In this document: piece after piece, positions 1-64,000 of the stretch
How the letters are laid out: each line of letters begins with the position of its first letter
Numbering within the stretch: the stretch's first letter is position 1
Source: Candidatus Nitronauta litoralis
GTDB taxonomy: Bacteria > Nitrospinota > Nitrospinia > Nitrospinales > Nitrospinaceae
Direction: 5' to 3'
Assembly (NCBI GenBank): GCA_015698285.1
Contig: CP048685.1
Span: 3,038,001-3,102,000, forward strand
DNA length: 64,000 bases
Made by a program: the position numbers and the translations under genes
Notes under the pieces: generated by a model
Told to the model about the DNA's origin: nothing
What the model saw: only the letters and a program-made list of their open reading frames with translations
The model's database searches: none

Positions 1-1499
1 TCCGGGCTCTGGGAATTAATCATGGTGCTGCCAAAGGCGATATCAAAATGACAGCCGAAGGGGCCAAAATAGTCGAAGTGGCATCCCGACTCAGTGGTGG
101 CTGGATGTCGGCTCACACGTACCCGCTTTCCAGCGGAGTCAACCTGATACGTGCTGGTATTGAAGTGGCGCTGGGGCAGGCTCCTTCTGACCTGAAACCA
201 AAACATGAAATGGTGGCGGTGGAGCGATCCATCATTCCACCGGCGGGGAAAATTTTATCAATACGCGGTGTGGACGAGGCCATGAAAATTCGCGGTGTGC
301 GCGAGATCATCCTCATGAAAGAACCGGGAGATTCCGTCGGCGACCTGCGCAGCAACATGGGAAAAACCGGGTATGTCATCACGACGGCGAAAACCCGCGA
401 AGAAGCCATACGCATTAACGAACTGGCTCGACAGACTCTGAAAGTTGAAACGGGCAACGAGCAAACCATCACCTGGGACATCATTCGTAACAACGCACGC
501 AGAAAATTTTATGTCGCCTGTAAAGCCTGCGTTGTGTGCGATGGCGTGGAGTGTTCGGGCAAGGTGCCCGGCATTGGTGGCATCGGAACGGGAGGATCCT
601 TTCACGAAAACCTGAAAGCACTGGCCCGGTACAAACTCAACTTACGCACCATCCACAATGTACGTAACCCGGATATATCCGTCGAGCTTTTTGGACAGAA
701 ACTTGCCTCCCCGGTGCTGGCCGCACCGATCACCGGAATGGAAACCAATCTGGGTGGTGGCATGAGCGAAGAGGAATACGCCGCTGCCGTGCTCGACGGT
801 TGCCTGAGTTGCGGCACGCTCGGAATGGTAGGTGACGGTGCGAGTCCAACAAAATACCGTATTGGCCTGGAAGCAATCAAGAAACGTGGTGGACTCGGTA
901 TCCCTGTTTTCAAACCACGTGCGTCCAACCTCGACATCCTGCACCGCTTTCATGCGGCGACTGAAGCCGGAGCGATTGCTGTGGGTATCGACATCGATGC
1001 GGCTTCTTTTAAAACCATGTCGCTCAAAGGGCAGAGTGTTGGTCCTAAAAGTATCGAAGATTTGCAGGATTTAAAAAAGCATTTAAAGGTTCCTTTCATT
1101 CTTAAAGGGATCATGAACCCCGAGTCGGCATTGGCTGCAATGGAAGCGGGAGCTGATGCGATTGTGGTGTCGAACCACGGCGGCCGGGTGATGGATTACA
1201 TGCCTGGCACCGCAGAAGTGCTGCCCGAGATTGCGGCGGCGGTGAACGGTCGCATAAAAGTTCTGGTGGATGGCGGCATTCGCGATGGATCGGATATTTT
1301 AAAAGTGCTGGCACTGGGAGCCGATGCTGTGCTGATCGGTCGACCCATCTGCATTGCTGCGTTCGGGGCAGGGCAGGAGGGTGTGTCGTTTTACCTGGAA
1401 GAAAAAGAAAATGAATTGAAGAAAGCGATGATCCTGACCGGTTGCCCGAGTGTCGATCGCATCGACCCTTCTGTGATTGTCCGGGAACGAAAAGGGTAA
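1..1499 (+). CDS. ATP-grasp / FMN-dependent alpha-hydroxyacid oxidase fusion (5' end outside window)
   Basis: The frame is open from the first bases of the window, so the ATG at 48 is internal and the gene begins upstream. The first ~140 residues after that ATG match the C-terminal end of an ATP-grasp enzyme: a VEVASRLSGGW metal-binding-like segment, then PLSSGVNLIRAGIEVALG and a tail of the kind that follows the ATP-grasp core. The remaining ~340 residues are a TIM-barrel FMN-dependent alpha-hydroxyacid oxidase of the compact type known in Firmicutes. Visible motifs are a Cys-rich CKACVVCDGVEC start, the VSNHGGR substrate/catalytic segment and the phosphate-binding DGGIRDGSDILK and GADAVLIGRP. 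The family oxidises 2-hydroxyacids with FMN. What the ATP-grasp half ligates is unknown. The fusion is read directly; the function is inferred. Confidence 0.8.
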   Translation, partial: RALGINHGAAKGDIKMTAEGAKIVEVASRLSGGWMSAHTYPLSSGVNLIRAGIEVALGQAPSDLKPKHEMVAVERSIIPPAGKILSIRGVDEAMKIRGVREIILMKEPGDSVGDLRSNMGKTGYVITTAKTREEAIRINELARQTLKVETGNEQTITWDIIRNNARRKFYVACKACVVCDGVECSGKVPGIGGIGTGGSFHENLKALARYKLNLRTIHNVRNPDISVELFGQKLASPVLAAPITGMETNLGGGMSEEEYAAAVLDGCLSCGTLGMVGDGASPTKYRIGLEAIKKRGGLGIPVFKPRASNLDILHRFHAATEAGAIAVGIDIDAASFKTMSLKGQSVGPKSIEDLQDLKKHLKVPFILKGIMNPESALAAMEAGADAIVVSNHGGRVMDYMPGTAEVLPEIAAAVNGRIKVLVDGGIRDGSDILKVLALGADAVLIGRPICIAAFGAGQEGVSFYLEEKENELKKAMILTGCPSVDRIDPSVIVRERKG

Positions 1500-1519
1500 G
1501 TATTATTTAAAAAAGCAAA

Positions 1520-1680
1520 TGCGAGATGCTTCGACAAGCTCAGCATGACATTGCAATACTTCCTGCTATTCTGAGGACCAAAGGGACGAAGAATCGTAGG
1601 TCGTCATCGCGAGCGACTGAAAGGAGCGTGGCGATCCAGAATTCTGGATTACTTCGTCGCTAGCGCTCCTCGCAATGACG
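1520..1680. repeat. cluster of dispersed palindromic repeats
   Basis: This non-coding spacer between the fusion gene and the citE-like gene holds three short repeat-like blocks: a segment with TTCGACAAGCTCAGCATGAC, one with GAGGACCAAAGGGACGAAG, and an imperfect palindrome at 1602-1680. The palindrome opens with CGTCATCGCGAG, closes with CTCGCAATGACG and contains the perfect 16-bp core ATCCAGAATTCTGGAT. Similar blocks are dispersed in many bacterial genomes. No second copy is seen in this window, so the repeat status rests on recognition and on the palindrome itself. Confidence 0.5.
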
Positions 1681-1733
1681 GTTAGATTGAACACTTTTTT
1701 CAAGGATTGGCCAATATACCAGGAAATTAGTTT

Positions 1734-2525
1734 ATGAAAACACGAAGAGCACAAATTCAGGTTTTGCCATCCGCCAAAGACGACCCGGTATTGGAATTGT
1801 TGTCGCGTCTGGTAGAAGATCACGGCGCGTCCGCGTTGAAACTGTCAACCGAAGATGCAGCGATGGGTTTCGACCAGGTCGGTTTCTGGGTGCGGCGCTG
1901 CAAAGGGTTGATGCCGGTGGTCGTGAAAATTGGCGGACCCAACGCACGCAACGATATTCGGGAACTGGTGTGCCGGGGAGTGGATGGGTTGATTGCGCCG
2001 ATGGTGGAATCGCCCTACGGCCTGCAGAATTTTATTGAAGCCCTTGGAGAAATGTTGACTCCGCTGGAGTTCAATATTCTTGGAAAACATATCAATATAG
2101 AAACCATCACCGCTGCGAAACAGTTAGATGCCATTCTGGACAGTCCCTGGGCGGGGCAACTGGATGAGATCACCATCGGATGCAGTGACTTATCAAGTTC
2201 GATGGGATGCAAGGTGACCGATCCAGAAGTGATAGAGCTTGTGACCTTATGTACCGATAAGATCAAAAGCAAAGGCATTCCGGTTTCAATCGGCGGTGGA
2301 ATCACGCCTGTAAATATCGATGAGAGACTTAAAGTGCTCGCACCATCTCATTTCAACACGCGCGTGGTGACGTTTGCCAATGATTCAGCAGTGTCTTTTG
2401 GTGAAGCAGTAAAACTTGCCCTTGAGTTTGAAATCGAGATGCTTTCCCTCGACCACGCCGAAGGTTTTATCAGCGCAGAGGAGAAGCAGTCCCGTGTTTG
2501 TGAATTAAAAATACGCATTGGGTAA
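1734..2525 (+). CDS. HpcH/HpaI aldolase / citrate lyase beta (CitE)-like protein
   Basis: This 263-residue protein looks like the PEP/pyruvate TIM-barrel superfamily that includes CitE, malyl-CoA lyase and HpcH/HpaI aldolases. Supporting segments are an early Lys/Glu region (ALKLSTEDA), a central NIETITAAKQLDAIL strand-helix in which the Glu would be a metal ligand, and LDEITIGCSDLSSSMG, which fits the other acidic metal ligand and the substrate loop. Family members cleave or form C-C bonds in beta-hydroxyacids or their CoA esters using Mg2+. It lies 345 bp upstream of aclBA in the same orientation but behind a separate promoter, so a link to citrate or malyl metabolism is plausible but not shown. 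The exact substrate cannot be read from the sequence. Confidence 0.7.
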   Translation: MKTRRAQIQVLPSAKDDPVLELLSRLVEDHGASALKLSTEDAAMGFDQVGFWVRRCKGLMPVVVKIGGPNARNDIRELVCRGVDGLIAPMVESPYGLQNFIEALGEMLTPLEFNILGKHINIETITAAKQLDAILDSPWAGQLDEITIGCSDLSSSMGCKVTDPEVIELVTLCTDKIKSKGIPVSIGGGITPVNIDERLKVLAPSHFNTRVVTFANDSAVSFGEAVKLALEFEIEMLSLDHAEGFISAEEKQSRVCELKIRIG

Positions 2526-2599
2526 CAAAGAAATTTTATGGTTCCAAACCACCCCCAAAAACCCTCAAAAATAAACTGTTTTCAAGCCTTTCCCTCCTG

Positions 2600-2627
2600 T
2601 TGACAAAATCCCCAATTTCAATAAAAT
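2600..2627 (+). promoter_or_regulatory. sigma70-type promoter for aclBA
   Basis: A consensus -35 TTGACA (2600-2605) is followed after 16 bp by TAAAAT (2622-2627, five of six matches to the -10 consensus). Transcription would start near 2635 and give an untranslated leader of about 235 nt before aclB. No other strong promoter is seen between the citE-like gene and aclB apart from the TATAAT inside the inverted repeat at 2805-2831. Confidence 0.5.
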
Positions 2628-2804
2628 GGGCGTTTCTTTCCCTACCCGCATGTCCAGGGAAGACCTTTCAGGGCAACTCCAAAACCTGTTTTTCGCTGTC
2701 TTTATCCCTTGCAAATCAAGGGCTTGTGAGATGTGCGCCGAAACCGGGTGTTTTTGAGTGTCTCTGAGAAAATCATAAATCGCTTAGGAAGATTGGGGGT
2801 TCCC

Positions 2805-2831
2805 CAGGTGGATATAATTTTAGTCCACCTG
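2805..2831 (+). promoter_or_regulatory. inverted repeat enclosing TATAAT upstream of aclB
   Basis: CAGGTGGA (2805-2812) and TCCACCTG (2824-2831) form a perfect 8-bp inverted repeat with an 11-nt spacer that contains TATAAT (2813-2818). It could act in DNA as an operator over a second promoter, or in RNA as a hairpin in the leader ~40 nt before the aclB start. The ribosome-binding site AGGAG lies just after it, at 2860-2864. There is no good -35 box at the right distance for the TATAAT. Confidence 0.4.
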
Positions 2832-2870
2832 CAGAGGAATCTCATTTATTTGGAATAACAGGAGAAAGCA

Positions 2871-4139
2871 ATGCAAATCACCGGTATGCAATGGGGCCAC
2901 AAGTTGCTGGACTTGGTGGAATTTCCCAGGTCAGATGTACGCGGCGCGGAAATCAGCGTCGATGAAATTAAGGAAATGATCGCCAAGCACAAGATGGTGT
3001 TCGTGAAGCCTGTGTTTAAAGGCGGCGTGGGTAAAAAAGGCAAGTCCGGCCTGATCGGTCGCGTGGACAACATCCACGATGCTCTCAAGGAAAAAGAGCG
3101 TCTGTATTTTGCTGAGCATCGCGATGGCAACGCGGTTTTTAAATCGGATGGTGTGACCTTCGAAGGTGGTGTTCCCGCCGATCATGAAATCTACTTTTCT
3201 ATTACCGATAACACAGAATCCCGCACACCGGCGATGACTATCACTCATCATGGTGGTGTTGATATTGAAGAGCTGTCGGCGGACAAACTTGCGGTGGTTC
3301 CATTTGATCCGCTTACCGGTTTGAAAGCATTCCATGTTTCCAATGCTCTGTCTGATCTTGGAGCACCACAGGAGATCATCAGTCCCCTGGTACAGAACCT
3401 GCCCAAGCTGTGGGACCTCTACAACAACTATGGCATGTTGATGCTGGAGTTGAACCCGATCCGAATGAGCACGGCTGGCAAACGCCTTGTGCCTGTTGCC
3501 TGTGACTTCAAATGCTCGTTTGATCAGGACGATCCTGCATGGAAGCGTTTGCACCTGCCATCTCACTTGTTCGCGTCCGACGATTCAGATTTCGAACAGG
3601 AAATCAATCAGCTCCGAACCTATCAGGGACAGAGTGATGTTTACGTCATCAATGACGAAGGGAACATCACCGCGTTTACCTTTGGTGGTGGTGCCAACGC
3701 GATGGTCACCGAGCTTCTTGGTGAAGACGCAACCATCTCCTCCGATTTTGGCGGAAATCCTCCCTACGAAAAGATGAATGACATTGCGAGGATCACGCTA
3801 AAGTTCTGGCTTGAACAGAGTAATGTTCTGTTCATCATTGGGGGTAAGGCAAACAACACGGATATCTTTGAAACCTTCCGCGCGATGGCCGATGGCATCA
3901 AGTCGCACTTCCAGGTTCACGGCCCGGTACCCATTTTCGTTGTCGTTGGACGTGGTGGACCCAACCTGGTTCGCGGAATGGCGTACCTTCGCGATACCCT
4001 CGATCAATTGGGCCTGCCTTACCGCTTCTTTGGTCACGACAGCGCCATGTCTGAAGTTATCAACTACGTGCGTGACGTGAATAAATGGATGGCCAACGGC
4101 GGTAAGGAAGAAATCAAAAAGAAACTTGGAATCAAGTAG
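2871..4139 (+). CDS. aclB: ATP-citrate lyase beta (small) subunit
   Basis: This 422-residue protein has the size and content of the small subunit of the two-subunit ATP-citrate lyase, corresponding to the N-terminal (SucC-like ATP-grasp plus citrate-binding) part of the single-chain eukaryotic enzyme. Visible are the ATP-grasp lysine region (MVFVKPVFKGG), LMLELNPIR with the acidic/Asn Mg-ATP ligands, and a Gly-rich TFGGGANAMVTELLG segment. With AclA it cleaves citrate with ATP and CoA to acetyl-CoA and oxaloacetate, the diagnostic step of the reductive TCA cycle. The start has a GGAG ribosome-binding site. It is followed ~100 bp later by aclA in the usual beta-alpha order, so the two are probably one operon. 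Confidence 0.93.
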   Translation: MQITGMQWGHKLLDLVEFPRSDVRGAEISVDEIKEMIAKHKMVFVKPVFKGGVGKKGKSGLIGRVDNIHDALKEKERLYFAEHRDGNAVFKSDGVTFEGGVPADHEIYFSITDNTESRTPAMTITHHGGVDIEELSADKLAVVPFDPLTGLKAFHVSNALSDLGAPQEIISPLVQNLPKLWDLYNNYGMLMLELNPIRMSTAGKRLVPVACDFKCSFDQDDPAWKRLHLPSHLFASDDSDFEQEINQLRTYQGQSDVYVINDEGNITAFTFGGGANAMVTELLGEDATISSDFGGNPPYEKMNDIARITLKFWLEQSNVLFIIGGKANNTDIFETFRAMADGIKSHFQVHGPVPIFVVVGRGGPNLVRGMAYLRDTLDQLGLPYRFFGHDSAMSEVINYVRDVNKWMANGGKEEIKKKLGIK

Positions 4140-4236
4140 CAGGAAAACGAAACTGTGCGATTCCTTTTAATAGATTGCAAAAAATCGAACCCGGGATTCA
4201 ATATTGCTTCCGAATCCCAAGCGGAGGAAAAAACCA

Positions 4237-6954
4237 ATGCATCCAAATGGTGTTGAGGGTTTCCCATATTACGTAGGGATCAACTCTCTTTCTGAACTTG
4301 CAACCAAAGACGACCGTGTTGTCGTTCTCAATATTTTAGGAAAAGAAAGTTCCGGTGTAACCCCGGTCAGCCACGAGTATTCCGGTGGCAACATTGTATT
4401 CGGAACGGGGCCTGGTAAATCCGGAAAATCACTGCCGACCAAGAATGGCAAAATTCCCGTTTACAACTCAATTGAAGAAGGCATGGCAGCCGGTCACAAA
4501 TTCAATACGGTTGTCGTTTACTTGCCACCTTCCGGGGTGAAAGACGGTGTGGCTGAAGCGGTTCGCGCCAACCCTGACCTGAAAAAAGTCATCGTTCTGA
4601 CAGAAAAAGTTTCAGTTAAAGATTCTCGCATTATGCGTGCGATCTGCCAGACCAATGGGGTTGACCTGTTCGGTGGAAACTGCCTGGGTCTCGCAGACTC
4701 CTGGAACCACGTGCGCCTGGGTGGTGCTTTGGGGGGTAACGCTCCTGAAGAGTCTCTCATCAAGGGTTCGGTTGCGTTGTTTTCCAACTCAGGTAATTTC
4801 ACGACCACCATCGCCGTGTACCTCGCAACTGCAGGCTGGGGCACCACAACTTCCGTTTCCAGCGGAAAAGATGTCTACATTCATTATGGCCCGAAGGAGT
4901 TCATCCACGGTTTCAACAATGATGATCGCTCCAAAGCGGCGGTTGTTTACGCTGAGCCTGGTGGGATGTACGAAAAAGGTCTGGAATCCGACAAACCGAT
5001 CGTTGCCTGTGTGGTGGGTCGCTGGAAAGCAAAATTGACCAAGGCTTGCGGGCATGCAGGATCACTTGCCGGATCCGGTGATGACGCTATGGCCAAGGAA
5101 AAATGGTTCATGGATTACTTTGGAGTGGATGATATTTACACTCCAGAGAAGCCGGTGTTTTCCAAGAAAGGTGCGCTGGTCACGAATATTGCCCATATCC
5201 CGGATGCCCTCACCAAGGTGATGGAGCTGAACGGAGAGAAGCCTGACTTTGAACCAAAAGGGAATCTCGATCTCAAATGCTGGTTTGCGAGTAACAATGG
5301 AATCAATGTTCCATCGGAGCTCAACATTCAGCCAGTACCGGCCATCGAACCTTATTCCGAGCAGATCGAATCGTTGAAAAAAACGGTTGGAGCACAGACC
5401 CGCCGGGAAACGTTGAAGGATGCCAGCGGTGCTTCCAAGATGGACCCGAAAACCCAGGTCTCGCAACTGCATGGAACCTCTATCCTTGATGCTTCCGGTC
5501 ATTCCCTGGAATCCAATCTGGTGTTTGCGCTGACACGGCAATATCCGTCAGACTTTGGTGAATCTCTGGTGAATCTGGCGTTAAATGCATTTGTGAATCA
5601 GCATGGTTCACCGGCGTTGGCAGCTGCAGAAGCTTCTCGTGAAGCGGGGAATTCTCCGAACACGGCGCTCTCTGCAGCGGTTGCCCTGATTGGTAAGAAA
5701 ACTGTTCAGGGTTCGATGGATGCTGCGACGGTTCTTCTGGACCTGTTCAAATTAACAGACATGGATAATCCGGAAAGTAAGTACGATTACAGCGCTCAGC
5801 TTGCGGAAGCGGATGCTCACAAGGATGTTCTTCTGGAGTCAGGGGATGAGGGTTGTGGAGCGAAGATGTTGGCTGCAGCCAAAGCCCTCAAAGGCGATTC
5901 GGTTTTTATCGGCCTGCTGGATGAACTGGCTTCTAAAAATGGAGGGAATCCGTCAACGGACGCTTGTGTCGCTGCGGTCTGGTTGACGGTTGCCTGGCCA
6001 AGTCTGCGTTCTAAGAAAATTTCCCGCCACACCGTCACAACACTGCCGTGGTTCAGCCGAATTTACAGCACACTCGTCGGCTGTGCCGCACCTGCAGAAC
6101 GGCATGGTGAAGGAACTTTCTGTGGTGTGAAACTTGAGGAGTTGATCCCGAATTACAGCTTCACTAAAACGGCGTTTATGGCGCTTTTGGGACGCGAACC
6201 TTCGAGCGATGAATTGTTTGAGTTTCAGGTTCTGTTGGGGCTCATCATCACTAACGGACCAGGGACCATTTCCGCCCAGGGCTCCAAAGGTGCGGTTAGT
6301 GCCGATGGTCCGGAACAGCCTGAACGTGTTCAGATCAACAAAGGCTTCATCGGATTCATGACGCATACCGGGTTCGCCCATGGGGGTAACGGTTACGAAG
6401 CCGCTGCTTTTCTGATTGAAAAATTTCGGGACACCGGGCTTAAAGATCCTGCTGATCCGAACCACGGTGTAGACCTTGCGGCGATTGCCAATGAATTCGC
6501 GAGTGGTTACTCAGCTTATAAGAAAAAGCAGAAAGAGCTGGGCAATCTCGACTACGGCAAGATTCCGTGTGTCAACCATCCTGTTTTTAAGGGCAAGGAT
6601 GTCAACATCGACCCGCGTGAAGATTACGTTCGCAGCCTTTTCAAGGAGAAGGGAATCAGCAACGTTTTCCTCGACTTCTATCATGAACTGGTACAAAGCC
6701 TGTTCAAGAACAAGGTCAGCAAAAACGTTTACTGCGTGAACATCGATGCGGTAATCGCGGTGATCCTCTTGAAAACGGTCTGGAAAGAATATCAGGCAGG
6801 CAAGGTAAACGAGGAAGACATCGAGTTAGCCAGCTTCACTGCTTTTCTCTTTGGCCGTATGATCGGTTGTGCAGCGGAGATTGATGATCACGCCAACCGT
6901 GGTAAGAACATGGATACGCGTACTCCAGCGAGCAAATGCGCTTATGTAGGATAA
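4237..6954 (+). CDS. aclA: ATP-citrate lyase alpha (large) subunit
   Basis: This is the large, catalytic subunit (905 residues). The ATG at 4237 was chosen because GGAGG sits at 4223-4227; the open frame reaches a TTG at 4204. The N-terminal SucD-like half contains the CGHAGSLAG motif with the phospho-accepting His (about residue 273), flanked by CoA-ligase features such as SNSGNFTTTIAVYLA. The C-terminal half (about residues 600-905) is the citrate-synthase-like domain, with conserved GPGTISAQGSKGAVSADG and HGGNGYEAA segments. Together with AclB it forms the citrate-cleaving complex of the reductive TCA cycle. A terminator follows within 25 bp, so aclB-aclA form a closed unit. No truncation or frameshift is seen. 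Confidence 0.93.
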   Translation: MHPNGVEGFPYYVGINSLSELATKDDRVVVLNILGKESSGVTPVSHEYSGGNIVFGTGPGKSGKSLPTKNGKIPVYNSIEEGMAAGHKFNTVVVYLPPSGVKDGVAEAVRANPDLKKVIVLTEKVSVKDSRIMRAICQTNGVDLFGGNCLGLADSWNHVRLGGALGGNAPEESLIKGSVALFSNSGNFTTTIAVYLATAGWGTTTSVSSGKDVYIHYGPKEFIHGFNNDDRSKAAVVYAEPGGMYEKGLESDKPIVACVVGRWKAKLTKACGHAGSLAGSGDDAMAKEKWFMDYFGVDDIYTPEKPVFSKKGALVTNIAHIPDALTKVMELNGEKPDFEPKGNLDLKCWFASNNGINVPSELNIQPVPAIEPYSEQIESLKKTVGAQTRRETLKDASGASKMDPKTQVSQLHGTSILDASGHSLESNLVFALTRQYPSDFGESLVNLALNAFVNQHGSPALAAAEASREAGNSPNTALSAAVALIGKKTVQGSMDAATVLLDLFKLTDMDNPESKYDYSAQLAEADAHKDVLLESGDEGCGAKMLAAAKALKGDSVFIGLLDELASKNGGNPSTDACVAAVWLTVAWPSLRSKKISRHTVTTLPWFSRIYSTLVGCAAPAERHGEGTFCGVKLEELIPNYSFTKTAFMALLGREPSSDELFEFQVLLGLIITNGPGTISAQGSKGAVSADGPEQPERVQINKGFIGFMTHTGFAHGGNGYEAAAFLIEKFRDTGLKDPADPNHGVDLAAIANEFASGYSAYKKKQKELGNLDYGKIPCVNHPVFKGKDVNIDPREDYVRSLFKEKGISNVFLDFYHELVQSLFKNKVSKNVYCVNIDAVIAVILLKTVWKEYQAGKVNEEDIELASFTAFLFGRMIGCAAEIDDHANRGKNMDTRTPASKCAYVG

Positions 6955-6974
6955 ATGCAGAAGAGTTTTTAAAG

Positions 6975-7008
6975 TGGCGTCGCCTTAACGGGCGGCGCCA
7001 TTTTTTTT
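6975..7008 (+). terminator. Rho-independent terminator of aclBA
   Basis: TGGCGTCGCC (6975-6984) pairs with GGCGGCGCCA (6991-7000) over 10 bp with one G-T pair and a 6-nt loop, followed by eight T residues (7001-7008). It lies 20 bp after the aclA stop and before the convergent AMMECR1-domain gene. Confidence 0.9.
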
Positions 7009-7045
7009 GACTGAAGCAGGGCAATTTCAAATATCAGGCGTGATT

Positions 7046-7561
7046 TCAAATATGCTGCTCTACCCGAAACCGCGAGTAAGCTACATTTTCGTTGTTTTTG
7101 ATACCACCCTTTGAACGACAGATCTTTTCCTGTTGGTCCACTGTTTCAATACCCTCGATTCCCGGCAAGAGAACACCCTGCTTTTTACCGCTCCGCACAA
7201 TCAAGCCATCTACCTTTGGATCCAGGTTTGAAATATCGTCTACGGGTTCAGGTGGTGTGACCACTTCAATGCGGATGGTCAGTCCATCGATCTCACTGTG
7301 GCTTACCGGATCGTAGCGTGGATCCTTTGTGGCAGCCAGTATCGCGTTTCGTACCACTTCCTCAGCAAGTGATTGGGTCTGTGGTTTGAGGGAACCAATA
7401 CAACCCCGTAAACTTCCATCCTGGTACAAGGTAACAAACGCTCCGGTCGGTTTACTGAAACTGGATTGGATATTTTCGGGGGGAACAAGTTTCTTACCGG
7501 AATCCAGGTGGTGTTGTATGGCGTTTCGGGCTAACTGAACAAGTGGGTGGGAAGAGGGCAT
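7046..7561 (-). CDS. amrA: AMMECR1-domain protein (AmmeMemoRadiSam system protein A)
   Basis: This 171-residue protein matches the AMMECR1 domain. Supporting motifs are GAFVTLYQDGSLRGCIGSL, with the conserved LRGCIG core, and AAATKDPRY. In bacteria the domain is usually found with a Memo-like protein and a radical-SAM enzyme (AmmeMemoRadiSam); neither partner is encoded next to it here. The biochemical role of the family is not settled. It is convergent with aclA and lies 72 bp downstream (transcriptionally) of the polyprenyl synthase gene, so the two could be co-transcribed. Confidence 0.82.
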   Translation of the reverse strand: MPSSHPLVQLARNAIQHHLDSGKKLVPPENIQSSFSKPTGAFVTLYQDGSLRGCIGSLKPQTQSLAEEVVRNAILAATKDPRYDPVSHSEIDGLTIRIEVVTPPEPVDDISNLDPKVDGLIVRSGKKQGVLLPGIEGIETVDQQEKICRSKGGIKNNENVAYSRFRVEQHI

Positions 7562-7633
7562 TTAATGCCTCGCGGGTGAACTTTAAAGATATAAAGAATT
7601 GGGTGGCTTGTGTGATTTGAAACTAAAACCGGA

Positions 7634-8659
7634 CTAATATGAACGGCCTGATGGAATTAAATGGGTTCCCGTTGGCTGGAAACGATCCACGATATGATTG
7701 GCTGTGGATTGGAGAGCGGGTTTGAAGTCCGGGTTGGGGAACTCCAGGTTTTGAAGCTTTTCTTTGGCCCGCTTCATATGGTCACGAGCAATATCGAGCG
7801 TATAGTCGATCGCTTTCACTTCCCGCATTCGCTCCAGAATATACTCAAATTCTTTTTGGGTCAGGCATTCATTCTGGATGAACCCTTCAATTTCCCTTTT
7901 TTGTGAAGAATCTGAATGCTGATGGAGATAAAGAAGAGGGAGCGTGACATGTCCTTCGTTAAAATCTGTGCCTGGGGATTTACCCAGTTGCTCAGGGGTG
8001 CCATCGTAATCCATTGCATCGTCGACAAGCTGGAAGGCGATACCAAAGTCCTTGCCGAATTCATACAAGGAGGTAACGATTTCAGGATCCGCTCCTCCGA
8101 GTTGTGCGCCCAACTGACAGGCCAGGGCCATAACGGAAGCTGTTTTTCGATAGGCTACATCCAGACAATGTTCCTGAGTGACATTGATATCCCGTGCATG
8201 GGTGAATTCGAGAAGGCCACCTTCAACCAGCGTTTTGGCACCTTCTGCAAAGCAACGGAACACAGTTTCGTCGACATCGTTGGATAAAAGAAGCAGGGCT
8301 CGTGCAATTAAAAAATCGCCAACAAGAATACTGGCGTCACTTCCCCATTTAGTGTTAACCGTAGGTCTCCCGCGGCGGACGGTTGTTTCGTCTACAACAT
8401 CATCATGCAGAAGAGAGGCGGCATGAACGTACTCTACGGCGGTAGCATGACGGATAACTTTGTCATTAACTTCAATGCCGGAAAGTCGCGTGCAGATCAT
8501 AAGTAACAGGGGACGAACACGTTTGCCGCCACCATTCATGATGTAGTCGCCAATTCCTGGAACCAGTGGGATGTCGGAAAAGTAGTTGTCCCTGAGACAC
8601 TTTTCTACTCCTGCCAGATCGTCTTTGAATACTGCGCTGACTTCTTTAAAGTCCATCAA
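7634..8659 (-). CDS. ispB: long-chain all-trans polyprenyl diphosphate synthase (IspB-like)
   Basis: This 341-residue trans-isoprenyl diphosphate synthase has both Asp-rich motifs: DDVVDE in ASLLHDDVVDETTVRRG (first Mg-diphosphate site) and DDAMDY in FQLVDDAMDYDG (second). GGGKRVRPLLL near residue 45 is the IPP-binding region. The length and sequence fit octaprenyl/heptaprenyl-type synthases, which make the quinone side chain from FPP and IPP in the cytosol. The chain length made cannot be decided from motifs alone, so the ispB symbol denotes the family. There are no other quinone genes beside it. Confidence 0.85.
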   Translation of the reverse strand: MMDFKEVSAVFKDDLAGVEKCLRDNYFSDIPLVPGIGDYIMNGGGKRVRPLLLMICTRLSGIEVNDKVIRHATAVEYVHAASLLHDDVVDETTVRRGRPTVNTKWGSDASILVGDFLIARALLLLSNDVDETVFRCFAEGAKTLVEGGLLEFTHARDINVTQEHCLDVAYRKTASVMALACQLGAQLGGADPEIVTSLYEFGKDFGIAFQLVDDAMDYDGTPEQLGKSPGTDFNEGHVTLPLLYLHQHSDSSQKREIEGFIQNECLTQKEFEYILERMREVKAIDYTLDIARDHMKRAKEKLQNLEFPNPDFKPALQSTANHIVDRFQPTGTHLIPSGRSY

Positions 8660-8844
8660 TTATTCCTATGGGAACGATTTATTTCAGGAGCCGAAATCGG
8701 GAGTTAGGCCTCATGGAAAATTTGAGCTAAAAACGTTCGCGAAATCTTAACTATTATGGGAAAATCGCTAGATTGTCAAGGGTTTTGTCCAGTATACAGG
8801 ATTCCGACCCTTTAGGACAGAATACGCCAAAAAAAGCAGGTTGA

Positions 8845-9741
8845 ATGCCAGATACCTACATTAACACCCCGCGGGTTTCAGTCGTTATTCCTACATATAA
8901 TAGAGTTGAATTCCTTGAGAAGGCCGTTGAATCGGTTCTTCTGCAAACCTGGTCTAACTGGGAGTTGATTGTTGTTGATGATGGGTCAACGGATGATACA
9001 GCAGATACCATGCAAGGGATTCCCCAGGTTAATTTCCTTAGATTTGAAGAAAATAAAGGGGTTTCGTATGCCAGAAACCGCGGAATAGAAATAGCTGGTG
9101 GAGAATTTATCTGTTTTCTGGATTCTGATGATCAATGGCTCCCTGAGAAACTGACCCGACAAGTTCAATGGATGGAAAAGAATCCAGAATGTTCCGCCTG
9201 CTATACGGATGAGATCTGGATTCGGAATGGGGTCCGGGTCAACCCTATGAAAAAACACCGCAAGTATTCAGGCCAGGTGTTCCGGAACTGCCTCCCTTTA
9301 TGTATTATAAGTCCCTCGTCTATTATGATGCGACGGGAACTTTTTAACGACATAGGCGTATTTGATGAATCACTTCCTGCTTGTGAAGATTATGATTTGT
9401 GGTTACGTTTGACTCTCCGGAATCCCGTCCATTTCATAGATGAAAAGTTAATCGTTAAAACCGGGGGCCACAGCGATCAGTTGTCTCGAAAATACTGGGG
9501 AATGGACCGCTTTCGGGTTTATGCCATGGAAAAGGTTATGAAGAACCCTGGGATTTCACCGGAGCAAAAAATGTGGGTTCTTGAGATGTTGATAGAAAAA
9601 TGTCGAATACTCAGTTACGGGTATAATAACAATAATAAACCTGCAGATGCTTCGCTGTTTTTCGAAAAAGCTGAAAATTACGCCGCAGAATTAACCACGA
9701 TTCCCGGAAAATCCGAAGAGGGGTTCCAGAAAAAAATATGA
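8845..9741 (+). CDS. GT2-family glycosyltransferase
   Basis: This 298-residue protein has a GT-A fold N-terminus of family 2: VSVVIPTYNRVEFLEKAVES, then the nucleotide-sugar motif VVDDGSTDDT and FLDSDDQWLPEKL, which carries the metal-binding DxD. CEDYDLWLRL later in the chain is the typical acceptor/catalytic ED motif. There are no membrane segments, so it is cytosolic. It probably adds a sugar to a surface polysaccharide or lipid. Its stop overlaps the start of the HEAT-repeat gene by 4 nt (ATGA), and two ABC exporter genes follow, so a role in making and exporting a cell-surface glycolipid is possible. Confidence 0.85.
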   Translation: MPDTYINTPRVSVVIPTYNRVEFLEKAVESVLLQTWSNWELIVVDDGSTDDTADTMQGIPQVNFLRFEENKGVSYARNRGIEIAGGEFICFLDSDDQWLPEKLTRQVQWMEKNPECSACYTDEIWIRNGVRVNPMKKHRKYSGQVFRNCLPLCIISPSSIMMRRELFNDIGVFDESLPACEDYDLWLRLTLRNPVHFIDEKLIVKTGGHSDQLSRKYWGMDRFRVYAMEKVMKNPGISPEQKMWVLEMLIEKCRILSYGYNNNNKPADASLFFEKAENYAAELTTIPGKSEEGFQKKI

Positions 9742-10919
9742 AGCATAAAAATATTTTATTTCCAATTCTATTGGCCGTTGTTCTGGTTTTCTCGATTAAC
9801 CCGGTTTTGCAGGCTGAACCAACAGTCGGGGCTTCCCTGAAAAAATTACGTTCTCACTGTCTCGAAGTTTTAAAAAATGCGTTAGCTAGCGATGAAGCGT
9901 TTATTCGTAGTGGAGCAGTGCGGGCAGCAGGGGAATCTGGTGACCCCAAAGTGCTTCCTGTTTTATTGAAGGGGACTCATGACTTTTTTCCCACAACCAG
10001 ACAATTTGCACTTCAGGGGCTCCGCAAAGTTTCGGAACAAGAAGCGGTTCGAAATGCTCTCAATCTATTAAACGATTCCAACGTTTGGGTACAAGCCACC
10101 GCTTTAGAGATCATCGGGGAACTTGGCAACCAGAGTATGAGGCCCAAGGTTCAGCCCCTATTGGAAGCGCCCGATCCTATGGTTCGGCTGGGCAGTTCCT
10201 ATGCTCTTTATTCTCTTGGAGACGCCTCGCAACTTGATGTGTTGCTCAAGGCCGCGGATGGTGGGGATGCGGTACAGCGCTATCAGGCGATTACCTATCT
10301 CGGTAAAATCAATATTCCCATTACGCGCTCTCACCTGGTTAAATTGCTGGAGGAAGATCAGGATGATGAGATCAAAATTTACTGCCTTAAAGCCCTGGAT
10401 GACCATGCGGAAATTGAACAACTTCTGGTTCTCGAAAAGTTATTGAAGCACACAAATCCCCGGATTCGAAAACAGGCCGTGATGGTGATGGGGCACTTGC
10501 CTGCCCAGGCAGCACTAAGCAGGGTGGCACCTCTTTGCGTGGATAAGGATCCAATGGTACAGGTGGTATCTGCCATGGCAGCATCCAGATTAAAGTCCCC
10601 AAAATGTGATGAGGTGTTCAAGATGGCGGTGCAGCATGGGGATTATGGAGTTCGGAGTGTTGCGGCAAGAATTTTAGGAGACCTCAAAAGGCCGGACAGC
10701 GCCAAACTTCTGGTGTATGGCCTGAATGATTCAAACTCCAGAGTCAGGACTGCGGCAGTACGCGCGGTTGGGAAAATTGGAAGCCCAAAATTGTTACCCC
10801 TTTTATTGCAGATGCTTGATGATTCTGCAGTTGTGATCCGTGCCTATGCAGCAGGCTATCTGCTCAAGATGCTGCGCCCTGATACAAAACCTTCTCTTCC
10901 CCATAGTTCCCCAAACTAG
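9738..10919 (+). CDS. exported HEAT-repeat protein
   Basis: This 393-residue protein starts with a signal peptide (a KHKNILF basic start, a hydrophobic stretch to about residue 25, cleavage near LQAEP). The rest is a run of HEAT/PBS-lyase-like helical repeats of ~30 residues, recognised by recurring units such as VRAAGESGDPKVLPVLLKG, ALEIIGELGN, AVMVMGHLP and AVRAVGKIGSPKLLPLLL. Such repeats are protein-interaction scaffolds and no catalytic site is visible. It overlaps the glycosyltransferase gene by 4 nt and precedes the ABC exporter pair by 38 bp, so it is likely part of that operon. A specific function cannot be assigned. Confidence 0.75.
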   Translation: MKHKNILFPILLAVVLVFSINPVLQAEPTVGASLKKLRSHCLEVLKNALASDEAFIRSGAVRAAGESGDPKVLPVLLKGTHDFFPTTRQFALQGLRKVSEQEAVRNALNLLNDSNVWVQATALEIIGELGNQSMRPKVQPLLEAPDPMVRLGSSYALYSLGDASQLDVLLKAADGGDAVQRYQAITYLGKINIPITRSHLVKLLEEDQDDEIKIYCLKALDDHAEIEQLLVLEKLLKHTNPRIRKQAVMVMGHLPAQAALSRVAPLCVDKDPMVQVVSAMAASRLKSPKCDEVFKMAVQHGDYGVRSVAARILGDLKRPDSAKLLVYGLNDSNSRVRTAAVRAVGKIGSPKLLPLLLQMLDDSAVVIRAYAAGYLLKMLRPDTKPSLPHSSPN

Positions 10920-10957
10920 AGATGGCATCTGGTTCCTAATTTGTCCCGGTTTTTTTA

Positions 10958-12712
10958 ATGATCCCTTCGCGATTAAAACCTTTCCTGCCTTTTCTTGCCA
11001 GGTATAAAAAAGAAGTCACCATCGGAATTCTTTCCCTGGTAATCACTGATGTGTTAACCATGGTTATTCCATGGTGGATTAAAAAATTTATCGACTCATT
11101 GGCGGAGAATCCATCTTCTGATGATTTATCTGTCTATGCTGGAGGGTTGGTACTCACGGCTTTCCTTCTTGGAATAGGGCGTTACGGTTGGAGGCAATAC
11201 CTGTTTGGTCCTTCAAGGCGGATGGAAGTGGATATTCAAAACAAATTGTTTTCCCATTTCCTGACTTTGGATCGGACCTATTTCCAATCACAAAAAATTG
11301 GTGATCTGATTTCCCGGGCTACCAATGATTTGCGTGCTGTAAAAGATTTTCTTGGGCTTGGCCTCCTGGTCCTTATTGATGCGGTGGTGGTCATTGTTGC
11401 CAGCATTACCTTGATGGTGTCTTTGAATCCTGAATTGACCCTGTATTGCCTGTTACCCCTTCCGGTAGTTTCAATCTTATTTTTTGGATTTATAAAAAAC
11501 ATAAGTCTTCGGCACACGGCTATTCAGGAAAACCTGTCCCGTATAACCGACCGCGTCCAGGAAAACCTGGCTGGGATTAGGGTCCTGCACGCGTTTGTTC
11601 GGGAGGCTTACGAAAAATCCCGATTCGAAGATCTTAATCGTGAACATATTCGGCGCAACATGTCGTTGGCCAAACTTTTTGGCGTATTCACGCCTTCCTT
11701 GAGTCTCACGATCGGTGTGTCCGCACTGATATCGTTATGGATTGGAGCGAAGGCGGTCGTTGTTGGAGAGTTTTCTCTTGGATCCTTCGTTGCGTTTAAC
11801 GGGTACCTGATGCTTCTGTCCTGGCCTATGATGGCCATTGGTTACATCGTTAACCTCTCGCAAAAAGGGCTGACCGCTATGGGCCGACTCCAGGAAATTT
11901 TTAATGCAAGTCCAACGCTGAAGCCGGTAAGCGGTCCGGGTAAACTGCCTCAGCTGAAAGGTGCTGTTGAGTTTCAGAATGTGACATTTCGTTATCCGGG
12001 CTCAACTCAACCAGGTCTTGCTAACTTTTCTTTCAAGTTGTCGGCAGGTCAAAGTATGGCGGTCATAGGACCCGTCGGTGCAGGAAAATCCACATTGCTA
12101 AACCTGATACTCCGTCATTTTGATATTGAGGAGGGAACGATACTCATTGATCAAGTCCCGATTCAGGATATTAACCCTGAGGTATTGAGGCAGGGGATTG
12201 GTGTGGTGGAGCAGGAGTCGTTTCTTTTTTCCCTTTCTGTTCGTGACAATATTGCGTTTGGATATCCTGATGCAAGCGATGAGGAAATCAACGATATAGT
12301 GGATTGTGTGAATCTTAACGATGACATCAAAAGTTGGCCGGAAGGGCTTAATACCATTGTCGGAGACCGTGGGGTCTCTCTTTCCGGTGGGCAAAAACAG
12401 CGGATTGCTCTGGCGCGCGCCCTTATAAAAAAACCTCGTTTGCTTTTGCTGGACGATGCGTTTTCCAGTCTGGATGTGGAAACAGAGAGGATCGTTTTTA
12501 CCAATATTCGGGAGCGTCTGAAAGGGGTGACACCAATCCTGGTCACTCACAGACTGGCTCTTGGACGAAATTTAGACCGGATTATTGTAGTTGAAAACGG
12601 AACACTTGCAGCGCAGGGAACGCACTCGGAGCTGATGGCTGCCCCGGGATATTATAAGAATGTTTTTGGAAGTCAGGCTTTGGCGCAGGAAATGGAAATC
12701 ATTCTCCAATGA
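10958..12712 (+). CDS. ABC exporter half-transporter with degenerate catalytic site
   Basis: This 584-residue half-transporter has an N-terminal six-helix exporter domain (about residues 1-300) and a C-terminal ATPase domain. The ATPase has Walker A GPVGAGKST, a canonical signature LSGGQKQR and Walker B LLLLDDAFSSLD, where the catalytic Glu is replaced by Asp, plus the switch His in LVTHRLA. An Asp at that position is typical of the non-hydrolysing half of heterodimeric exporters (TM287/288 or YheI/YheH type). It overlaps the next ABC gene by 4 nt (ATGA), which supports a heterodimer. The substrate is unknown; a lipid, drug or glycolipid is likely. Confidence 0.87.
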   Translation: MIPSRLKPFLPFLARYKKEVTIGILSLVITDVLTMVIPWWIKKFIDSLAENPSSDDLSVYAGGLVLTAFLLGIGRYGWRQYLFGPSRRMEVDIQNKLFSHFLTLDRTYFQSQKIGDLISRATNDLRAVKDFLGLGLLVLIDAVVVIVASITLMVSLNPELTLYCLLPLPVVSILFFGFIKNISLRHTAIQENLSRITDRVQENLAGIRVLHAFVREAYEKSRFEDLNREHIRRNMSLAKLFGVFTPSLSLTIGVSALISLWIGAKAVVVGEFSLGSFVAFNGYLMLLSWPMMAIGYIVNLSQKGLTAMGRLQEIFNASPTLKPVSGPGKLPQLKGAVEFQNVTFRYPGSTQPGLANFSFKLSAGQSMAVIGPVGAGKSTLLNLILRHFDIEEGTILIDQVPIQDINPEVLRQGIGVVEQESFLFSLSVRDNIAFGYPDASDEEINDIVDCVNLNDDIKSWPEGLNTIVGDRGVSLSGGQKQRIALARALIKKPRLLLLDDAFSSLDVETERIVFTNIRERLKGVTPILVTHRLALGRNLDRIIVVENGTLAAQGTHSELMAAPGYYKNVFGSQALAQEMEIILQ

Positions 12713-14517
12713 ACCAATTTTCTGATGAAAACCTGGATGATGTTTATTACGACTGGGGATTATTCCGTCGTATCCTCAGTTATCTAAAGCCTTATCGCGG
12801 ACTGGTCATTCTTTCGATATTTTTATTGTTTGTGGTTTCCTTGTTGAACCTTGCCGGACCCTACCTCACTAAAATTGTAATTGATGATTATATTCAAGTG
12901 TCCAATCTTGAGGGACTGGATCAGATCGCCTTGCTTTATGCTGCGGTGTTAATTGGAGCTTTCATATGTCAGTTTTTTCAATATATCCTGATGCAGAGCA
13001 TAGGGCAAAAGGTGATGTTCGATATCAGGACTCAGGTATTCGCGCATTTGCATCGAATGTCCTTCAGGTTTTTTGACCGCAATCCCATTGGCAAACTGGT
13101 GACTCGCACTGTAAATGATGTCGAAGTGTTGAATGAAATGCTCACTTCAGGATTAATTCTGGTGTTCAGCGATCTGTTTACTCTCGCTGGAATATTCATA
13201 ATGCTTGCCTGGCTGGACTGGCGTTTGATGCTGGTGGTATGCGCGGTGTTTCCTTTTCTTGCCTGGGCAACTCATGCTTACCGTGTTCGTGCACGCGATG
13301 CTTTAAGAAAAAACCGGGCGCACCAGACAACGCTCAATTCACATCTTGAAGAAACCCTTTCGGGTATGTCGACCATCCAGATGTTTAATCAGGAAATGAA
13401 AAGGGAAACTGAATTCAAGGGGACGAATAAAAAAAAACTGAAGGAAGACCTGAGGTCTCTTTTTTACAATTCAGTTTATCTTCCTTCGATTGATGTATTC
13501 AGCGCGGCTGGAATAGGGCTGGTTATCTGGTACGGTGGTGGGCGGTTTGTCCAGAATGAAATTCAGTTGGGTGTTCTGGTGGCGTTTTTGCAATACATTC
13601 AGAAGTTTTTTGAACCGATTCGTGATCTCGCAGAAAAATTTAACATCATTCAAACTGCCATGGCTTCTTCTGAAAGAGTATTCGAACTTCTGGATACACC
13701 GGAAGGTTTACCCAACAATAAAAATGCAAAGCAACTGGATCGATTTAAGGGCAAGATTGAGTTTGATGGAGTAGATTTCGCCTACAATGATAAGGATTGG
13801 GTGTTGAAGGATGTTTCTTTTTCGCTGGAAGAGGGGGAAAGCCTGGCGGTGGTTGGAGCAACTGGGTCGGGGAAATCTACATTGATTAATCTTCTGTGTC
13901 GTTTTTATGATGTGCAAAAGGGAGAGATTCGGATAGACGGACTTCCGGTTCGGGAAATGAATAAACAGGATCTCCGCAGGCAAATATCACTTGTGCAGCA
14001 AGACGTGTTTCTTTTTTCAGGCAATGTGACAGACAATATACGTCTTGGCAACCCGGACCTCAGCCAGGATCAGGTTCATGCCGTTGCGCAGGCGGTTAAC
14101 TCACATCATTTTATCGATGATCTTCCCATGAAATACGACGAGGAAATTAATGAGAGAGGAAGTAGGCTTTCCCAGGGGCAGCGACAACTGTTGTCTTTCG
14201 CCCGTGCCCTGGCAGCGGATCCTCGTATTCTGGTTCTGGACGAAGCAACTTCCAGTGTGGATACGGAGACGGAACAATTGCTTCAATCCGCTTTGCGAAG
14301 CCTGATAAAAGGAAGGACCTCGATCATTATTGCCCACCGGTTATCGACTCTAAAGGATGTAGACAAGGTACTCGTGCTTAAAAAAGGCAGGATTGTGGAG
14401 TTTGGCACCCGGCAGGATTTGATAAAAAAAAGAGGGGTTTACTATCGTCTGCTCAAGCTGAACGCAGAATCCTTTTCCGGTGTTTCCGGGAAGACAAGGA
14501 ACAAACCCTTATTATGA
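12709..14517 (+). CDS. ABC exporter half-transporter, catalytically complete partner
   Basis: This 602-residue partner has an N-terminal exporter membrane domain and a C-terminal ATPase with Walker A GATGSGKST, Walker B ILVLDEATSSVD (catalytic Glu present) and switch His in IIAHRLS. Its signature is LSQGQRQL, with Gln in place of the first Gly of the canonical LSGGQ. Paired with the upstream half, this predicts one intact ATP site (the Glu of this subunit with the LSGGQ of the partner) and one degenerate site. The translational overlap favours stoichiometric production of both subunits. Confidence 0.87.
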   Translation: MNQFSDENLDDVYYDWGLFRRILSYLKPYRGLVILSIFLLFVVSLLNLAGPYLTKIVIDDYIQVSNLEGLDQIALLYAAVLIGAFICQFFQYILMQSIGQKVMFDIRTQVFAHLHRMSFRFFDRNPIGKLVTRTVNDVEVLNEMLTSGLILVFSDLFTLAGIFIMLAWLDWRLMLVVCAVFPFLAWATHAYRVRARDALRKNRAHQTTLNSHLEETLSGMSTIQMFNQEMKRETEFKGTNKKKLKEDLRSLFYNSVYLPSIDVFSAAGIGLVIWYGGGRFVQNEIQLGVLVAFLQYIQKFFEPIRDLAEKFNIIQTAMASSERVFELLDTPEGLPNNKNAKQLDRFKGKIEFDGVDFAYNDKDWVLKDVSFSLEEGESLAVVGATGSGKSTLINLLCRFYDVQKGEIRIDGLPVREMNKQDLRRQISLVQQDVFLFSGNVTDNIRLGNPDLSQDQVHAVAQAVNSHHFIDDLPMKYDEEINERGSRLSQGQRQLLSFARALAADPRILVLDEATSSVDTETEQLLQSALRSLIKGRTSIIIAHRLSTLKDVDKVLVLKKGRIVEFGTRQDLIKKRGVYYRLLKLNAESFSGVSGKTRNKPLL

Positions 14518-14519
14518 TG

Positions 14520-14846
14520 TTATTTTTTAGTGGGAAATTTGCTGACCAATCGTTCCACAATTCTTCCGTTCTGTACATGTTCCAGAAAAATCTCTTCCAT
14601 ATCTTCTTCGGTCGTTGGAGTGTACCAGACCTCTTCAGGGTAAATGACCATGGCCGGGCCCTGGGCACACGCATCGAGACAACCAGCTTTGTTCACTCGG
14701 ATCCGGCCTTTTAAACCAGCGTCATGCACCCGTTTTTTCAGATAGTCAAGAAGTTGCGCTGAACCGCGGGAAATGCAACAACCGCGAGGGTCATCACCCT
14801 TGCGCTCGTTAACGCAAATGAACAGGTGTCTTTCGAATCGGCTCAT
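14520..14846 (-). CDS. thioredoxin-like [2Fe-2S] ferredoxin
   Basis: This 108-residue protein fits the thioredoxin-like 2Fe-2S ferredoxin family. It begins with HLFICVNER, has a CC pair at residues 23-24 (GDDPRGCCISRG), and carries VNKAGCLDACAQGPAMVIYPE, which supplies two more cluster Cys and the typical family tail WYTP. These would bind one 2Fe-2S cluster. It is convergent with the ABC gene (2 bp between stops) and lies 30 bp downstream of the CysM-like gene on the same strand, so it may be the last gene of the sulfur/amino-acid cluster. Its electron partner is unknown. Confidence 0.85.
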   Translation of the reverse strand: MSRFERHLFICVNERKGDDPRGCCISRGSAQLLDYLKKRVHDAGLKGRIRVNKAGCLDACAQGPAMVIYPEEVWYTPTTEEDMEEIFLEHVQNGRIVERLVSKFPTKK

Positions 14847-14876
14847 GGTTTTTTTAGGGGAAATATAAAGCCGGAA

Positions 14877-15920
14877 TCAAGAGCTTTCCGGCTTGGGCAG
14901 GGTGGTTTGCTCGTGTGATTCGTAATATTCCTTGAATTTTCCGAAATTCACGTAGCAGGTGTCACAGCTGTCCGGGAAGACAGTTACGATGACACCTTTC
15001 TTGATTTGTTTGGCCAATTCGAGAGCGCCAACCATAGCGGCGGCACTAGAATGCCCCACCAGGATGCCTTCTTCTTTTTCGAGGGTTTCTACCATGTCAT
15101 AGGAGATTTCTGTGCTGACGCTGATTTTTCCATCGAGTATTGATTCGTCGTAAATGCCCGGCACGATTGATGAGGCCATGTGCTTCAGGCCTTCAAGTCC
15201 GTGCAATTCTTCAGCGGGTTCGAGGGCGTAGCATTTAATATCAGGGTTTAGTTCACGCAATCCACGTGTGTTTCCCATAATGGTGCCACCGGTTCCAATT
15301 CCGGCACAGAAGTGCGTGACGCGTCCTTCCGTTTGCTTCCAAATTTCACGTGATGTGTGCAGGAAATGGGCCCGCCAATTGGAATCATTATTATACTGGT
15401 CGGGCATATAGTATTTGTCGGGGTCGGACTCGTAAATTTCTCTTGCCAGTATGATAGCGCCGTCGGAACCTTCAAAAGGACTCGACGTTACGATTTCGGC
15501 TCCATAATAGTCAGCCATCAACCCCTTACGCTCTTTACAGACATTCCCCGGCATGACCAGTTTAACTTTATACCCTTTTATTTTGCCAATGAGTGCGTAT
15601 GCAATCCCTGTATTGCCTGAGGTCGAATCGAGAATGATTTTGTCCTTGGTAAGCTCACCTGATTTCTCGGCATCCTCAATCATTTGCAAAGCCGGCCGTG
15701 ATTTGACCGATCCGCCAGAGTTCTTCCATTCCGCCTTGGCGTAAATTTCGATACCCGGCATGTCTTTGGTCAGTTTATTGATCTTAATGAGCGGCGTGTT
15801 CCCGATTTGCTCCAGGATCGACTGGTTCGTGATCAAGGGGCAGGCAGGAACATTGATCTCCTGAGCACCGGATATTGTATCGGGTTTAATATTTTCGACT
15901 TTTGACTTGGACATATTCAT
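14877..15920 (-). CDS. cysM: CysM/CysK-family cysteine synthase
   Basis: This 347-residue fold-type II PLP enzyme contains the Schiff-base lysine in NSGGSVKSRPA (most cysteine synthases have SVKDR), the substrate loop STSGNTGIA and the phosphate-binding GIGTGGTIMG. An ALEPAEELHGLEGLKHM region followed by PGIYD resembles the active-site lid of mycobacterial CysM, which uses O-phosphoserine and a protein-bound thiocarboxylate. The gene immediately upstream encodes a CysO-like carrier, the CysM partner in mycobacteria. That it uses CysO-COSH is inferred from this context. An ~35-residue N-terminal extension precedes the domain, and no clear ribosome-binding site was found for the start used. Confidence 0.75.
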   Translation of the reverse strand: MNMSKSKVENIKPDTISGAQEINVPACPLITNQSILEQIGNTPLIKINKLTKDMPGIEIYAKAEWKNSGGSVKSRPALQMIEDAEKSGELTKDKIILDSTSGNTGIAYALIGKIKGYKVKLVMPGNVCKERKGLMADYYGAEIVTSSPFEGSDGAIILAREIYESDPDKYYMPDQYNNDSNWRAHFLHTSREIWKQTEGRVTHFCAGIGTGGTIMGNTRGLRELNPDIKCYALEPAEELHGLEGLKHMASSIVPGIYDESILDGKISVSTEISYDMVETLEKEEGILVGHSSAAAMVGALELAKQIKKGVIVTVFPDSCDTCYVNFGKFKEYYESHEQTTLPKPESS

Positions 15921-16018
15921 TAGATTGCTATTAAACCTGATGGTTCCATGAAAAGTTAAAAAAAGCCGGTTTTCAGATTAAAATAACCAAAAATACAGCG
16001 TTTTTGGGCTGAAAAACC

Positions 16019-16300
16019 TTACCAGGCACCCCCGGCAATCGCCGGAATGATCGATACTTCATCCCCATCCTTGATCGCAGTTTTTTCACCTTCAAGAAAG
16101 CGGATGTCTTCTTCGTTCACGTAAATATTGATGAAGCGGCGCGGAGAACCGTTTTCTTCACAAATACGTTCCTTGATGCCACCAAACTGGGACTCCAGAT
16201 GGTTGAACATTTCTTCTATGGTAGTCCCTTCAGCTTCCACCTCTGCCTGGTTGTTGGTCAATTTCATAAGAGGGGTCGGGATTCGTACTTTTACTGACAT
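16019..16300 (-). CDS. cysO: CysO-like ubiquitin-fold sulfur carrier with Gly-Gly-Ala-Trp tail
   Basis: This 93-residue MoaD/ThiS-family protein starts at the ATG at 16300, which has AGGAG upstream. It resembles mycobacterial CysO over its whole length, including VRIPTPL, RFINIYVNEEDIRF and GDEVSIIPAIAGG. Known carriers end in Gly-Gly, whose carboxylate is adenylated and thiolated. Here two residues (Ala-Trp) follow. In known GG-X carriers such tails are removed by a JAMM-type metalloprotease before use, so a protease should be encoded elsewhere. It lies between thrC and a CysM-like gene, which supports a role as sulfide donor for cysteine synthesis. Confidence 0.8.
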   Translation of the reverse strand: MSVKVRIPTPLMKLTNNQAEVEAEGTTIEEMFNHLESQFGGIKERICEENGSPRRFINIYVNEEDIRFLEGEKTAIKDGDEVSIIPAIAGGAW

Positions 16301-16314
16301 TTCAATTTTCTCCT

Positions 16315-17553
16315 TCAAACCGCCACTTGGCTGGAATAATGTTCTTCGAAATCTTTAATATTGGGTTGAATGACTGAAGGCATTTCATACTGACCATCCA
16401 GCGCTTCAATTGTTTTCAATCCATTGCCGGTAACACAGATCACAGTGGTTTCATCCGGTTTGATCCGGCCCTGCTCGATCAGTTTTTTGGTGACACCAAC
16501 GGTAACGCCTCCAGCCGTTTCAGTGAAGATGCCTTCCGTTTCGGCCAGCAACCTCATGCCTTCGACCACTTCCTGGTCGGTGATGTCTTCTCCCCAACCG
16601 CCGCTCACCTGGGTCGTCTTAATACCATAGTAACCGTCTGCCGGGTTGCCAATGGCAATGGATTTGGCGATGGTGTTGGGTTTCACCGGTGTAATCATTT
16701 CTGATCCGTTTTTGATCGCGGTTGTGACTGGCGAACATCCTGTCGCCTGCGCTGCAAATATTTTACTGGTGACCTTGTCGATCAGTCCAAGATCCTTGAA
16801 CTCGTTGAAGGCGCGCCAGATTTTCGTGATGAGGGAACTACCGGCAACAGGAACGACCACGTTGTCTGGTGTTCTCCAACCCAACTGCTCCGCGATTTCG
16901 TATCCGTAGGATTTGGAACCGTCTCCATAATAAGGACGGATGTTGATGTTCACGAACGCCCAGTTATGGGTCGCGGCAATTTCACTGCAAAGTCGATTAA
17001 CATCATCATAACTGCCGTTGATTGCGATCAGTTTGGTGCCGTACACCAGTGTGCCGATAATTTTTCCGGTTTCAAGACCATCGGGAATGAAGATGCAGCT
17101 CTTGAGTCCAGCTTCTGCAGCCTGGGCGGAAACCGAATTGGCCAGGTTGCCGGTGGAAGCACAGGAGACGGTATCAAAACCCATTTCCAAAGCTTTCGTA
17201 ATGGCAATGGCGACCACCCGGTCTTTAAAGGAAAAGGTCGGGTGATTTACAGAGTCGTTTTTGACATAGATTTCTTTCACACCCAGCGCCCTGGCCAGGT
17301 TGTCTGCTTTGACCAGTGGGGTATATCCCGTGTGGTGGCCAACCTGAGGATCGCCATCAATAGGCAGAAGAGGGCGGTAGCGCCACATGGAAGGCGGACC
17401 ATCCTGAATCGATTTTCTGCTGATGACTTTCTGGATGCCTTCGTAGTCATAGTCGACTTCTAGCGGTCCAAAACAGTATTCACAAACATGAATCGGGAGC
17501 TTTTCGTATCCCTTACTGCATTCCTTGCAACGTAACCCTTTTACAAAACTCAT
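16315..17553 (-). CDS. thrC: threonine synthase
   Basis: This 412-residue PLP-dependent threonine synthase starts with a zinc-ribbon-like segment (CKECSKGYEK, then CEYCFGPLEV) found in one threonine synthase subgroup. It carries the PLP lysine in PTFSFKDRVV and the phosphate loop CASTGNLANS. It converts O-phosphohomoserine to threonine and phosphate in the cytosol. It lies between cysK upstream (69 bp) and the CysO-like gene (14 bp downstream of its stop), a tight minus-strand operon. Some cysteate or phosphoserine-using paralogues look similar, so the substrate is assigned by family only. Confidence 0.87.
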   Translation of the reverse strand: MSFVKGLRCKECSKGYEKLPIHVCEYCFGPLEVDYDYEGIQKVISRKSIQDGPPSMWRYRPLLPIDGDPQVGHHTGYTPLVKADNLARALGVKEIYVKNDSVNHPTFSFKDRVVAIAITKALEMGFDTVSCASTGNLANSVSAQAAEAGLKSCIFIPDGLETGKIIGTLVYGTKLIAINGSYDDVNRLCSEIAATHNWAFVNINIRPYYGDGSKSYGYEIAEQLGWRTPDNVVVPVAGSSLITKIWRAFNEFKDLGLIDKVTSKIFAAQATGCSPVTTAIKNGSEMITPVKPNTIAKSIAIGNPADGYYGIKTTQVSGGWGEDITDQEVVEGMRLLAETEGIFTETAGGVTVGVTKKLIEQGRIKPDETTVICVTGNGLKTIEALDGQYEMPSVIQPNIKDFEEHYSSQVAV

Positions 17554-17622
17554 TAAAATAGCCTCAAACGAAAAGGAACCTCGCAGGCTTGATTACCTGC
17601 AACTATTTTCCCAGAGGGTCCT

Positions 17623-18561
17623 TTAAAAATATTGATAAAAACTGAAGTACCGTTCTCCAGTGTCTGGCAGTATGACCACCACATTTTTTCCAGAACCTAA
17701 TTCCTCTGCAACTTTATAAGCTGCGGCCATGGCCGCGCCGGAACTAATGCCAACCAGCAGACCTTCCTGCGTGGCCAGGTTCTTTGTAAATTCGAAAGCG
17801 TCTTCGTCCGAAATGGGATGAAGGTCGTCCAGCACATCCAGGTTCAATACCTTGGGCTTGAAACCTGCGCCGATTCCCTGGATTTTATGCGGACCCGGTG
17901 GATTACCGGATAAAACAGCCGATGTCAGCGGCTCGACACCAACCACCCGGGTGTCTCCATAATGTTCCTTTAATACTTCACCCGTCCCCGTGATGGTGCC
18001 ACCGGTACCGATACCGGCAACAAAGGCATCCACTTTGTCACCTTCCATCGCCGAGATAATTTCGGGTCCCGTGGTCTGGCGGTGAACTTCCGGGTTGGCC
18101 GGATTGTTGAACTGTTGCGGCATGAACCAGTCAGGGTTTTCAGCCAGCAGTTCTTCCGCACGTTCAATCGTGCCCTGCATACCAAACTCGGCTCGGCTCA
18201 ATTCGCATTTTGCACCGAAGGATTCCAGAATGGTGCGGCGTTCTTCGCTCATGTTTTCTGACATGACGAGAACGACATTGTACCCACGCACGGCACCCAC
18301 CAACGCAAGCCCGATTCCTGTGTTGCCACTAGTGGGTTCGATGATCGTGGCGCCAGGCTTTAATTCGCCCGTACGTTCAGCCTCTTCTATCATCGCCAGG
18401 GCAATGCGGTCCTTCACACTGCCGCCTGGGTTTCGTGATTCCACCTTGGCGTAAATGTTGGCACCGTTTTCCGGCACAAGTGTTCCCAGTTTGACCAGAG
18501 GAGTATCTCCAATCAATTCAAGAGCGGTGTCTGCTTTTTCTTTAGATTTTTCCAAAACCAA
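17623..18561 (-). CDS. cysK: cysteine synthase A (O-acetylserine sulfhydrylase)
   Basis: This 312-residue protein is a canonical CysK: LELIGDTPLVKL at the start, the PLP lysine in PGGSVKDRIALAMIEEAE, the PTSGNTGIGLA substrate loop, GIGTGGTITG for the PLP phosphate, and GISSGAAMAAA near the end. It makes cysteine from O-acetylserine and sulfide in the cytosol. It is the first gene of the minus-strand cluster cysK-thrC-cysO-cysM, so this organism appears to carry both an OAS/sulfide route and a carrier-protein route to cysteine side by side. Confidence 0.92.
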   Translation of the reverse strand: MVLEKSKEKADTALELIGDTPLVKLGTLVPENGANIYAKVESRNPGGSVKDRIALAMIEEAERTGELKPGATIIEPTSGNTGIGLALVGAVRGYNVVLVMSENMSEERRTILESFGAKCELSRAEFGMQGTIERAEELLAENPDWFMPQQFNNPANPEVHRQTTGPEIISAMEGDKVDAFVAGIGTGGTITGTGEVLKEHYGDTRVVGVEPLTSAVLSGNPPGPHKIQGIGAGFKPKVLNLDVLDDLHPISDEDAFEFTKNLATQEGLLVGISSGAAMAAAYKVAEELGSGKNVVVILPDTGERYFSFYQYF

Positions 18562-19157
18562 AATTCAAAAAGGGGTTGATGTCAGAATAAAAACAAAGCT
18601 GGAATTATACGTCAACTGGCCGGGATTTTAAACCACCCGGACAGGGGGGTAAAACGGGCGAATTCCCGTTAACCTGTTTCAACATAAGGGATTATAGCAG
18701 GCTCGAGGCCCCAAAAACAGCAGGAAATTGATTGAAAATGGGTAGTTTGAAGAAGCCAGGCAATAAAAGGCCAACCATGGGTTGCTTGTTTTGCCTTTTT
18801 CCGGGAACCAGGGAAGGTTCTTTCTTATGTTTATTGAATGACGTTGGAAGATTATTTGCCTGTATGATTGATATGAGGAAGCTGAGTTGAAAATATAAAA
18901 ACTGGAAAAGGGGATGGTGGGGTTTGAATAGTTAATGTGAGGAGTTTGCCATTTTTTTACCTGAAACCTGCTTTCAAAAAGGGGGATTAGGCCCCGTTGT
19001 TCGTCCGTCAACCGGGTTTACTGCCAAAAAGAGGAACTTCAGTTTGGCGATTGATGAAACGCCGGGAATATTGTCCCGTTTGGTTTCTTGATCGACCTCC
19101 AAAAAGCATTTGCAAGTTGAATCTGAGAATAATAATTCTGAAGCTTTTCGTGATCTT
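18562..19157. other. non-coding spacer between cysK and the RimK operon
   Basis: About 600 bp between divergent operons. It should contain the promoters of both, but no convincing -35/-10 pair was found. A 6-bp perfect hairpin AACGGG-CGAATT-CCCGTT lies at 18653-18670. The 110-codon minus-strand open frame here has no family features and no ribosome-binding site. Confidence 0.4.
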
Positions 19158-19643
19158 ATGAAAAAGAAAAAAAATAAGCTTGATGAAATTGGCTGGCGGG
19201 AGTGGGTTTCCTTCCCTGAATTAAAAATTAAAACCATAAAAGCAAAAATTGATACAGGAGCGAGAACCTCAGCCCTTCATGTTTCCAATATTAAAATAAG
19301 AAAAAAAACCAATACGGTCTCATTCACCATTCATCCGGTTCAGAGACAACGTTTACCCGTCCAAAATACAAAAGGAAAATTGGTGGGTGAACGCGCAATA
19401 AAAAGTTCAAATGGCGAAACAACGATTAGACCAGTGGTTAAAACAAAACTAAAAATTGGAAAGAGACTTTATTTTATCGAATTAACCCTGGTTAACAGAG
19501 ATCTTATGGGTTTCCGCTTGCTTTTAGGTAGAAGTGCCTTGAAAAAGCGTTTTCTTGTAAATCCGGGACAATCCTTTTTGCTTGATAAGAAATTTAAACA
19601 AAAGGAAGCAAAAACAAAAACGGCAAAAACAAAAAGAGGTTAA
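19158..19643 (+). CDS. putative ATP-dependent zinc protease (RimK-associated, PF05618-like)
   Basis: This 161-residue protein (from the ATG at 19158; the frame reaches a TTG at 19110, and neither start has a clear ribosome-binding site) matches the retropepsin-like family often found beside rimK. Support comes from [13 protein letters not shown], then [15 protein letters not shown] with the aspartate in DTGA, and [18 protein letters not shown] near the end. The family is annotated as putative ATP-dependent zinc proteases, but the fold suggests an aspartic-protease-like active site. It is followed after 2 bp by the rimK-like gene and then an aspartoacylase-like gene, so these act together. The C-terminal ~20 residues are Lys-rich. 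Confidence 0.77.
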
Positions 19644-19645
19644 AA

Positions 19646-20551
19646 ATGAATATAGGAATCTTATCGAGAGGGCCAAAACTTTATTCAACCAAGAGACTGG
19701 TCGAGGCTTCCAAGAAAAGAGGGCATGAGGTTGAAGTGGTCGATTATCTCAAGTGCTATGTAAATATCACCTCCCACAAACCATCGGTTCATTATAAAGA
19801 CCGGGTATTGAATCAATTTGATGCAGTGGTGCCCCGTATTGGTGCTTCTAAAACTTTTTATGGAACGGCCATATTAAGACAATTTGAAATGATGGGAGTG
19901 TATCCCCTGAATGAATCGGTAGCTATCTCGCGTTCCAGGGACAAATTACGGTCTTTACAGATCCTTGCCAAAAAAGGGGTTGGTTTGCCAGTGACGGGGT
20001 TTGCGCATTCAACCGAGCATACAGAAGATATTATTAAAATGGTGGGGGGTGCGCCATTAGTCGTCAAACTGCTGGAAGGCACACAAGGAAAGGGAGTGGT
20101 ATTGGCTGAAACGGGTAAGGCTGCCGAAAGCGTCATTGGGGCTTTCATGGAATTGGATGCTCATATTTTAGTACAGGAGTTTATAAAGGAAGCCGGTGGT
20201 GCGGATATCCGATGTTTTGTCATTGATGACAAGGTGGTGGCCTCAATGATCAGGCAAGGGAAAGAAGGGGAATTTCGCTCAAACCTGCATCGCGGTGGAA
20301 GCGCAAAAGTCATTAAGATCACGCCTGAAGAAAGAAGCACCGCAGTGCGGTCGGCAAAAGCCATGGGATTGAATCTGGCGGGTGTAGATTTATTACGCTC
20401 TAATCATGGCCCGGTCGTAATGGAAGTCAACTCATCCCCAGGACTTGAAGGGATCGAAGGGGCTACAGGAATTGATGTCGCCGATAAAATTATTCAGTTT
20501 ATGGAAAAAGATGCAAAACACGGGAAAACCAGAACCGCTGGAATTGGATAA
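19646..20551 (+). CDS. rimK: RimK-family ATP-grasp alpha-L-glutamate ligase
   Basis: This 301-residue ATP-grasp ligase has the size of E. coli RimK. It opens with [20 protein letters not shown], carries the central [18 protein letters not shown] nucleotide-binding loop, [18 protein letters not shown], and ends with [16 protein letters not shown] containing the Mg-binding Glu/Asn pair. RimK adds glutamates to ribosomal protein S6 or makes poly-glutamate. The neighbours (a zinc-protease-like gene upstream and a zinc deacylase-like gene overlapping its stop) form a conserved type of RimK cluster, so the substrate may be a peptide or small molecule rather than S6. Confidence 0.87.
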
Positions 20552-21567
20552 TGGCTCCCAAATTTAAAATAGGCGGAAATTTAATAAAAAAAGGAGAGCG
20601 CAAAAAGATCCAACTTGCTGTTTCTCATCTTTATGACGGGACCGATCTGTCGATTCCGGTAGAAGTTATCCGTGGGGTTGAGGATGGGCCTGTTTTGTTT
20701 ATTTCAGCTGCCATTCATGGGGATGAGATAAACGGAACAGAAATAATCAGTCGGATTTTGAAAAACAGGACACTGAAAAAACTGAAAGGAACTTTAATTA
20801 CCGTTCCTGTTGTAAATGTATTTGGGTTTAACATGCTATCCAGATATTTGCCTGACCGGCGGGATTTAAACCGATCATTCCCCGGTTCAAAAAATGGGTC
20901 GCTTGCTTCCAGATTGGCAAATATATTCATGAATGAAATTGTTAAGAAATCAACTCATGGAATCGATTTACATACCGGAGCGGTTCATAGAACCAATCTT
21001 CCGCAAATCAGAGCATGGATGAGCAATGCTGAAACCAGGCGATTGGCTTTTGATTTTGGGGTCCCGGTAATTTTGAATTCCAATATTCGCGATGGTTCTT
21101 TGAGAGAAGCTGCTCGAAGAAAAAAAATACCCATGTTGCTTTTTGAAGGGGGAGAAGCGCTGAGATTTAATGAAAAAGTCATTGAAATTGGTGTGAACGG
21201 CTGCCTGTCTGTAATGCGATCAATAGGGATGCTTCCCAAGAAAAAACACCGGGAAAGAAAAGAAGTCTTTGTTTCATGGGGAAGCCAGTGGCTCCGTGCT
21301 CCTGTCAGTGGACTTGTGCATACCTTAAAGAATCTTGGGACACGAATTAAAGAGGGTGATTCGCTTGGTGTAATCACAGATCAATTTGGAAAGCCCAGAG
21401 GAGAAATCATTTCTCCGATTGAAGGAATTATAATTGGCCAGTTAAAATTGCCTTTAGTGAATGGCGGCGACGCTCTTTATCATATTGCGGGTTTTCACAA
21501 TACCAAGAAAGTGCATAAAACAATTGAACAGATAGAGCAGGATATTTTTCAGTGCTTTTATGATTAA
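20551..21567 (+). CDS. succinylglutamate desuccinylase/aspartoacylase-family zinc hydrolase
   Basis: This 338-residue M14-like zinc hydrolase carries SAAIHGDEINGTEI, with the HxxE zinc ligands, a later HTG in GIDLHTGAVH giving the third ligand, and FEGGEALRFNEK with the candidate catalytic Glu. The C-terminal ~80 residues form a small beta domain typical of this group. Family members hydrolyse N-acyl amino acids. The start overlaps the rimK stop by one base (TAATG), indicating translational coupling. The last 135 bp of the gene (from 21433) are duplicated downstream at 22235, and the duplication also carries an IS-derived element. Confidence 0.83.
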   Translation: MAPKFKIGGNLIKKGERKKIQLAVSHLYDGTDLSIPVEVIRGVEDGPVLFISAAIHGDEINGTEIISRILKNRTLKKLKGTLITVPVVNVFGFNMLSRYLPDRRDLNRSFPGSKNGSLASRLANIFMNEIVKKSTHGIDLHTGAVHRTNLPQIRAWMSNAETRRLAFDFGVPVILNSNIRDGSLREAARRKKIPMLLFEGGEALRFNEKVIEIGVNGCLSVMRSIGMLPKKKHRERKEVFVSWGSQWLRAPVSGLVHTLKNLGTRIKEGDSLGVITDQFGKPRGEIISPIEGIIIGQLKLPLVNGGDALYHIAGFHNTKKVHKTIEQIEQDIFQCFYD

Positions 21568-21634
21568 CCGATTTTTAAGGTCCCGTCTTTTTCCCTTCGT
21601 TCGCTACGCTCACTTCGGATAAAGGACGTTGATA

Positions 21635-22112
21635 GTGTCAAGAAAGTTTCGCACTTTGAATTTTGGAAAGTCCTCGATCAGGTCTGCGGTTGTTGGACCT
21701 GTGAGCCTTTAGGCCCTTTGGGGCCTGTTCGGAACCTTCAGGACTACCTCACCCGCCTGGGTCTGAAGCTTCCTGTCATAATGACCCGCACGGGTGTCTT
21801 TCCGACTCTCCGACCTCTCATACTTGCCAGCGCCGCACAAACGGTCCGCTTCCGCATCCAGCAAACCGTTCAGCGTTTCCTCAACTGTCGAACGCACGAT
21901 CCCGGTCACATGGCTCTGGATTTTACCCTCGTCTATCGATACAATGTTCTTCACAACTGATGACGCTACGTCTTTCCTAGACTTCGCTTTCATATTAAGT
22001 CCTCCTGTTTTTAGGTCCGGTTCTCGTTTCTCGCAAAACGAAGTATACAGACCTAACGGAGGACTTTCCTTGTTCCAGCCAACACGACCAGATTAAATGT
22101 GCGAAACTTGTC
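21635..22112 (-). mobile_element. IS256-family-derived mini-element, copy 1
   Basis: A ~480-bp element bounded by inverted ends: left GTGTCAAGAAAGTTTCGCAC (21635-21654) and right GTGCGAAACTTGTC (22099-22112), whose reverse complement matches the left end from AAGTTTCGCAC. Inside lies only the N-terminal part of an IS256-type transposase. A full IS256 is about 1.3 kb, so this is an internally deleted, non-autonomous derivative. It could only move with a transposase supplied in trans. Confidence 0.7.
21709..21993 (-). pseudogene. IS256-family transposase, N-terminal remnant 1
   Basis: Encodes 94 residues that look like the start of a Mutator/IS256 transposase: SSVEETLNGLL-like text (here RSTVEETLNGLLDAEADRL), then KYERSESRKDTRAGHYDRKL and TQAGEVVLKVP. 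It stops right after VPNRPQRA, before any part of the DDE catalytic core. It is therefore non-functional as a transposase, although the DNA-binding part could in principle still be made. Confidence 0.8.
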
Positions 22113-22124
22113 GTACGTTATCAA

Positions 22125-22209
22125 TTGAAGGGATACAGAGAAGGCTATTCTTACAGATTTTATGCAGGATTGGATTCTGAAATATCCAGGGCTAATATCG
22201 GCAATATAT
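22125..22209. other. non-coding junction between repeat copies
   Basis: A short AT-rich stretch between direct-repeat copy 1 and the hairpin-bearing inverted repeat. No open frame or recognised motif was found. Confidence 0.4.
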
Positions 22210-22236
22210 AGTCAAATAAAGATTTGACACCTTTAT
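22210..22236 (+). repeat. left inward-facing 27-bp inverted repeat with hairpin
   Basis: The sequence contains the hairpin GTCAAAT-AAAG-ATTTGAC (22211-22228) followed by ACCTTTAT. It matches the reverse complement of 28322-28348 at 25 of 27 positions. A truncated gene piece (the aspartoacylase tail) starts immediately after it. The pair brackets the RHS cassette array. The motif resembles the short palindromes that accompany Y1/REP-type transposases, but no such transposase is in the window. Confidence 0.75.
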
Positions 22237-22369
22237 TGGCCAGTTAAAATTGCCTTTAGTGAATGGCGGCGACGCTCTTTATCATATTGCGGGTTTTCAC
22301 AATACCAAGAAAGTGCATAAAACAATTGAACAGATAGAGCAGGATATTTTTCAGTGCTTTTATGATTAA
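22235..22369 (+). pseudogene. displaced 3' tail of the aspartoacylase-like gene
   Basis: An apparently exact copy of the last 135 bp of the gene ending at 21567, including the stop codon, with no start of its own. It begins directly at the left inverted repeat. It is the first part of direct-repeat copy 2. Confidence 0.88.
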
Positions 22370-22436
22370 CCGATTTTTAAGGTCCCGTCTTTTTCCCTTC
22401 GTTCGCTACGCTCACTTCGGATAAAGGACGTTGATA

Positions 22437-22914
22437 GTGTCAAGAAAGTTTCGCACTTTGAATTTTGGAAAGTCCTCGATCAGGTCTGCGGTTGTTGGAC
22501 CTGTGAGCCTTTAGGCCCTTTGGGGCCTGTTCGGAACCTTCAGGACTACCTCACCCGCCTGGGTCTGAAGCTTCCTGTCATAATGACCCGCACGGGTGTC
22601 TTTCCAACTCTCTGACCTCTCATACTTGCAAACGCCGCACAAACGGTCCGCTTCCGCATCCAGCAGGCCGTTCAGCGTCTCTTCAACCGTCGAACGCACG
22701 ATCCCGTTCACATGGCTCTGGGTTTTTCCTTCATCTATCGATACAAAATTCCTCACAACTGATGACGCTGCGTATTCCTTAGACTTCGCTTCCATATTAA
22801 GTCCTCCTGTTTTTAGGTCCGGTTCTCGTTTCTCGCAAAACGAAGTATACAGACCCAACGGAGGACTTTCCTTTTTCAAGCCAATACGACCAATTCAAAT
22901 GTGCGAAAGATAAT
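22437..22914 (-). mobile_element. IS256-family-derived mini-element, copy 2
   Basis: Same structure as the first mini-element. The left end is identical (22437-22456). The right end GTGCGAAAGATAATG is degenerate compared with copy 1, so this copy may no longer be mobile. It carries a second, diverged transposase N-terminus. Confidence 0.65.
22511..22795 (-). pseudogene. IS256-family transposase, N-terminal remnant 2
   Basis: Equivalent to the remnant at 21709-21993 (start at 22795 by alignment; the frame is open further upstream to 22879). It keeps STVEETLNGLLDAEADRL and TQAGEVVLKVP but differs at about ten residues, for example KSKEYAASSVVRN against KSRKDVASSVVKN. It ends at the same VPNRPQRA, so both copies descend from the same deleted ancestor. 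Confidence 0.78.
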
Positions 22915-22924
22915 GTACGTTATC

Positions 22925-23413
22925 GGTAGAATTCGTACTCCCGTTCAACGTCTCCGTCTTCTTCGTGATACGGCCCAGTTTGTCTCTTTCAAAAACAGTT
23001 TTGAAACGCTCACTGGCAAGGTACGACGCGCTGTATTCTTCCATCTCACCGAAACCGTTGTACAGGTAGTCATCGGTGATCTTCTTGACTGGCGGAGAGG
23101 CGTTGTCGTACATCTCCGTTGTCTCAAGCAGACCATTGGCTGTGCTGTTGGCGATTTCAGAAACGGTATCGTAGATCAGACCGAGTTCAAACTCATCACC
23201 ATTCCCTGCTATTCCGTCAGGATCGTACTTGGCAGAGGCAAGAAGATCGTCATCGTCGTAGGCGAAACGTGCAACTTCTTCATTGGGAGTGGACGCATTG
23301 TCCGACGCGGTACGCGATGTGATGCGGAAACTGTTGTCGTACTCGCGCGAGACAGTACCGACAATAAAACTGCCGCGGCTCCACGTTGTGCTGATTGGGA
23401 GAGAGCCGTTGTA
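22925..23413 (-). pseudogene. RHS/YD-repeat core fragment, headless and tailless
   Basis: About 160 codons nearly identical to the beginning of the larger RHS fragment at 26528-28324: YNGSLPISTTWSRGSF, the YDPDGIAGNGDEFELG block and SERFKTVFERDKLGRITKK. It has no start, no DPxG end motif and no C-terminal toxin. It stops at the IS-derived repeat. It is separated from the secreted immunity gene (23523) by ~110 bp of AT-rich non-coding DNA, and looks like the remnant of a fourth cassette. Confidence 0.83.
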
Positions 23414-23522
23414 GTGCAACTGCCAAAGCCAGATAAGATACAAAAGCAAAAATAAAAAAAACGGCTACAATATCACATATCCAACAAGGGCCTCTGTCTG
23501 GCGAATACTAGCTTTGTATAGA

Positions 23523-24071
23523 TTAAGGGCCATTTGAAATAATTAATTCAATAAGGTGATCCTCCCTAAAAGTTAACCAAGAATCATAATTGACTATGAT
23601 TCTTTGGTCGTCTTTATCTGTGGCTGTATACTCCAAAATCTCATCTCCATTCTCAAGGATTTTCTCAGATATAGGTTTTCCATATTTTTCTATGACAAAT
23701 TGTTTTGATACACCCAGCTCTATTCCTTTCTTGGTTTTTGGGGATTGTTCAAGCAAAGCCTCACCACAGTCCCAACCAATGTTTTCTTGGGCAATAATTA
23801 ATCTTACCGATCCAATCAACCCATCTTCTCGTAAACTAAAGATTACTCTCTGTTTTAATCCCTTATTAAGGTAGCAAAGCATATCTCCCATTTCAGTGTC
23901 AGGTTTTCCAACGCCCAAAAGCTTTTCTAATTCTTCTTTTTGATGAGTCCCAATCTCGATACCCAGAATACTGTTATCAAAAAACAGAACTCTCTGAGTC
24001 TCGGCATTTGCACAACACGGTAAACAGAAAATAAACAAAAGGAGCAAGCTTCTAATTAAAAATGATTCCAT
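23523..24071 (-). CDS. secreted candidate immunity protein for the L,D-transpeptidase-like RHS tip
   Basis: This 182-residue protein has a clear signal peptide ([20 protein letters not shown], cleavage after ANA; a Cys pair near the end might instead allow lipidation). The mature part contains two similar segments: [17 protein letters not shown] and [16 protein letters not shown]. Such paired SmpA/OmlA-like stretches suggest a duplicated small fold. Its start overlaps the toxin gene stop by 16 bp. Periplasmic export of an immunity protein fits a toxin that acts on peptidoglycan, as in the known Tlde1/Tldi1 pairs. The function is inferred from position and export only. Confidence 0.65.
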
Positions 24072-24979
24072 TGCCTATCCAATACTAATAAGGATTCGTA
24101 GGGACCAAATTGCTTTCCAATTTTTACAATTTCTTCTAAATCATCTGCAGAAACCCTAATGCATCCAAAAGTTGGGTGCCTCGGATTATTCCTTCCAGCA
24201 TGGACACCCATCTCAGTCCTATTTGGAACTCCTTGCACCCAAATAAAATATGCTCCAATTCTCCGCCTCCTTTCTTTTGTATCACGTTTCCCTGTCGTGG
24301 GTATAATTTTCACAGGACTATGCTGGCCTTCTGGAAACGGGCCTTTACTTTTACTATCAGTATTATTATATGCTGGAAATTGAACGACAGTATCACCTTG
24401 GTCAATTATTGTCATGGTATTCTCTGTTGGGTCGTATTCCATCCTTAGCAGTCCAAACGGATCATAAAAGTTAATCGGATCACTAAGCGAATAGGTATAC
24501 ACATTTGGCCCATCCCCATCAAACCCAATCGGGTCTTTGCTGGTCCATCTTCCTGTTTCGGGGTCGTAATCGCGAGCCCCGAAGCGGACGAGCTTGGTGT
24601 CTTCGTCGTAGAGCCCTCCTGCGAAGCCAAATGGCTGGAAGCCGGGGTTAGTATCGCTAAGTACGTTGCCCCATTCATCATAGTCTAACGCCTGAACTGT
24701 ATTTCCGCTAGAGGTGTCTATAACAAAACGTGGACTTCCTAAATGATCGGAAATGATCCGGTACACTCCCGCATTCGTCAAGCCGCTCGGAATCACCATC
24801 ACATCTGGCACATTCGCGCGGGAGGCATAAATAAAAAGCTTGGTAATGTTGCCGCTGCCGTCAAGTTCTGCGATCGGGTTGAGTTGGTCTTTGTACAGCC
24901 ACTGTTGCTCGAGCGTGCCGCCGACTTTTTTTCCGATCCTGCGATTACGTCCGTCGATCAGATACTCGATATCATTGAC
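24056..24979 (-). CDS. orphan RHS tip with L,D-transpeptidase-like C-terminal domain
   Basis: The RHS-like frame begins without a start codon at about 24979 ([17 protein letters not shown]), 12 bp after the preceding immunity stop. The core end runs through [17 protein letters not shown] to DPFGLL, the usual boundary before a variable tip. The ~125-residue tip contains [19 protein letters not shown] and [10 protein letters not shown], giving a His and Cys in the order of L,D-transpeptidase (YkuD/Tlde1) catalytic sites (Cys codon 24161-24163). Such tips cut or modify peptidoglycan. It resembles a displaced toxin cassette that becomes active when recombined onto a full-length RHS gene. Confidence 0.72.
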
Positions 24980-24990
24980 CGTGGCAGAGA

Positions 24991-25323
24991 CTAATTGGGA
25001 ATGCTGTAAACTGAAAAATAAATAAAAAGTAGTAAATATATCAGATAGGAATATCTTAATACATCGCCCAAAATACTTAAGCTTTTATCCTTTAACAGTT
25101 TGTATTCACCTTTAACTACAAACCAAAACCTAGCAACTCCATTCTGAATTGAATTATTCCAAAAAATAGTGGGTGAGCCTAAGTTTTTCCAAATTTTATT
25201 ATGTTTGCTTTTTAAATCAGAATCAAATTTCATCGTGATCGCAAAACCAAATAATATAAATAAAAGGAGTACGAGCCCGGAAACGGGCCCCTCAAATGAA
25301 AATTGACCTATCTTAAAGTCCAT
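24991..25323 (-). CDS. two-helix membrane protein, candidate immunity to RHS tip 2
   Basis: This 110-residue protein has two hydrophobic segments ([16 protein letters not shown] near the start and [14 protein letters not shown] at the end) with a basic, Lys-rich middle. The ribosome-binding site TTGGAG lies 8 nt before the ATG. It sits 18 bp after the Gly-rich RHS tip gene. No family is recognised. Position, size and membrane location suggest an immunity protein against a membrane-active or periplasmic toxin. Its TAG stop is followed almost at once by the next RHS core fragment. Confidence 0.55.
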
Positions 25324-25341
25324 TTTTAGACTCCAATGAAA

Positions 25342-26262
25342 TTAACGATCAAAAGTGAAGGTAAAGGTAGGTGCCGTGGTGGTTGTTACCGTGGCACTAA
25401 ACCCTGCCCCTGCCGTAGCACTCACTTTACCTTCATCCCCTCCTCCAGTGCCAAAATCAGCAGTAACATCTACTGTTACACCAGCTACTCCAATTCCGCC
25501 TGCCACACTTCCTTGGACTCCAAAACCAGTATTTTTGGTCCCTCGTACCTTTGCTATTGGAACAGATACAGATGGTTTTGCAGAAAACCCAAATCCAGCC
25601 GCAGGCTTCACTTTGCAAACAATTTGTTTTTTTGTAACTTTAATATTTGCTATTGCTCCAAAAACGACACCTCCACTCACATCAACATTAGCCTCGTCAA
25701 TAGGGGTAAACCTAGGATCGGAAGGCTTATCAGTATCTGGAACAACAATAGGCTTACTACCTTTTCCATCCCAATTGATTGTAGTAGATTGTTGACCAGC
25801 ACTTGTGCTAGCTAATCCATTCAAGTCAAAATTGTTTATCGGGTTTTGAAACGCGTACCCATAAAAATTTGGGATATCTCCCCTAAACCTAATGGGGTCT
25901 TTACTGGTCCACCTTCCTGTTTGCGGATCGTAGTCCCGGAATCCGAAGCGGACGAGTTTTGTGTCTTCATCGTAGATTCCTCCTGCGAAGCCAAATGGCT
26001 GGAAGCCGGGGTTAGTATCGCTAAGCACGTTGCCCCATTCATCATAGTCTAACGCCTGAACTGTGTTTCCGCTAGAGGTGTCTATAACAAAACGTGGACT
26101 TCCTAAATGATCGGAAATGATCCGATACACTCCGGCATTAGTTAAACCTGCCGGGATCACCATGACATCCGGCACGTTGGCGCGGCTGGCGTAGATGAAG
26201 CGTTTCGTGATATTGCCGGAGCCGTCGAGTTCGGCTATTGGATTGAGCTGGTCTTTGTACAA
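25342..26262 (-). CDS. orphan RHS tip with Gly/Val-rich C-terminal domain
   Basis: The RHS frame starts at a TTG (26262) that directly follows the TAG stop of the preceding immunity gene, entering the core at [15 protein letters not shown]. It runs through [17 protein letters not shown] to [10 protein letters not shown]. The remaining ~170 residues are unlike the other two tips: low in Cys, rich in Gly, Val and Thr, with repeats such as [16 protein letters not shown], probably all beta-strand. No toxin family is recognised; a pore-forming or membrane-inserting fold is one possibility. A small membrane protein gene follows, consistent with toxin/immunity order. Confidence 0.62.
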
Positions 26263-26505
26263 CTAGAAAATAAACTCACCCATAAGATTCCAAATACCAA
26301 CACCAACCAAAGCGGTCCCTGCTAAATAATTATAAGAAACTAGAAAATCTTCTCCAAAAACCTTCTTCAATGATACTTGGGCTTGTTCAAAAATATTCGC
26401 TGATTTTTCATCAGGACAAACAAAAAAAGGCCACTTCTTTTTTGTCCCGATAATAAAAGCCCCACCGTATCCTATTAAGAGCAAGGAAAAAATTAATGAT
26501 ACCAT
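26263..26505 (-). CDS. two-helix small membrane protein, candidate immunity to RHS tip 1
   Basis: This 80-residue protein has a hydrophobic N-terminus (MVSLIFSLLLIGYGGAFI) and a second hydrophobic stretch near the end (YLAGTALVGVGIWNLMG). A ribosome-binding site (AGAGGAT) precedes the ATG. It lies 22 bp after the stop of the largest RHS fragment. No family is recognised. Its stop codon abuts the next RHS fragment without any spacer. Confidence 0.52.
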   Translation of the reverse strand: MVSLIFSLLLIGYGGAFIIGTKKKWPFFVCPDEKSANIFEQAQVSLKKVFGEDFLVSYNYLAGTALVGVGIWNLMGEFIF

Positions 26506-26527
26506 TTGAAGATATCCTCTTTAATTT

Positions 26528-28324
26528 TTAGGGTAAAGGTATGGTTTCATTATAAGGACTGAAAGCAAAACTCCCTCCTAAAAATATATTAATACTCCCA
26601 AATGATGTTTCACCAGTATTCGGGTTTTGTGTTCTGTCAAAACCGATTCCAAAAATGCCTGCCCCTGGTGTAGATAAAGAACAGGAGAAAACCACTTTCT
26701 CACCAGGATTTGGCCGAAATACCTTAATCGTTGCACCAGATGAGATCCTCCCAGTTGGAATCACATTAATATTTTTTGTGACATTTCCATCCTCATCCGT
26801 TTCCAAATTTAATACACCTATATCATGAGTTCCAACCACTTTAATATTATCTTCAATCCAATCATCAATTGGGTCATTACCAACATCAGGTTCTATCACA
26901 AAAAAATCTCTTTTGTGGACATCAGTGTATCTATGGTTTATTGGGACTCTCTTATTGCCAAATAAACCACTCAAGTCTCTAAAGTTTACAGGATCATTTT
27001 GAGCATAACTCATGAAATTTGCACTACGGCCAATAAACCGTATCGGGTCCTTGCTGGTCCATCGCCCTGTTTCTGGATCATAGTCTCTGGCACCGAAGCG
27101 GATGAGCTTGGTGTCCTCGTCGTACAGTCCTCCTGCGAAGCCGAAGGGCTGGAAGCCGGGATTGGTGTCACTGAGTAGATTGCCCCACTCGTCATAGTCT
27201 AACGCCTGTACGGTGTTTCCGCTAGAGGTGTCTATAACAAAACGTGGACTACCTAAATGATCGGAAATAATCCGGTAGACTCCGGCATTGGTCAAACCCG
27301 TTGGGATTACCATCACATCCGGCACGTTCGCACGACTTGCATAGATAAAGCGTTTGGTGATGTTGCCGGAGCCGTCGAGTTCGGCTATAGGGTTAAGCTG
27401 ATCCTTGTACAACCACTGTCGCTCAAGTGTGCCGCCGACTTTCTTGCCGATCCGTCGATTACGTCCGTCGATGAGATACTCGATATCGTCGGTGGTGTTG
27501 GGCAAGTCAACGTTGCGTAGATTGCCGAGAACGTCATAGGTGTACGTCGTCACGTCGGAACCGACGGTCTTCGTCAACAGTTCCCCGTTGTCCGTGTATG
27601 TATAGGTCGCGCTGGAGGTTGAGGTGAGACGATCCTGATTATCATACACCGCGCCGTTGCTTAAACGATTCGAGTTCGCATCGTAGTTATAAGTGACGCT
27701 GGTGCTGTTGCCCGTGTCCGGCACATCGTTGATGACCGGTGTTGTTATCACCTTCTGCAGGCGACCCGCATCCTTGATCACACCCGGTGACACCTCATAC
27801 GTATATTCATACTCATACTGAGTAGAATTCGTGCTGCCGTTCAGCGTCTCCGTTTTCTTTGTGATGCGACCGAGTTTGTCTCGTTCGAACACGGTCTTGA
27901 ATCGTTCACTGGCAAGATAAGACGCGCTGTATTCCTCCATCTCACCGAAACCGTTGTACAGGTAGTCATCGGTGATCTTCTTGACCGGCGGAGAGGCGTT
28001 GTCATACATCTCCGTTGTCTCAAGCAGGCCATTCGCTGTGCTATTGGCGATTTCAGAAACGGTATCGTAGATCAGACCGAGTTCGAACTCATCGCCGTTG
28101 CCCGCGATTCCATCCGGGTCGTACTTGGTGGAGGTGAGCAAATCGTCATCGTCGTAGGCAAAACGTGCGACTTCTGTAGAAGTCGCATTGTCCGATACGG
28201 TACGCGATGTGATGCGGAATGAGTTATCGTACTCACGCGAGACAGTGCCGACAATAAAACTGCCGCGGCTCCACGTTGTGCTGATCGGCAGAGAACCGTT
28301 GTAGGTGAAGTCGAGCTTCTCATA
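26528..28324 (-). CDS. RHS/YD-repeat protein fragment with tip 1 (5' truncated)
   Basis: The longest RHS piece has about 600 codons open from 28324; the first Met is at 28141. It contains YD repeats (YTYDVLGNLRNVDLP, YNYDANSNRLSNG) and the C-terminal core [17 protein letters not shown], then the tip boundary NFRDLSGLFG. The ~150-residue tip is of unknown type; it carries NPNTGETSFGSINIF and one Cys. Upstream the frame is closed by a TGA inside the hairpin of the right inverted repeat, so no N-terminal part or export region is present. A full RHS would be well over 1,000 residues. Confidence 0.77.
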   Translation of the reverse strand, partial: YEKLDFTYNGSLPISTTWSRGSFIVGTVSREYDNSFRITSRTVSDNATSTEVARFAYDDDDLLTSTKYDPDGIAGNGDEFELGLIYDTVSEIANSTANGLLETTEMYDNASPPVKKITDDYLYNGFGEMEEYSASYLASERFKTVFERDKLGRITKKTETLNGSTNSTQYEYEYTYEVSPGVIKDAGRLQKVITTPVINDVPDTGNSTSVTYNYDANSNRLSNGAVYDNQDRLTSTSSATYTYTDNGELLTKTVGSDVTTYTYDVLGNLRNVDLPNTTDDIEYLIDGRNRRIGKKVGGTLERQWLYKDQLNPIAELDGSGNITKRFIYASRANVPDVMVIPTGLTNAGVYRIISDHLGSPRFVIDTSSGNTVQALDYDEWGNLLSDTNPGFQPFGFAGGLYDEDTKLIRFGARDYDPETGRWTSKDPIRFIGRSANFMSYAQNDPVNFRDLSGLFGNKRVPINHRYTDVHKRDFFVIEPDVGNDPIDDWIEDNIKVVGTHDIGVLNLETDEDGNVTKNINVIPTGRISSGATIKVFRPNPGEKVVFSCSLSTPGAGIFGIGFDRTQNPNTGETSFGSINIFLGGSFAFSPYNETIPLP

Positions 28325-28348
28325 AAGGGGTCAAATCCTTATTTGACT
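28322..28348 (-). repeat. right inward-facing 27-bp inverted repeat with hairpin
   Basis: On the minus strand it reads AGTCAAATAAGGATTTGACC and then CCTTTAT, with hairpin GTCAAAT-AAGG-ATTTGAC. It pairs with 22210-22236 at 25 of 27 bases and faces inward, marking the upstream edge of the RHS chain. Confidence 0.75.
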
Positions 28349-28483
28349 ACTTGTAATAGCATGTTTGCTCTTTTAAATAGGGCCAGGCTTTAATAGCCCA
28401 TAAAGTGCTTGGCCACTGTTTCCACTATAGCATTGTTGGCTGGAAATTCATGAGGAGGGGGGGGTGACAAAGCTGGGATCAGG

Positions 28484-28699
28484 TCAGCCGCCGATTCTGG
28501 TCTTCAACTTGGTGTTCAGGTTGCCGAGGCGTCTGCGGAAGTGATCGGTAACGGTTTTACCGTCGCCGGTGTATGAGATGATGTGTGGGGTGATGAACAG
28601 CATCAGTTCGTTTTTGTTCAAGGTTTCATCCATGGTGCTGAACAGTCGGTGAATGGCAGGATTATCTTTGGGCAGGGATACAACAGTGATGGTTTCGCT
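28484..28699 (-). pseudogene. displaced 3' tail of gspD
   Basis: About 215 bp similar (roughly 80-85 % by eye) to the last part of gspD at 29617-29832, ending in the same codons up to the stop (GNLNTKLKTRIGG against GNLNTKFKTKIGG). No start and no secretin core are present. It is either a relic of a replaced gspD end or the trace of a recombination with a related strain or paralogue. Confidence 0.8.
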
Positions 28700-28877
28700 G
28701 CAGTTGATCCGTCTTTATCCAGCAAAAGCAAGAAACTGATATTTAAAATGAGGCTATCCAAAATAGGGTTATGGACAATCCACTTTTCCTACGCTAAAAT
28801 TCCCTCGTTTTGTTTTGTGCCGGGTAATACTTTGGCAAAACTTCTTTAATTATTCCTTTTTATAAATCTATAGCCTT

Positions 28878-29444
28878 ATGAAATTTAGGATCTTAAAAAA
28901 CATCCGCTACCTGATTATGAGGGCTTTCCTATTCACGTGTGTCTGGGCCCTTTTGGTGACGTTTCCCTTCAAACTTTCAGCTCAGATGGACATCGATGAT
29001 GTGATCAACGGTTTGGACCAGGATTTTAATTTCGGAGGTAAAGAGCAGATCAAGGGGCAGAATAAGGAATTGGCTAACGAGCAAAACCGCGAAGATATTA
29101 AAATTCAGGAGGCTGAAGAGGAAGCGGAGGTTGGAGATGTTACGGCGACCTCAACTATCAATTGCAGTGCCACTCCTGGAAGTATATCCGTTCTTGCCAA
29201 TGGAACCCCCATATGTTCCGCGACCAGCGGGGCAGTCACTAATCAGTATTTCAGTTTATCAGGTCAACCAGGAAGTACTTTTCAAATAACCGCTACCTGC
29301 ACAGGCGTAACCAGTTGCGGTTATTCGGGAGCTTCTCCTCGGGTCAATTTCACCTGTGATTTGCCGGAGCCTTCGACTGCCGGGCCTCTAGGGAACTACA
29401 CTCTTGCTACTTTAACCTGCACTGTCACCGCCCCAGCAAGTTAG
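28878..29444 (+). CDS. secreted protein of unknown function
   Basis: This 188-residue protein has a signal peptide (hydrophobic FLFTCVWALLVTFPF, cleavage near LSAQ). The mature N-terminal third is charged and Glu/Lys-rich and likely helical (GGKEQIKGQNKELANEQNRE). The C-terminal ~100 residues are Cys-, Thr- and Ser-rich and probably beta (TSTINCSATPGSISV, TATCTGVTSCGY), with seven Cys that could form disulfides. No family is recognised. It lies between gspD and the displaced gspD tail, in the opposite orientation, so it may be a cargo gene or a type II secretion substrate. Confidence 0.6.
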   Translation: MKFRILKNIRYLIMRAFLFTCVWALLVTFPFKLSAQMDIDDVINGLDQDFNFGGKEQIKGQNKELANEQNREDIKIQEAEEEAEVGDVTATSTINCSATPGSISVLANGTPICSATSGAVTNQYFSLSGQPGSTFQITATCTGVTSCGYSGASPRVNFTCDLPEPSTAGPLGNYTLATLTCTVTAPAS

Positions 29445-29616
29445 AATAAAAGCATTAGTATTTTATCAGTAATTTCGCTGAATAAGTGTGCCCGTATTTA
29501 AACCTCGCGGCAGCTTTTTATACATCTCTAAATAGCTGTTTTGATTTTAAACACAGGCATTGTCAAGCTGTTGATGAACTCGGTTTTTAATGATTTCTGG
29601 TTTGCGGGGGTGCGGT

Positions 29617-32121
29617 CTAACCGCCGATTTTGGTCTTGAACTTGGTGTTCAGGTTGCCGAGGCGTCTGCGGAAATGATCGGTAACGGTTTTGCCGTCGCC
29701 GGTGTTTGAGATGATATGCGGTGTGATGAACAGCATTAATTCGGTTTTGTTCAGGGTTTCGTCTGTGCTGCTGAACAAGCGGCCAATGCCTGGAATGTCC
29801 TTGAGCAGTGGAACACCGGTGATGGTTTCGTTGGTTGTGGTTCGCATCAACCCACCCATGACCAGGATCTGATTGTCTTTAAGAACCACTTCTGTATTGA
29901 CCACGCGCGTACTGAAAGAGGGGACCGTGCCCACATCCGGGCCGCGGTTACTGATTTCCTGATTGATCTTCAGGTTCACAAAGTTGTCCGAGTTGATCTT
30001 GGGGAGAATCCCAAGTTTCACACCGACACTTCTGAATTCAATCGTCGTCTGCGTCAACGGCTGTCCCGCAGTGGGCGACGAAATGGTGGAGCTTTGAATC
30101 GGGATATCGTCTGTGATGGAGATGGTGGCTTCTTTATTGTCGGAAGTTACCAGGATCGGATTGGCTACCACGTTGGCTTTGGAATCATTTGAGAAGGCCT
30201 GCAACAAGGCAATCAGTTTGCCGGGATCGCCGACAAAGAAACTGGATCCTGCCGCGAACAGCGGAGTTGCCGCCTGTCCGAGAGCGGTTCCCAAAAGAGT
30301 TCCCGTAGTGTTGCCGTTGGTACCGCCTGCGAATACATTTGTTCCCGGGCCCGCCTGCTGTGTTGCCCATTCAAGACCGGTACGGGTCTGCTCGTCGATG
30401 GTGAGGTCAAGGATCATCACCTCGATCACCACCTGCTGCGGAAGCAGGTCGAGTTTCTTCACCAGTTCGAGAACTCCAGGATAATTTTTTGCGGCGGTGC
30501 GGACCACCAGGGAATTGGTGTCTTCATCCGGAATGATGATGAGGTCGCCTTCGACCTGTGTCTCCAAACCACCAGCCACCCGGAAAGGAGTGGTTGTAGG
30601 CGCTCCCGTTCGGGGATTGATGTTTCTCTTGTTCTTGTTTTGCGCCGCCTTTTGGGCAGCCGCTGCTGTTTTGGCATTTTTCTTGTCTTTTTGTTTGCTC
30701 TTCTCTTCCGCGAAGATGGAATTCAGAATTGTGGCCAGGGAAGTGGCTTCCGCGTTTTGCACGTAGTACACGAAGGTGCTGAGGTTGCCGCCTGACATGG
30801 GTTGATCCAGCTTGCCTACCCAGAATTCGACCGTTTCCATGACTTCTTCAAGGGAGTTGACGACAAGTAAAGAGTTCAGCCGGGTGATGGGAAGAAAGGT
30901 CAGGCTTTCACCGAGGGCTTTCTGATAGCCCATCGAAGTGAAAATTTCTTCAAGCTCCTCCGCGACCATGGTTACATCAGAGTGATCCATTTCGAATAGT
31001 TTGATATCCGATGCCGCCAGTTTGTCGATGTCGATAGCGCGAATGACTTTCATCACCTTGCTTACGTTAGAGGCGAGGTCGACCAGCATCAGGTTGCGTG
31101 TGTCGGGAACGTCGAGCAGGGTTGCCGTGCCTGAGAGCAGGGGAGTGATGACCTGGCGCATGGCTGTGTTCGATACATAGCGCAACGGAATGATCTGGAT
31201 AACAACCCGGTCCCCTTTGGGAAGATTGGGATCGTTTCCATAATAAATACTTACCGGTTTTCTTGGCGCGTCGGGTAGTGGAAGAAATCGATAGAAGCTT
31301 CCGCTTTTGACCACAGTCATCTGGCTGACTGCCAGGATCTGTTCGAACACGGAGTAGAGGTCTTCCGCTGGAATCTGATTGAACGTTTGCAGCGTCACTT
31401 TGCCTTGCACGTTGCCCTCGATAACGTAATCGAGTTTGAGAAGTTCCGCAAAGGTGGTGATGACTTCGTAAATGTCCGTTCCCTCAAAGTTGAGGGTGAT
31501 GTGTTTGGCTTTTTTCAGTTCCTTGGGGAGGGGAGGGGTTGCATCTTTTTCATAGCGTACGTTTTCCGGGTTCAGCCGGGTGCCCGTGCGGACGATTTCA
31601 CCTTCCTTGCTGAATGATTTTCCTTTTCCATCTTTTCCCTCGGAACCATCCAGTTTTCTTTTTTCAATTTTGGCGAACAGTTTTGGGAGAAAGAACTTTT
31701 CCCCTTTGTCATTTTCAACCAGATACCAGATGGGAGTTTTGGCAGATCGTCGGACTTCCCTCAAAAATTTGAACTCGTCACCTTTGTCGGCAGAACCTAT
31801 TTTCCGGAATTTTATGCCGGGTCCTTTTCTCAGGGGAACTTTATTTCCGGTGACCACCGCCATTTTCCTGTCGGCAGGCGGCTTTAATTTCTTCAAATCT
31901 CCCAGGTCCAGGCCTTTGTTGGAAACCTTGGTGACATAGCCCTTAGAGTTAGATTCTGCGGATGATCGGTTTCTCGCGCTTTTTTTGCTTTTGGGGATCT
32001 GTAGTTTTTTGACGGGATCCCCTTCAGTCAACTGGTCGATGGACGAGTTGTTTTTTATGCACCCGGAAACTGGCAGCGCAAGGCTTAAACCTAATAAAAT
32101 AAAGACCCAAAAGCGATTCAT
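29617..32121 (-). CDS. gspD: type II secretion outer-membrane secretin
   Basis: This 834-residue secretin begins with a lipoprotein signal (LALPVSGCIKNN, lipidated Cys at residue 21). A bacterial SH3-like segment follows (KVPLRKGPGIKFRKIG, about residues 95-150). The N0 domain starts at ITLNFEGTDIYEVITTFAEL, then N1-N3 domains, interrupted by a Lys/Ala-rich linker near KAAQNKNKRN. The C-terminal secretin barrel has VVIEVMILDLTIDEQT and VVLKDNQILVMGGLMR. It forms the outer-membrane channel through which folded proteins leave the periplasm. It is the last gene of the gsp operon and overlaps gspM by 4 nt. The SH3-like insert is not usual in GspD and may bind peptidoglycan. Confidence 0.92.
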   Translation of the reverse strand: MNRFWVFILLGLSLALPVSGCIKNNSSIDQLTEGDPVKKLQIPKSKKSARNRSSAESNSKGYVTKVSNKGLDLGDLKKLKPPADRKMAVVTGNKVPLRKGPGIKFRKIGSADKGDEFKFLREVRRSAKTPIWYLVENDKGEKFFLPKLFAKIEKRKLDGSEGKDGKGKSFSKEGEIVRTGTRLNPENVRYEKDATPPLPKELKKAKHITLNFEGTDIYEVITTFAELLKLDYVIEGNVQGKVTLQTFNQIPAEDLYSVFEQILAVSQMTVVKSGSFYRFLPLPDAPRKPVSIYYGNDPNLPKGDRVVIQIIPLRYVSNTAMRQVITPLLSGTATLLDVPDTRNLMLVDLASNVSKVMKVIRAIDIDKLAASDIKLFEMDHSDVTMVAEELEEIFTSMGYQKALGESLTFLPITRLNSLLVVNSLEEVMETVEFWVGKLDQPMSGGNLSTFVYYVQNAEATSLATILNSIFAEEKSKQKDKKNAKTAAAAQKAAQNKNKRNINPRTGAPTTTPFRVAGGLETQVEGDLIIIPDEDTNSLVVRTAAKNYPGVLELVKKLDLLPQQVVIEVMILDLTIDEQTRTGLEWATQQAGPGTNVFAGGTNGNTTGTLLGTALGQAATPLFAAGSSFFVGDPGKLIALLQAFSNDSKANVVANPILVTSDNKEATISITDDIPIQSSTISSPTAGQPLTQTTIEFRSVGVKLGILPKINSDNFVNLKINQEISNRGPDVGTVPSFSTRVVNTEVVLKDNQILVMGGLMRTTTNETITGVPLLKDIPGIGRLFSSTDETLNKTELMLFITPHIISNTGDGKTVTDHFRRRLGNLNTKFKTKIGG

Positions 32122-32696
32122 GTCCGTTTTTGATTCTCCGGAATCAATTGTTTCAGAAACCCGTTGACCAGAAGGCGCGACTCGAGATATTCGGGTTCAT
32201 TGCGGTTAATACGTCTGGTCTGCAAGTCTTCGACCACCAAAAACAGTTTGTGGTTTTCGATCCCGTGCAGGTACCCCGAAAGGTTTCTGAGGGAAGAACG
32301 GACCACAATGCGCACCGGGACCGTCAAAAGTCCGACAGTGTTTTTTGGCTTCTCCGTATTAACTTGCACAATGTGTACCGAATTGGACTTGGCCAGGTCC
32401 TGAAGTATCCGCTGCAGGTCGGCACCTGCGAGGGCGGGTTTTTCCTGTGGAATGAAGCGCTGGTCCAGCTCCTCGGTTAGGAGGCGGGTGGATTCTTCTT
32501 TTTTGAGGTAGTAGTCCTTTTGGCTGAGGATGGAATAGTACTGGCTGATGAACAGAATCTTGCTTTCAATTTCCTGGTCGGTTCGAACTTGCTTTTTGTA
32601 GAGGGGTTGAACCATGAATTTATTGAGAATCCAAACCAGCCCCAGCGCCAGGCCCATTCCAACAATGATGCGTTCTCGTTGAGTCATCTTTTTCAT
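32118..32696 (-). CDS. gspM: type II secretion GspM/PilO-like inner-membrane protein
   Basis: This 192-residue protein has a short cytoplasmic start, one transmembrane helix (IIVGMGLALGLVWILNKFM), a coiled-coil stretch and a periplasmic ferredoxin-like domain (VPVRIVVRSSLRNLSGYLHGIE), the layout of GspM and PilO. It would sit in the inner-membrane platform beside GspL. Its start overlaps the gspL stop (TAATG). Confidence 0.8.
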   Translation of the reverse strand: MKKMTQRERIIVGMGLALGLVWILNKFMVQPLYKKQVRTDQEIESKILFISQYYSILSQKDYYLKKEESTRLLTEELDQRFIPQEKPALAGADLQRILQDLAKSNSVHIVQVNTEKPKNTVGLLTVPVRIVVRSSLRNLSGYLHGIENHKLFLVVEDLQTRRINRNEPEYLESRLLVNGFLKQLIPENQKRT

Positions 32697-34189
32697 TAGG
32701 CCGGCTCCTCATCTTCAAACCTGATATCCGATTTGATGGTGAACTTTTCCCCATCCTTCTTGTTCACAACCGAGCCTTTGAACGCGGCATTGGAAAAGAG
32801 TTTGGAGTTTTCTATTTTTTCAATAAGCCTGGAGGCTGATTTGCTGAATCCTTGAATTTCAATTGTATTTTTTTTGATAGAAAACCGGGTCACATAGGTA
32901 TCTTTGGGCAACACACGGCTGAGTTCTTTCAGAACCTGCATTTTTAGAGGGTAATTGCGATCAATTTCATTAAGCTTTTTTGCAAAAGCTGACAGTTTTT
33001 CAAATTCACGGTCTACCTTTTCGAGTGTACCGACTTGCAGTTTCACTTCCTTTAACTGGGTGTTGAGGGAATCGAGAGTCAGTTTGTTGTAAGAAACTTT
33101 ACTGATAAGAAAACCGGCTCCAAGCAGGAGCGTGATGACACCCAGGGCTACAGTGGTCCTCAAGCTGGACCGTCGCCGAACAGGAATTTTATCCGCTGGC
33201 AGCAGACTAAGTTGATAATGGCATTGTGTGACCCCGCGTAAAGCAAGTGAAAGGGCGGTATTCATTGTTGCGGGCTCAAACTCCATCGGCAGGGATTTTC
33301 TAATGGCCTCGGGAGGTTCAACGGTTCGGGTAGTTGTCCCGGTTTCCTCTTCCAGTTGAAACGCGATGGTTTCTGAAAAAACACCGCCTCCAACCAGATG
33401 GATTTGGTCAATTCCTTCATTGGATGGAATGAAATTGCAGGAGTACAGGGTGGATTGCAGGGCTTCCGTTAAAAACTTTGCCATTCTGACAGCATGAGGT
33501 TTCAGGTCATCCCGACCAATATCATGGCGGTCAAAGGCCTTCTGGTAACCAGGGTCGGATATCGAAACGGTCCGGGACAAATCAACAATTCCCTGATTCA
33601 TGATGGAAAATTCCACGCTGTTTCGACCAAGGTCGATAATCGCAATGTTTCCGTGGGATACCGTTCCCGCTTTTCTTATCAGGTTCAGATTGCTGAAGGT
33701 GGAAACGTCAATCTGGGAAGGGTGAATTCCGGATTTTTCCAAAAGGTCCCAAAAGTATTGGAATGGACCATTGTTTATTCCAGCTGCGATTATCCGGTAC
33801 AGGTTGCTCCCATATTCCTCAACCCGATAGGTGGTGAGAAGTTCCCCTTCAGGAGCAGAAAAATGGCGCCCGAGTTCAAACTCGATCATGGCGTCCACTG
33901 ATTGAAGGTCTGGGGCTGGCAGGGAAAAGGTTTTCACAGAAACAAAGCGTCTTGGCAGACTGACGATGATCTGATCAGGAGCCCCTCCAATATCTTTCAG
34001 AAACTGATCTACCTGTTGGGTAAAACGATCTGAGTTTTCAGCCGGAGAATCGGGTCCCAGAGATTCATTGTCAAAGAAAGAGGAAGCGATCACTTCGGTT
34101 CCACGGAGCTTTTTCCCGACCAGACAAAGCGCTGTTGAGTCTTCCCGGATATCGATTCCCAGGGATTTTTCAAAGTAAAATGGCTTCAT
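32696..34189 (-). CDS. gspL: type II secretion GspL-like protein (PilM and PilN parts fused)
   Basis: This 497-residue protein has an actin-like cytoplasmic domain in the first ~330 residues (SLGIDIREDSTALCLV, IAIIDLGRNSVEFSIM, IHLVGGGVFSETIAFQLEEE), one membrane helix (TTVALGVITLLLGAGFLI) and a PilN-like periplasmic part with coiled coil. GspL links the ATPase GspE to the platform. The PilM-like and PilN-like halves in one chain are the usual T2SS arrangement. Confidence 0.83.
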   Translation of the reverse strand: MKPFYFEKSLGIDIREDSTALCLVGKKLRGTEVIASSFFDNESLGPDSPAENSDRFTQQVDQFLKDIGGAPDQIIVSLPRRFVSVKTFSLPAPDLQSVDAMIEFELGRHFSAPEGELLTTYRVEEYGSNLYRIIAAGINNGPFQYFWDLLEKSGIHPSQIDVSTFSNLNLIRKAGTVSHGNIAIIDLGRNSVEFSIMNQGIVDLSRTVSISDPGYQKAFDRHDIGRDDLKPHAVRMAKFLTEALQSTLYSCNFIPSNEGIDQIHLVGGGVFSETIAFQLEEETGTTTRTVEPPEAIRKSLPMEFEPATMNTALSLALRGVTQCHYQLSLLPADKIPVRRRSSLRTTVALGVITLLLGAGFLISKVSYNKLTLDSLNTQLKEVKLQVGTLEKVDREFEKLSAFAKKLNEIDRNYPLKMQVLKELSRVLPKDTYVTRFSIKKNTIEIQGFSKSASRLIEKIENSKLFSNAAFKGSVVNKKDGEKFTIKSDIRFEDEEPA

Positions 34190-34228
34190 GTTTTTCTTTT
34201 CACTTTTCTATCTAAGTAATTGTAAATA

Positions 34229-35227
34229 TTAGCTAAAATCGTTGTCTTTCCAATAGCGGATCAGCATTTTGGCTTTCTCATCGGTGCCCACTTTTTCGAT
34301 CACGGCAACGATGCTGTGCCGGGTTGAACTGTTTTCAAAGCTGCCCGTTGCTTTTATCCGGAAGTGGCTGGAAAGGGTGAATCCGTAATAACCTTTTTCC
34401 TGTTTCGCGTTCAGGATGTCCTGAACCTTTTCCTCAGGAAAAGAAGCTCGAAGGACTTCAACAGGAGCCGTGTTGGGATTAAAATAGGGGGTGTTGTAAA
34501 CCGTGAACAATCGAACCAGGCCCGGTTTTAAGCCCTCCTTGTCTTCCGCTTCGTCGTATTCTTCGTCACCGTAAAGTAGTTCCGGGGTCATCCCTTTAAC
34601 TTTTAAAAGTTCCCCAAGACTGTCGAGAGGGCCGTTTTTTGCGTGATAGGGCGGGAATTGGGAAAGATAGTAATCATTTTCGGCCCCATTCAGACGATGG
34701 TTGTCATCCGCATCGACCCAATCCAGAATGGAGTCTGCAATGCTGTCCCGATCGGATCCCTGCTCCATGCCGTTTAATTCGAGGGCCTTGACCAGAATTT
34801 CCCGAGAGACTCGATTCAGGTTCAGCTTTCCGTTTTCATCTTCAATGGTGTAAGTGATCAGGCCTCCACCCAGCGGAATGTCTTCCCGCGCCGTTTCGTA
34901 GATTGCCTCCTCAGGCACTTCTTCTTGAGCTGTTTGTTGATTTGCTTCCTCGCCTTCTTCAGGAGGAGCCTCGGGTTGCCCAATGATGAAACCTTTTTCA
35001 TCGGTTATTGAGTGATAGCGGGCTTTCTGCAGTAGCTCGGTCATGGCCAGTTGGATTCCACCTTTGGCCAGAAAATAGGCTTCCCGGTCTTCTTTGAAAT
35101 TTCGAGTGGTGTTGACCTCGGTTCGCATGGAAAATGCGAATTCCGTGCCTAGCGCAATCAAGAGGACAAGCACCCACATCACAATGATGAAGGCCAGACC
35201 TTTTTCGTTTTTCAGCGATTCGGGCAT
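34229..35227 (-). CDS. gspK: type II secretion minor pseudopilin GspK
   Basis: This 332-residue protein starts with a class III leader and hydrophobic helix (EKGLAFIIVMWVLVLLIALG); it lacks the Glu at position 5, as GspK proteins do. The large GspK alpha domain follows, with ENGKLNLNR and DSILDWVDADDNHRLNGAEN, the typical calcium/metal-binding DWxDxD region. It caps the pseudopilus tip with GspI and GspJ. A Glu-rich insertion lies near residues 75-100. Confidence 0.88.
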   Translation of the reverse strand: MPESLKNEKGLAFIIVMWVLVLLIALGTEFAFSMRTEVNTTRNFKEDREAYFLAKGGIQLAMTELLQKARYHSITDEKGFIIGQPEAPPEEGEEANQQTAQEEVPEEAIYETAREDIPLGGGLITYTIEDENGKLNLNRVSREILVKALELNGMEQGSDRDSIADSILDWVDADDNHRLNGAENDYYLSQFPPYHAKNGPLDSLGELLKVKGMTPELLYGDEEYDEAEDKEGLKPGLVRLFTVYNTPYFNPNTAPVEVLRASFPEEKVQDILNAKQEKGYYGFTLSSHFRIKATGSFENSSTRHSIVAVIEKVGTDEKAKMLIRYWKDNDFS

Positions 35228-35232
35228 CGCGT

Positions 35233-36114
35233 TTAACCCTCTTGTTCAGCTTGTGGGACTAAATTACGCTCATAAACCAGACCGGTATGTGTGGGGATGA
35301 CCACCTTGGGAAGCGCTTTGCTTTCATCCTCATCCTCTTCATCCTCAGAGTCATTTTCCAGTTTCAGAGACACTTCAATGGCCCTAGGAAGGCTCATTCG
35401 GCCTTCCGCCCCCTCCTGGGCTTTGAAGAGGGATTGCTGGCTTTTTCCTGAAAATTCAATAGGTTCCGTTTTTATTGTATCGACCCATTCGGAAATATAC
35501 TTGACCGATTTCTGGCCTGGTTGATCGCTTGCTGCTTTAGTCGCCTTAACCTTTAGATAGCGGAATTCAAGCTTGTCTACATTTTGAGCGAGCGTGATGA
35601 AGGTAGCCTCTTCCAGGCTTTCCGGGGTATCCTGCAAGGCAGTGTCGAAAGATAACGGCTTTTCGACCAGAATGACCCCGGTTTCTCCTGTTTTGGGATT
35701 CTTTCCCTTAAAAAACCGGACTTCATGAAATTCCGTTGTTCTTGCATCAATGTCGTTTAGACGTCCTGCCGTGGTGATGAATTTGACCTGGTCGGGTTCA
35801 CCATCGAAAGCCAGGATCCGCTTACCTTTAATTTTGTCTGTATTGAGGCGGGAAAATAAAGGAGCATCGGTACCCATCAGGAAAAAGGGATGCGCGGAAT
35901 GAATTTTTTCGGTCAATTGCTCTCCTATGAACCTCAAGCGCTGGTACTGTTCCGCCTTGTCTCCTCCTGCCTTCTGGGAAGAAACTGCAAGTCGAACACT
36001 CACCACAGATAGAGCGCCTATCACGGCGACAATCGCTAATGAAAGAATCAGCTCCAGCAGGGTGAACCCGGATTCGTTTTTTAGTCTGTGGGTAGCCATA
36101 AGGTTTTTAACCAT
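35233..36114 (-). CDS. gspJ: type II secretion minor pseudopilin GspJ
   Basis: This 293-residue protein has the prepilin signature ESGFTLLELILSLAIVAVIG, with Glu5 present, a long N-terminal helix and a beta-rich C-terminal part. An acidic run (SEDEEDEDES) near the end is unusual. It lies between gspI and gspK with almost no spacing and would join the pseudopilus tip complex. Confidence 0.84.
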   Translation of the reverse strand: MVKNLMATHRLKNESGFTLLELILSLAIVAVIGALSVVSVRLAVSSQKAGGDKAEQYQRLRFIGEQLTEKIHSAHPFFLMGTDAPLFSRLNTDKIKGKRILAFDGEPDQVKFITTAGRLNDIDARTTEFHEVRFFKGKNPKTGETGVILVEKPLSFDTALQDTPESLEEATFITLAQNVDKLEFRYLKVKATKAASDQPGQKSVKYISEWVDTIKTEPIEFSGKSQQSLFKAQEGAEGRMSLPRAIEVSLKLENDSEDEEDEDESKALPKVVIPTHTGLVYERNLVPQAEQEG

Positions 36115-36840
36115 TCATTTACAGGAAACACCAATTCCGCAAGGGGGAGTGGAGGTCCCAATTGGCATTCCACTGATATCAAACCGATGATTGGGGTCTT
36201 GCTTGGGGGTTGAGGTTCCAACTTCCGGTTGGGCAGTTCCCACACCCTGGGACTTGGCAAATCCACCAGACCCGGTTGTGGTTGCGGCTAAATTCCCGCC
36301 ACCATCGCTGCTGGTTGCCGTTGGTGAATCTGCTGCAGAACCTCCTCCTGAAGAAAGGCCAGCTGTGTTGCCAAGCAGAACGGTATCCGGAGCCAGACGT
36401 GTGGTATTTCCTTCTTCCCAAAGGGAAGCCAGTTGGATCTGTTTTTCTTCTTTGCCTTCACTCCAGAGAACTTTCAATGTGACCTGATTCAATTGGATTC
36501 CAACACCCGGATCATTTAATGGGGATGCAAAGGGAGCGACTTCGTATTCCCACCGATAATCCGGGTCTAATTCAAAACCACCGGAGTTTTCTTCGGTCTG
36601 AAAATTGACCAGCTCGAGCTCACTGAACTTTGTATTGGCCAGATTGACTCCCCGAATATACCGGTCCGAAGAGGTAGCGAGCTGGACCCCACCCTGAAAA
36701 AGCTGCAGCACCGTTAGAAACCCGGTTGCCAGAATTACCAACGCTGCGATGATTTCTATGAGAGTGAACCCGTCTTCTTCTTTTAAAAGGGATTGATCAG
36801 GAGTCGAAGCCGGGCCAGAAGGTTTCATTTGCCTATGCAT
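36115..36840 (-). CDS. gspI: type II secretion minor pseudopilin GspI
   Basis: This 241-residue protein has the prepilin signature EDGFTLIEIIAALVILATGF. The folded part ends near residue 150 and is followed by a Gly/Ser/Thr-rich tail of about 90 residues (SSGGGSAADSPTATSSDGGG) that common GspI proteins (~125 residues) lack. It overlaps gspH by 8 bp. The tail may be exposed at the pseudopilus tip. Confidence 0.8.
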   Translation of the reverse strand: MHRQMKPSGPASTPDQSLLKEEDGFTLIEIIAALVILATGFLTVLQLFQGGVQLATSSDRYIRGVNLANTKFSELELVNFQTEENSGGFELDPDYRWEYEVAPFASPLNDPGVGIQLNQVTLKVLWSEGKEEKQIQLASLWEEGNTTRLAPDTVLLGNTAGLSSGGGSAADSPTATSSDGGGNLAATTTGSGGFAKSQGVGTAQPEVGTSTPKQDPNHRFDISGMPIGTSTPPCGIGVSCK

Positions 36841-37366
36841 TGTCTTTTTCCGGAGCGTAGGGGTTGTTGGTGATTTCGGGTTTACCCGTTATCTGGTCGA
36901 TTTCGATTTCAAACCATTCCTGCTGATCATCTTCTTTTGGAGCTGAAAGGCGTAGTGCTCCTCCCGACGTATTGCCGCGGGGAAAATAAACTATTGAGAT
37001 TTGTCCGTCGGTTGTGGTGTCTTCACCGTCAAAAAACTCTCGAAAGATAATTCCCTTTGAAAGGGATTTCATTTCTGAAACCTTTCCGGTCTGCAGCTCT
37101 TCGAGCCAGTAACGGTTGTTTTCAAGCTCCGCCTGAAAAACCACCGGGACCTTGGCTGAAACGGCTTTGCTTCGGGCATAACGCAATGCGGTTGTGATCT
37201 CCTTGACGGAGGAACGTTGTTCCATTCTCGTAAGAATGCTGGAAAAGGCGGGTAGGGTGAGGGACGCGATCACAGCAATCACAACAAGAACCAGTATCAA
37301 TTCCAGTAAGGTGAACCCGGAGGAACGATGATTGTTGCAATATGGATCTTGTTTTAAAGTGGTCAT
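36833..37366 (-). CDS. gspH: type II secretion minor pseudopilin GspH
   Basis: This 177-residue protein has the prepilin signature SSGFTLLELILVLVVIAVIA followed by a globular domain of GspH size. It lies 73 bp downstream of gspG and overlaps gspI. It is expected to join the pseudopilus between GspG and the GspIJK tip. Confidence 0.84.
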   Translation of the reverse strand: MTTLKQDPYCNNHRSSGFTLLELILVLVVIAVIASLTLPAFSSILTRMEQRSSVKEITTALRYARSKAVSAKVPVVFQAELENNRYWLEELQTGKVSEMKSLSKGIIFREFFDGEDTTTDGQISIVYFPRGNTSGGALRLSAPKEDDQQEWFEIEIDQITGKPEITNNPYAPEKDNA

Positions 37367-37439
37367 GATCTAGCCCCGGTACCCTGGTTTTACCAGAGTC
37401 GTCACTCGTTGAAAATTGTTGGTGGTAGCGTGAGCCGGA

Positions 37440-37895
37440 TCAGGAGTCTTCGCCTTTATCCATCCCTTTCCAGGACACGATATCCATATCATTGCCCTCA
37501 CCACCTTCGGCGTTATCCGCTCCATAAGACATCAGGTCGTATTCACCATGTTGCCCCGGGTACTCGTATCGGTAGTCGTTTCCCCAGGGATCTTTCGGAA
37601 GGTCCTTTTTCAAATGACCCTTTATGGCTGCCAGACCATCTGATGTGGAAGGGTACTTACCCTTTTCCAACCGATATAAATCCAGAGCCTGTCCCAGCAA
37701 TTCAATTTGAGCCTGGGCATCAGTTTGTTTGGCCTGATCTACGTAGCCGAGAAATTTGGGGGCTACCAGAGAAACCATAATGGCGATCATGGTGATCACC
37801 ACGATCAGTTCGAGTAAGCTGAATCCTCGTTCTCCCCGAATTGAGGGGGCCGTTTTGTTTGAAGCTGGGATTTTTTGAATAACAGGGGTTTGCAT
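37440..37895 (-). CDS. gspG: type II secretion major pseudopilin GspG
   Basis: This 151-residue protein starts at the ATG at 37895, which has AGGAG 5 nt upstream (the frame reaches 37925). It has a GERGFSLLELIVVITMIAIM leader/helix and the GspG domain with RLEKGKYPSTSDGLAAI, GHLKKDLPKDPWGNDY and YDLMSYGADNAEGGEGN, the calcium-binding loop region. It builds the pseudopilus shaft after leader cleavage by a prepilin peptidase. Confidence 0.93.
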   Translation of the reverse strand: MQTPVIQKIPASNKTAPSIRGERGFSLLELIVVITMIAIMVSLVAPKFLGYVDQAKQTDAQAQIELLGQALDLYRLEKGKYPSTSDGLAAIKGHLKKDLPKDPWGNDYRYEYPGQHGEYDLMSYGADNAEGGEGNDMDIVSWKGMDKGEDS

Positions 37896-37908
37896 GGTGC
37901 TCCTCATG

Positions 37909-39135
37909 TTAAAAAGCAAGATCATTCAGGCTGACAATTCCTCCCAGAACGCTGCCTACGATGAATAGAATACAAATGGCCAGAGCCAGAATTAGAATGG
38001 GTCCAATCAGGCTGATGGCTCTTTTAAGAGCGTTGTCCACTTCCTTGTCGAAAATATTGGCAACCTTCACCAGCATTTCGTCCAACGCTCCGGTTTCTTC
38101 GCCCACTACGATCATGTGAACGGCGAGTGGTGGAAAGACTCCGGATTTTTGAAGTGAGCGGGACATGCCTTGTCCTCCCTTGACTGCAGAATGAAGGGAC
38201 TGGACAGACTTTGAAATCACCTTGTTGTCGACGATGGTGGTCACAATGGCTAAAGCCTGTAATACCGGTACCCCGCTTTTCTGCAGGGTCGACATGGTCC
38301 TGGAAAAACGAGACACTTCAATTTTACGAATGAGGTCGCCAAAAACCGGTAGCTTCAGCAGGAAGGCATCCCATTTGGGTTTTCCTTCGGCACTGGTTAT
38401 GTATTTAAAGAAACCGAATATGGCAAGGCCTATTAAGAGGAAAAAAGCCCACCAGTATTGAGTTACCCATTTACTGAACTGCATCAGGAATACGGTGATC
38501 AAGGGCAGCCGGTGCTCCATCCCTTCGAAGATGGCCTCAAATTTAGGAACCACGACAGTCATCAGGACTACGATCGCTCCTCCACCCATGACGACCAGGA
38601 AAAGAGGGTAGGCCAGCGAGGTCAGGATTTTGCTTTTCATATCCTGTGAAGCTTCAAGAAACGAAGCCAGTCTTTCTAGTACAACGTTAAGCACACCCCC
38701 CGCTTCACCAGCGCGAATCATGCTGATATAAAGTTTTGGAAAAACTGTGGGATATATGGCCAGGGCTTCTGAGAATGTGCTACCGGCATGCACCCGTTTT
38801 TGAACATCGGCGAATACCTCGCGAGCTTTTTCGTTTTGGGTGAGGTTGACGGTGATTGAAAGGCTACGATCCAGGGTGAGTCCGGATGTGATCAATGTCG
38901 AAAGCTGCTGGGTGAAATTTAGAATTTCCCTTTTGGGAACGTTTTGCAGCCATTCCATTCCGGGAATTTTAAATTGGCTGCCGCCACTTTTCCCAGGACT
39001 GTCCGTCGTGACTTTTATTGGGAAGTAGCGAAGTTTGCGTACTTTTTCAATGGCAACACGCAGGTCCGGCGCTTCAAGATCGCCTTCTACGACCTTTCCT
39101 GCTTCGTCCGTTGCCTGATAGAAATAGACTGCCAT
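37909..39135 (-). CDS. gspF: type II secretion inner-membrane platform protein GspF
   Basis: This 408-residue protein has the GspF/PilC layout: a soluble N-terminal domain beginning with YQATDEAGKVVEGDLEAPD, then two repeated T2SF domains each followed by membrane helices (LTSLAYPLFLVVMGGGAIVVLM and an end segment GPILILALAICILFIVG, plus one in the middle). GspF is the platform around which the pseudopilus assembles. Confidence 0.92.
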   Translation of the reverse strand: MAVYFYQATDEAGKVVEGDLEAPDLRVAIEKVRKLRYFPIKVTTDSPGKSGGSQFKIPGMEWLQNVPKREILNFTQQLSTLITSGLTLDRSLSITVNLTQNEKAREVFADVQKRVHAGSTFSEALAIYPTVFPKLYISMIRAGEAGGVLNVVLERLASFLEASQDMKSKILTSLAYPLFLVVMGGGAIVVLMTVVVPKFEAIFEGMEHRLPLITVFLMQFSKWVTQYWWAFFLLIGLAIFGFFKYITSAEGKPKWDAFLLKLPVFGDLIRKIEVSRFSRTMSTLQKSGVPVLQALAIVTTIVDNKVISKSVQSLHSAVKGGQGMSRSLQKSGVFPPLAVHMIVVGEETGALDEMLVKVANIFDKEVDNALKRAISLIGPILILALAICILFIVGSVLGGIVSLNDLAF

Positions 39136-39154
39136 AAAGGATGATGGTTTTTAG

Positions 39155-40867
39155 TTAGCCAACCTGGTCTGCCTGGGTGACCCGCATGATTTCTTCAACG
39201 GTCGTCAATCCCCGAATAACTTTTCTAAGACCGTCTTCACGCAAAACGTTCATGCCAAGTTTGCGACCGCGGTCCCGGATGGTCTGAGCCCCTGATTTGG
39301 TCAGGATGAGTTTGCGAATGCTATCGTCAATAATCAGGAGTTCATAAATCCCCATCCTGCCTTTGTACCCTGTTGTGTTGCAGTTTTTGCAGCCGGTTCC
39401 CCGGTATGCTTTTACTGATCGATCTTTTTTGATTCCCAGCTCGGATTTGGTTTCGTTGTCCAGTTCGTAAGAAACTTTGCATTCCGTGCAAATCACCCGC
39501 ACGAGCCTCTGGGCCAGAACACCCAGCACCGCGGAAGAAAGCAGGAAACTTTCAACCCCCATGTCTTGCAGACGGGTGATGGCACCCGCCGCATCATTGG
39601 TGTGCACGGTACTGAAAACCAGATGGCCCGTGAGTGCAGCCTGGATCGCAATGTCTGCGGTTTCCGGGTCGCGAATCTCACCGATCATGATGACATCGGG
39701 ATCCTGACGCACAATAGACCGTAGTCCGTTGGCAAAGGTCAGGCCGATCTGTGGTTTGACGTGAATCTGGTTGATCCCTCTTAACTGGTACTCGACTGGG
39801 TCTTCGATCGTGACAATTTTTTTATCCGGAGTGTTGATCTTGGACAGTCCTGCATAAAGCGTGGTCGTTTTACCACTACCCGTGGGCCCTGTTACCAGGA
39901 TCATGCCGTAGGGTTTTTTGATGAGTTGTTGAAAAAGTTCGAGTTCTTTTTTGGGAAAGCCCAGATGCTCAAGGTCCACTACAATGTTGCCCCGGTCAAG
40001 AATACGCATGACCACACTTTCGCCATAAATTGTGGGCAGAGTGGAAACACGAATGTCGATATCCTTGCCCTGTGTTTTGACCCTTATCTTTCCATCCTGG
40101 GGTAAACGACGCTCGGATATATCGAGCTTTGCCATGATTTTGATACGGGTGCTGATGGCTGATTGGAGTCTTTTGGGCGGTGCTTCAAAATCGTACAACA
40201 TCCCATCAATACGGTAACGCAGAGCCAGCTCTTCCATGAAGGGCTCGAGGTGAATATCACTGGCTCCGGTTTCAATAGCCTGGTTGATGATGTGGTTCAC
40301 CAGTTTAATGACCGGCGCCTCGGACGCCATGTCGCGGATGTGTTCGGTATTTTCCCAATCCTGATCGAGGTCGGCATCTTCATCTGAGATGTCCCCTACC
40401 ATGCGGTCCATCGCGGAACCGCCAAGCCCATAGTAATTCTCTATGGCTTCCTGAATATCCTCCGGAGCACTGAGTGTGAGTTTGATATCTTTGCCAGTTG
40501 AAATTTTCAGGTCTTCAAAAGTCGACCAGTCAAAGGGGTCGAAGACCGCGAGTGTCAAGCTGCCGTTTTCCACGGCCAATGGGAAAACAGTTTTTTCCTT
40601 GAGATAGCCTTCGGGAAACTGGAGGTCCGGAACAGGTAGCTGGTCTCTTGGATATTGTTCCTTGGTTATATAAGGGTAACCAAGATCTTTGCTGAGGGTT
40701 TCAAGCAAAGTTTGCACGTGTAGGTAACCATGCTCTACCAGTGCCCGGCCAAGAAACTTTCCATTCTGCAATTTGTTTTTTCGGATTTCTTCAATCGCAT
40801 CCGGGGTGATCTGGTTATGTTCCAGAAGGATTTTTTCTACCGGATCAATCTTCTTAAGTGCTGTCAT
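39155..40867 (-). CDS. gspE: type II secretion ATPase GspE
   Basis: This 570-residue secretion ATPase has N-terminal MshEN-like domains, Walker A GPTGSGKTTTLYAGL, an Asp box, Walker B IMIGEIRDPETADIAIQAA and the His box HLVFSTVHTNDAAGAITR. A zinc-binding four-Cys motif follows (CTECK and CKNCN). It powers pseudopilus growth from the cytosolic face. It lies 12 bp after gspC and 19 bp before gspF. Confidence 0.94.
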   Translation of the reverse strand: MTALKKIDPVEKILLEHNQITPDAIEEIRKNKLQNGKFLGRALVEHGYLHVQTLLETLSKDLGYPYITKEQYPRDQLPVPDLQFPEGYLKEKTVFPLAVENGSLTLAVFDPFDWSTFEDLKISTGKDIKLTLSAPEDIQEAIENYYGLGGSAMDRMVGDISDEDADLDQDWENTEHIRDMASEAPVIKLVNHIINQAIETGASDIHLEPFMEELALRYRIDGMLYDFEAPPKRLQSAISTRIKIMAKLDISERRLPQDGKIRVKTQGKDIDIRVSTLPTIYGESVVMRILDRGNIVVDLEHLGFPKKELELFQQLIKKPYGMILVTGPTGSGKTTTLYAGLSKINTPDKKIVTIEDPVEYQLRGINQIHVKPQIGLTFANGLRSIVRQDPDVIMIGEIRDPETADIAIQAALTGHLVFSTVHTNDAAGAITRLQDMGVESFLLSSAVLGVLAQRLVRVICTECKVSYELDNETKSELGIKKDRSVKAYRGTGCKNCNTTGYKGRMGIYELLIIDDSIRKLILTKSGAQTIRDRGRKLGMNVLREDGLRKVIRGLTTVEEIMRVTQADQVG

Positions 40868-40879
40868 TTTATATAGGCC

Positions 40880-41839
40880 TCATCGAGGTACCCCGGAGAC
40901 ATGGGGAATAACATTTGAAGCTGTAGGTGCGCTGATCGCTCCGGAAATTCTGGGCGGTGTAATTTTAGGGGGTGTTATTTCCCGCTGAACTTGTCCTGGC
41001 TGTATGTTTGGCAGGGTGACGTTAGGCGGTAATTTAATATTGGGTGGTACCGTGATTTTAGGTAGAGCCGGTGTTTTCCTGTTCTTACTCGATTTAACTC
41101 TCCTTGAAGAAGCCGGCTTCGGAGAAGTCGTTGGTCTGCTTCGCGCTCGCCTGTTTTTATTGGGACTCACCACACGTGGTCTCGCGGGTGCTTTTTTGAT
41201 TTTCTCTACATCAATTTTACTAGTACCGCGTCCTTTTTTATTTTTATGAAAAAGATGGGTTCCTTTTCTTTGAATCTGGTCGGCAGGTGTGCGCTTGGCA
41301 AGGCGGAGCGTCATTGAACTACCCTGAGAATCATTCGTGAGTGAGACCCGGGTCTTTTCGATTTTTTTAATTTTAAAACCACCCAGACTATCGCCGAGGT
41401 AATAGCCCTTCCGTTTGACCTTCTTCTCCTGCATTTTATTTCCAGCGCCCATTATGGAATATTTTCCTTCCAGAAATGCGACACGGGTACCCGCAGCGAT
41501 GAAGGTTCCCTTCAAGCTGACATTGGGGGGTGGCACCGTTGGCCTCTGAATCGTGGGGGAAACAACCTTGGGAGCGTTGGTCTTTGGAGGCGGTGGTTTT
41601 TTATATTCCACACGCTGCTTCCTGAAAAGGTTGGCGGTTGCGATCGGGTTAACATCAGCCCTGCTGAGATAAGGGCGTGTCACTTTGGTTTCTTCCATTT
41701 GGCGCTTTTCAGGATGAATTGTGCGTGGGTCGACCCTGGAGGGGTGACTGGGTTCAATCCAGATAATAGTGGCGAATGACGCAAATGCGATGCTCATTAG
41801 AGCCAGAAATGCGTTAAAAATGGTGAGCTTTTGTTGCAC
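40880..41839 (-). CDS. gspC: type II secretion GspC-like inner-membrane protein with basic Pro-rich tail
   Basis: GTG at 41839 is used because AAGGGG lies just upstream (the open frame reaches a TTG at 41869); 319 residues. A membrane helix (FNAFLALMSIAFASFATIIW) is followed by the homology region (LFRKQRVEYKK, then SLKGTFIAAGTRVAFLEGKYS, GYYLGDSLGGFKI). No PDZ or coiled-coil domain follows. Instead there are ~120 residues rich in Lys/Arg and Pro (KKAPARPRVVSPNKNRRARS) and PPNI/PPKITP repeats. GspC links the secretin to the inner platform. It is the first gene of the operon. The tail is unusual. Confidence 0.75.
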   Translation of the reverse strand: MQQKLTIFNAFLALMSIAFASFATIIWIEPSHPSRVDPRTIHPEKRQMEETKVTRPYLSRADVNPIATANLFRKQRVEYKKPPPPKTNAPKVVSPTIQRPTVPPPNVSLKGTFIAAGTRVAFLEGKYSIMGAGNKMQEKKVKRKGYYLGDSLGGFKIKKIEKTRVSLTNDSQGSSMTLRLAKRTPADQIQRKGTHLFHKNKKGRGTSKIDVEKIKKAPARPRVVSPNKNRRARSRPTTSPKPASSRRVKSSKNRKTPALPKITVPPNIKLPPNVTLPNIQPGQVQREITPPKITPPRISGAISAPTASNVIPHVSGVPR

Positions 41840-42121
41840 TTTTCCCCTTGGGATCGACGTTAAGACCAATAATATAAGTACATTATACCAAGTTCCGGGG
41901 GAGGTCCGCCAACCGAAAAAAAGCCTGTTTTTTGATGGAGGTGACCCAATGCCCCTGCTGTGCTATGCTGGTCTTCGATTTCTTAACGGTTTTTTAAAAC
42001 AAAAGGTTAAGCGGTTTTCCCGTGTAGGAAAACGGGGGATAAAAGGTCCTTTTTAAGGCTTTCAAGGTTGGTTTCCGGGGTCTCGGGAACACGGCCTGGA
42101 TATTTTCTGGAGGCAAGATCA

Positions 42122-42484
42122 ATGAGTGCGCAAAATTTACTGGTTGAGATTAAAAAACACCTGCCACTTCGCGTTTATGGCAATGGGCCGGTAATGGAGA
42201 TATTGAGGGAGATGGGAAAAGTGGTGAATAAGAAAACGCCCCTGACCGCCACTGAGGTGTTTCGTGATGCGGAGTCCGGTGAGGTTGTTTGTGAAGTGGT
42301 GATCGAGGGCGAAGAAAAAATTACAGCCGCTCTTTCCAATTTAAAACTGGATATCACCCACCCGCTGTACCGCAAAGTAAAAAATTACCGGAATGAAGTG
42401 GCGAATGAACTGGCTAAACCTGAAGATGGCGGTGGAATCAACAGCCAGGGTTTTCGTATGGGCAGTTTGTACGGAAAGAAATAG
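42122..42484 (+). CDS. conserved small protein of unknown function
   Basis: This 120-residue protein starts at the ATG at 42122, with GGAGG 9 nt upstream; the open frame reaches 42068. It has no signal peptide or membrane segment. The chain is mixed alpha/beta with VKNYRNEVANELAKPEDGGG near the C-terminus. No family is recognised. It lies 94 bp before the stop-to-start gap of the RDD gene and might be in one transcript with it. Confidence 0.6.
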   Translation: MSAQNLLVEIKKHLPLRVYGNGPVMEILREMGKVVNKKTPLTATEVFRDAESGEVVCEVVIEGEEKITAALSNLKLDITHPLYRKVKNYRNEVANELAKPEDGGGINSQGFRMGSLYGKK

Positions 42485-42595
42485 TTTTTTTTATTTATAT
42501 ATGCAAGCTTATATCAGGCAGGAAATTAGATTGGTTTTGAAAAGAGTTTCACGGACTCTTTAAAAATAAACCGGGTTTTGTTGGGAGGTAGGAAT

Positions 42596-43003
42596 ATGCA
42601 GGAGGAGAATTACGCGGGCTTCTGGATTCGGGCAGTGGCCGTATTGATTGATGTGGTTATTATGATTGTCGTACTGGGTATCCCCCTGGCCTTTATTTTT
42701 GGTGGTCCTCTAGAGCCGGGGAGTGGTGCCGATGTTTTGTTTAATTATATTGTTCCCTTTGCCTTAACCGTTTTTTTCTGGCTTAAATATCTTGGGACAC
42801 CGGGAAAAATGATCCTGAAATTAAAAGTGGTGGATAAAGATACCCACCAAGCGCTCTCCATGGGGCAGGCTGTAGGACGGTACTTTGCTTATATCATCGC
42901 CATCCTGCCGTTATTTCTGGGATTCATCTGGATCGCCTTCGATGAGAACAAGCAGGGCTGGCACGACAAACTGGCCGGAAGCGTGGTGTTGAGAGATGAA
43001 TAG
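42596..43003 (+). CDS. RDD-family membrane protein
   Basis: This 135-residue protein starts at the ATG at 42596 with GGGAGG upstream. It has the RDD layout of three membrane segments: an early AGFWIRAVAVLIDVVIMIVV, whose Arg and Asp are in the usual place, VLFNYIVPFALTVFFWLKYL, and AIFAYIIAILPLF-like text near the end (GRYFAYIIAILPLFLGFIWI). LGTPGKMILKLKVVD is the conserved loop. The function of the family is poorly known. Confidence 0.82.
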   Translation: MQEENYAGFWIRAVAVLIDVVIMIVVLGIPLAFIFGGPLEPGSGADVLFNYIVPFALTVFFWLKYLGTPGKMILKLKVVDKDTHQALSMGQAVGRYFAYIIAILPLFLGFIWIAFDENKQGWHDKLAGSVVLRDE

Positions 43004-43014
43004 AAATGCTTCTA

Positions 43015-44361
43015 CTAAGCATTCTCTGAATTGATAAACTTTTTCAGGAACGGGAACATTGCGCCGCGTTTTTCGATCATCTCTTCACGGGATTTTTTCA
43101 CGACTTGTTCGTCGATGAGTGCAACCCCGCGTTCGGCCGCAAATTTTTCAATCCCGGAAACCACCATCCCGCGTGCAAAAGAAGGAATCCGCTCCAGCCG
43201 GGCTTTGGCTTCATCGGTCCATACCTGGCGATATTCCACTTCCAGCCCCAGAGTGTCTTCCACTTTCAGTTCGATGGTCTTGCCACCGGCGTTACCCGGT
43301 TCGTAGTCACAGGAGGGATCTTGCGCCATATAGTTGCCGGTTTCGGCAAAGGCGCGCGCCCGACAGCCGGAACACATGGCCGAAAACTCACAGGTGCCAC
43401 ATCGGTCTTCGAGATTCGAACGGTCCCGCAGTTGTTTCATTAATGGGGCGTTGTACCAGAGGTTGTCAAAGGTGTCTGTCTTCAGGTTGCCTACAGATTC
43501 TGCAATGAAAGGGCAGGGGGTGAGATCCCCTTCCGGGCTGATCCTGCTGTAATGGGTGCCCGCCGGGCAACCGCCGGAATAAGTACGCTGATAAACTGAC
43601 TCCGGATCGTTTTCGTAAACCACACGCTTGTACTGCGGTGCGCACTTGGAATTGATCATCAGGCGGCCCTTGTATTTCATCTGTTCCTGATAAAGCAGTT
43701 TGAGCGCTTCTTCGTAAGCTTCGTTGCTGATGTCTGTGTTGCCTTGCCCTCGTCCAGTGCAGACGAGGAAGTAGAGGTTGAACGCTACCGCCCCGATACG
43801 CTCGGAAAATTCAACGACCGCCGGAATTTCCTTATAATTCATGTCCGAGACCGACATCTGGATGAGGAAATCAACTCCCACTTCGTTGAGGATATCGAAC
43901 GCTGCCATGGATTGTTCCCAGGCACGGTCAACACCGCGAAACTGGTTATGCTTGCCCGGTTCCATTGAGTCGATACTGATTCCCACCCCGTGAGCGCCGG
44001 CTTCTTTGATTTTTTTTGCGTTGTCGTGATTGATCATGGTGCCGTTGGTCCCCAGTACGACCATGAATTTTCGGTCGGCGGCGTAGCGCACGATGTCATA
44101 GATGTCCGGGCGCAATAGCGGTTCACCACCGGTCAGGATCAAAAACGCATTCGGATTGACCTGGGCAATCTGGTCGATCACGCGATAGCACTCTTCTGTG
44201 CTGAGTTCATCGGATTTGAATCCACCGCGAAAATCAGCATCCAGGTAGCAATGATCGCAATTCAGGTTACAGCGTTTGGTGAGATTCCATGAAATGGAAT
44301 AGGCGCGAAACGGGTTGGCAGTCGGTTTTGTCCCAGGTTCTGAAACGGTAGTTGTCGTCAT
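43015..44361 (-). CDS. radical-SAM/SPASM protein with C-terminal PCP-reductase-like domain
   Basis: This 448-residue protein has the radical-SAM motif CNLNCDHCYL (CxxxCxxC), TGGEPLLRPD for SAM binding, and a SPASM-type Cys-rich part (SRISPEGDLTPCPF, CGTCEFSAMCSGCRARAFA) for extra Fe-S clusters. The last ~50 residues (WTDEAKARLERIPSFARGMV, then the VALIDEQVV end) match the small PCP_red domain known from protochlorophyllide reductase subunits. Related proteins modify peptides or tetrapyrroles (for example NirJ-like heme steps). The substrate is unknown. It is convergent with the RDD gene. Confidence 0.82.
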   Translation of the reverse strand: MTTTTVSEPGTKPTANPFRAYSISWNLTKRCNLNCDHCYLDADFRGGFKSDELSTEECYRVIDQIAQVNPNAFLILTGGEPLLRPDIYDIVRYAADRKFMVVLGTNGTMINHDNAKKIKEAGAHGVGISIDSMEPGKHNQFRGVDRAWEQSMAAFDILNEVGVDFLIQMSVSDMNYKEIPAVVEFSERIGAVAFNLYFLVCTGRGQGNTDISNEAYEEALKLLYQEQMKYKGRLMINSKCAPQYKRVVYENDPESVYQRTYSGGCPAGTHYSRISPEGDLTPCPFIAESVGNLKTDTFDNLWYNAPLMKQLRDRSNLEDRCGTCEFSAMCSGCRARAFAETGNYMAQDPSCDYEPGNAGGKTIELKVEDTLGLEVEYRQVWTDEAKARLERIPSFARGMVVSGIEKFAAERGVALIDEQVVKKSREEMIEKRGAMFPFLKKFINSENA

Positions 44362-44478
44362 GGTATATTAGGCTTTCAAGGCATTGAGCCGTAAGAATTA
44401 AAATTAGATCGGAGTCCTCAAAAAAGAGGCTCTATTCGAATCCCACATAATAGCATATTTCCCAACAGGCAGTCCTAA

Positions 44479-45312
44479 ATGAAGAGATTGAAAAGGTTGA
44501 ATTGGTTCTATGCGCTGCTGGGAAGCGCGTTGCTGTTATTTGGGCTGAAGGTGGGGTTTGTCACTGAGGTAAGGGCGCTTTCGAATGGCTTTGTAGACCA
44601 GCGCTATACTTTTAGTTGGTGGTTTGGAGGTCTGAAAGTGGACCGGCGCAGCCTGGAGGAATTAGGGGTACGGGTGGTATCAAGTAAATATTTTGATCAG
44701 GCCATGCAATACAAGGGAACCCGATTTACAGCATTACCCTTTAAGAGATTATTTGAAGACTTTTCAAAGGACGAACTGGGTGAGGTAGATTCCGTATTGC
44801 TCAATTGTTTCGACGACTATCAGGGGTTAATTTCGATTGAAGATATAAAACGCTACAAATTGGAACTGGCAACGCGTATTCACCTGCCTTCCGGAATACG
44901 ATCCCCGAGCTGGCTGAAGCCTTTATTGATACTGGTGCCGGATGGAGTCGATGCCCCTTTTCAGGAACGGTTTCTGACAGCGAATATTAATGGATTGGTT
45001 TTGGTAAATCTTGCGGATTACTACGCGCCGCTTGATTCGGTGGTAAAGAATGACCCCAAAGCGGCCCCGGGCTTAAAACATTTCAAGGATAATTGTGTTT
45101 ATTGTCATTCTTTAAAAGGGGTAGGGGGTAACAAGGGCGGTTCTTTATTGGATAAGTTTGATTTCGCGAGTGAGAGGGAACGAAAAAATTTCAAGAGTCA
45201 ATTTATGGGATTTCATCATAAGGACAACGTCGACAAGCAAAACGTTGAGCAATTTGTCGATGAAAAAGGTCTGGCGGAAATCGCCGGGTTTTTGCAAAAG
45301 TTAGCGCCATAA
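44479..45312 (+). CDS. membrane-anchored or exported monoheme c-type cytochrome
   Basis: This 277-residue protein has an N-terminal hydrophobic signal/anchor (WFYALLGSALLLFGLKVGF). The middle (YKGTRFTALPFKRLFEDF, VLLNCFDDYQGLI) resembles the molybdopterin-binding-like fold seen in some redox proteins, without an evident cofactor ligand. The C-terminal part has one heme-c motif CVYCHS, and a Met in SQFMGFHH could be the axial ligand. It is probably periplasmic and carries electrons. No partner is in the neighbourhood. Confidence 0.7.
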   Translation: MKRLKRLNWFYALLGSALLLFGLKVGFVTEVRALSNGFVDQRYTFSWWFGGLKVDRRSLEELGVRVVSSKYFDQAMQYKGTRFTALPFKRLFEDFSKDELGEVDSVLLNCFDDYQGLISIEDIKRYKLELATRIHLPSGIRSPSWLKPLLILVPDGVDAPFQERFLTANINGLVLVNLADYYAPLDSVVKNDPKAAPGLKHFKDNCVYCHSLKGVGGNKGGSLLDKFDFASERERKNFKSQFMGFHHKDNVDKQNVEQFVDEKGLAEIAGFLQKLAP

Positions 45313-45392
45313 TGGCTGTTCTCCGACGGTTTTGATTTTTCAGGTACGGTGTACTACAATTTGGCAACAAACTTTTCCCATAAAGGAGATTT

Positions 45393-45785
45393 ATGGCGGG
45401 CCCTATTCTAGGTTTTATCATTCTGGCGATTGTTGAGATCACCTCACTTTTTTACACAGCTCAATACATCAGTACGATTAACACGATATCTCTCATCATG
45501 TTCACGATGCTGGTTGGCGTAATACTGGGGCGCAGTTATCACGAAGACTGGGTAGAAAAGATGCAGTGGCATTTGCGTTCCCGCGAACAGGCACCTGAAG
45601 AAGTGCTGGATGGGACTGTTATGGTTATTGGCAGTAAATTGCTGATGACTCCGGGTGTTGTTACCGACATTATTGGTTTGATCATGACTACACCCAAGAT
45701 TCGCGGTCTGGCACGCCTGATAGCACGGAATGTTTTGACGAAAAGAATAAACGAAGGCAGGGCGTATTTCTTTTTTAAAGATTAA
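45393..45785 (+). CDS. fxsA: FxsA-family membrane protein
   Basis: This 130-residue protein has the FxsA pattern: two to three hydrophobic helices (ILGFIILAIVEITSLFY, SLIMFTMLVGVILG) and PEEVLDGTVMVIGSKLLMTPG with the conserved PG, followed by DIIGLIMTTPKIRGLARL. FxsA is a cytoplasmic-membrane protein whose overproduction relieves phage T7 exclusion in E. coli; its normal job is unclear. AAAGGAG precedes the ATG by 6 nt. Confidence 0.85.
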   Translation: MAGPILGFIILAIVEITSLFYTAQYISTINTISLIMFTMLVGVILGRSYHEDWVEKMQWHLRSREQAPEEVLDGTVMVIGSKLLMTPGVVTDIIGLIMTTPKIRGLARLIARNVLTKRINEGRAYFFFKD

Positions 45786-45928
45786 GCTGTCCAGAATGTT
45801 TATTTCCCTATGAAAGATGTTTTTTACAGGGGATGTTTTAACTTTGATTCACATTGATTTTAAAAAATTTTTATTCATAGCTTCGGTTCAGTCAGGAAAA
45901 ATATAATAAATATTTCGGGGAGGTGTGT

Positions 45929-47785
45929 ATGGCTAAGCGAGTTAAAGCATCGTCATCTACAAAACCTACGTTAGATGCAGCAGCTGATATCCCGGATTTG
46001 CGTGATCGATATTATGAACCCGCTTTGGTAAAGCTTCCATCAGAAATTAAGCCGAACAAGTCCATGCTGACTGTTCGAAATCAGGGGCAAGAAGGGGCCT
46101 GTACTGGTTTTTCGTTGGCTGCAGCAATTGACTTTCTTAATGCAAGCCATGGAAGGTCGAATCTAAAGGTCAGCGTCAGGATGCTGTATGAGATGGCTAA
46201 AAGATTTGACGAATGGACGGGCGAAGATTATTCCGGGTCCAGTCTGCGGGGTGCTTTTCGGGGATGGTTCAACAATGGGGTTTGTACAGAAGACAGTTGG
46301 TCTTATAAAACCCGCCCACCTTTTGATACAACGTTGACCGTTGATCGCGCCAAAGAAGCAATGGAAAATCCGCTTGGGGCTTATTACAGATTGCGTCCCA
46401 ACCTGACGGACTATCATTCAGCTTTGACGGAAACCGGTGTGGTGTGCGCATCTGCCCGTGTGCATCAGGGGTGGTTCAACAGTCTGGGACGAAATAAAGA
46501 AATCCTTAAGAGCGATAGTATTCAGGGTGGACATGCGTTTGTCATTGTGGGTTACAACAACGATGGATTCTGGGTTCAGAACTCCTGGGGAAAATCCTGG
46601 GGAGATAAGGGTACCGCGTTGTGGACTTATGAGGACTGGGCCAAGAATATTATGGATGCCTGGGTCTTCCGTCTGGCAGTGAGGACCCCTCATAATTTTG
46701 ACCGGCGAAGCGGTTTTTCCAGTAACGATCCTGCTTCAATTGAACTGGCTTCAAAGGCGCCGCGCCGCAATGAAATTGCCGGCCACTTTTTACATGTCGA
46801 CGATGGGAAGTTTCACGAAAAAGGCCGTTACAGTAGTAAAGAAAGTGACATTCTTGAAACCGCCAAGCTCATTAGGGATTCGGATAAGTATCAACATCTT
46901 TTGTTTTACGCTCATGGAGGTCTAAATCCACCCAAGGCCTCGGCAAAGCGTATCCGCGCCATGAAAGATGTATTTAAGGATAACGGTATTTATCCATTCC
47001 ACTTTATGTACGACACCGGTTTGGGAGAAGAGTTTAAAGACGTCATCTTTAATAAGGATAAGAAAGCGAAAGCCCGGGTAGGTGGTTTCAGCGATTTTAC
47101 GGATAAAATTTTTGAGGCGACGACCCGTAAACTGGGAACCATTATCTGGGATGAAATGAAATCCGATGCAGATGTCGCTTTTCATCCGGGAAATGCGGGC
47201 TATCGAACCCTTGAAATTTTTGCTGAAGAGTTAGCAGAAAAGGACATCAAGATACATTTGGTCGGGCACAGCACTGGAGCCATCCTGCATGGTCATTTGC
47301 TAAATGCCCTGGATTCCATTCCGCAGTGGACCAAAAAAATCAACAGTTGTTCCCTCCTGGCTCCAGCCTGCACTATGGATTTTTATAAGGAAAAATATGG
47401 ACCACGGCTTAAAGGAGTACCGGATAAGGCAAAACTTCCCTTGCTGAATTTATACTGCCTGACAGATGAGCAGGAGTTGGATGATAAAGTAACTGCTTTG
47501 TACCGGAAGTCCCTGTTGTATCTCGTATCGAATGCATTTGAGAGAAAAAGGGAAAATGAAAAAGAAGATGGGAAGCCGATCATGGGGATGCAGAAGTTTC
47601 ATGGCCCCATCAAACGAAACCCCAAGATCAAGTTTTTCTATTCGAAAGAAGGTCGGCCTCCGCAATCAAAAAGTGAGACGCATGGTGGTTTCGACAATGA
47701 CCCGGTGACCATGAACAGCCTTTTAAAGAAAATTTTGAAGGGCCCTGTTAAGAGGCCTTTCGAAGAAAAGGATCTGAACTACTAG
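45929..47785 (+). CDS. papain-like (C1) cysteine protease fused to an alpha/beta hydrolase
   Basis: The ATG at 45929 has GGGGAGG upstream; 618 residues. The first ~250 residues form a papain-like domain: VRNQGQEGACTGFSLAAAID with Gln52/Cys58, GGHAFVIVGYNNDG with His202, and QNSWGKSWGDKG with Asn218, so the catalytic set is complete. No signal peptide or propeptide is seen. From about residue 310 an alpha/beta hydrolase follows: LLFYAHGGLN (oxyanion HGG) and HLVGHSTGAILHGHLLNAL with Ser448 as nucleophile. The two enzymes in one chain could process a modified protein or act as an effector. It stands alone and ends at a strong terminator. Confidence 0.8.
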   Translation: MAKRVKASSSTKPTLDAAADIPDLRDRYYEPALVKLPSEIKPNKSMLTVRNQGQEGACTGFSLAAAIDFLNASHGRSNLKVSVRMLYEMAKRFDEWTGEDYSGSSLRGAFRGWFNNGVCTEDSWSYKTRPPFDTTLTVDRAKEAMENPLGAYYRLRPNLTDYHSALTETGVVCASARVHQGWFNSLGRNKEILKSDSIQGGHAFVIVGYNNDGFWVQNSWGKSWGDKGTALWTYEDWAKNIMDAWVFRLAVRTPHNFDRRSGFSSNDPASIELASKAPRRNEIAGHFLHVDDGKFHEKGRYSSKESDILETAKLIRDSDKYQHLLFYAHGGLNPPKASAKRIRAMKDVFKDNGIYPFHFMYDTGLGEEFKDVIFNKDKKAKARVGGFSDFTDKIFEATTRKLGTIIWDEMKSDADVAFHPGNAGYRTLEIFAEELAEKDIKIHLVGHSTGAILHGHLLNALDSIPQWTKKINSCSLLAPACTMDFYKEKYGPRLKGVPDKAKLPLLNLYCLTDEQELDDKVTALYRKSLLYLVSNAFERKRENEKEDGKPIMGMQKFHGPIKRNPKIKFFYSKEGRPPQSKSETHGGFDNDPVTMNSLLKKILKGPVKRPFEEKDLNY

Positions 47786-47829
47786 AAGAGTATTCTATTA
47801 ATACATGCGGGTTTAATGTTGAAAAAATT

Positions 47830-47866
47830 AAAGCCTCCGGAAGAAGTGGTTTCTTCCGGAGGCTTT
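47830..47866. terminator. strong bidirectional terminator
   Basis: AAAGCCTCCGGAAGAA (47830-47845) and TTCTTCCGGAGGCTTT (47851-47866) form a perfect 16-bp stem with a 5-nt loop (GTGGT). It lies between two convergent genes. The A and T runs at the stem ends let it work on both strands. Confidence 0.9.
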
Positions 47867-47922
47867 CTTTGTTTGGACTTATTTTCGGAAACAAGGGATG
47901 TTGTTTCCGGGCAGGGAGGGGA

Positions 47923-49692
47923 CTACTCGTAATCCTCATTCAGGGAATTCATAAAATCCACAAGCGGCTGAACATCGTCTTCACCAAGATTGATGTCTTT
48001 TAGCTCCTTCGCGCCATTGCGCAATTGCTCAGCGCGGGCCAGGTCCGACATATCCCGGTAAAAATCTATGACATCCACAAGCGTGTCTTCCTGACCGTTG
48101 TGAAAATAAGGTGCAGAATGCCCGAGATCGCGCAACCCTGAAGTCTTAAACATGGCGATGGCCACAGGTAACAGGTTGCGGACACGGCAATCAATTCTTG
48201 GTGGAGGAGGAGCATCTGGAGAATCGCCTCCAGTCCTTTCTTCTCCGCGGAGTTCCTCACAAAGGTGTCGCCAGATTTTACGTTGAGGACTCCTGAAATC
48301 CCGGTTTCCAAAAACGTTCCACAAACCAAGATCTGTGTGGCCTGGTTTATTTGCAGCCGGAATAGAACGGAATATTCCAGTTGCATTAGGATGCGCTGGT
48401 GTCGGAGGCAACCAACGATTCTTATTGCGAATACGCTCTTTATAAGAAGGGATTTCTAATTGCTCAAAAGCTCCTTGACCATGAATGCCGTCGTATTCCT
48501 TTTGAGTGGCACCCGTATTGTGGAAACTGAAATCCGTGAAATTGGGGGCCGCGTGGCAGGTGATGCAATTACCAACACCCAGGTTTTCCCCTTCGGCTTC
48601 TTCAATCTCACCATCTGGCGTGGAAAAGAACAGCTTCAGCCCCTTTAGTTCCGACGGACCAAAACGAAACTCCTGTTCATGAAACATGAAAGGACCATGC
48701 AGGTTATCGGTGACAAACAGAAGGTTGCTGTTTTGTTCCTTTTGTTTAATAGCGTCCAAAAGCCGTTTGCTGTAATCGTCTTCGGATTCATTATTTTCCG
48801 GTTGACGTGGCAGGTCGTTGATTTCAAGAAATCGGTCGTAAGGTGTCAGGTTGAAGTTCCCTTCCTCATCCTGGCTGAACATGAGATCAATGACATAAGC
48901 TGAAATGATTTTTGCAACGGCATCAACAATCTGTTTATCCGAAGCACCTGGAGAAATTAGAAACTCATTCGGCAATTGAAACTCCGGATCAAGATCAGTC
49001 CGGGTTAACAGGTCCATATAAGGAATACCGCCAAACTCCTGCGCCAGTTCACCCTGTCCGTTGTCATTCCGGATAATGTGTGCAATGTGGGCCAGGGCGT
49101 TGGAATGTTCAATTGGCAGCCAGCCATAGTTCCTTCCGGTCAAGGTCCCGATAACAAGATCTTCCATGGAATTAAATTCGGCATCGAAATGGAACAGGTC
49201 ACCAAACCGACGAGGAAGAGAGGCGTTAACCAGGGGAGGTGAGTTACGCGGTGCATGGGTTGCGTCGTCTTCAGCCCTGTCAGGGACCGGGCTACGCCGC
49301 GCGAAATCGGAATAGGTTTTCATCAGTACATTGGAAGGATCGCCTTCGATGAACTCGCCCTCTTCATTTGTGTTGATAAAGGCATCCACAAAATGGCAGG
49401 CCCGGCAGTTCATGGATTGTCCCGCGAAAGGACCTGGCATGGTGCCATCCACCGTTTCAGTTTCGTCTAATACGGGATCACCTTCCACAAGTTGGAAGTT
49501 TGCATTGCCGCCGGAATTTGATGCAAAAAACTGGGCAAACCGGGTTTCGAGGAACATCCGTTCCCCGTTCACAATTTCAGGTGGATCGCCTTCTTCCTCT
49601 TCTTGAGCAAAAAGAAATGTGGGGAACAACAACAGTTGGATACATACCAGGAGAATGAGGATTATTCTCCCTGCGAAGCTTTTGGTAATCAC
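47923..49692 (-). CDS. exported di-heme cytochrome c peroxidase/MauG-family protein
   Basis: This 589-residue protein has a signal peptide (IILILLVCIQLLLFPTFLFA). It carries two heme-c motifs (NCRACHF near residue 95 and NCITCHAAP near 375), and a C-terminal SGLRDLGHSAPYFHNGQ with VDVIDFYRD, typical of di-heme peroxidases and MauG-like enzymes. It is longer than ordinary CcpA (~330 residues) because of inserts between the hemes. It would act in the periplasm on H2O2 or as an oxidase of a protein or organic substrate. Confidence 0.82.
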   Translation of the reverse strand: MITKSFAGRIILILLVCIQLLLFPTFLFAQEEEEGDPPEIVNGERMFLETRFAQFFASNSGGNANFQLVEGDPVLDETETVDGTMPGPFAGQSMNCRACHFVDAFINTNEEGEFIEGDPSNVLMKTYSDFARRSPVPDRAEDDATHAPRNSPPLVNASLPRRFGDLFHFDAEFNSMEDLVIGTLTGRNYGWLPIEHSNALAHIAHIIRNDNGQGELAQEFGGIPYMDLLTRTDLDPEFQLPNEFLISPGASDKQIVDAVAKIISAYVIDLMFSQDEEGNFNLTPYDRFLEINDLPRQPENNESEDDYSKRLLDAIKQKEQNSNLLFVTDNLHGPFMFHEQEFRFGPSELKGLKLFFSTPDGEIEEAEGENLGVGNCITCHAAPNFTDFSFHNTGATQKEYDGIHGQGAFEQLEIPSYKERIRNKNRWLPPTPAHPNATGIFRSIPAANKPGHTDLGLWNVFGNRDFRSPQRKIWRHLCEELRGEERTGGDSPDAPPPPRIDCRVRNLLPVAIAMFKTSGLRDLGHSAPYFHNGQEDTLVDVIDFYRDMSDLARAEQLRNGAKELKDINLGEDDVQPLVDFMNSLNEDYE

Positions 49693-49719
49693 GATTGCCC
49701 TCCTTAAAAAGCATCGAGT

Positions 49720-49899
49720 TCACATTAAACCTGAACCTTGTCGCTCCGTTTTCCGCACCTGGAAGAGGTTTTCCGGGTGGGAAACGGTCTGGAGGTAACC
49801 GCACTTGGGGCACTTGATTTCAATGTAGTGGACTTCACCTTTCATTAATAGGCGGTTGCATTTTCTGCATCGAATCTGTTTGTTGATTTGATTTTTCAT
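49720..49899 (-). CDS. Com-like zinc-ribbon microprotein
   Basis: This 59-residue frame reads MKNQINKQIRCRKCNRLLMK, then EIKCPKCGYLQTVSHPENLF, giving a CxxC-N15-CxxC zinc ribbon. It resembles the phage Mu Com family (translational activator of mom) and related small ribbons. It ends at a TGA at 49720, 28 bp before the start of the di-heme gene on the same strand. No strong ribosome-binding site is seen. Whether it regulates anything is unknown. Confidence 0.72.
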   Translation of the reverse strand: MKNQINKQIRCRKCNRLLMKGEVHYIEIKCPKCGYLQTVSHPENLFQVRKTERQGSGLM

Positions 49900-50288
49900 G
49901 AGGATTTGCCCAATTTTGCTACACTCTGGTTACAGGTCTGGGCTTCGCAAGCCTCTGTATTATTGAAGTTAATTGGTCCTCGAGGAACTCTTGTCTATGA
50001 ATTTGAAAATCGTTCTCACAAAATACAGCTTCTTTTGTCTAGTGTCAATGTATATTTAGTGATTAATGCCACATTTGAAGAACGACCCCAGTGGTCGAAA
50101 ATTGTTTGTAATTAAAGAAACTTCTCCTTTTGCTGATCCTGGAATTAAATGGGTTCATTGGAAAATTGGGGAGTCAAAATTAATTTTGAAATAAATTATT
50201 GAATAATTAAGACGAACAGGACTTTATCCTCTAAAATGACCTGCTAGAAAAAATAGCAGACAATTTCAATATTTATAGGGAGAGAAAA
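49900..50288. other. non-coding spacer before the parvulin gene
   Basis: No convincing gene in ~390 bp; a 75-codon plus-strand frame at 49888-50115 has no family features and overlaps the Com-like gene start. A 6-bp hairpin CTGCTA-GAAAAAA-TAGCAG lies near 50240. The GGGAGAGAAAA ribosome-binding site of the parvulin gene ends the spacer. Confidence 0.4.
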
Positions 50289-50567
50289 ATGGCATCAGCA
50301 TCGGCACGGCATATTTTGGTTGAAACCGAGGAAAAATGTAATGAGCTTAAAAGTGAGATAGAAGGGGGAGCCAGTTTCGCAGATGTTGCCAAAGCCCATT
50401 CCAAATGCCCCTCAGGAGCCAGTGGAGGAGACCTCGGTGAGTTTCGTCCTGGACAAATGGTTCCTGAATTTGATGAAGTGGTTTTCCGTGATGAAGTGAA
50501 TAAAGTCCATGGGCCGGTAAAAACCCAATTTGGATATCATCTGATCGAGATCACCAGTCGGCAATAA
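50289..50567 (+). CDS. ppiC: parvulin-type peptidyl-prolyl isomerase
   Basis: This 92-residue stand-alone parvulin has the size of E. coli PpiC. ASARHILVETEEKCNELKSE, then GASFADVAKAHSKCPSGASG, GGDLGEFRPGQMVPEFDEVVF and TQFGYHLIEI are the conserved segments, including the two active-site His. There is no signal peptide, so it acts in the cytosol on peptidyl-prolyl bonds. Confidence 0.92.
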   Translation: MASASARHILVETEEKCNELKSEIEGGASFADVAKAHSKCPSGASGGDLGEFRPGQMVPEFDEVVFRDEVNKVHGPVKTQFGYHLIEITSRQ

Positions 50568-50695
50568 GTTTTAGTTAAAATAAAAAGTTGGAGATAAAAA
50601 CGAGCCGGTAAGGGTTGAGACTGGGGCAGGCGAGTCTGGTTTTGCGGACCAAAAAATGGAATAGTAGAGAGGCTACAAAATTTACCAAGAATGTG

Positions 50696-50772
<77 letters not shown>

Positions 50773-50820
50773 TATAGGTAAATTAAAGGTCTTTGCCGAT
50801 GGGGCTCTGAATAGGTTTTC

Positions 50821-51009
50821 TCAGTTGCCCTTGCTGTAATTATATCGATCCACACTTTCCGACCAGAAGGAAGTGTTGGTCACTTGTCTCTCGACACTTT
50901 TGCTTTTGCAATGGGGACACGAAACTTTCTTTGTGTCGACTTCTGAAATTCGCATTTCTACAACGAAATCTTTTTTACATTTTTTACAAACATGGTCGTA
51001 TTGCGGCAT
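50821..51009 (-). CDS. FmdB-family zinc-ribbon protein
   Basis: This 62-residue protein starts at the ATG at 51009, preceded by GGAGGG (the frame reaches 51063). MPQYDHVCKKCKKDFVVEM and VSCPHCKSKSVERQV give the two CxxC pairs of an FmdB-type zinc ribbon. The family is small, widespread and suspected to regulate transcription, though this is little studied. It lies between cmoA (84 bp upstream) and tRNA-Pro. Confidence 0.85.
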   Translation of the reverse strand: MPQYDHVCKKCKKDFVVEMRISEVDTKKVSCPHCKSKSVERQVTNTSFWSESVDRYNYSKGN

Positions 51010-51092
51010 GCCATCCCTCCATTTGAAAGGCAAAAGAATACAACACTCCACTGAAGTTGCCAACCCCAGGGGATCTTGAATTCTAGCACGAT

Positions 51093-51830
51093 TTAGCTGT
51101 TTTCAGGGTGTTTTACCGCCACCCAGCCAACGAAATTGCACCAGCGAAAAAATGTTTCGAATTCCTGGAAACCGGCCCGTTTGAGCATGCTTTCATTCTG
51201 TTTAACCGTCTGGGGAACCAGGACTTTTTCAAGGGCCTGGCGCTTGCGGGCGATCTCCAGTTTGCTGTAGCCTTTTGATTTTTTAAACCGGTGGTGCTCG
51301 TCCACAAACAGGTTGTCCATTCCTTCGCTTTCCCCTTTTATTTTCTCTATCAGGACCAGAGCTCCACCAGGAATCAGATGCTTATTGATGGTTTTCATCA
51401 TTTTGATCCGTTTCTCCGGTGGAACGAATTGCAAGGTGTAGTTCATGACAACAACACTGGCATTCGGGAATTCCTGCGGTTTCATGAGATCCTTTTCGAC
51501 CAATTCGCACCGTTTTAAATGGTCTCTTAATTTTCTTTCTGCTTTTTTCAACATCTCAGGGGAGTTGTCGATACCCACCAGCTTAACTGATTTTGGTAAC
51601 CGGTCTGCTAGATTGAATAATAAAGTTCCTGTCGAACAGCCCAGATCATAGACGTTTGTTTTTGGACGGGCGTAATGGCACACAAACTCAACCGTGAGGC
51701 TCATGCATTCTTTATAGAAGGGGACACTTCGGGCGAGCATGTCATCAAACACACGGACAACGGGAGCATTGAATTCAAATTTCCCGATGGGGCCGGTGGA
51801 TTGAAACAGATTGTCTTTTTTTCCTGCCAT
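51093..51830 (-). CDS. cmoA: carboxy-S-adenosylmethionine synthase (CmoA-like)
   Basis: This 245-residue class I methyltransferase fold protein resembles CmoA throughout: FDDMLARSVPFYKEC, the SAM loop VYDLGCSTGTLL, LVGIDNSPEMLKKAERKL, VVMNYTLQFVPPEKR, PGGALVLIEK and the KGYSKLEIARKRQALE helix. CmoA makes carboxy-SAM from SAM and prephenate for CmoB, which completes the wobble uridine cmo5U. No cmoB is adjacent. The start codon immediately follows the U-tract of a terminator-like hairpin, and its likely Shine-Dalgarno G-run lies inside that hairpin. Confidence 0.85.
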   Translation of the reverse strand: MAGKKDNLFQSTGPIGKFEFNAPVVRVFDDMLARSVPFYKECMSLTVEFVCHYARPKTNVYDLGCSTGTLLFNLADRLPKSVKLVGIDNSPEMLKKAERKLRDHLKRCELVEKDLMKPQEFPNASVVVMNYTLQFVPPEKRIKMMKTINKHLIPGGALVLIEKIKGESEGMDNLFVDEHHRFKKSKGYSKLEIARKRQALEKVLVPQTVKQNESMLKRAGFQEFETFFRWCNFVGWVAVKHPENS

Positions 51831-51882
51831 AAAAAAGAAGAACCCCGCCCATCCCCTGAAAAAGGGGAAGGGCAGGGCATTA
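51831..51882 (-). terminator. terminator-like hairpin between leuA and cmoA
   Basis: On the minus strand CCCTGCCC-TT-CCCC pairs with GGGG-AT-GGGCGGGG (arms 51864-51877 and 51843-51856) around a 7-nt loop, followed by GTTCTTCTTTTTT. The T-run ends at the cmoA ATG (51830). It looks like a Rho-independent terminator for leuA, but its 3' arm and tail serve as the cmoA leader, so read-through and access to the ribosome may be controlled. Confidence 0.8.
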
Positions 51883-51896
51883 ATAGCTTGCGGTTA

Positions 51897-53456
51897 TTAC
51901 GGACCTTGAATATCGTCGCCGTCAACAGGGCCGGATTTTGTATTGACCAGCAGTTTGTTGACCGCGTTGATATAGGCGTAAGCACTGGCTTCAACGGTGT
52001 TGACGCCAATTCCTTTGCCCAGCAGTTCGCGGTTTTCGTGCCGGACCCGTACCGTGACTTCACCCTGAGCATCTTTCCCCTTGGTGCGGGACATGACCTG
52101 ATACTCCAGTAATTTGCAAGGTTGTCCGGTAATGTTATCGATAGCGTTGTAGATGGCATCGATCGGGCCATCACCCGTGCCTTCGGCTTCCCGCTGCTGG
52201 CCGTCCCGGCTCACCAGCGTAACACTTGCGTGGGGGGTGGTGCCGGACTCAAACGCCATCTTCACATTTTCCAACCGATAGGTGTTGAGGGTTTCATCCA
52301 TTGTAGTGTTCTTCTGGATCAAAAGCTGGATGTCCTCATCGAAGACTTCTTTCTTTTCATCCGCGAGAACTTTGAAGTCTGTGAAAACCCGGTCCAGTTC
52401 CTCCTGCGATAACTGGTACCCCAGTTTTACGACACGGTCGGACAGGGCATTGCGTCCGCTGTGTTTACCTAGAACCAACTCCGACGCATCGAGACCGACA
52501 TCGCAGGGATCCATTATTTCGTAGGTACTTTTCTTTTTCAGGAAGCCGTCCTGGTGCACACCGGATTCATGCGCGAAAGCATTCTTTCCCACAATAGCTT
52601 TATTGCGCTGCACGAAAAAACCGGTGAGCGAACTGACCAGTCGACTGCAGGCCATGATGTGTTTGGCGTCAATCACAGATTCGAGACCAAAAAAATCACG
52701 ACGTGTTCGGAGCGCCATGACAATCTCTTCCATAGCCGCATTTCCCGCGCGTTCCCCGATTCCATTGATCGTGCATTCTACCTGTCGCGCACCTGCCTTA
52801 ACCGCGGCTAAGGAATTTGCCACGGCCATTCCCAGGTCGTTGTGGCAGTGCACACTGATCACGGCCTTGTCGATATTGGGAACATCGGCTTTAAGGCTGG
52901 CAATGAGTTTTCCAAACTGATCCGGCACGGAGTAACCCACGGTATCGGGAATATTCACAGTGGTAGCACCGGCATCAATCACCGCTTCCACAACTTCCTT
53001 AAGAAACTCGGGTTCGGTGCGGGAAGCATCTTCAGGCGAAAATTCGATGTCGTCGCAGAACTTGCGTCCGAATTTAATTGCGTCCACGGCCATTTGGATC
53101 ACTTCCCCCTTATCCTTCTGCAATTTGAAATCGCGATGGGTTTTGGAGGTGGACAGGAAAATATGGAGCCGGAATTTTTCCGCTTTTTCAAGAGAGCGAG
53201 CTGCGGCCTCAATATCCTTGGGAAGGGCGCGGGCAAGCCCTGCGATTGAGGGGCCACGCACTTCTTTTGCAATTAGTTCAACCGACTCAAAATCTCCAGG
53301 GGAGGCAACGGGAAAGCCAGCCTCGATTACATCAACATTGAGCAGAGCCAGTTGCCGGGCGATTTCCAGCTTCTCTTTTTTATTGAGGCTGGCGCCGGGG
53401 CATTGTTCTCCGTCTCGTAATGTGGTGTCAAAGATGATGAGTCGTTCAGATTGCAT
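51897..53456 (-). CDS. leuA: 2-isopropylmalate synthase
   Basis: The ATG at 53456 is chosen for its AAGGA ribosome-binding site and because the family starts there; 519 residues (the frame extends to 53564). IIFDTTLRDGEQCPGASLN is the catalytic metal-binding start, HCHNDLGMAVANSLAAV the second metal site, and VECTINGIGERAGNAAMEE follows. The C-terminal regulatory domain (TPHASVTLVSRDG onwards) is present, so leucine feedback is likely. It condenses acetyl-CoA with 2-oxoisovalerate in leucine synthesis. A terminator-like hairpin follows. Confidence 0.94.
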   Translation of the reverse strand: MQSERLIIFDTTLRDGEQCPGASLNKKEKLEIARQLALLNVDVIEAGFPVASPGDFESVELIAKEVRGPSIAGLARALPKDIEAAARSLEKAEKFRLHIFLSTSKTHRDFKLQKDKGEVIQMAVDAIKFGRKFCDDIEFSPEDASRTEPEFLKEVVEAVIDAGATTVNIPDTVGYSVPDQFGKLIASLKADVPNIDKAVISVHCHNDLGMAVANSLAAVKAGARQVECTINGIGERAGNAAMEEIVMALRTRRDFFGLESVIDAKHIMACSRLVSSLTGFFVQRNKAIVGKNAFAHESGVHQDGFLKKKSTYEIMDPCDVGLDASELVLGKHSGRNALSDRVVKLGYQLSQEELDRVFTDFKVLADEKKEVFDEDIQLLIQKNTTMDETLNTYRLENVKMAFESGTTPHASVTLVSRDGQQREAEGTGDGPIDAIYNAIDNITGQPCKLLEYQVMSRTKGKDAQGEVTVRVRHENRELLGKGIGVNTVEASAYAYINAVNKLLVNTKSGPVDGDDIQGP

Positions 53457-53797
53457 GTTGTCCTTCTTTCTACCCTGGGTAGGGTGGATAAATTCGACCC
53501 CCAGGCTTTTGGCCGGAGTCGAAAATGGAGTTCGCCTCAGTGTGGAAGCAAACTGAAAATTCAAATACCGACATATCTATCCGGAATGCAAAGCTGAATG
53601 ATACAGCTTCGCTGCAGATAAAACGTTGACCTCCTGCATTTGATTCGGAAAAAGTCAGGTATGCTTTTTATTTGTACCAAATTACGGGCAAAAAATATAT
53701 GTAAATTTGGAGACTATGGTACTCAGGTACTAAAATTCCAGCAGGTAAAGTGCCCAGTAGATAAAGTTAAATGAAGACAGGGAGTTTTCTGGTAAGC
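53457..53797. other. spacer between leuA and a small anchored protein
   Basis: About 340 bp that should hold the leuA promoter and the 3' end region of the gene at 53798. No leader peptide rich in Leu, no T-box and no clear terminator were recognised. Confidence 0.35.
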
Positions 53798-54097
53798 CTA
53801 GGGAATCGTTAGGGGAGTTCCATCTGTATGTTCCGGGTTACTCATCTCCGCTTCAATAACGATATCTTCCACAATGGATTCCCGGGTGGTCTGTTTGTTG
53901 GATTCTCTCTCGAGAACGGTTTGCTCGCGATCAAATGATTCCATATATTGATCGAAAACATCCTCCGGGTTTACAAAAGGTTCGTCCTGCGCTTTAACCT
54001 GACCCACAATGGAGTAGTTGAGAATTTCAGAACTCCAGATCCCCACCAGCATCAGGATTAGAGCAACTTTCAGGAAGGAATTTATTTTTGTTTTCAT
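53798..54097 (-). CDS. small exported or membrane-anchored protein of unknown function
   Basis: This 99-residue protein has a single hydrophobic N-terminal segment (SFLKVALILMLVGIWSSEIL) and an acidic, charged rest (DQYMESFDREQTVLERES) without Cys. No family is recognised. It lies 30 bp downstream of the beta-barrel gene on the same strand and has a matching ribosome-binding site (AAGGTCC), so the two are probably co-transcribed. Confidence 0.62.
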   Translation of the reverse strand: MKTKINSFLKVALILMLVGIWSSEILNYSIVGQVKAQDEPFVNPEDVFDQYMESFDREQTVLERESNKQTTRESIVEDIVIEAEMSNPEHTDGTPLTIP

Positions 54098-54127
54098 CAG
54101 AAGGACCTTTTTCCCGATAGAATAAAT

Positions 54128-55126
54128 TTAGAATCGAACATCTAAACCAACATCAACCCGGTGGTTTTGATACTCTCGAAACTCCGTGTTGGAATCGTTA
54201 AAGTTGTAGGTGTATTTAACATTCCCCAATACCTTTTCAATAATCCCAAAGTTTTTCAGAAAAACCTTTTGAAAGTTTGCCCTGAATGTGTGAAAGAAGT
54301 CTTCACGTGTATTGGGGGCGGTTGTGGCAAGGAAAGTGCGATAGTCCCTGTTGGAATACCGGTATGAGGTATTCATCACCACATCCAGTGGCAGGCTCAC
54401 TTTTGATGATACCGTCACTGTGTGAATATCACGGTCAAAATTTCCAGCCGTATCGTCATTCGAGTATTCGTATCCAATACCTACATTATTCTGGTAATTG
54501 GAGAACAGGTAGATATGTTTGAAGCCTACGCCATAACTGTCAGCATCTCGACCCTGGTTTACAAAGTTATCCGTGCTTTTGTACTTTAAGTAAAGACGTG
54601 TGACCCCGAATTTTTTACTGAAGTGATTGAAGCTGGGGCTTATATAGTTTACACCGCTGAAACTGTTTCCATCATTGATGTTATGAAAGTAAAAGTACTG
54701 GAATGTGATATTTGCCAGGGGGCTGATATTGTATACGGGTTTTAGCCCGAACATCTGGGTTATCAGGTCGTAACGGGATAATTCGAAATAGGTGGTACCG
54801 TCAATTTCGTATGAGCCTTCTACCTTGAACTTTTTGGTGAAGTTTACCGTATAACTGGCAAAGGCATCGTAATTGATCGCAGAGTCGTCATTATCTGCAC
54901 CACGAAGGGATAAGGGAACGTCCCGGCCTTCAATTGGATTCTGCGTTACATTAGAATCATAAACATATTGGGATTTAATTTTTGCCTTCCAGTTTTTCCC
55001 CTTCTGTGAAAAATCAACAGCATTGGCAGAACTGGGCAACCAGAGGCCCAATATCAGGGTACCTGCCAGGCCAAGAGTTTTTTTCCTGTTAATTTTGGAA
55101 AAAAAATTGATTTTTGGGGCGCGCAA
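54128..55126 (-). CDS. outer-membrane beta-barrel protein
   Basis: This 332-residue protein uses a TTG start at 55126 (no ATG precedes the signal). The signal peptide is KKTLGLAGTLILGLWLPSSANA. The rest alternates aromatic and polar residues in strands (YKSTDNFVNQGRDADSYGVG, IGYEYSNDDTAGNFDRDIHT) and ends with a terminal aromatic strand (HRVDVGLDVRF) as barrel proteins do for BAM recognition. No family is named, but similar barrels are common in surface polysaccharide loci. Its substrate is unknown. Confidence 0.75.
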   Translation of the reverse strand: MRAPKINFFSKINRKKTLGLAGTLILGLWLPSSANAVDFSQKGKNWKAKIKSQYVYDSNVTQNPIEGRDVPLSLRGADNDDSAINYDAFASYTVNFTKKFKVEGSYEIDGTTYFELSRYDLITQMFGLKPVYNISPLANITFQYFYFHNINDGNSFSGVNYISPSFNHFSKKFGVTRLYLKYKSTDNFVNQGRDADSYGVGFKHIYLFSNYQNNVGIGYEYSNDDTAGNFDRDIHTVTVSSKVSLPLDVVMNTSYRYSNRDYRTFLATTAPNTREDFFHTFRANFQKVFLKNFGIIEKVLGNVKYTYNFNDSNTEFREYQNHRVDVGLDVRF

Positions 55127-55194
55127 TTGTTTTGCTCAGAGAAGAGTTATGTGGAAATATATCAAAGAATTAGACCATATTAGTCAAGGTTTTG

Positions 55195-56910
55195 TCAAAA
55201 TCTTTCTATTGGTTTTTTATCGGAATGGCTTATTTTTTGGCCGTTGATTTTTTCCAATATCAGATGGTTTTTGGGATTAACTTTTAATGCTTTGAGATAG
55301 GCTCCCTTAGCTTCGGTTTCCAACCCCTGTTCAGTTAAAAGGTCCCCCCAGGCCAGGTAATAGTGTTCATCGCTATAGTTGAAATTTTTTGCCTTTAATA
55401 ACTCTTCGGTAGAGTTTTTGATCCATTGAGGCTTTTCCGGGAATTTTCTGTACTGATTCAAATAGTATTTGGATAACTCAAGAAAGGGTTGCTGGCATCT
55501 GGGGCAGTATGATTTGGCTGATTCGAGAAGAGTAATCGTTTCTGGATTGGAATCTTCGTAGATGGCATTCTGATGAAGAATATTTTGATATTGGTATAAG
55601 TTGTTCGCCAGGTACCCTCCGAATACTGCAAGGATAAAGAAAAGCGGAGCGTGCAGTCCACGGATACCCCTTTTGAAATCTTTTTCGCTCTCTCCCGTTT
55701 TCATCATGGAGACGATGAAAATAAATATTGTGAGGAAAAAGGGGATGTGCCAGAAATATTCGATTAGGTAGTGGGTCTGCGTTCCAAACAAAATTAACCC
55801 CAGAATAATAAAATGAGTTTTATTTGCCGGATCTCCTCGAGTAAGTTTCTTCAGTAATTTAAATGCAACGGTAAACAGACAGGCCACGAGCAGGACGAGC
55901 CCAATAATTCCCGAGTCCACCGTTGTTTGAATGAACAGATTGTGGGCGTTGTGACTGAATTCGGTACGGTAAGGTTTATAAAGGACAATAAAGGAGTAGG
56001 GGCCGGAACCGGACCACGGTTTTTCCTGAATAAATTCAAGAGACTTTTTCCAGTATTTGAACCGGTGACCTAATGAAGCCCCCATGGTGTCCTTAATAAA
56101 TCTTCCATTGTTAAATTCGTCAGGTGGTGCCAGCGAATATTGACCCAGCTTTAAGTATTTCATAGAGGAAGCAGGAACAATGTTGGATATTGCGACAGTA
56201 GCTAAAAATATGAGAGCAAGCTTGATTAAGCCAGCCCCTCGTTTTTTTTGAAAGTATAAAAATGAAATCCCCAGAATTCCCAACCCTGTAATCTGAGCCC
56301 CCCTGGAGTTTGAAAGGTACAACCCGAATAAAGAGAGGAACCCGAACAAAAGGGCCGTGTTTTTTAGAAGTGGTTTCTGTTCTCTATGGGCTAGAAAAGG
56401 CCAGATGGCAAGTGGCACCAGGAAAAAACTTCCGAGAATATTGAGATTGGAAAACAGGGTGGCGACCCCATTGTCTACAAGAGGATTCCAGAGTTCATTT
56501 TCATGCAGCAACAAGAAAGTCAGACACCCGTAAATCCCTCCAACAACTAGAAGAGTCCAGAGCGCTGTGGAGAACAGTTTTGGTTCTTTTGAATAAATGG
56601 AAAAACTGATGGCGAGTATCATGCCTGACAGGTATTTAACAGCCATGGACAAACTTTGCTCCCCATCAAGCCCATACCTGTAACCATAAACCAGCCACCC
56701 AAGAAAAATGAGGAGTGTGATGATTGGTCGGCCTAATGTGTTTTGTTTTACACCATTTTGAAAAAGGTAAATGATAGAAAAAAAGCCGAAAATAGCGGAT
56801 GCCACAAAATAGGTTACTGCCAGAAATGAATCGTTGATGTTGTTCGATGCGCTGTGGCCACCCCAGAAAGCGAGAAACGTAAAAAGGAGAATAGTAACGC
56901 AACGGTGCAT
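55195..56910 (-). CDS. O-antigen ligase-like (Wzy_C) membrane protein with C-terminal TPR-like region
   Basis: ATG at 56910 is used because the first membrane helix starts there and the longer GTG frame (57003) would leave 5 bp to the divergent gene. About 571 residues with some ten to eleven membrane helices and the Wzy_C loop (HNAHNLFIQTTVDSGIIGLV), which carries the conserved His. The end has helix pairs such as EDSNPETITLLESAKSYCPR and ETEAKGAYLKALKVNPKNHL, resembling TPR repeats. It probably polymerises or ligates a surface glycan, or glycosylates a protein. Confidence 0.75.
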   Translation of the reverse strand: MHRCVTILLFTFLAFWGGHSASNNINDSFLAVTYFVASAIFGFFSIIYLFQNGVKQNTLGRPIITLLIFLGWLVYGYRYGLDGEQSLSMAVKYLSGMILAISFSIYSKEPKLFSTALWTLLVVGGIYGCLTFLLLHENELWNPLVDNGVATLFSNLNILGSFFLVPLAIWPFLAHREQKPLLKNTALLFGFLSLFGLYLSNSRGAQITGLGILGISFLYFQKKRGAGLIKLALIFLATVAISNIVPASSMKYLKLGQYSLAPPDEFNNGRFIKDTMGASLGHRFKYWKKSLEFIQEKPWSGSGPYSFIVLYKPYRTEFSHNAHNLFIQTTVDSGIIGLVLLVACLFTVAFKLLKKLTRGDPANKTHFIILGLILFGTQTHYLIEYFWHIPFFLTIFIFIVSMMKTGESEKDFKRGIRGLHAPLFFILAVFGGYLANNLYQYQNILHQNAIYEDSNPETITLLESAKSYCPRCQQPFLELSKYYLNQYRKFPEKPQWIKNSTEELLKAKNFNYSDEHYYLAWGDLLTEQGLETEAKGAYLKALKVNPKNHLILEKINGQKISHSDKKPIERF

Positions 56911-57008
56911 GAGGGCATCCACCCTTGAGAGGAGAGAGTCTTGGTGCAGATGAATGTTACAATCCGGATTGAAATTAAGGTCAAACTGCAAAAAGGATAG
57001 CACATTAA

Positions 57009-59504
57009 ATGAAACGTGGATCGCCCGGGAATCAAAACAGAGGAGTCAACCGACAGGAGTTGGTGCTGGCTTTCTACGGTTTTATTTTGATCGCAGTTCT
57101 TTATTTCTATGGAATGGTGACAGACGATACAGTTTTCTCTGGTCATGATTTTGGTTTGTTTTTCATCCCGATGAGAAAGCTTTGGCTGGAACAGATAGTT
57201 TCGGGGCACTTTCCCTTTTGGAACCCCTACCTGCTTGGCGGAAACCCTTTGTTTGCCACTTTGCAAACCGCAGTACTCTATCCGTTTAGCTGGCTCTACT
57301 TTATTTTCCCCTTTTATTTTACGTTTAATATTTCGATCGTTCTGCATTATGCGCTGGCCGGTTTTTTTATGTACCTTTTGATGCGCAAGCAGAATATTGG
57401 GAAAGAGGGGGCGCTCGTTTCTGCCATAATTTTTATGTTGGGCGGGTATATGCTGGCAATCCATTATTATCTTTCAACCCTGTTCCCTGTTGCCTGGTCG
57501 CCCCTGTTCCTGCTCGTATTTTTGGGTGGGATATTTTGTAGAGACATAAGAGGATCCTTCGCGGCTGTCTTGATTGCGGCATTGATGTTTTTTGCCGGCG
57601 GCGTTGAAACCTGCTACCAATTGTTCGCCTGGTGCCTTGTGTTCGCTGCTTTTCCCGGGTTGATCTATTCGGGGAGGAATACCGGTGACTGGAAATTCAG
57701 GGCCAGATACACTGCGATCTTTTTTGTCCTGTTTGTCGGAGTTATTGCTGTTCAGGCTTTACCGACCTGGGAGCTCTCGCACCTGTCCGACAGGCATAAT
57801 GGAATCCCCTGGGATGTGGCGACTTTATGGTCCATGCGCTTAAAAGATTTTGTGCAGTTCTTTTTTCTCGATCCCTATGGTTATCTGGAAAATATAAAGG
57901 AAGTCCGCTTCAATCAGGTCTGGCTGCATTCTTTATACCTTGGTTCGCTCCCTTTGATGTTGTTTGTTTATAGTAGTTTCCAGGAGGGAAGGCGTGGGTG
58001 GATTTTTATTTTGATCGTTTTGGTTTCTTTCGATATCGCCCTTGGAAAAAACGGTGTCTTGTTCCCTTTATTTTATGACTACCTGCCAGGCTTTAATCAT
58101 TTTCGATACCCGGTCAAATTTATTTTTCCTGCGATTTTGGTGATAGCCATTGGGGCAGGGTTGGGTTGGGATCGCCTGAAAAACGGTTCTCATTCCTTAA
58201 AAGTGAACACACGGGTAAGTATGGTTTGCCTGTCGCTCACAATTGTTTCTGCCGCGATGTTTATCTGGTTAAAAGAATTTCCCGAATTCTGGGGAGATCT
58301 GTTTAAACGCCACATTCTTCAGGAACATTTTTTCAGCTATAGGCCTTCCCGAAATCTTGACGAAATGATTAATCAGGTAATTTCCCTATACAGGGAAAAG
58401 AAGGTTATTTTCACTACGATTTACAACGGGAAGCGGTTGCTGTTATTTCTTTTCTCCTACGCTATTTTGATTTACTTGTTTCTGCAATCACAGGGAAGAA
58501 GAAAATGGGCTTTGCATGCTTGTTTCAGCATCTTGTGTGTGGATTTGTTTTTCAGCGGGTTTGGATTTTACTTCAAGGTTCCGGTTGAAAAATTTGAAAA
58601 ACAAGCTCCCGAAACCAGGATGATCCTTGCGGATAAATCCCTGTTCAGGATTTTTGTTACCAGAGATGCTGAATCTGTAGGTTCAAAGGATGGCAGAATA
58701 AAAAAGCTGAGTGGTTTGAGAGTGCCAAAAAAAACCATTCCACTCGATATTCGTTCCCGTAATGGTGTGTACCAGGTGGGAGGACCGGTTGTGATCTGGC
58801 GGGAGCGGTACCGTCAATTCTATAATCTGATCAACCATCAGTCCGTGGAAGGACGGATGAAAATGCTGAATGCCCTGAACGTGAAATATATTTTGACTTC
58901 AAATTTTGTGGGACCAAACTATCCCCTGTTTCTTATGAACCCTCCTCATTCCGACGAAGCACGTAAAGACCGTGGCGACAGGGGGCTTAAGAAAATCCCT
59001 ACACTTAGTTACAAGAACGAGAATTATAAACCTCGTGCGTTTCTGGTTCCTGAGTGCAAGACTGTTATAAGCGATCAAGAAATGATGGCAAGCCTGTTCG
59101 CAAAAGATTTTAAGCCAACGCGAAAGGTTCTTCTTGAAGAAGACCCTGAGTTTTTTAAATGCGGTAATGATGAAAACAGGGCAAGAATGGTTGAGAAAGG
59201 TCGGGTAAAGATCACAGAAAAGACCTACGATTCGATTCAACTGGAAGTCAGGTCCCCGAAACGGCAGATTTTGTTCATGAGTGAAAGTTTTTATCCGGGT
59301 TGGGTCGCTAAAGTAAACGATCAGCCAGTAAAAATCTATCGAGCCAATATGGTGTTCCGGGCTATTGTTGTTCCACCGGGTAAATCGATTGTAGAAATGA
59401 GGTATCAACCACCGCTGTTTAATTTCGGGGTTGGAGTCAGTTTGGTCGCGTTATTGATATGCGGTGTTTTTCTTAAGAGGGGTAATTTCCAGCTCTGGTT
59501 TTAA
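57009..59504 (+). CDS. YfhO-like multi-pass membrane protein
   Basis: This 831-residue protein has about twelve membrane helices in the first ~520 residues, an early HDFGLFFIPMRKLWLEQ, then PFWNPYLLGGNPLFA, and a large extracytoplasmic C-terminal part ending with ESFYPGWVAKVNDQPVKIYR and a last helix. These are hallmarks of the bacterial YfhO family (GT-C-like fold). YfhO-type proteins move sugars across the membrane onto glycans or teichoic acids in Gram-positives. It is divergent from the O-antigen ligase-like gene, so both may serve one surface glycan. Confidence 0.85.
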   Translation: MKRGSPGNQNRGVNRQELVLAFYGFILIAVLYFYGMVTDDTVFSGHDFGLFFIPMRKLWLEQIVSGHFPFWNPYLLGGNPLFATLQTAVLYPFSWLYFIFPFYFTFNISIVLHYALAGFFMYLLMRKQNIGKEGALVSAIIFMLGGYMLAIHYYLSTLFPVAWSPLFLLVFLGGIFCRDIRGSFAAVLIAALMFFAGGVETCYQLFAWCLVFAAFPGLIYSGRNTGDWKFRARYTAIFFVLFVGVIAVQALPTWELSHLSDRHNGIPWDVATLWSMRLKDFVQFFFLDPYGYLENIKEVRFNQVWLHSLYLGSLPLMLFVYSSFQEGRRGWIFILIVLVSFDIALGKNGVLFPLFYDYLPGFNHFRYPVKFIFPAILVIAIGAGLGWDRLKNGSHSLKVNTRVSMVCLSLTIVSAAMFIWLKEFPEFWGDLFKRHILQEHFFSYRPSRNLDEMINQVISLYREKKVIFTTIYNGKRLLLFLFSYAILIYLFLQSQGRRKWALHACFSILCVDLFFSGFGFYFKVPVEKFEKQAPETRMILADKSLFRIFVTRDAESVGSKDGRIKKLSGLRVPKKTIPLDIRSRNGVYQVGGPVVIWRERYRQFYNLINHQSVEGRMKMLNALNVKYILTSNFVGPNYPLFLMNPPHSDEARKDRGDRGLKKIPTLSYKNENYKPRAFLVPECKTVISDQEMMASLFAKDFKPTRKVLLEEDPEFFKCGNDENRARMVEKGRVKITEKTYDSIQLEVRSPKRQILFMSESFYPGWVAKVNDQPVKIYRANMVFRAIVVPPGKSIVEMRYQPPLFNFGVGVSLVALLICGVFLKRGNFQLWF

Positions 59505-59589
59505 GCCAAAAACCGGCTGTTCAATTCCAGAGGTTGGGCTCCTGTTGTTTCAGTCAGAAGGTTTTCTCGATTTTAAAGTAATTAATGTA

Positions 59590-59618
59590 TTGAAAAGTTA
59601 CTCAGAAATATGTATATT
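59590..59618 (+). promoter_or_regulatory. sigma70-type promoter for gltB
   Basis: TTGAAA (59590-59595) and TATATT (59613-59618) are separated by 17 bp, close to consensus. The transcript would start near 59626, giving a ~130-nt leader. A 5-codon frame (ATGGCGGTTGATATGTAA at 59631) lies in the leader and may be a chance occurrence. Confidence 0.55.
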
Positions 59619-59758
59619 CTAGTCCCTTTTATGGCGGTTGATATGTAAGCCCTTGAATTCTTTATCCTTCTGATTTTGGCATCTCATTTGCTTTAAATTT
59701 TGCCCGGGTGTTTTATTTTAACCCCTATTTTTCAATTGTTTTGGAAGATTTATCCCAA

Positions 59759-62700
59759 ATGGCTATACAAAAATTACCTGAAAAACAAGGGCTCTATGAT
59801 CCCGCTTTTGAGAAAGACAACTGTGGTGTTGGTTTTGTTGCCCGAATGGACGGTGTAAAAACTTACGAAACTATTCGTGAAGCACTTGATCTGCTTTATC
59901 GTCTGGAGCACCGTGGCGCCTGTGGTTCGGATCCGCGCACGGGCGATGGTGCAGGAATTCTTATCCAGATTCCACACGAGTTTTTCAAAAAGGAATGCGA
60001 AAAGATCGGTATCGACCTGCCTGAAACGGGTCAATATGGGACTGGGTTGGTGTTTTTCCCAAAAAACGGCCTTGCTCCAGAACTGATGAAGATATTCGAA
60101 CAGGTGATCCAGGAAGAAGGGCTCATTTGCCTTGGCTGGCGCGACGTTCCTGTTGACAGTACCCAATGCGGTGATGTTGCCAGGCAAGTCGAGCCTCTTA
60201 TGAAGCAGTTGTTCGTTGGTGGCGCAGGTGTGGTTCATGATCAGGATGAACTGGAGCGCAAGCTTTATGTTGTTCGCAAGCGATCCGGGCAGGCCATACG
60301 CGCCTCTGGACTTGCCGAGCTTTACGAGTCTTATTACATCTGCAGCCTTTCGAGCAAGACTTTTGTTTACAAAGGTCAGCTGATGGCACCCCAGGTCGAA
60401 CATTATTTCAAGGACATCCAGGACCCGGAAATGAAAACCGCCCTGGCGCTGGTGCATTCGCGATACAGCACCAATACCTTTCCTTCCTGGGGGCGTGCCC
60501 AACCCATGCGTATGGTTGCGCATAATGGTGAGATCAATACCATTCGTGGCAACAAAAACTGGATTCAGGCCAGGGAAGCCATGATGGAATCTGAACTGTT
60601 TCCTGATATTGACACCGTAAAGCCGGTGATTCCGCCCGGTGGAAGTGACACGGCAGACTTTGATCAGGCGCTGGAGTTTTTAGTAATGGCTGGCCGGTCC
60701 TTGCCGCATGCGGCACAGATGATGATTCCCGAACCCTGGGCTGGCCACGAGACTATGGCACAAGACAAGCGGGACTTTTTTGAGTACCACGCTTCTTTAA
60801 TGGAACCGTGGGATGGACCTGCTTCTATTACCTTCACGGATGGCGAAGTGGTCGGTGCTGTATTGGATCGCAATGGCTTGCGTCCTTCGCGCTACATCGT
60901 AACCAAAGACGGCAAGGTGGTCATGGCGTCAGAAGTTGGCGTTTTACCGATTCCTGAATCAGAGATCATTAAGAAAGGGCGATTACAACCTGGAAAGATG
61001 TTCTTCGTCGATCTCAAGCAGGGCCGAATCCTGGCGGATGAAGAGATTAAAACGGACCTGGCCAGCCAAAAACCTTATGGCGAATGGTTGAAAGAAAACC
61101 AGGTGTCCATTGATGATCTACCGGTCACGCCGAATACCAAATCTGCCAATTTTGAGGATCTGGTTAAACGTCAAATTGCTTTCGGATTCACCATGGAGGA
61201 CATCAAAATCGTCCTGGCCCCCATGGCGGAAACAGGTATGGAAGCGACGGGATCCATGGGCAACGATGCCGCACTTGCGGTTCGTTCGGAAAAACCTGTT
61301 CTCCTGTTCAATTATTTTAAGCAGTTATTCGCGCAAGTCACCAATCCCGCAATTGACTCAATAAGGGAAGAGCTGGTGATGTCGATGTATGTCACACTGG
61401 GACGCGAGTACAATCTGCTTTCCGAGACACCTGAACAATGCCGGAAGCTGAAGCTCAATCACCCGATTCTTACGCCGGAAGAAATTGAAAAGATCCGCGT
61501 TCTCGATCAGAAAGATATCAAGACAGTCACTCTTTCCACCCTGTTCCCTGCAAGCGAAGGGGAGGAGGGCATGGAGCGGGCGCTGGAAAACTTATGTGCC
61601 CAGGCGTCGGAAGCGATTGCAAACGGTGCAACAATTTTATTGCTCTCAGACCGCGGCGTAGATGAAGACAACGCCCCATTACCAAGCCTGCTGGCCACCG
61701 CCGCAGTGCATCATCATCTGCTTCGGGAGGGCACCCGCATGTTGTGCGGTATTGCTGTCGAAACAGGTGAAGCGCGTGAAATGCACCATTTTGCCCTTTT
61801 AATTGGATATGGTGCTGGAGCGATCTACCCCTACATGGCGTATGACACCATTGCCAAAATCGCAAGCGAGAATGTGTTCATCAAGGACATTGCCATTGAA
61901 GCGGCTATTAAAAACTTCATCACCTCTTGCCGCAAGGGGCTCTATAAAATCATCGCGAAAATGGGGATCTCGACTATCCAGAGTTATAGAGGTGCTCAGA
62001 TATTTGAAGCGGTTGGACTCAATCACTCAGTGATCAACCAGTACTTCTCCGGAACCCCTTCGCGAATTGAAGGTGTCGGTATTGAAATTCTGGCGCGCGA
62101 AGTGCTGGCCCGGCATCGGGCGGCATTCGAGGGACTGCGTGTACTTTCTCCCCTCATTGATGCCGGTGGTGATTATTACTGGCGGCGCGGTGAGCAGAAG
62201 CACATGTTTAATCCGAAGGTTATTGGACTTCTTCAACACGCTACCCGATCCAATGACTACGTCACCTTTAAAAAGTTCTCCAAAATTTCAGATGAAGAAA
62301 ACACCCGTGCCTGTACCTTGCGGGGTTTATTCACTTTTAAAGATAGTACCCCTGTACCCATTGAGGAAGTAGAACCGGTAGAAGAGATCACCAGGCGATT
62401 TTGTACTGGAGCCATGTCAATCGGATCCATATCTCGTGAGGCGCATGAGACGCTGGCTATTGCCATGAACCGGCTGGGTGGAAAAAGCAATACAGGTGAA
62501 GGCGGCGAGGACAGCGTTCGTTACACGCCAGATCCCAATGGGGATTCCAGACGCAGTGCGATCAAGCAGGTTGCCTCCGGTCGTTTCGGGGTAAACAGCT
62601 ATTACCTGACCAATGCCGATGAATTGCAGATCAAGGTTTCGCAAGGTGCTAAACCGGGAGAGGGAGGTCAGTTACCTGGGCATAAGGTCAGCGAATACAT

Positions 62701-64000
62701 AGCCCGAATCCGACACTCGACTCCGGGAGTCGGGTTGATCAGTCCTCCGCCTCATCATGATATTTATTCGATCGAAGATTTGCAGCAACTCATTTTCGAT
62801 TTACACAATTCGAACCCCAAAGCGGAAGTCAGTGTGAAGCTGGTGGCCGAAAGTGGCGTGGGTACAATTGCCGCTGGTGTTTCCAAAGCGCGTAGTGACG
62901 GTGTTCTCATTGCAGGACACGATGGCGGTACCGGAGCGTCTCCCCAGACTTCCATCAAGCATGCAGGGCTTCCTTGGGAACTGGGTTTGTCTGAAACACA
63001 ACAGGTTCTGGTGATGAATGATCTACGTGGACGCATTCGCGTACAGGTTGATGGTCAATTGAAAACAGGTAGGGATGTGGTCATCGGCGCGTTGCTGGGG
63101 GCAGACAGTTTTGGGTTTTCTACTGCACCTCTCGTCACTATGGGCTGCATTATGATGCGTAAGTGTCATCTCAATACATGTTCAGTGGGAATCGCAACCC
63201 AGGATGAAAAGCTGCGCAAGAAATTTTCCGGCGATGCCGATTACGTGGTTAATTTTTTCCGGTTCATTGCTGAAGAAGTCCGGGAAATAATGGCGCAACT
63301 GGGTTTTAGAAAATTTGATGACATCATCGGGCGTTCAGATCTCCTGAAAATGGATGCAGCAATCGGTCATTGGAAATCCCAGGGGCTTGATTTCAGCAAG
63401 ATTTTGTTCAAGCCGGAGACGCAGCCAAATGTTGCGATTCGACACGTTCAGAAGCAGGACCTGGATGCGGATATTGGACCCAATGTAATGGACCGAACGC
63501 TGATCGCTGATGCACAGGAAGCGTTGGTAGATAAAACACCTTATGCCGGAAACTATCTCATACGCAATATTGACCGCGCTGTAGGTGCGATGTTGAGTAA
63601 TGCGGTATCTCAAAGGTATGGTGAAGAAGGTCTTCCAGAAAAAACCATCCAGATGATTTTTGGTGGTTCGGCAGGACAAAGCTTTGGAGGGTTTCTCGCT
63701 CCAGGCATTTCGTTTTATTTATACGGCGACGCCAACGATTATGTCGGTAAAGGGTTATCCGGAGGACACATCGTGGTCCGCCCGGCGCTCAATTCCCCTA
63801 TCGTTCCGGAGGAAAATATCATTGCCGGCAACGTAGTCCTTTACGGGGCCATTTCCGGAAAGGCTTTCTTCCGCGGGGTGGCGGGTGAACGTTTCTGTGT
63901 CCGTAACAGCGGGGCACAAACAGTGGTCGAAGGTGTAGGGGACCATGCCTGTGAATACATGACCGGTGGGCACGTCGTGGTGCTCGGGCCAACGGGACGC
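59759..64000 (+). CDS. gltB: glutamate synthase large subunit (3' end beyond window)
   Basis: The frame runs from the ATG at 59759 to the edge of the window, about 1,410 codons, so the gene is incomplete only at its 3' end. A 21-residue propeptide precedes the N-terminal nucleophile Cys22 ([10 protein letters not shown]) of the glutaminase domain. Later come the FMN-domain segments ([32 protein letters not shown]) and the 3Fe-4S region [15 protein letters not shown], then a Gly-rich GXGXG domain at the window edge. GltB uses glutamine ammonia and 2-oxoglutarate to make glutamate. The NADPH- or ferredoxin-dependent type cannot be decided without the neighbour gltD. Confidence 0.95.

Follow-up and report, generated by a model that had tools for sequence, protein, structure and literature searches.

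The window analysed here is a 64,000-nt stretch (bases 3038001-3102000) of a 3.92 Mb single-contig genome. The feature under study lies on its minus strand, within an array of truncated Rhs modules (Table 1). The modules follow the order core-tip-partner, and each starts at or just past the stop of the previous partner gene. The middle module of the array, termed B, contains a 306-aa ORF whose residues 73-150 match the Rhs-associated core domain (TIGR03696) in its 3′ part. As the core ends at residue 150, the tip amounts to 156 aa, a shorter domain than the approximately 170 residues estimated in the first-pass annotation.

Table 1. Features of the Rhs array (window positions).
Feature	Position	Strand	Basis
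Module A, truncated Rhs core + different unclassified tip	26528..28141	-	ORF; tip without Pfam match
Partner A, 80-aa hydrophobic protein, probably two-helix	26263..26505	-	One clear TM segment; second under cut-off
Rhs fragment B (150 aa of 3′ Rhs core + tip)	25342..26262	-	ORF, 306 aa; TIGR03696 E 2e-19, PF25023 6e-12
Tip B, Gly/Ala/Val/Thr/Ser-rich, 156 aa, predicted toxin domain	25345..25812	-	From core end at residue 150
Partner B, two-helix membrane protein, 110 aa, predicted immunity, UspB-like family	24991..25323	-	AF2 model, homologs, RBS
Partial core + YkuD (L,D-transpeptidase)-like tip	24056..24973	-	Core homology from 24973
YkuD-like tip alone	24056-24454	-	PF03734 E 2e-4
Partner of YkuD-like tip, 182 aa, N-terminal signal-peptide-like segment, predicted periplasmic immunity	23523..24071	-	ORF; without family match
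Another truncated Rhs core fragment, array end	22895..23449	-	88% DNA identity to 27822-28304

The core DNA of fragment B is 84-86% identical to that of the neighbouring modules, and the homology stops at 26261-26263, where it abuts the stop of the preceding partner gene. The apparent TTG start of the fragment is the codon right after this stop and lies within Rhs core sequence. Across the ORF from 26262 to 25342, the tip B frame has neither a start codon with a ribosome-binding site nor an export region. Since the TTG sits directly behind a stop and inside the core, fragment B is displaced and is without initiation or export signals of its own. The genome contains ten matches to the Rhs core, whose open frames reach 600 aa at most, so no intact, full-length Rhs carrier with the core of fragment B was found among these ten matches. 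The toxin may therefore never be deployed in the host. Module B is a displaced (orphan) Rhs cassette rather than a working Rhs toxin, and it is probably silent in the host genome, as a reservoir or a relict. Partner B has a ribosome-binding site of its own and may continue to be produced and to protect. The first-pass annotation missed that the module is a displaced, probably unexpressed cassette.

In Salmonella, recombination with the main rhs gene was shown to activate orphan rhs modules (PMC3967940). The orphan Rhs-CT/RhsI modules of Salmonella LT2 likewise consist of a displaced 3′ core, a tip and an immunity gene. Similar to module B, they have no translation start or export signal and contain common core DNA for recombination (PMC3967940). 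The present case differs from that of Salmonella LT2 in that the host genome yielded no intact main rhs sharing this core, the host is not a member of the Enterobacteriaceae, and the tip is unclassified.

Another tip of the same array, the YkuD-like one, resembles known peptidoglycan-targeting L,D-transpeptidase effectors. Together with its partner, which has a signal-peptide-like N terminus, it probably makes up a toxin and immunity pair of the envelope. Immediately upstream of the truncated array, 28482-28697 is a partial duplicate (85% identical) of the 3′ end of a pilQ-like secretin gene (29617-32121), probably the trace of an insertion event. At the array end there are two truncated transposase remnants (21709-21993 and 22511-22879, minus strand), presumably IS256-like, which lie in identical direct repeats (21500-21799 / 22302-22601).

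The residues G, A, V, T and S account for 59% of tip B. Its hydrophobic residues alternate at every second position (lag2-lag1 autocorrelation 0.37, p=0.001), with all alternation p-values computed against composition-preserving shuffles. The same alternation was recorded in tip C of the host genome (p<0.0005) and in the Rhs tips of loci L011 (0.014) and G061 (0.047), which are described below. It is not significant in the control tips, of the Ntox22, YkuD and GIY-YIG-like types (p 0.17-0.36). The pattern would fit amphipathic beta strands and speaks against a helical glycine zipper, which agrees with the first-pass description of the tip as beta-rich. AlphaFold2 of tip B alone (two sequences) gave a mean pLDDT of 38.7, so the term beta-rich is to be read as a prediction from the residue pattern.

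Tip B has no match in Pfam, NCBIfam, PHROGs or PADLOC, in line with the earlier remark that it carries no recognisable toxin motif. Against the PDB, only chance-level matches were obtained (E at least 0.67). A single-protein search found no tip B in relatives (148 genomes), plasmids, viral contigs or 84,980 genomes. The reading frame of the tip is open through to the end. Tip B is a new, unclassified tip family. Its richness in glycine, regarded in the first-pass annotation as unusual for an Rhs tip, is shared by another family present in two copies in the same genome, and also by Ntox22 tips. The Ntox22 (PF15527) Rhs tip of a Massilia plasmid is Gly-rich, as is tip B, and mostly beta. Membership of Ntox22 was rejected, with no PF15527 match, an SW score against the Massilia Ntox22 tip within that of shuffles, and an hhalign probability of 0.8%.

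The next gene encodes a two-helix membrane protein with a good ribosome-binding site, as the first-pass annotation had stated. It begins 18 nt past the tip B stop, and a TTGGAG sequence ends 8 nt upstream of its ATG. The AlphaFold2 model of partner B, based on seven natural homologs (pLDDT 83.5), comprises a helix at residues 11-40, a short amphipathic helical region and a second helix at 80-106. Foldseek found no match to this model in the PDB. A genome-wide scan of 84,980 genomes with the partner as query returned five homologs, and a search of relatives returned three further ones of decreasing strength; L011-L015 and L017 are among the homologs of partner B. The scan matches were confirmed by tblastn with the real partner protein of the window as query. 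The two alignments that were searched included invented, conservatively substituted sequences to loosen the patterns, and these are not counted as evidence. Searches of plasmids, phages, viral contigs and the host phylum (represented by 77 genomes) yielded no partner homolog. The phylum searches of G140, G169, G138 and G103 gave only one doubtful partner match, within a 412-aa frame. Most of the family members found (L012-L015, L018 and L019) stand alone, without a toxin nearby, and immunity is therefore not the sole business of the family.

The partner B family appears to be distantly related to UspB. The PF10625 (UspB) model is matched by four of seven family members, colinearly and over nearly the whole of its 107 positions (E 4e-5 to 0.013). 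The best member, L012, scores 23.9 bits (E 4e-5), which is below the gathering cut-off of 28.6. Partner B of the window has no PF10625 match itself, and the link runs through its relatives L011 and L012. The NCBIfam UspB model is matched at 4e-5 by one member of the family, and hhalign against the single E. coli UspB sequence gave a weak, colinear alignment (P 0.009, probability 4.6%). Partner B is of the same size as UspB (~110 aa) and likewise has two TM helices, as shown by its AF2 model and hydropathy. E. coli UspB is encoded beside uspA, whereas partner B is encoded behind an Rhs tip. Partner B also carries an LGSPxxFxNNSIxN motif which is absent in E. coli UspB. To our knowledge, UspB has a stress phenotype but no known molecular function. 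It has been described as a sigmaS-regulated integral membrane protein required for stationary-phase ethanol resistance (Farewell 1998, as cited in PMC8233506). Among the papers listed in a literature search combining UspB with immunity proteins or polymorphic toxins, there was no mention of UspB.

The pairing of a Gly-rich tip with a small membrane partner recurs elsewhere. In a Nitrospiraceae MAG (L011), a member of another phylum, the best homolog of partner B (38% identity, SW z=22) is encoded immediately downstream of an Rhs ORF with a length of at least 1403 aa. The last ~100 residues of this ORF are Gly-rich and alternating. As the scan query was the partner alone, the Gly-rich Rhs tip upstream supports the pairing independently. 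Similarity between tip B and the L011 tip is weak (score 73, z=4, with 58 for the reversed-sequence control). The L011 tip gives z=7 against the G061 tip and z=5.5 against tip C, with reversed sequences scoring high too, and common ancestry of tips B, L011 and C is uncertain.

Tip C of the host genome (L032:7150-7497, with the same sequence in L033) is Gly-rich and is followed by a 77-aa two-helix protein. Its relative in G061, another species of the same order, was found by profile search on an Rhs that spans at least 1139 aa and continues beyond the contig end. A related two-helix protein is again located behind the tip, and comparison with the tip C pair gives z=25 for the tips and z=12 for the partners. 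Tips A and D contain less glycine, and their partners are likewise small and hydrophobic; both tips were rejected as tip B homologs, their z values of 3.3 and 2.3 not being convincing. Nuclease-like tips in the host genome (GIY-YIG-like, E 0.08) have soluble-looking partners. In G169 (L017, L020), a partner homolog lies two genes behind a fragment resembling a toxin tip, beside a membrane-anchored gene. At L020:9952-11707, a possible poly-immunity cluster, which includes a partner B homolog, is situated behind the toxin-tip-like fragment.

The best explanation of module B is an orphan Rhs toxin/immunity cassette, in which tip B would be a membrane-inserting toxin domain and partner B its specific immunity protein; the probability of this reading is put at roughly 0.55. 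That tip B and partner B form a toxin and immunity pair is, taken by itself, likely. The pair is supported by the cassette architecture, by the case from another phylum in which a Gly-rich Rhs tip precedes a homolog of partner B, and by the parallel tip C family in the same order. The first-pass annotation had suggested a membrane-targeting toxin and its inhibitor. The pair stands on the cassette architecture and its recurrence, and the membrane as target is plausible by analogy. Action of tip B on the inner membrane is suggested by the two-helix build of its partner and by the glycine-rich, alternating sequence of the tip, which recall the CDI ionophores, Ntox25, Tse4 and Tse5/Tsi5.

In the proposed mechanism, recombination within the common core DNA would join tip B to a full-length Rhs carrier, and the carrier would deliver it into the envelope of a neighbouring bacterium. 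Tip B would then insert into the inner membrane as amphipathic beta strands, dissipating the membrane potential. Partner B, in the inner membrane of the producer, would bind or block the inserting tip. We infer toxicity, a membrane target and pore formation for tip B, and direct binding for its partner.

Several known systems are comparable. Ntox25 and Tse4 are predicted beta-barrels which depolarise membranes (PMC11630599). The Ntox25 (PF15530) CdiA-CT ionophores and Tse4 are thus predicted beta-rich depolarising toxins with cognate immunity, and tip B is proposed to work likewise. Membership of Ntox25 itself was rejected, as Pfam scans gave no PF15530 match for any of the four tips. The same scans gave no match of these tips to any other Pfam toxin. 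The immunity proteins of the CDI ionophores are two-helix hairpins of 72-100 aa (PMC11630599). The CDI type 10 ionophores resemble module B in this hairpin immunity and in the fast evolution of both toxin and immunity protein (PMC11630599). The type 10 toxins are five-helix bundles, however, whereas tip B looks beta. The termini of the type 10 CdiI are cytoplasmic, while the charges of the basic loop in partner B would suggest the reverse orientation. Tse5 is an Rhs protein whose tip inserts in the inner membrane and is neutralised by the two-TM immunity protein Tsi5 (PMC9637101). Its C-terminal toxin, Tse5-CT, is thought to be helical, in which it would differ from tip B. The ‘new type’ announced in the first-pass annotation is too strong a term, as depolarising toxins with small two-helix immunity proteins are already known (CDI ionophores, Tse5; also Ntox25 and Tse4; PMC11630599, PMC9637101).

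The pair could also be a true one with a tip that acts as a soluble beta enzyme or as a binder and is aimed at an envelope component, for instance peptidoglycan or lipid II. Partner B would then protect from the membrane without ever meeting a pore. The YkuD-like tip next door indicates that cell-wall targets occur in the array, and the low pLDDT of tip B leaves it without a usable fold model. This alternative is nevertheless unlikely. No catalytic motif was found, the alternating, small-residue composition is unlike that of an enzyme, and a two-helix hairpin with no periplasmic domain is poorly suited to blocking a soluble enzyme.

It is quite unlikely that the tip is decayed or structural, namely a non-toxic Rhs extension or a relict of repeated recombination, with the partner a UspB-like cellular gene brought along by chance. 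An open frame to the end of the tip and a retained ribosome-binding site for the partner speak against decay. So do the occurrence of a tip of this type next to a partner homolog in the Nitrospiraceae MAG and the conservation of the tip C pair together across species. In favour of a relict are the displacement of the fragment, which lacks both a start and an export signal, the fact that no full-length carrier with this core was found in the genome, and the partner relatives that occur alone in other bacteria. Very improbably, partner B does not inhibit the tip but assists it, as a chaperone or insertase required for its export or membrane insertion: UspB relatives exist without any toxin, so toxin binding need not be their function, but known Rhs chaperones are soluble Eag proteins acting at the N-terminal end, and the gene that immediately follows an Rhs tip usually encodes its immunity protein.

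If tip B is a membrane-inserting toxin and partner B its immunity protein, module B would extend the repertoire of membrane-acting Rhs toxins by one unclassified tip family and one UspB-related immunity family, beyond the groups studied so far. The novelty lies in the tip family and in the UspB-like nature of the partner, and the UspB link is the most interesting part. A wider proposal, speculative and improbable, is that UspB-like proteins are widespread inner-membrane guards against membrane-inserting beta toxins. Some would be cognate Rhs immunity proteins and others, perhaps UspB itself, stand-alone descendants or ancestors. If true, this would give UspB a molecular role. The partner family offers a testable handle on UspB, namely whether UspB-like proteins bind membrane-inserting toxins.

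Other Rhs cassettes of the host genome were recorded alongside. Tip C, its two-helix partner and a transposase-like gene are identical at two chromosomal loci (L032:6448-9406 and L033:9374-12041). The unclassified tip D (L034:6955-7437) is followed by a 72-aa two-helix protein at 7451-7669. Further displaced cassettes are located at L033:7624-8817 with 8821-9291, L033:12149-13128 and L032:9514-9999. These include a GIY-YIG-like nuclease tip with a soluble-looking partner, and the genome is rich in displaced Rhs cassettes.
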